Assembly: GCA_963718295.1 (NCBI GenBank)
Contig: CAVQYV010000002.1
Coordinates: 1 to 12,053 of the forward strand
Length of the DNA stretch: 12,053 nt
Direction of reading: 5' to 3'
Source of the DNA: CAVQYV01 sp963718295 [NCBI: uncultured Methylomirabilota bacterium]
GTDB taxonomy: Bacteria > Methylomirabilota > Methylomirabilia > CAVQYV01
A program made the position numbers and the translations under genes. Each line of letters begins with the position of its first letter. Position 1 is the stretch's first letter. A model generated the notes under the pieces. That model saw only the letters and a program-made list of their open reading frames with translations, did not search any database and was not told the origin of the DNA. Of this stretch, positions 1 through 12,053 are shown in pieces.

Positions 1-101
1 CTCTTGCCCATGCGGCGCAGTCTCTTCTCCTCCTGCTTCTTCTGGCGGGTTACTTCCTTCTTCCGTTTGTCGCTTTTGTAGAATCCAGGGGCTTTTCCCA
101 C
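1..101 (-). CDS. Small Lys/Arg/Glu-rich conserved protein, N-terminal part (runs off the window)
   Basis: The reading frame starts at a GTG (101-99) with SD AAGGAGG at 113-107, five bases upstream, and stays open to the window edge, giving 33 codons. It begins MGKAPGFYKSDKRKKE and continues with a highly charged stretch rich in KKQEEKRLRR. This looks like the small, basic, probably helical hypothetical proteins with a GFYKSDKR-type start found in many deltaproteobacterial genomes; that family link is from memory. No catalytic motif is visible and the C-terminus is missing. It lies about 190 bases downstream of the SAF-dehydrogenase on the same strand and may be transcribed with it. Function is unknown. 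The strong SD is the main reason to believe it. Confidence 0.5.
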   Translation of the reverse strand, partial: MGKAPGFYKSDKRKKEVTRQKKQEEKRLRRMGK

Positions 102-106
102 TCGAA

Positions 107-113
107 CCTCCTT
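107..113 (-). promoter_or_regulatory. Shine-Dalgarno deciding a GTG start
   Basis: AAGGAGG on the minus strand, five bases before the GTG at 101. It supports the small basic protein over the competing minus-strand frame that runs across 295-50. Confidence 0.5.
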
Positions 114-291
114 CGGTCTGGGATTGATGGGTCATTCGCCACAGGTCCGCACCCTTTCCAGGGGGACTTTAGCTGCCATGGCCGCCGAGATAGGCCTCCC
201 TGGCGGCTCTGTTCATGCGAAGTTCGGCGCCGGTTCCTTCCGGAGGCACCTTGTCCGTCTCCGGGAAAGGTTCGCCCAACGGGCTCACAAT

Positions 292-1641
292 TCATGTGCC
301 CTTGATTTCGGTGGGTGGGATCAATTCATCCTGGAGTGCCCGCAGATGATAGATCAGGGTGTCCGTCTTCAACTCTACCATGTCGGCGGTGATTACCTGG
401 TCCACCTTTACATCCTTGATCAGCTTGGCGCCCTCCAGGAGGCCAAAGGGAACGCATCTTTCTTTCTTGGCTACGGAAGCTAAATCGTTCTGGGCATAGA
501 CCCTATAGCCGCCCCCTCCGTCCAGTACAACTCCCGCCTTGAGATCGGACTTGGCTGCACCGATGACCTCGGTCAAGAGCCCGAAGCGGGGAACCACGGC
601 GGCCTGGTGATCTTCCACCGCCCAGACGATGGAAAGGGGAATCTCGTGGGTGACCAGGTGATACGGGGTATAGAAGGTGAAGTAATCGCCAGAACGGACG
701 ACATTCCAATAGGTCAGGTCTTCCTGGATCTGGGGATGGGTGGCGCGGATCACCACGAATACCCCCGGGGTGACGCTATGCACAAAATCGATGGACCCAT
801 CCGGCAGCAGCAACGGACGGGCATAGTCCACCACGCCCCGCCGATTCAGGATGCCTCCCTCCCCCTTCAGACAGAAGATCTTGGCCATATCGTAGATGCC
901 AGCTACGGGTCCGTGCATCCCCCTGACATCCGTTATCAGCCCGGTGGCGTTGGAGATGCAGGACATCTCGATGGCGGTCTTGGTGGTGTCGCGGAAGGTG
1001 ACCAGGAAATGGGGGTTGATGTCGAGGGCCTTGGCATCCTCAGCCACGGTATCCGGGGTGGCGTGCTTGTCCATCTTCCCCAAGGCTGGCCGGGGTCTTG
1101 CCCACGGCTACGATCTCAAAGCCGAGACCGCCCCAGCGATCCACCAGTTCGGTGATGAGGCCGGGTTCATCTCCGGTGGAAACCGAGTAGATGACGCCTG
1201 CGCGCTCCGCCATCCGGTGGAGGATGGGCCCCACCACCACATCCGCCTCCACATTCAGCATGATGATGTTCTTGCCTCCTTGAATGCAGCGGAGGGCGAC
1301 CTGGGCACCCACTTCCGGCACCCCAGTCCCCTCTACCACGCAATCGATTTCCAGTTCCGGCATCAAGAGGCTGTTGGAGGTAACGACCGGCTTGCCGTGC
1401 CGGATCGCATCGTTGGCTCCTCCGGCTTGATCCGTGACCAGGATATCCTCCCTTTTCCAGCCGTTGATGGCATAGGCGCGGATGGCCGTCTCGGGCCGGA
1501 GGTCACAGATCACCGCATTGAACATGCCTTTCATCAGGGCGGTCTGGAGATTGCGCCCGTATTCATGCGCCCTGCGCCCACCCAACCTACCCGAATCGGG
1601 TTGCCCTCAGCATGCCTCTTCAACAACTTCTGAGAAATCAT
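292..1641 (-). pseudogene. Homoserine-dehydrogenase-like NAD(P)-binding protein with C-terminal SAF-type region (COG4091-like), frameshifted
   Basis: The gene starts at ATG 1641 (MISQKLLKRH) behind the purine-rich SD GGAGGGAGG at 1654-1646 and ends at TGA 294-292. This is about 450 codons, the usual length for COG4091-type predicted homoserine dehydrogenases. A Rossmann fold opens with IRVGWVGAGRM (GxGxxM, residues 16-26). The middle has typical oxidoreductase text (VVEGTGVPEVGAQVAL, GKNIIMLNVEADVVVGP). The second half holds ATPDTVAEDAK and ATGLITDVRGMHGP, and the tail, with LKAGVVLDGGGGYRVYA, resembles an SAF region. Two frameshifts break it. One is near 1551-1558, where one extra base (for example in the GGG run) restores GRNLQTALMKG. 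The other is at 1078-1081, where removing one G from GGGG restores SLGKMDKHATPD. The physiological substrate is not known to me; members are linked to sugar-acid and related catabolism. It sits 66 bases after the amidase, in the same apparent operon. Confidence 0.8.
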
Positions 1642-1645
1642 CGAT

Positions 1646-1654
1646 CCTCCCTCC
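1646..1654 (-). promoter_or_regulatory. Shine-Dalgarno of the SAF-dehydrogenase
   Basis: GGAGGGAGG on the minus strand, four bases before ATG 1641. It fixes a start about 55 bases upstream of the TTG at 1585 that opens the longest uninterrupted frame, and it recovers the missing nucleotide-binding GxGxxM motif. Confidence 0.6.
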
Positions 1655-1707
1655 TTTGTCCTTGGAATCTATTGGAGATTTTGGGCGGTGCGATCCGCAC
1701 GGTCCGG

Positions 1708-3006
1708 TCAAGGGGAGCTTCGAAGCGCCGAGAAGAGAGCCTCCGCACTTGCTACCAAGTCCTCATCTTTCCAAAAGCGGCCGACGATCTGGATTCCCAG
1801 TGGCAAATTGGCCTCGTTTAGGCCTGCGGGAAGGGAAACGGTGGGCAGGCCGGCATAGGTCCAGGGGATATTCATGACCGGGCTTCCGGTGCTTTCGAGT
1901 CCCCTGGGGGCATGGTCGGTGGTGGAGGGAGCGATCCAAAGATCCAGCTGCTCTGATTCCATCTGTTCTTCGATCTCTTTTCGGAGTAAATGCCTCCCAG
2001 CACGAAGCATCTCCAACTCTCGGTCCGGCGTCTTCCCGCCCTTCTCGATGGTTTGGACCGTCCTGGGACGGTAAAGGGAGCTGAAGTCCTTGAACCATTG
2101 AGAATGGACCCTGGCCATCTCACCGGTGATCATCTCCATGTGCCGCTCGTTCACTGCCTCTACCTGAGGAAAGGCGCTGACATGCCTGATCAGATGCCCC
2201 GCATCCTGCAGCTTGGCCAATTGTCTCTGGAAGTGCTGAATGGCATTGCCAGTCGCCTGGGCCAGGTAGGGCCCATCCGGCACCCCGAGGACCATCGATT
2301 TGTGTCCTCTCATGGCTCTTGCTGGAAGTTGGGATCAGCCTTCGGCGAGGACCGACATCAGGAGGGACAACCCTGAAGGGTCCGGGCAGAAGATTCCCAC
2401 ATGGTCAGCAGAGGGGGAAAAGGGGATGACCCCGGCCGTCGAGATCCGGTCGAAGCTGGGCTTGAGTCCCCGATTCCGCAGTAGGCTGCAGGGCGGATGG
2501 TCGAGCCGGCGGTCTGGGTGCCGAGGGCGAAGGGAAAAAATCCCGCGGCCACGCCCGCCGCCGAGCCACTGCTGGAACCGCCCGGGTATGTTCCCGGTGA
2601 TAAGGATTGCGCGTGGGGCCGGGCTCCATCCAGGCAAACTCCGTGGTTGCGGTCTTCGCCGTAACAATCGCACCTGCGGCCTTGAGCCGGAGACTGAGGT
2701 CGCCTCGGGGCCGGCAAAGAGATGGGGAGGGAGCTTTGCGCCGCAGCGGGTGGGAAATCCGTCCACCCGAAAGATGTCCTTGATGCCTACCGGAACACCA
2801 AAAAGAGGCGGGCGAGAGGCAGGATCAGGGTACTGTATCAACAATTTTGAGGCTTCACCCAATATCCGGCTGCGGTCGAAGGTGCCGGGAACGAGGGCTT
2901 GTATCTCGGCCTCCCGCGATTCAATCCGGTCGCAGAGATCCGCCAAGTATGAGATCAAATTCAGCTCCCCTGACCGTAACCTGCAAGCCACATCCAGGAT
3001 TGCCAT
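1708..3006 (-). pseudogene. Amidase-signature family hydrolase, multiply frameshifted
   Basis: The start is ATG 3006 (MAILDVACRL) with SD GGAGGTGAT at 3022-3014, and the stop is TGA 1710-1708. This is roughly the normal length of an amidase (about 433 codons as written). Amidase-signature enzymes hydrolyse amide bonds with a Ser-cisSer-Lys triad, and all three parts are visible: Lys76 in FGVPVGIKD, the glycine/serine loop [14 protein letters not shown], and the nucleophile loop [16 protein letters not shown]. These lie in three different frames. One missing base near 2687-2691 gives [20 protein letters not shown]. One missing C at 2581-2587 gives [10 protein letters not shown]. One missing G at 2468-2471 gives [13 protein letters not shown]. 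There is also an in-frame TGA at 2337-2335 after MSVLAEG. The C-terminal part (LDLWIAPSTTDHAP, GSPVMNIPWTYAGLPTVSLP) is well conserved. Substrate unknown; an amide-containing metabolite processed with its dehydrogenase neighbours is likely. Confidence 0.85.
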
Positions 3007-3013
3007 CTTCAAA

Positions 3014-3022
3014 TCACCTCCG
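3014..3022 (-). promoter_or_regulatory. Shine-Dalgarno of the amidase
   Basis: GGAGGTGAT, a near-perfect anti-16S match, seven bases upstream of ATG 3006. It argues against the upstream in-frame ATG at 3057, which would overlap the end of the preceding gene. Confidence 0.65.
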
Positions 3023-3044
3023 CCCATCTCTTCGGGCTGCCCCT

Positions 3045-4004
3045 CTAACGGTACCATTCAGCATGAGCCTTCAGCTCCGAGTAGAAGTCAGCGATCATCC
3101 TCTCCAGGGAATAGTCGGGCTTCCAGCCCCATTCCTCCTCCGCCCTGCTATCATCAAAAGTGAGGCCCTGGACTTTGTTGTGATAGTCCATGGCGACCGG
3201 ATCAGGCTTGAAGTTCAACGGGGCTTGAGGATAGTGCCCCTTTACCTCAGCCACCAGTTCGGCCGCAGAGGTCATCGGTTTGATCCCGGCGATCAGGTAG
3301 CAGACTGTCTGGATGGACCTTTGGGGGCCGCTCAGCAAGAGCAGGACTCGGGCCGCGTCCTTGAAATAGAGCACCGGGCAGCGGATCTCCGGCTCTACGA
3401 AAATGTCGAAAGGTTCTCTGTAGAAGGCTTTTTCCACGGCCCAGGCGTTGTAAATCGAGACATGTGCTACCTTGGCGCCTGGACCGATCACGGAAGGAAA
3501 ACGAACGGCGCGAAAGTCGATCCCATATTTGGTGCGGTAAAATCTCCCCAGGAGCTCTCCGAAGACCTTGGTCGAGCCATACATGGTAGTGGGGCGTTGC
3601 AGGGTGAAATCGTCGATCACCGAGCTTTTGATATCCAACCCGTAGGTGGCAGTGGTGCTGGTGAAGATCACCCTGGGAACCTCAAAAAGGCGGGCGGCCT
3701 CCAGGACGTGGAAGATGCCGGCGACATTGGTGGAAAAGGCGCACTGGGGATCCGCATTGGAGGGCAGGGAAAGCATCCCGCCCAGATGGAAGATGACCTG
3801 GGGGGCGCAATCCTTGACCACTTGAAGGACATGGGAGAAATTGCCGAGATCCCCCTGAATGGTCTTGACTCGTTGCTCTATCCCTGAGAATCTATGGGGG
3901 GCGATCCATTTGTCGAATACCCAAATGGGCTCCTCTCTCTCCGCTAACATCCTTGTCAGGGTAGAGCCGACGAGCCCGCATCCGCCTGTAACCAAGATAG
4001 ACAT
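3045..4004 (-). CDS. NAD-dependent epimerase/dehydratase (extended SDR), resembling SDR-type L-threonine 3-dehydrogenase
   Basis: An intact 319-residue extended short-chain dehydrogenase. The NAD motif TGGCGLVG (GxxGxxG, residues 6-13) opens a Rossmann fold, DLGNF at about 52-56 fits the adenine-binding Asp, and IFHLGG follows at about 71-76. The active site is Ser/Thr at 116-117 (FTSTTATYG) with Y142-x3-K146 in MYGSTKVFGE. The stretch from YGSTKVFGE through GIDFRAVRFPSVIGPG to VLYFKDAARVLLLL closely recalls the SDR-type L-threonine dehydrogenases, although sugar-nucleotide epimerases share much of it. Start ATG 4004 has SD GAGGAGG at 4016-4010. It is the first gene of the minus-strand operon, 38 bases before the amidase start. 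It is free of the frameshifts that damage its two downstream neighbours. Exact substrate is uncertain. Confidence 0.8.
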   Translation of the reverse strand: MSILVTGGCGLVGSTLTRMLAEREEPIWVFDKWIAPHRFSGIEQRVKTIQGDLGNFSHVLQVVKDCAPQVIFHLGGMLSLPSNADPQCAFSTNVAGIFHVLEAARLFEVPRVIFTSTTATYGLDIKSSVIDDFTLQRPTTMYGSTKVFGELLGRFYRTKYGIDFRAVRFPSVIGPGAKVAHVSIYNAWAVEKAFYREPFDIFVEPEIRCPVLYFKDAARVLLLLSGPQRSIQTVCYLIAGIKPMTSAAELVAEVKGHYPQAPLNFKPDPVAMDYHNKVQGLTFDDSRAEEEWGWKPDYSLERMIADFYSELKAHAEWYR

Positions 4005-4009
4005 AGCTG

Positions 4010-4016
4010 CCTCCTC
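4010..4016 (-). promoter_or_regulatory. Shine-Dalgarno of the minus-strand SDR
   Basis: GAGGAGG on the minus strand, five bases before ATG 4004. Confidence 0.6.
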
Positions 4017-4118
4017 GATTTGCGTTCCAAGCCTGCAAGGGGGTGATGCAAACTGAAGAGACCTTTATCATGGATCTTCTATATCGTCAATGAGCAAGAG
4101 AATTTATGATTGTAAAGA

Positions 4119-4147
4119 TTCAAATTATCCTGAAGATGGGCTATGAT
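4119..4147 (+). promoter_or_regulatory. Candidate sigma-70 promoter for the FabG-like SDR
   Basis: TTCAAA (4119-4124) and TATGAT (4142-4147) are separated by exactly 17 bases, in an AT-rich patch of the divergent intergenic region. The -10 box covers the upstream in-frame ATG at 4143, so translation more likely begins at 4182 or 4185. The matches to consensus are 4/6 and 5/6. No convincing minus-strand promoter was found; the best is TTGACG near 4096 with a poor -10. Confidence 0.45.
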
Positions 4148-4181
4148 ATGGCATAAAAGTAAAAGGGAAAGGGCGAGAGGT

Positions 4182-4943
4182 ATGATGGGTGGGGAAAAGG
4201 TCGCTTTGGTAACGGGTGGGTCGCGGGGGATCGGGCGAGCCATCGCTTTGGCCTTGGCGGAAGATGGATTCCGGATTGCCTTGAACTACAGGGCTCGGGA
4301 ACGGGAAGCCAGTGAGGTGGTGGAGGAGATCACGGCAAAGGGCGGGGAGGCGCGCGCTTTTCAGGCTGACCTGGGCGTCCCTCAGGAGGTACCCACGCTC
4401 GTCCAACGGACCATTGAGGCCTTTGGGCAGATTGATGTCCTGATCAACAATGCGGGTATTGATTTACCAGGGGTACGACTCGCCGAGTTCCGGCCCGAGG
4501 ATTGGGAGCGGATATTGCGGGTAAATCTGAGCGGCCCATTCTACCTGATCCAGGCAGCTCTGCCCCACATGAAACAGCGAAGGTCCGGCCAAATCATCAA
4601 CATCTCTTCCAACGTGACTCAGCGATTCCCCATGATGCTGGGTCCGTATACGGTGACCAAGTGTGGCCTCGATGCCCTTACCCGGATCTTGGCCAAAGAG
4701 GAGGGGCCGAATGGGATCCGCGTGAATGCCATCGCCCCTGGGCCCATTAGGACCGACATGTTAGAGGCTTCTCTTCGTGCCATGGGATCGGAACGGGCCG
4801 AGGCCTTCATCCGATCCGTTCCTCTGGGGCGCATGGGCCGGCCCGAGGAGATCGCCTCGGTGGTTCGCTTTCTCGTTTCGGAGGGGGGAAGCTACATCAC
4901 GGGGCAGGTCATCTATGTCAACGGAGGAGGGCCCGGAAATTAG
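4182..4943 (+). CDS. SDR-family oxidoreductase, 3-oxoacyl-ACP reductase (FabG)-like
   Basis: A classical short-chain dehydrogenase of 253 residues from ATG 4182. The cofactor motif TGGSRGIG is at residues 11-18 with an Arg suited to NADP(H). D63 lies in QADLG, NNAG is at 89-92, and the catalytic tetrad N115, S143, Y156, K160 is complete (INISSNV, PYTVTKCG). The C-terminal PGPIRTDM and GQVIYVNGG motifs are also present. FabG-type enzymes reduce 3-oxoacyl thioesters, but many close homologues act on other alcohols or sugars, and nothing nearby points to fatty-acid synthesis. The start is uncertain between 4182 and 4185; GAGAGG at 4175-4180 spaces better to 4185. The longer frame from 4143 would begin inside the proposed -10 box. 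It is transcribed divergently from the SDR-amidase-dehydrogenase operon. Confidence 0.85.
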   Translation: MMGGEKVALVTGGSRGIGRAIALALAEDGFRIALNYRAREREASEVVEEITAKGGEARAFQADLGVPQEVPTLVQRTIEAFGQIDVLINNAGIDLPGVRLAEFRPEDWERILRVNLSGPFYLIQAALPHMKQRRSGQIINISSNVTQRFPMMLGPYTVTKCGLDALTRILAKEEGPNGIRVNAIAPGPIRTDMLEASLRAMGSERAEAFIRSVPLGRMGRPEEIASVVRFLVSEGGSYITGQVIYVNGGGPGN

Positions 4944-5025
4944 GTTTTATCTTTCGTCTTGGGTCGGGTCTGGTCGGGTGCGGCCGGATGCCATGGAGGC
5001 ACTCAATGGCAAGGAGAATGGGAAC

Positions 5026-5874
5026 ATGAAAAGGGCGCTGGTTTGCATGTTGCTGGCGGGGCTGTTGCTGGGCATTTGCACCCTCGCAGGGGCCGAATCC
5101 AGGAACCTGGTCAAATTGGGCGGAGATCTGGTGGTCGGACCGGGAATGGAGCCCCGGGATGCGGTGGCCATTGGCGGAGATGTTCAAGTGGAGGGGTCCG
5201 TGGAGCGGCATGTCGTGGCGGTGGGGGGCTCGATCTCCTTGGGCCCGGAGGCCCAGGTGGGAGGAGATGTCATCTCCATAGGCGGAATCATCGAAAAGGA
5301 GGAGGGCGCCCAGGTCCGGGGGAACCTGGTGGAGGTCACATTGCCAGGCCTTTCCTCTTTGATCACCTCTCTTTCCCAGGGTAACTGGCGGGAGTACTTC
5401 TGGCCCATCCGTTTTATTTCCATTATCGCTTCCATTGGGCTTCTTGCCCTCTCGTTGGTCATCGTATCGATCTTCCCAAAGCCAGTGGGAGCCATTTCAG
5501 CAACCATAGAGACGCACACGCTGAAGGCCATCGGCTGGGGGCTCCTGGGCATATTGCTGGTTGCCCCCATTGCCTTGCTATTGGCGATATCGATTGTGGG
5601 GATTGTGCTGATTCCCCTGGAGATCGTCTTCGTGATCTGTGGGGTCCTCATCGGCTACATTGCCGCGGGGCAGCTTCTGGGGAAAAAGATCACGGTGGCC
5701 CTCAGGAAGCCGAATCAACCCATGTTTTGGGAGACCCTTTGGGGTCTCATCTTCCTGACGGTAATCGGATGGGTTCCGTTCCTTGGCCACCTGGTCAAGT
5801 CTGTGGCTGCCCTGGTGGGTTGGGGTGGTGTCATTTACTCCCTGGTGAACATCCGCAGAATCGGTCGAGGTTGA
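5026..5874 (+). CDS. Secreted/membrane protein with bactofilin-like polymer-forming repeats and C-terminal membrane helices
   Basis: 282 residues from ATG 5026, with SD AAGGAG at 5011-5016. Residues 1-23 form a signal peptide (basic MKR, hydrophobic core, AGA before ESRN). Residues 32-103 contain short beta-type repeats (GGDLVV, AIGGDVQVEG, VVAVGGSISLG, QVGGDVISIGG, QVRGNLVEV), the pattern of a right-handed beta-helix as in bactofilins and related polymer-forming domains. After a linker come three or four hydrophobic segments, roughly 128-150, 168-195, 196-216 and 238-270, ending in RRIGRG. The predicted layout is an extracytoplasmic beta-helix anchored by a helical membrane domain, so it is not a cytoplasmic bactofilin. 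A role in envelope organisation is possible but unproven. It follows the SDR by 82 bases and may be co-transcribed with it. Confidence 0.75.
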   Translation: MKRALVCMLLAGLLLGICTLAGAESRNLVKLGGDLVVGPGMEPRDAVAIGGDVQVEGSVERHVVAVGGSISLGPEAQVGGDVISIGGIIEKEEGAQVRGNLVEVTLPGLSSLITSLSQGNWREYFWPIRFISIIASIGLLALSLVIVSIFPKPVGAISATIETHTLKAIGWGLLGILLVAPIALLLAISIVGIVLIPLEIVFVICGVLIGYIAAGQLLGKKITVALRKPNQPMFWETLWGLIFLTVIGWVPFLGHLVKSVAALVGWGGVIYSLVNIRRIGRG

Positions 5875-5923
5875 GGGACGTTCTCCATCTGATCTTCAAC
5901 CTTCATATCTGACCTTTATCTCG

Positions 5924-6880
5924 ATGAGCCATAAAATCGTCTCCCCTCCCTTCCTGGATGAAGCAAGCCTGGAATCTCTGATCCGGCAGTTGGAAACTTC
6001 CGGCGAGTCCAGTCCCCCCAGCTCTGCTGCGGGAGGCTTCCACGAGCCGGCGGATTCTCCATTCTCCTTCTGGGAAGTGGATGTCAATCGGGTGAGATTT
6101 GTAGACCCCTACGGCATGATTGGCCTTTTAGAGATCGGAAGACACTTAAGACGCAATCAGCTCTTCCCCCAAATCTCGCTGCCCTGGAGAAGGGAGGTCC
6201 TGGGATACATGCAGCGCATGGATTTTTTCAAGGCTGCATCGGAGATCTACCAGGTAGCACCTCCCACGCCTTGGCCCCAGGAGAGATTCTCGAGACATCG
6301 TCGGTCGGACGTGCTCCTGGAGATCACTACCATCAAGGGCAACGAGGATATCCACGCCATCGTGGAAGAAGTGGAAAGAAGGGCGGAGTCGATACTGAGA
6401 GTGAACCTGAATTACGACAACCGGGCCATAGACCACTTTGTGGTGGCCCTCTCTGAGGTTTGCCAGAACATTCCGGAACATAGCCAGGACATGGGTTTTG
6501 TGTCCATCCAGAAGTACTATTATGGAAGGCGATTGGGGAAGAATGTCGTCAAGATTGCGGTCATGGATCTGGGAATCGGCATCCGAGAATCCCTGACGGA
6601 AAAGTATGGCTCCTCCTTTGGTTCGAATTGGGATGATTTCCAAGCGATCTCCCTTGCCCTGTTCGAAGGGGCCTCTCGATTCTCCGATCCGGGAAGGGGC
6701 CACGGCCTGAGCGAGGTGAGGAAGCTGGTGCAGAAATGGAATGGAAAGATCAGCATCCGCTCGGGGACCGTGCGCCTGGTATTACCTCCCTCGTGGGACT
6801 CCTCTGCTACGCATCAAACCCAACTTCCGCCTTTTCGAGGAACCCTCATCTCCATCATCCTGCCGGAGATCCATTCCTAA
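5924..6880 (+). CDS. GHKL-type ATP-binding protein with N-terminal STAS-like segment (partner-switch kinase-like)
   Basis: 318 residues. Residues 49-102 (VDVNRVRFVDPYGMIGLLEIG to YMQRMDFFK) resemble a STAS fold as in anti-anti-sigma factors. Residues 140-315 form a histidine-kinase-like ATPase. The N box is ALSEVCQNIPEHS with E178 and N182, G1 is MDLGIGI (D215, G217, G219), G2 is GRGHGLSEVRKL (257-268), and a G3-like FRGTLISI lies at about 305-312. There is no H box, transmembrane segment or receiver domain, so it is not a classical sensor kinase. Anti-sigma kinases such as SpoIIAB/RsbW are the closest functional analogy. Its likely partner is the STAS protein encoded next (7178-7765). ATG 5924 lacks a clear SD, and the gene lies 49 bases after the membrane protein. 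The domain call is fairly firm; the target is unknown. Confidence 0.7.
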   Translation: MSHKIVSPPFLDEASLESLIRQLETSGESSPPSSAAGGFHEPADSPFSFWEVDVNRVRFVDPYGMIGLLEIGRHLRRNQLFPQISLPWRREVLGYMQRMDFFKAASEIYQVAPPTPWPQERFSRHRRSDVLLEITTIKGNEDIHAIVEEVERRAESILRVNLNYDNRAIDHFVVALSEVCQNIPEHSQDMGFVSIQKYYYGRRLGKNVVKIAVMDLGIGIRESLTEKYGSSFGSNWDDFQAISLALFEGASRFSDPGRGHGLSEVRKLVQKWNGKISIRSGTVRLVLPPSWDSSATHQTQLPPFRGTLISIILPEIHS

Positions 6881-6905
6881 AAGCCTCGAAGGGTCTCATA
6901 GCCCT

Positions 6906-6914
6906 CCCCCCCCC
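6906..6914 (+). repeat. Nine-base C homopolymer between the ATPase and STAS genes
   Basis: Nine consecutive C residues lie 26 bases after the ATPase stop and 52 bases upstream of the proposed -35 box. It is non-coding in both orientations. Such a tract could be length-variable, but given the other homopolymer-related indels here its exact length is uncertain. Confidence 0.6.
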
Positions 6915-6965
6915 AAGACTCTTGGAAGTCCCTGCAAAAAATCGCAACAATTTGAAGAAAAATAC

Positions 6966-6994
6966 TTGACAATCAGGATTGGTGATATTAAATT
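6966..6994 (+). promoter_or_regulatory. Candidate sigma-70 promoter of the STAS regulator-EndoQ operon
   Basis: A perfect TTGACA (6966-6971) is followed by a 17-base spacer and TAAATT (6989-6994, 4/6). It sits in an AT-rich island inside GC-rich DNA. Transcription would begin near 7001, within the inverted repeat at 6995-7019, leaving a leader of about 175 bases before the first proposed start codon. Confidence 0.6.
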
Positions 6995-7019
6995 GTCTTC
7001 AATTGAAAGCATTGAAGAC
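6995..7019. promoter_or_regulatory. Perfect 9-bp inverted repeat, candidate operator
   Basis: GTCTTCAAT (6995-7003) and ATTGAAGAC (7011-7019) are exact inverted copies with a 7-base spacer, directly after the -10 box and over the expected transcription start. The smaller palindrome TTCAATTGAA (6999-7008) overlaps it. The position suits repression by a dimeric DNA-binding protein. The winged-helix-like product of the downstream gene is an obvious candidate for autoregulation, but that is inference. It could also fold as a hairpin at the RNA 5' end. Confidence 0.5.
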
Positions 7020-7177
7020 GATGGACCTTGCTTTTTGTCTATTATCCACGCCGGTTGCGGGCGATCAGTCAATGTTGAGTTTCTACTGCTTGTAGACTTA
7101 TCGGGATGGAATGATTCGATCTTTTTGCCGCGGATCTCTGATGCGACTCGAGAGCGAGAGCGCGGTATAGCGGTGAT
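7020..7177 (+). other. Long untranslated leader with possible hairpin
   Basis: No convincing gene is seen here. A 24-codon frame from ATG 7021 has no good SD. CCGCG (7128-7132) can pair with CGCGG (7161-7165), with inner CTCT/AGAG pairing helped by a duplicated GAGAGC (7150-7161), giving a structured stretch just before the start codon. A leader peptide or regulatory RNA fold is possible, but I recognise no riboswitch class. Confidence 0.3.
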
Positions 7178-7765
7178 TTGGGGGCGGAATTGAGGAAGCG
7201 GGTTTTCTCGGTGCGAGAGATCATGAAAGAGTTTCTGAGCAACGGGTCTCGCAGTCTGGTCACGCGAGACACGGGGAAGCGAATGCGCGAGGCCCTGGAG
7301 GAGAGATTGCAGGCAGAGCCGGAAGAGGTGGTTGCCATACTGGATTTCAAGGCAGTGGGGATCCTGGATTACTCCTGCGCCGATGAAATTGTGGCCAAAC
7401 TCATTTCCCGTCTCAACGCCGGTGAGTATGGAATCCGATATCTGATCGTGAGAGGGCTCAACTCGACCCAGAGAGAGAATATCGAGGTGGCCCTGGAACG
7501 GAAGCATCTCGCAGCCCTTTTCCTGCATGATGATAAGAGCTGGGAGATCCTGGGAGTCCTGAATAACTATCTCAAGGAAACCCTGAATGAGGTGATGCGA
7601 GAAGGAAGGATTACGGCCCGCGATCTCGCCGAAGCCGAGGATCTGGAGATCAATACCAGCAGCACTCGACTGGCGAACCTCTACAAAATCCAATTGGTGA
7701 GGCGCAGGGAAGAGTTGTTGAGCGAGGGGGGCCGGCAATTCGTCTATGAGTCCTTGCTGCTATGA
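7178..7765 (+). CDS. STAS-like (DUF4325-type) protein with C-terminal winged-helix-like region, putative regulator
   Basis: 195 residues from TTG 7178. Other possible starts are TTG 7190, GTG 7211 and ATG 7223, none with a decisive SD; I kept the long form because it retains KRVFSVREIMKEFL. Residues 51-79 (VVAILDFKAVGILDYSCADEIVAKLISRL) match the strand-Asp-strand-helix pattern of a STAS fold, as in anti-anti-sigma factors and the STAS-like DUF4325. Residues 130-192 look like a winged helix: helix NNYLKETLNEVMREG, then ITARDLAEAEDLEINTSSTRLANLYK as a helix-turn-helix, then IQLVRRREELLSEGGRQFVYESLL as a wing. A STAS sensor joined to a DNA-binding domain, next to a GHKL ATPase, suggests a partner-switch transcription regulator. 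Its TGA overlaps the ATG of the EndoQ gene (ATGA, 7762-7765), implying coupled translation. Confidence 0.65.
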   Translation: MGAELRKRVFSVREIMKEFLSNGSRSLVTRDTGKRMREALEERLQAEPEEVVAILDFKAVGILDYSCADEIVAKLISRLNAGEYGIRYLIVRGLNSTQRENIEVALERKHLAALFLHDDKSWEILGVLNNYLKETLNEVMREGRITARDLAEAEDLEINTSSTRLANLYKIQLVRRREELLSEGGRQFVYESLLL

Positions 7766-9051
7766 CCGACCCTTACCGTTTCATCGCCGATTTTCATGTG
7801 CATTCGAAATACAGTCGGGCCACCAGCCGGGATATGCAGCCTGAAACCCTGGCCAAATGGTGCGAGATCAAAGGGATCAAGGTGCTGGGAACGGGGGATT
7901 TCACGCATCCTACTCATTTCGCAGAGTTGAAAGCCAAGTTGGAGCCGCAAGCGAATGGTCTGCTGAGCCTGGTCGAGGGCGCCTCCCGCACCTATTTTGT
8001 TTTCACTGCGGAGGTGAGCAATATCTATTCCGAGGGAGGCCGGATCCGCAAGATTCACACCCTGATCATGGCCCCCGATTTTGAGACGGTGGAAAGGATC
8101 AATGCCCGATTGGGGAAAATGGGGAGGCTCTCCTCCGATGGGCGCCCCATCTTCGGCTTCCCGGTGAGGGACCTGGCAAAGGTGATTCTGGACATATCAG
8201 AGGACTGCCTCATCATTCCCGCCCATGCCTGGACCCCCTGGTTTTCCATCTTCGGGGCCAATTCCGGCTTTGATTCCCTGGAGGAGTGCTTCGGGGAGGA
8301 ATCGAAGTCCATCTGCGCGATCGAAACGGGCCTTTCCTCGGATCCGGAGATGAACTGGCGCCTTTCCGCCCTCGATTCGATCACCCTGATCTCGAACTCC
8401 GATGCCCATTCTCCGAACCGAATTGGACGGGAGGCCAATGTATTCTCCGGGGAGCCGAATTACCGGGAGATCGTGGACGCGATCCGGAGGAAGGATCGGG
8501 GCAAGTTCCTCTTCACCATCGAGTTCTATCCGGAGGAGGGGAAGTATCATTACGACGGGCATCGTGCCTGCGGAGTGATTTTCTCTCCCGCACAGACGCT
8601 GAGCCATCATTACCTTTGTCCCGTATGCAAGAAAAAGCTGACCGTGGGAGTGTTGCATCGGGTGGAGTCCCTGGCGGACCGCCCTTCAGGGACCATGCCG
8701 CCGGGGGCCATCCCATCCGTCCATATGGTTCCTTTGGAGGAGATCATTGCCCGGACGCTCGATCAAGGGGTCGAGACGGCAGCGGTGGAGCGGGAGTATC
8801 AGAGGATGATCTCTCGGGGTGGATCGGAATTCAATATCCTCCTGGATCTATCCCCCGTGGATTTGGAGGGCTTTTGCAGCCCCAAGATCCTGGAAGGGAT
8901 CCTGCGGGTAAGGGAGGGCAGGCTCCGGATCGTTCCTGGCCATGACGGGGTTTATGGGAAGATCGAGATCTTCGACGAGTCGGAAGAAGGGGCTGAGGCA
9001 GTCTCCTCCGGTGAAGGAGACCGGCGGCAGATGACTCTTTTCGGATCGTAA
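7762..9051 (+). CDS. Endonuclease Q (EndoQ)-type PHP-domain DNA repair endonuclease
   Basis: 429 residues, close to known EndoQ length. EndoQ, known mainly from Thermococcales, some methanogens and a few bacteria, nicks DNA 5' of deaminated bases (uracil, hypoxanthine, xanthine) and abasic sites. The PHP metal site is complete: FHVHSKYS (H12, H14), GTGDFTHP (D46), AEVSNIY (E84), KIHTLIM (H99), PAHAWTPW (H155), SNSDAHS (D214, H216). A zinc-ribbon-like part follows, with KYHYDGHRAC (H264/H267, C270) and CPVCKKKLTVGV (C286, C289), then RVESLADRP, which is typical of this family. The last residues are QMTLFGS (QMTLF at 423-427), a possible sliding-clamp motif. ATG 7762 overlaps the stop of the STAS regulator. 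Cytoplasmic or nucleoid. An annotation as a generic PHP or UvrD-associated protein would be less specific. Confidence 0.88.
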   Translation: MTDPYRFIADFHVHSKYSRATSRDMQPETLAKWCEIKGIKVLGTGDFTHPTHFAELKAKLEPQANGLLSLVEGASRTYFVFTAEVSNIYSEGGRIRKIHTLIMAPDFETVERINARLGKMGRLSSDGRPIFGFPVRDLAKVILDISEDCLIIPAHAWTPWFSIFGANSGFDSLEECFGEESKSICAIETGLSSDPEMNWRLSALDSITLISNSDAHSPNRIGREANVFSGEPNYREIVDAIRRKDRGKFLFTIEFYPEEGKYHYDGHRACGVIFSPAQTLSHHYLCPVCKKKLTVGVLHRVESLADRPSGTMPPGAIPSVHMVPLEEIIARTLDQGVETAAVEREYQRMISRGGSEFNILLDLSPVDLEGFCSPKILEGILRVREGRLRIVPGHDGVYGKIEIFDESEEGAEAVSSGEGDRRQMTLFGS

Positions 9052-9090
9052 AGGCCATATTCGGCAATGAAAGGATGAGGCTGGACCCCG

Positions 9091-9927
9091 ATGACAATCC
9101 CAATGGGACAACATTACAAGGAATCGCAGATCGGTGGTGTGGGCCTGTTGGAGTTGCGGGGAAGGGAGAGCAAATTGGCGGCCTTTGACGCGATTACCTT
9201 CGATTACTGGCAAACCCTCGTTCAGGATACCCCGGAGGGTTTGAGGAGAGGCCGGGAGATACGGACGGAGGGCGTGAGAAAGGTCTTGGACGCCAGGGGG
9301 GTCCACCTTTCCGATGGGGAGATCGATCGGGCCTATGATGAGTCCGGCCAACGAATCATGCGGATCTGGGCCCGGGACGAGGACATCAGCCCCACCGAAC
9401 AGGTACTGATCTTCCTCCAATGCCTCGATTTGAATTCTTCAAACCTTCTGGGAGAGGAGATTTTGGAGGAGCTGGAGCTGGCTTATTCCACCCCTCTACT
9501 TCAGGCTCCTCCCATGCTCTGCCTTGGGGCCAGGGAGATCCTGCTGCGGGTTCAGCAATCGGGATGCCGCATTGGCCTGATCTCCAATACGGGACGGACC
9601 CCGGGCTATATATTGAGGCAAGTGCTGGAACGCTTCGAAGTCCTCTCCTTCTTCGATGTGCTTACCTTCTCCGACGAGCGCAGGGTGCGAAAGCCGCATC
9701 CGAGGATCTTCCTCCACCATCTCGAGGAGCAGGGGGTCAGGCCGGAGCGGGCCTTGCACGTGGGAGATGACCTGCGGTGCGACGTGGGCGGCGCCAAAGG
9801 GGTAGGGATGCGGGCGATCCATCTGGACAGGGACGAGGAGAAGAGGACGGATGTGCAGCCCGACGGGATCGTCGAGGACCTCACGCAATTGCATGACATC
9901 ATCCAACGGCTGGAGAGACATGGATGA
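9091..9927 (+). CDS. HAD-superfamily hydrolase
   Basis: 278 residues from ATG 9091, which has no clear SD. TTG 9175, with AGGGAG at 9163-9168, would give the common compact start MAAFDAITFDYW and is a real alternative. Numbering from 9091, motif I is FDYWQTL (nucleophile D38), motif II LISNTG (S165), motif III RVRKPHPRIF (K201) and motif IV HVGDDLRCDVGGA (D226, D227, D231). A helical C1-type cap lies between motifs I and II. The usual second Asp of DxDxT is Trp40, as in some haloacid-dehalogenase-like members, so ordinary phosphatase activity is in doubt. Substrate is unknown. It follows EndoQ by 39 bases, in the same direction and probably the same operon. Confidence 0.8.
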   Translation: MTIPMGQHYKESQIGGVGLLELRGRESKLAAFDAITFDYWQTLVQDTPEGLRRGREIRTEGVRKVLDARGVHLSDGEIDRAYDESGQRIMRIWARDEDISPTEQVLIFLQCLDLNSSNLLGEEILEELELAYSTPLLQAPPMLCLGAREILLRVQQSGCRIGLISNTGRTPGYILRQVLERFEVLSFFDVLTFSDERRVRKPHPRIFLHHLEEQGVRPERALHVGDDLRCDVGGAKGVGMRAIHLDRDEEKRTDVQPDGIVEDLTQLHDIIQRLERHG

Positions 9928-9986
9928 TCTGCCCGCCCGAGGGGATGGGACGTCCCCCGGGGAGGAGCCCATCGGAGAAAGAACAA

Positions 9987-10361
9987 ATGGGGATGGACCG
10001 CGATCGGTTTCATCAGCTGGTAGCGGAGGCGGTGAGGGGTCTTCCGAAGGTATTTCGTGGGAAAATGGAAAATGTGGAGATCCTGGTGGAGGACTGGCCT
10101 CCGGAACGTCCCCGGGGAGGGCGGAGAGGCAGACGGAACGGCACCCTGCTGGGTTTGTATCACGGTTATCCGCTCCGGGAACGGGGAGCCTGGTACGGGA
10201 ACGTGCTCCCTGATCAGATCGTGATCTACCAGGGTCCGATTGAGAAGTCCTGTCAGAGTGAGGAGGAGATCCGAGAGCGGGTGAGGGAGGTCGTACTCCA
10301 CGAGGTCGGCCATTACTTCGGATTAGAAGAAGAGGAGCTGAGGGCGATAGAGGAAGAGTAG
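9987..10361 (+). CDS. Minimal zincin-like metallopeptidase family protein (PF06262-like)
   Basis: 124 residues from ATG 9987 (MGMDRDRFHQLVAEAV), with GGAG at 9974-9977. The frame is open from ATG 9924, which overlaps the HAD stop as ATGA, but the extra 21 residues are proline-rich and atypical; family members start near MDRDRF and are about 115-130 residues. The C-terminal motif EVVLHEVGHYFGLEEEEL carries HExxH (H105, E106, H109), a following Gly and acidic residues that suit the third zinc ligand. The stretch between (LGLYHGYPL, PDQIVIYQGPIE) is typical of this family. These small proteins are widespread, predicted cytoplasmic zincins; their physiological substrates are largely unestablished. 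It lies at the end of the EndoQ-HAD run. Confidence 0.8.
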   Translation: MGMDRDRFHQLVAEAVRGLPKVFRGKMENVEILVEDWPPERPRGGRRGRRNGTLLGLYHGYPLRERGAWYGNVLPDQIVIYQGPIEKSCQSEEEIRERVREVVLHEVGHYFGLEEEELRAIEEE

Positions 10362-10417
10362 CAGGATCAAAGCAGGAAGAAACGGAGCCGGGCGAATACG
10401 GGGGGTGTGGCAGTTGG

Positions 10418-10429
10418 GATCCCGGGATC
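10418..10429. repeat. 12-bp perfect palindrome
   Basis: GATCCCGGGATC is exactly self-complementary and lies 11 bases upstream of the SD of the lysine-rich small gene. It could be a protein-binding site or chance in GC-rich DNA. Confidence 0.35.
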
Positions 10430-10440
10430 GGCACCAGGGA

Positions 10441-10450
10441 AAGGAGGTGA
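10441..10450 (+). promoter_or_regulatory. Near-perfect Shine-Dalgarno for the lysine-rich small protein
   Basis: AAGGAGGTGA matches the anti-SD end of 16S rRNA over ten bases and is followed six bases later by GTG 10457. It is the strongest SD in the window and the main evidence that the 27-codon frame is translated. Confidence 0.7.
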
Positions 10451-10456
10451 GAACAG

Positions 10457-10540
10457 GTGGCCACCAAAAAGCCAGCGGCTAAGAAGACTGCAGCCAAGAC
10501 TAAGACCAGCAAGACCACGAAGACCAAGAAGTCCAAGTAG
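10457..10540 (+). CDS. 27-residue lysine-rich histone-like microprotein
   Basis: GTG 10457 to TAG 10540 encodes 27 residues, of which 11 are Lys, 7 Thr, 5 Ala, 2 Ser and 1 Pro, with no acidic or aromatic residue. It begins MATKKPAAKKTAAKTKT and continues with short K-T-K and S-K steps to a C-terminal SKSK-like end. This composition resembles the C-terminal tails of histone H1 and of bacterial histone-like proteins such as Hc1/AlgP, which bind nucleic acid through charge. It is far shorter than those, so it would be a tail with no folded domain. A frameshift fragment of a longer protein is unlikely, since the SD is excellent and no conserved reading continues after the stop. It lies 95 bases after the metallopeptidase gene. 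Confidence 0.65.
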   Translation: MATKKPAAKKTAAKTKTSKTTKTKKSK

Positions 10541-10554
10541 GGGTTCTGTCATAA

Positions 10555-10581
10555 GGTCGGGGGTCCAGATGTCCCCCGGCT
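10555..10581 (+). terminator. Possible hairpin terminator after the lysine-rich gene
   Basis: CGGGGG (10558-10563) pairs with CCCCCG (10573-10578) around a 9-base loop, and GT/GC extends the stem with one wobble pair. No T run follows directly; the T-rich stretch begins about 15 bases later. The end of the EndoQ operon is a sensible place for a terminator, but the form is imperfect. Confidence 0.4.
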
Positions 10582-10593
10582 GGCCTCATACAA

Positions 10594-10615
10594 TTTGTTT
10601 ATATTTTGTTTATAT
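10594..10615. repeat. Two exact tandem copies of an 11-bp AT-rich unit
   Basis: TTTGTTTATAT occurs twice head to tail (10594-10604, 10605-10615) in the gap before rlmN. It lies in the only strongly AT-rich patch there and leads into TATAAC (10620-10625), a possible -10 box. The best -35 (TTGTTT, 10595-10600) is spaced at 19 bases, so the rlmN promoter is only suggested. Confidence 0.55.
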
Positions 10616-10721
10616 TGTCTATAACCTCGTTAACTTCTATGACTTCTGTTCGTGCCGACGCCCATGGCGATTACCGGAGTAGCAGGCAGGGTCCCTATGA
10701 CGGGATCTGCAATTAGCCGAG

Positions 10722-11753
10722 ATGAGAGACCTCAAGTCGTTGTCGTCGCAAGATCTCTCAGAGCTGACGTCTCGGTGGGGACATCCAGGGTATCGAGTCA
10801 GCCAGATCAGACAATGGTTGTATCAGAAGCGCATCCGCGAATTCTCGGAAATGAGCAATCTCCCCCTGGCCCTTCGGCAAAGGCTGGCGGAGGAGTTTTA
10901 CATTGGATTCCTCAAGATCGTGCACCGAGAGGAGTCGGTCGATGGCACCCGGAAGTTCTTGATCGAGTTGGAGGATGGAAGGCGAATCGAGAGCGTGCTC
11001 ATCCGGGATGAGGACCGCCTGACGGCCTGCATCTCCAGCCAGGTGGGTTGCCCCTTGGGCTGCGAATTCTGTCGCACCGGCAGGAATGGCTATGAACGGG
11101 ACCTCTTGGGGTTCGAGATCGCGGGGCAGGTGCTGGCGCTGCAGGATGAGTTGGGAGAAGGGGAGAGGATCACCAATCTGGTCTTTATGGGAATGGGAGA
11201 GCCCCTCCTGAATCTGCGGGAACTCAGGGAGGCATTAGACCTGTTCTCGGCCGGAGAAGGGCTGGGCTTCTCACCTCGGAGGGTGACGGTTTCTACGGTG
11301 GGAGTGGTTCCGGCCATGAGGGAGATGGGGAGTTGGGGGCTGAAAGTGAAGTTGGCCGTCTCCCTGAACGCAGCCGATGAAAAGACTCGTTCTCGCCTGA
11401 TGCCCATCGATCGAAGGTTTCCCCTCTCTGCCTTGATACCCGCCTGCAAGGCCTTTCCTCTGCCCAAAGGACAGAGGATCACCTTTGAGTATGTGTTGAT
11501 AGACGGCGTGAACGATCGACTCCAGGATGCCGAGGCCTTGGTCCGGCTCCTGCGGGGATTGCCCTGCAAGGTCAACCTCATTCCCTTCAACCCGTGGGCC
11601 GGATGTGCCTTCCGCCCTCCCTCTCCCGGGAAGGTAGAGGCCTTCCAACAAGTCCTCCTCGATCACCACTACACCGCCCTGATGCGGAAGAGCAAGGGGG
11701 CGGACATCTCTGCGGCCTGCGGCCTCCTGACGGGTTCTTCTCCGGGCAACTGA
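10722..11753 (+). CDS. rlmN: Dual-specificity RNA methyltransferase RlmN (23S rRNA A2503 / tRNA A37)
   Basis: 343 residues, full length. RlmN is a cytoplasmic radical-SAM enzyme that makes 2-methyladenosine at A2503 of 23S rRNA and at A37 of some tRNAs. The 4Fe-4S cluster motif is C110-PLG-C114-EF-C117. The resolving Cys103 lies seven residues before it (TACISSQVGC), and the methyl-carrying Cys333 is in AACGLLTG near the C-terminus, so both catalytic cysteines are present. GMGEPLLN (about 157-164), RRVTVSTVGVVP, LAVSLNA and VNLIPFNP are family hallmarks. The absence of alternative Cys spacing argues against Cfr. ATG 10722 fits the usual N-terminus, but only a weak GAG-type SD precedes it. It stands apart from the EndoQ operon by 181 bases holding a hairpin and an AT-rich tract. 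Confidence 0.95.
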   Translation: MRDLKSLSSQDLSELTSRWGHPGYRVSQIRQWLYQKRIREFSEMSNLPLALRQRLAEEFYIGFLKIVHREESVDGTRKFLIELEDGRRIESVLIRDEDRLTACISSQVGCPLGCEFCRTGRNGYERDLLGFEIAGQVLALQDELGEGERITNLVFMGMGEPLLNLRELREALDLFSAGEGLGFSPRRVTVSTVGVVPAMREMGSWGLKVKLAVSLNAADEKTRSRLMPIDRRFPLSALIPACKAFPLPKGQRITFEYVLIDGVNDRLQDAEALVRLLRGLPCKVNLIPFNPWAGCAFRPPSPGKVEAFQQVLLDHHYTALMRKSKGADISAACGLLTGSSPGN

Positions 11754-11794
11754 TCGTGCCCATCCATCCCTCTTTTGAAAACGAATCGAAGGCG

Positions 11795-12053
11795 ATGAAG
11801 CCCCGGGATCTCTTTCTGTCGGCGATCGGGGAAGATCGCCGGGTCGCACCCCGGTGGGCAGTCCCACCTCCGTGGCCACGGTAGAGCAGATGGAGGCGAT
11901 GGGCGCCCGATTTCCCGAGGTCCACCAGGATGGACCCAAGATGGCTCGCCTGGCTGCCGGCGCGTACGAGATCCTGGGCTACGATGCCATCATGCCCGTA
12001 TTCAGCGTAACCCAGGAGGCGGCGGCCATGGGCTGCGAGATGGATTGGGGGGC
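11795..12053 (+). CDS. Uroporphyrinogen-decarboxylase-family (MtaA/CmuA-like) methyltransferase, N-terminal part with one frameshift
   Basis: From ATG 11795 (MKPRDLFLSAI, weak GAAGG upstream) the frame reads GEDRRVAP and then turns into unrelated sequence ending at TAG 11882-11884. Adding one C to the CCCC at 11849-11852 gives VAPPVGSPTSVATVEQM and continues to the window end with VFSVTQEAAAMGCEMDWG. GSPTSVATVE, the IMPVFSVTQEAA segment and CEMDWG recall the MtaA/MtbA/CmuA branch of the UROD superfamily. Those proteins move methyl groups between corrinoid proteins and coenzyme M or other acceptors; they are not haem-pathway decarboxylases. Only about 85 residues are visible, so substrate cannot be judged. 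It follows rlmN by 41 bases on the same strand. The frameshift is probably an undercalled homopolymer. Confidence 0.65.

Follow-up and report, generated by a model that had tools for sequence, protein, structure and literature searches.

A putative CapK/CapS-like phospho-switch operon that includes a gene for an endonuclease Q homologue in an uncultured Methylomirabilota bacterium

Introduction

In the stretch of DNA analyzed here (12,053 nucleotides from a contig of an uncultured Methylomirabilota bacterium, referred to as the window) the gene of a regulator composed of a STAS domain and a winged helix, which we call SwH, runs directly into a gene for a homologue of endonuclease Q (EndoQ). 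This raises the question whether EndoQ is the controlled output of a damage-responsive switch or the neighbor of a regulator that serves other genes. An earlier note on this DNA had proposed that EndoQ is induced by a signal such as base-deamination stress, or that the two proteins work together, and it knew of no described regulation of EndoQ; our literature search likewise found none, and EndoQ is not mentioned in the accessible part of the paper to which the search on the regulator led (Chambers et al., EMBO J 2026, PMC13373217; June 2026).

That paper was reached by full-text search after a profile search of PDB sequences had found the CapS structures 9z71-9z73, and its accessible part describes CapK/CapS as a DNA-damage-activated kinase/repressor pair which controls adjacent immune pathways. 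CapK is an HTH-STAS-GHKL kinase that is activated by ssDNA from DNA damage, and deletion of its N-terminal HTH had no effect. CapS is a STAS-wHTH repressor that binds a palindrome within the capK-capS gap; phosphorylation of its Ser54 by CapK leads to dissociation of the CapS dimer and to de-repression of the adjacent immune operon. In 88 of 443 cases capK-capS lies directly downstream of a restriction-modification (R-M) system. The same source describes VapS, whose STAS domain binds the nuclease VapC and which phospho-mimicry sets free (PMC13373217).

Gene Content of the Window

The features of the locus are listed in Table 1. They include the overlap of the regulator stop codon with the EndoQ start codon, as it had been described before, and, upstream on the same strand, a STAS-GHKL gene, the GHKL partner that the earlier note had named. 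Between this gene and SwH is a gap of 297 nt (6881-7177) without any likely gene, so that the kinase gene is followed directly by the STAS-wHTH gene.

Table 1. Features of the kinase-SwH-EndoQ locus and of the genes downstream, in window positions.
Feature	Positions	Strand	Remarks
STAS-GHKL kinase, CapK/VapK-like	5924-6880	+	318 aa; HATPase_c E 9e-9
Sigma70-like promoter, TTGACA-17-TAAATT	6966-6994	+	10 of 12 consensus matches
Inverted repeat around operator	6992-7022	none	12-nt arms with one mismatch, 7-nt loop
Operator core, TTCAATTGAAAGCATTGAA	6998-7016		3 mismatches to TTCAATTGANTCAATTGAA
SwH, STAS + winged-helix putative repressor, CapS-like	7178-7765	+	195 aa; TTG start
ATGA stop/start overlap SwH/EndoQ	7762-7765	+	translational coupling
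Endonuclease Q (EndoQ) homologue	7762-9051	+	429 aa; ATG start
HAD hydrolase	9091-9927		Pfam; downstream of EndoQ
Zincin_1 metallopeptidase	9924-10361		Pfam; downstream of EndoQ
RlmN	10722-11753		Pfam; downstream of EndoQ

The AlphaFold2 model of SwH (mean pLDDT 94.9) predicts a STAS domain followed by a winged helix (helices 130-142, 147-154 and 158-170; wing 175-191), which bears out the STAS/winged-helix assignment and the DNA-binding fold that the earlier note had expected of a structure prediction. Among PDB chains the model matched RsbS (Z 9.3, rmsd 3.1 over 104 residues) and many MarR-type winged helices; the CapS structures were not among the best 50 matches listed by Foldseek or VIA (PDB copy to April 2026). 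Family labels from Pfam and NCBIfam are weak (HTH_24 just under the cut-off; DUF4325 with E 0.047), and phage records gave no match to SwH at E 0.01. An alignment of 70 of the 81 family sequences shows no exception at S66. A second in-frame TTG at 7190, with GGGGGCGG ahead of it and nearer to the starts of the homologues, is an alternative start. At two other loci (L126, about 10806-11036; L127, about 2089-2292) the winged-helix part of SwH was matched and the STAS domain was not.

The window kinase carries the conserved N-box (E178/N182/H186), G1 (D215xG217xG219) and G2 (R258-G259-x-G261) motifs. Across 33 kinases there is no variation at H186, D215, G217, G219, G259 and G261, and hardly any at E178, N182 and R258. 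Its model (pLDDT 89.7) gave Foldseek matches to CheA P4, to the SpoIIAB/SpoIIAA entry 1tid and to RsbV/RsbW entries. Six plasmid records match the kinase, every one at less than 33% identity.

The protein encoded downstream of SwH is, judging by its sequence, an EndoQ homologue, and nicking 5' of uracil, hypoxanthine and AP sites would be its activity as a member of that family. It matches PfuEndoQ (5zb8, 7k30-7k33) across nearly the whole chain (E 3e-52, residues 9-406) and retains the PHP-type metal motifs DFHVH, GTGDFTHP and SNSDAH, whereas one zinc-finger Cys of PfuEndoQ is apparently His in the window protein (HRAC..CPVC, from the alignment). The NCBIfam TIGR00375 match has E 4e-51, yet lies below the family cut-off. 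A further known EndoQ is that of B. pumilus (cited in the accessible part of PMC6202378); unlike Endonuclease Q as known so far, the window gene is coupled to a regulator. The phylum sampled around loci L001 and L004 (named records: Syntrophobacterales, Deltaproteobacteria bacterium) supplied the best EndoQ matches observed, with identities of up to 70%. Long EndoQ reading frames, of about 890-1390 aa, occur repeatedly in the matches listed for this phylum, and two further loci encode fusions of EndoQ with a C-terminal UvrD/Rep helicase (L197:1331-4525, minus strand; L198:2102-5308, plus strand; 1064 and 1068 aa). In L001 (10755-11849) and L002 (about 5564-5567) a DUF763 gene (Pfam on the L001 copy) ends only a few bases from where EndoQ starts, which links EndoQ tightly to another gene at these loci.

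Two genes at the beginning of the window, for a DRL-type oxidoreductase and an amidase (292-1585 and 1708-3057, minus strand), are each split into two reading frames and are either pseudogenes or sequence errors, so that sequence errors in the window are possible. RlmN of the window is at most 53% identical in the 20 genomes searched and did not separate the phyla.

Relationship to CapK/CapS and to Partner Switches

Alignments were made with E. roggenkampii CapK and CapS (WP_001567866.1 and WP_001567865.1), the same pair as in the paper. By hhalign the window kinase aligns with CapK over most of the common length (97.6%, E 3e-12) and SwH with CapS over STAS domain and wHTH (96%, E 4e-9), in both cases at 19% identity. 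On these alignments SwH and the upstream GHKL protein are very diverged relatives of CapS and of CapK/VapK, and the type of regulator is one already known. Both systems have a kinase gene followed by a STAS-wHTH repressor gene, a STAS domain and the GHKL N, G1 and G2 motifs in the kinase, a conserved STAS serine, and a palindromic operator on a promoter in the kinase-repressor gap. S66 of SwH aligns with the phospho-acceptor Ser54 of CapS, and all eight sequences of the alignment, CapS included, agree at S66 and at E70. For the predicted DNA contacts of CapS the picture is mixed: SwH keeps the Gly-Gly wing (G169-G170), whereas N145 and K151 align with Thr and Ala.

There are also clear differences. 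The window kinase lacks the N-terminal HTH of CapK and begins at the STAS strand, and is for this reason named CapK/VapK-like; a STAS + GHKL kinase without HTH is also what VapK is in the accessible part of PMC13373217. VapS has no wHTH, unlike SwH, and the PIN nuclease VapC is absent from the window operon. F10 of the window kinase aligns with the ssDNA-stacking aromatic residue (W68 in CapK, F54 in VapK); relatives carry other residues at this position, which is not conserved in the family. Downstream of SwH there is EndoQ in place of CBASS, Bub or Thoeris immune operons. SpoIIAA/SpoIIAB and RsbV/RsbW share the STAS fold, the GHKL kinase fold and the position of the phospho-acceptor Ser with the window pair, but the output here is a DNA-binding domain on the STAS protein itself and not a sigma factor.

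The Promoter and the Putative Operator

It is the promoter with its operator upstream of SwH, and not the ATGA overlap, that exceeds chance: the inner 9-nt repeat pattern of the window palindrome is expected 0.01 times in the window when up to three mismatches are allowed, whereas overlaps of the ATGA type are common, the regulator gene overlapping the next ORF in 5 of 81 loci (window included). A conserved putative operator, TTCAATTGAnTCAATTGAA, lies on a TTGACA promoter in the kinase-repressor gap at all 30 close-group loci in which both genes are seen, again with the window included. Twenty-nine of these were scored positive by script, and one (L003, site at 5961) was counted by hand, its automatic SwH start having been placed too early, ahead of the site, so that the script scored it negative. 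TTGACA or TTGACT precedes the operator by 23-34 nt in 29 of the 29 script-scored loci, and at 23 nt, the commonest distance, the operator covers the -10 position. The window, L001 and L003 share a layout of -35, 17 nt, -10, 3 nt and operator.

Searching for TTCAATTGANTCAATTGAA with up to three mismatches gave 66 sites in 1.11 Mb (101 sequences, a few of which overlap) against 0.67 in order-1 Markov sequences. Genome-wide, with up to two mismatches, the operator was found in 35 of 37 chosen SwH-bearing genomes (the two without it being G029 and G106) and the reversed pattern in none of the 37. It is single in 24 of the 35 positive genomes and present at more than one site in 11; of the secondary sites retrieved, most had no common target. 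No operator was found at the ten distant loci L071-L080 (mostly Gemmatimonadota, with one Bacillales and one Kuenenia-labelled contig). As it occurs mostly once per genome, at the kinase-SwH gap, the operator looks like the site of a regulator that acts locally, on its own operon together with the cargo. TTCAATTGANTCAATTGAA differs from the TTAA half-sites of CapS and appears to be new, searches on this protein family having led only to PMC13373217.

Operator-like sites were also observed at two other kinds of gene. One is on the TTGACA promoter of an MrfA-like helicase gene followed by an MrfB-like exonuclease gene (L165, about 3986, in G001; L168, about 3963, in G003), a gene pair which we take to encode mitomycin C repair factors. 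The two sites match one another over part of the palindrome and are not independent, as the MrfA proteins of G001 and G003 are 86% identical. The other, identical at its two loci, lies 5 nt ahead of a conserved peptide of 34 aa (L162, about 3957; L163, about 3717); the peptide contains a hydrophobic stretch and is reminiscent of SOS-induced membrane peptides.

Neighbors of SwH in Other Genomes

A genome scan found 219 relatives of SwH, and the best 80 loci were analyzed. In 70 of them the relative is 47-58% identical to SwH, and these come from records labelled Nitrospirae/Nitrospirota, Nitrospinae/Nitrospinota, Planctomycetota (Brocadia group), Deltaproteobacteria/Desulfobacteraceae and others; the other ten are more distant and mostly from Gemmatimonadota. 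Within the sequence in view the kinase lies upstream of SwH in 39 of the 80 loci, and in 26 of these 39 the two genes are 0.7-5.6 kb apart. Pfam matches of the 72 proteins encoded in kinase-SwH gaps (best 25 of 45 families listed) comprise 16 N6_N4_Mtase, five TdeIII, four D12 methylases, two each of MjaI, Eco57I and ResIII, and one each of AlwI, EcoO109I and MvaI/BcnI, and PADLOC concurs on the type II methyltransferases. By a motif test a methyltransferase is present in the gap of at least 13 of the 30 close-group loci, and 13 of 69 further proteins encoded upstream of SwH, at loci where no kinase was seen, match N6_N4_Mtase. R-M genes thus lie between kinase and repressor in SwH relatives, whereas capK-capS, in the 88 of 443 cases mentioned above, lies directly downstream of an R-M system. 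In 46 genomes there are 351 N6_N4_Mtase matches, of which 1.6 would be expected within 6 kb of SwH; at least 19 were counted there, spread over 16 genomes, from rows picked by eye on the SwH contig near SwH among the matches listed; all 21 N6_N4_Mtase genes within 8 kb of SwH, among the matches listed, are on the SwH strand.

R-M genes of several unrelated types were seen between kinase and SwH behind the same operator in L008, L009, L015, L035, L036, L041, L047, L052, L053, L059, L060, L062 and L067. A conserved family of 83-117 aa accompanies the R-M cargo at 14 loci (L008:5701-5982, L012:5692-5973, L015:4020-4292 and 11 more); the one member scanned had no Pfam match. Remnants of SwH 5' ends or of a kinase 3' end at the borders of the cargo (L025:5091-5192, L030:2907-3070, G203:C21:47805-47921) suggest that cargo is exchanged by recombination in the flanking genes.

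Genes of DNA maintenance are found beside SwH as well. In the 80 loci plus the window, MutS lies within 111 nt downstream of SwH in seven, RmuC within 3.3 kb in 17 and a DinG-like helicase within 3.9 kb in nine (labels from Pfam on one representative each). In L068 SwH is coupled by ATGA to an AddA-like helicase-nuclease, at a locus in which no operator was found, and the gene order in L118 is YebC, SwH, RuvC, RuvA. These neighbors support a link of SwH to DNA maintenance, with much of the pattern being synteny within phyla and not independent.

Linkage of SwH and EndoQ

How often EndoQ accompanies SwH bears directly on an alternative in which the targets of the kinase/SwH pair are its own promoter and, among relatives, R-M genes, while EndoQ became a neighbor by loss of intervening genes and is co-transcribed for no particular purpose. 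Direct coupling was seen in the window only, among the loci seen. EndoQ is present at two of the 80 SwH loci, both times about 5 kb away, the flanks covered being no longer than 6 kb. A search of 32 complete SwH-bearing genome assemblies gave an EndoQ match in 21, usually at a great distance from SwH or on a different contig. In the sampled phylum 239 of 395 genomes have EndoQ (E 1e-100 or better), and 17 of 297 have near-full-length SwH (E 1e-50 or better). No operator was found, at up to four mismatches, in 30 other EndoQ loci with 1.5 kb flanks, so that EndoQ is generally not under this regulator. EndoQ is thus not the usual partner of SwH, and R-M genes are frequent partners elsewhere; these counts, and the enrichment of N6_N4_Mtase genes near SwH, are what the alternative has in its favor. 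Against it stand the DNA-repair genes among the other neighbors of SwH, and the class of L001. SwH is present in 16 of the 23 genomes of this class, and 15 of the 16 have EndoQ on the same strand, 4.3-7.9 kb downstream; G003, the remaining one, has SwH and EndoQ on separate contigs. EndoQ is also present in six of the seven genomes of the class that lack SwH. GalT-like, heptosyltransferase and other genes lie between SwH and EndoQ in the genomes of the class that were inspected, and in the sampled phylum EndoQ is within 8 kb downstream of SwH in eight of the 17 genomes. On balance we consider an incidental neighborhood rather unlikely, although it deserves weight. The neighborhood survey that the earlier note had proposed therefore gives a divided answer: the linkage is conserved in one class, while the tight coupling is confined to the window and EndoQ occurs mostly without SwH.

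The translational coupling of the two genes would also suit a direct interaction, in which SwH binds EndoQ and keeps it inactive until phosphorylation frees it, much as VapS binds its nuclease by the STAS domain until freed by phospho-mimicry (accessible part of PMC13373217). We regard this as improbable, as SwH has a full winged helix and a dedicated operator where VapS has no wHTH, and 78 of the 80 SwH loci have no EndoQ within the sequence in view. A conventional anti-sigma partner switch, with the GHKL protein sequestering a sigma factor and SwH as antagonist with an accessory DNA-binding domain, is very improbable despite the structural matches to SpoIIAB/SpoIIAA, RsbV/RsbW and RsbS, since none of the 13 window reading frames scanned with Pfam is a sigma factor and a wHTH with an operator on a consensus-like sigma70 promoter makes one unnecessary.

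Discussion

The locus is probably a damage-responsive phospho-switch operon of the CapK/CapS kind with EndoQ as its output. This reading builds on gene order, the overlap, the predicted folds, the kinase and phospho-acceptor residues, the promoter-like sequence and the operator, all of which are observed in the window. By analogy with CapK/CapS, SwH would be a dimeric repressor which binds the inverted repeat on the promoter and keeps its own gene and the coupled EndoQ gene off. DNA damage would expose ssDNA and activate the upstream STAS-GHKL kinase, which would phosphorylate SwH at Ser66; phosphorylated SwH would leave the operator, EndoQ would be made, and fresh SwH made together with it would reset the switch. 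It is the anatomy of the locus alone that points to EndoQ as the controlled output: there is no gap between SwH and EndoQ, and the promoter at the operator should therefore read into EndoQ, which may in addition have a promoter of its own inside SwH. The linkage of SwH and EndoQ in the class of L001 and the DNA-maintenance genes beside SwH elsewhere speak for this phospho-switch reading. Counting against it are the 19% identity to CapK and CapS, the missing N-terminal HTH, the variable residue at the ssDNA-stacking position, the Thr and Ala in place of N145 and K151, an operator unlike the TTAA sites, the three mismatches in the window operator, the lack of operators at 30 other EndoQ loci, the distance of EndoQ from SwH in most SwH-bearing genomes, the 4-8 kb of other genes between SwH and EndoQ in the class with conserved linkage, and the possible sequence errors in the window. 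With the operator preceding the regulator-EndoQ operon, EndoQ is probably damage-inducible if the switch works like its relative. The induction by DNA stress proposed in the earlier note thus stands as probable, with ssDNA from DNA damage, the signal in CapK/CapS, as a likelier signal than base deamination as such (accessible part of PMC13373217).

For the family as a whole we propose, tentatively and as a possibility that falls short of being probable, that the SwH branch is a kinase-driven DNA-damage response outside LexA. In Nitrospirota, Nitrospinota, Planctomycetota and Desulfobacterota, TTCAATTGANTCAATTGAA would place repair genes (EndoQ, DinG-like and possibly mrfAB, MutS and RmuC) together with exchangeable R-M systems under a CapS-like repressor, the R-M genes being swapped in between kinase and repressor and so inheriting the control. 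If one damage-controlled promoter drives both a methyltransferase and the matching restriction enzyme, this should endanger the host, which raises the question how such R-M systems stay safe. A regulated EndoQ would be the first case, none having been found in our literature search or in the accessible part of PMC13373217, and if the reading is true the logic of CapK/CapS reaches beyond immune operons into DNA repair and is tied to a precisely defined operator.
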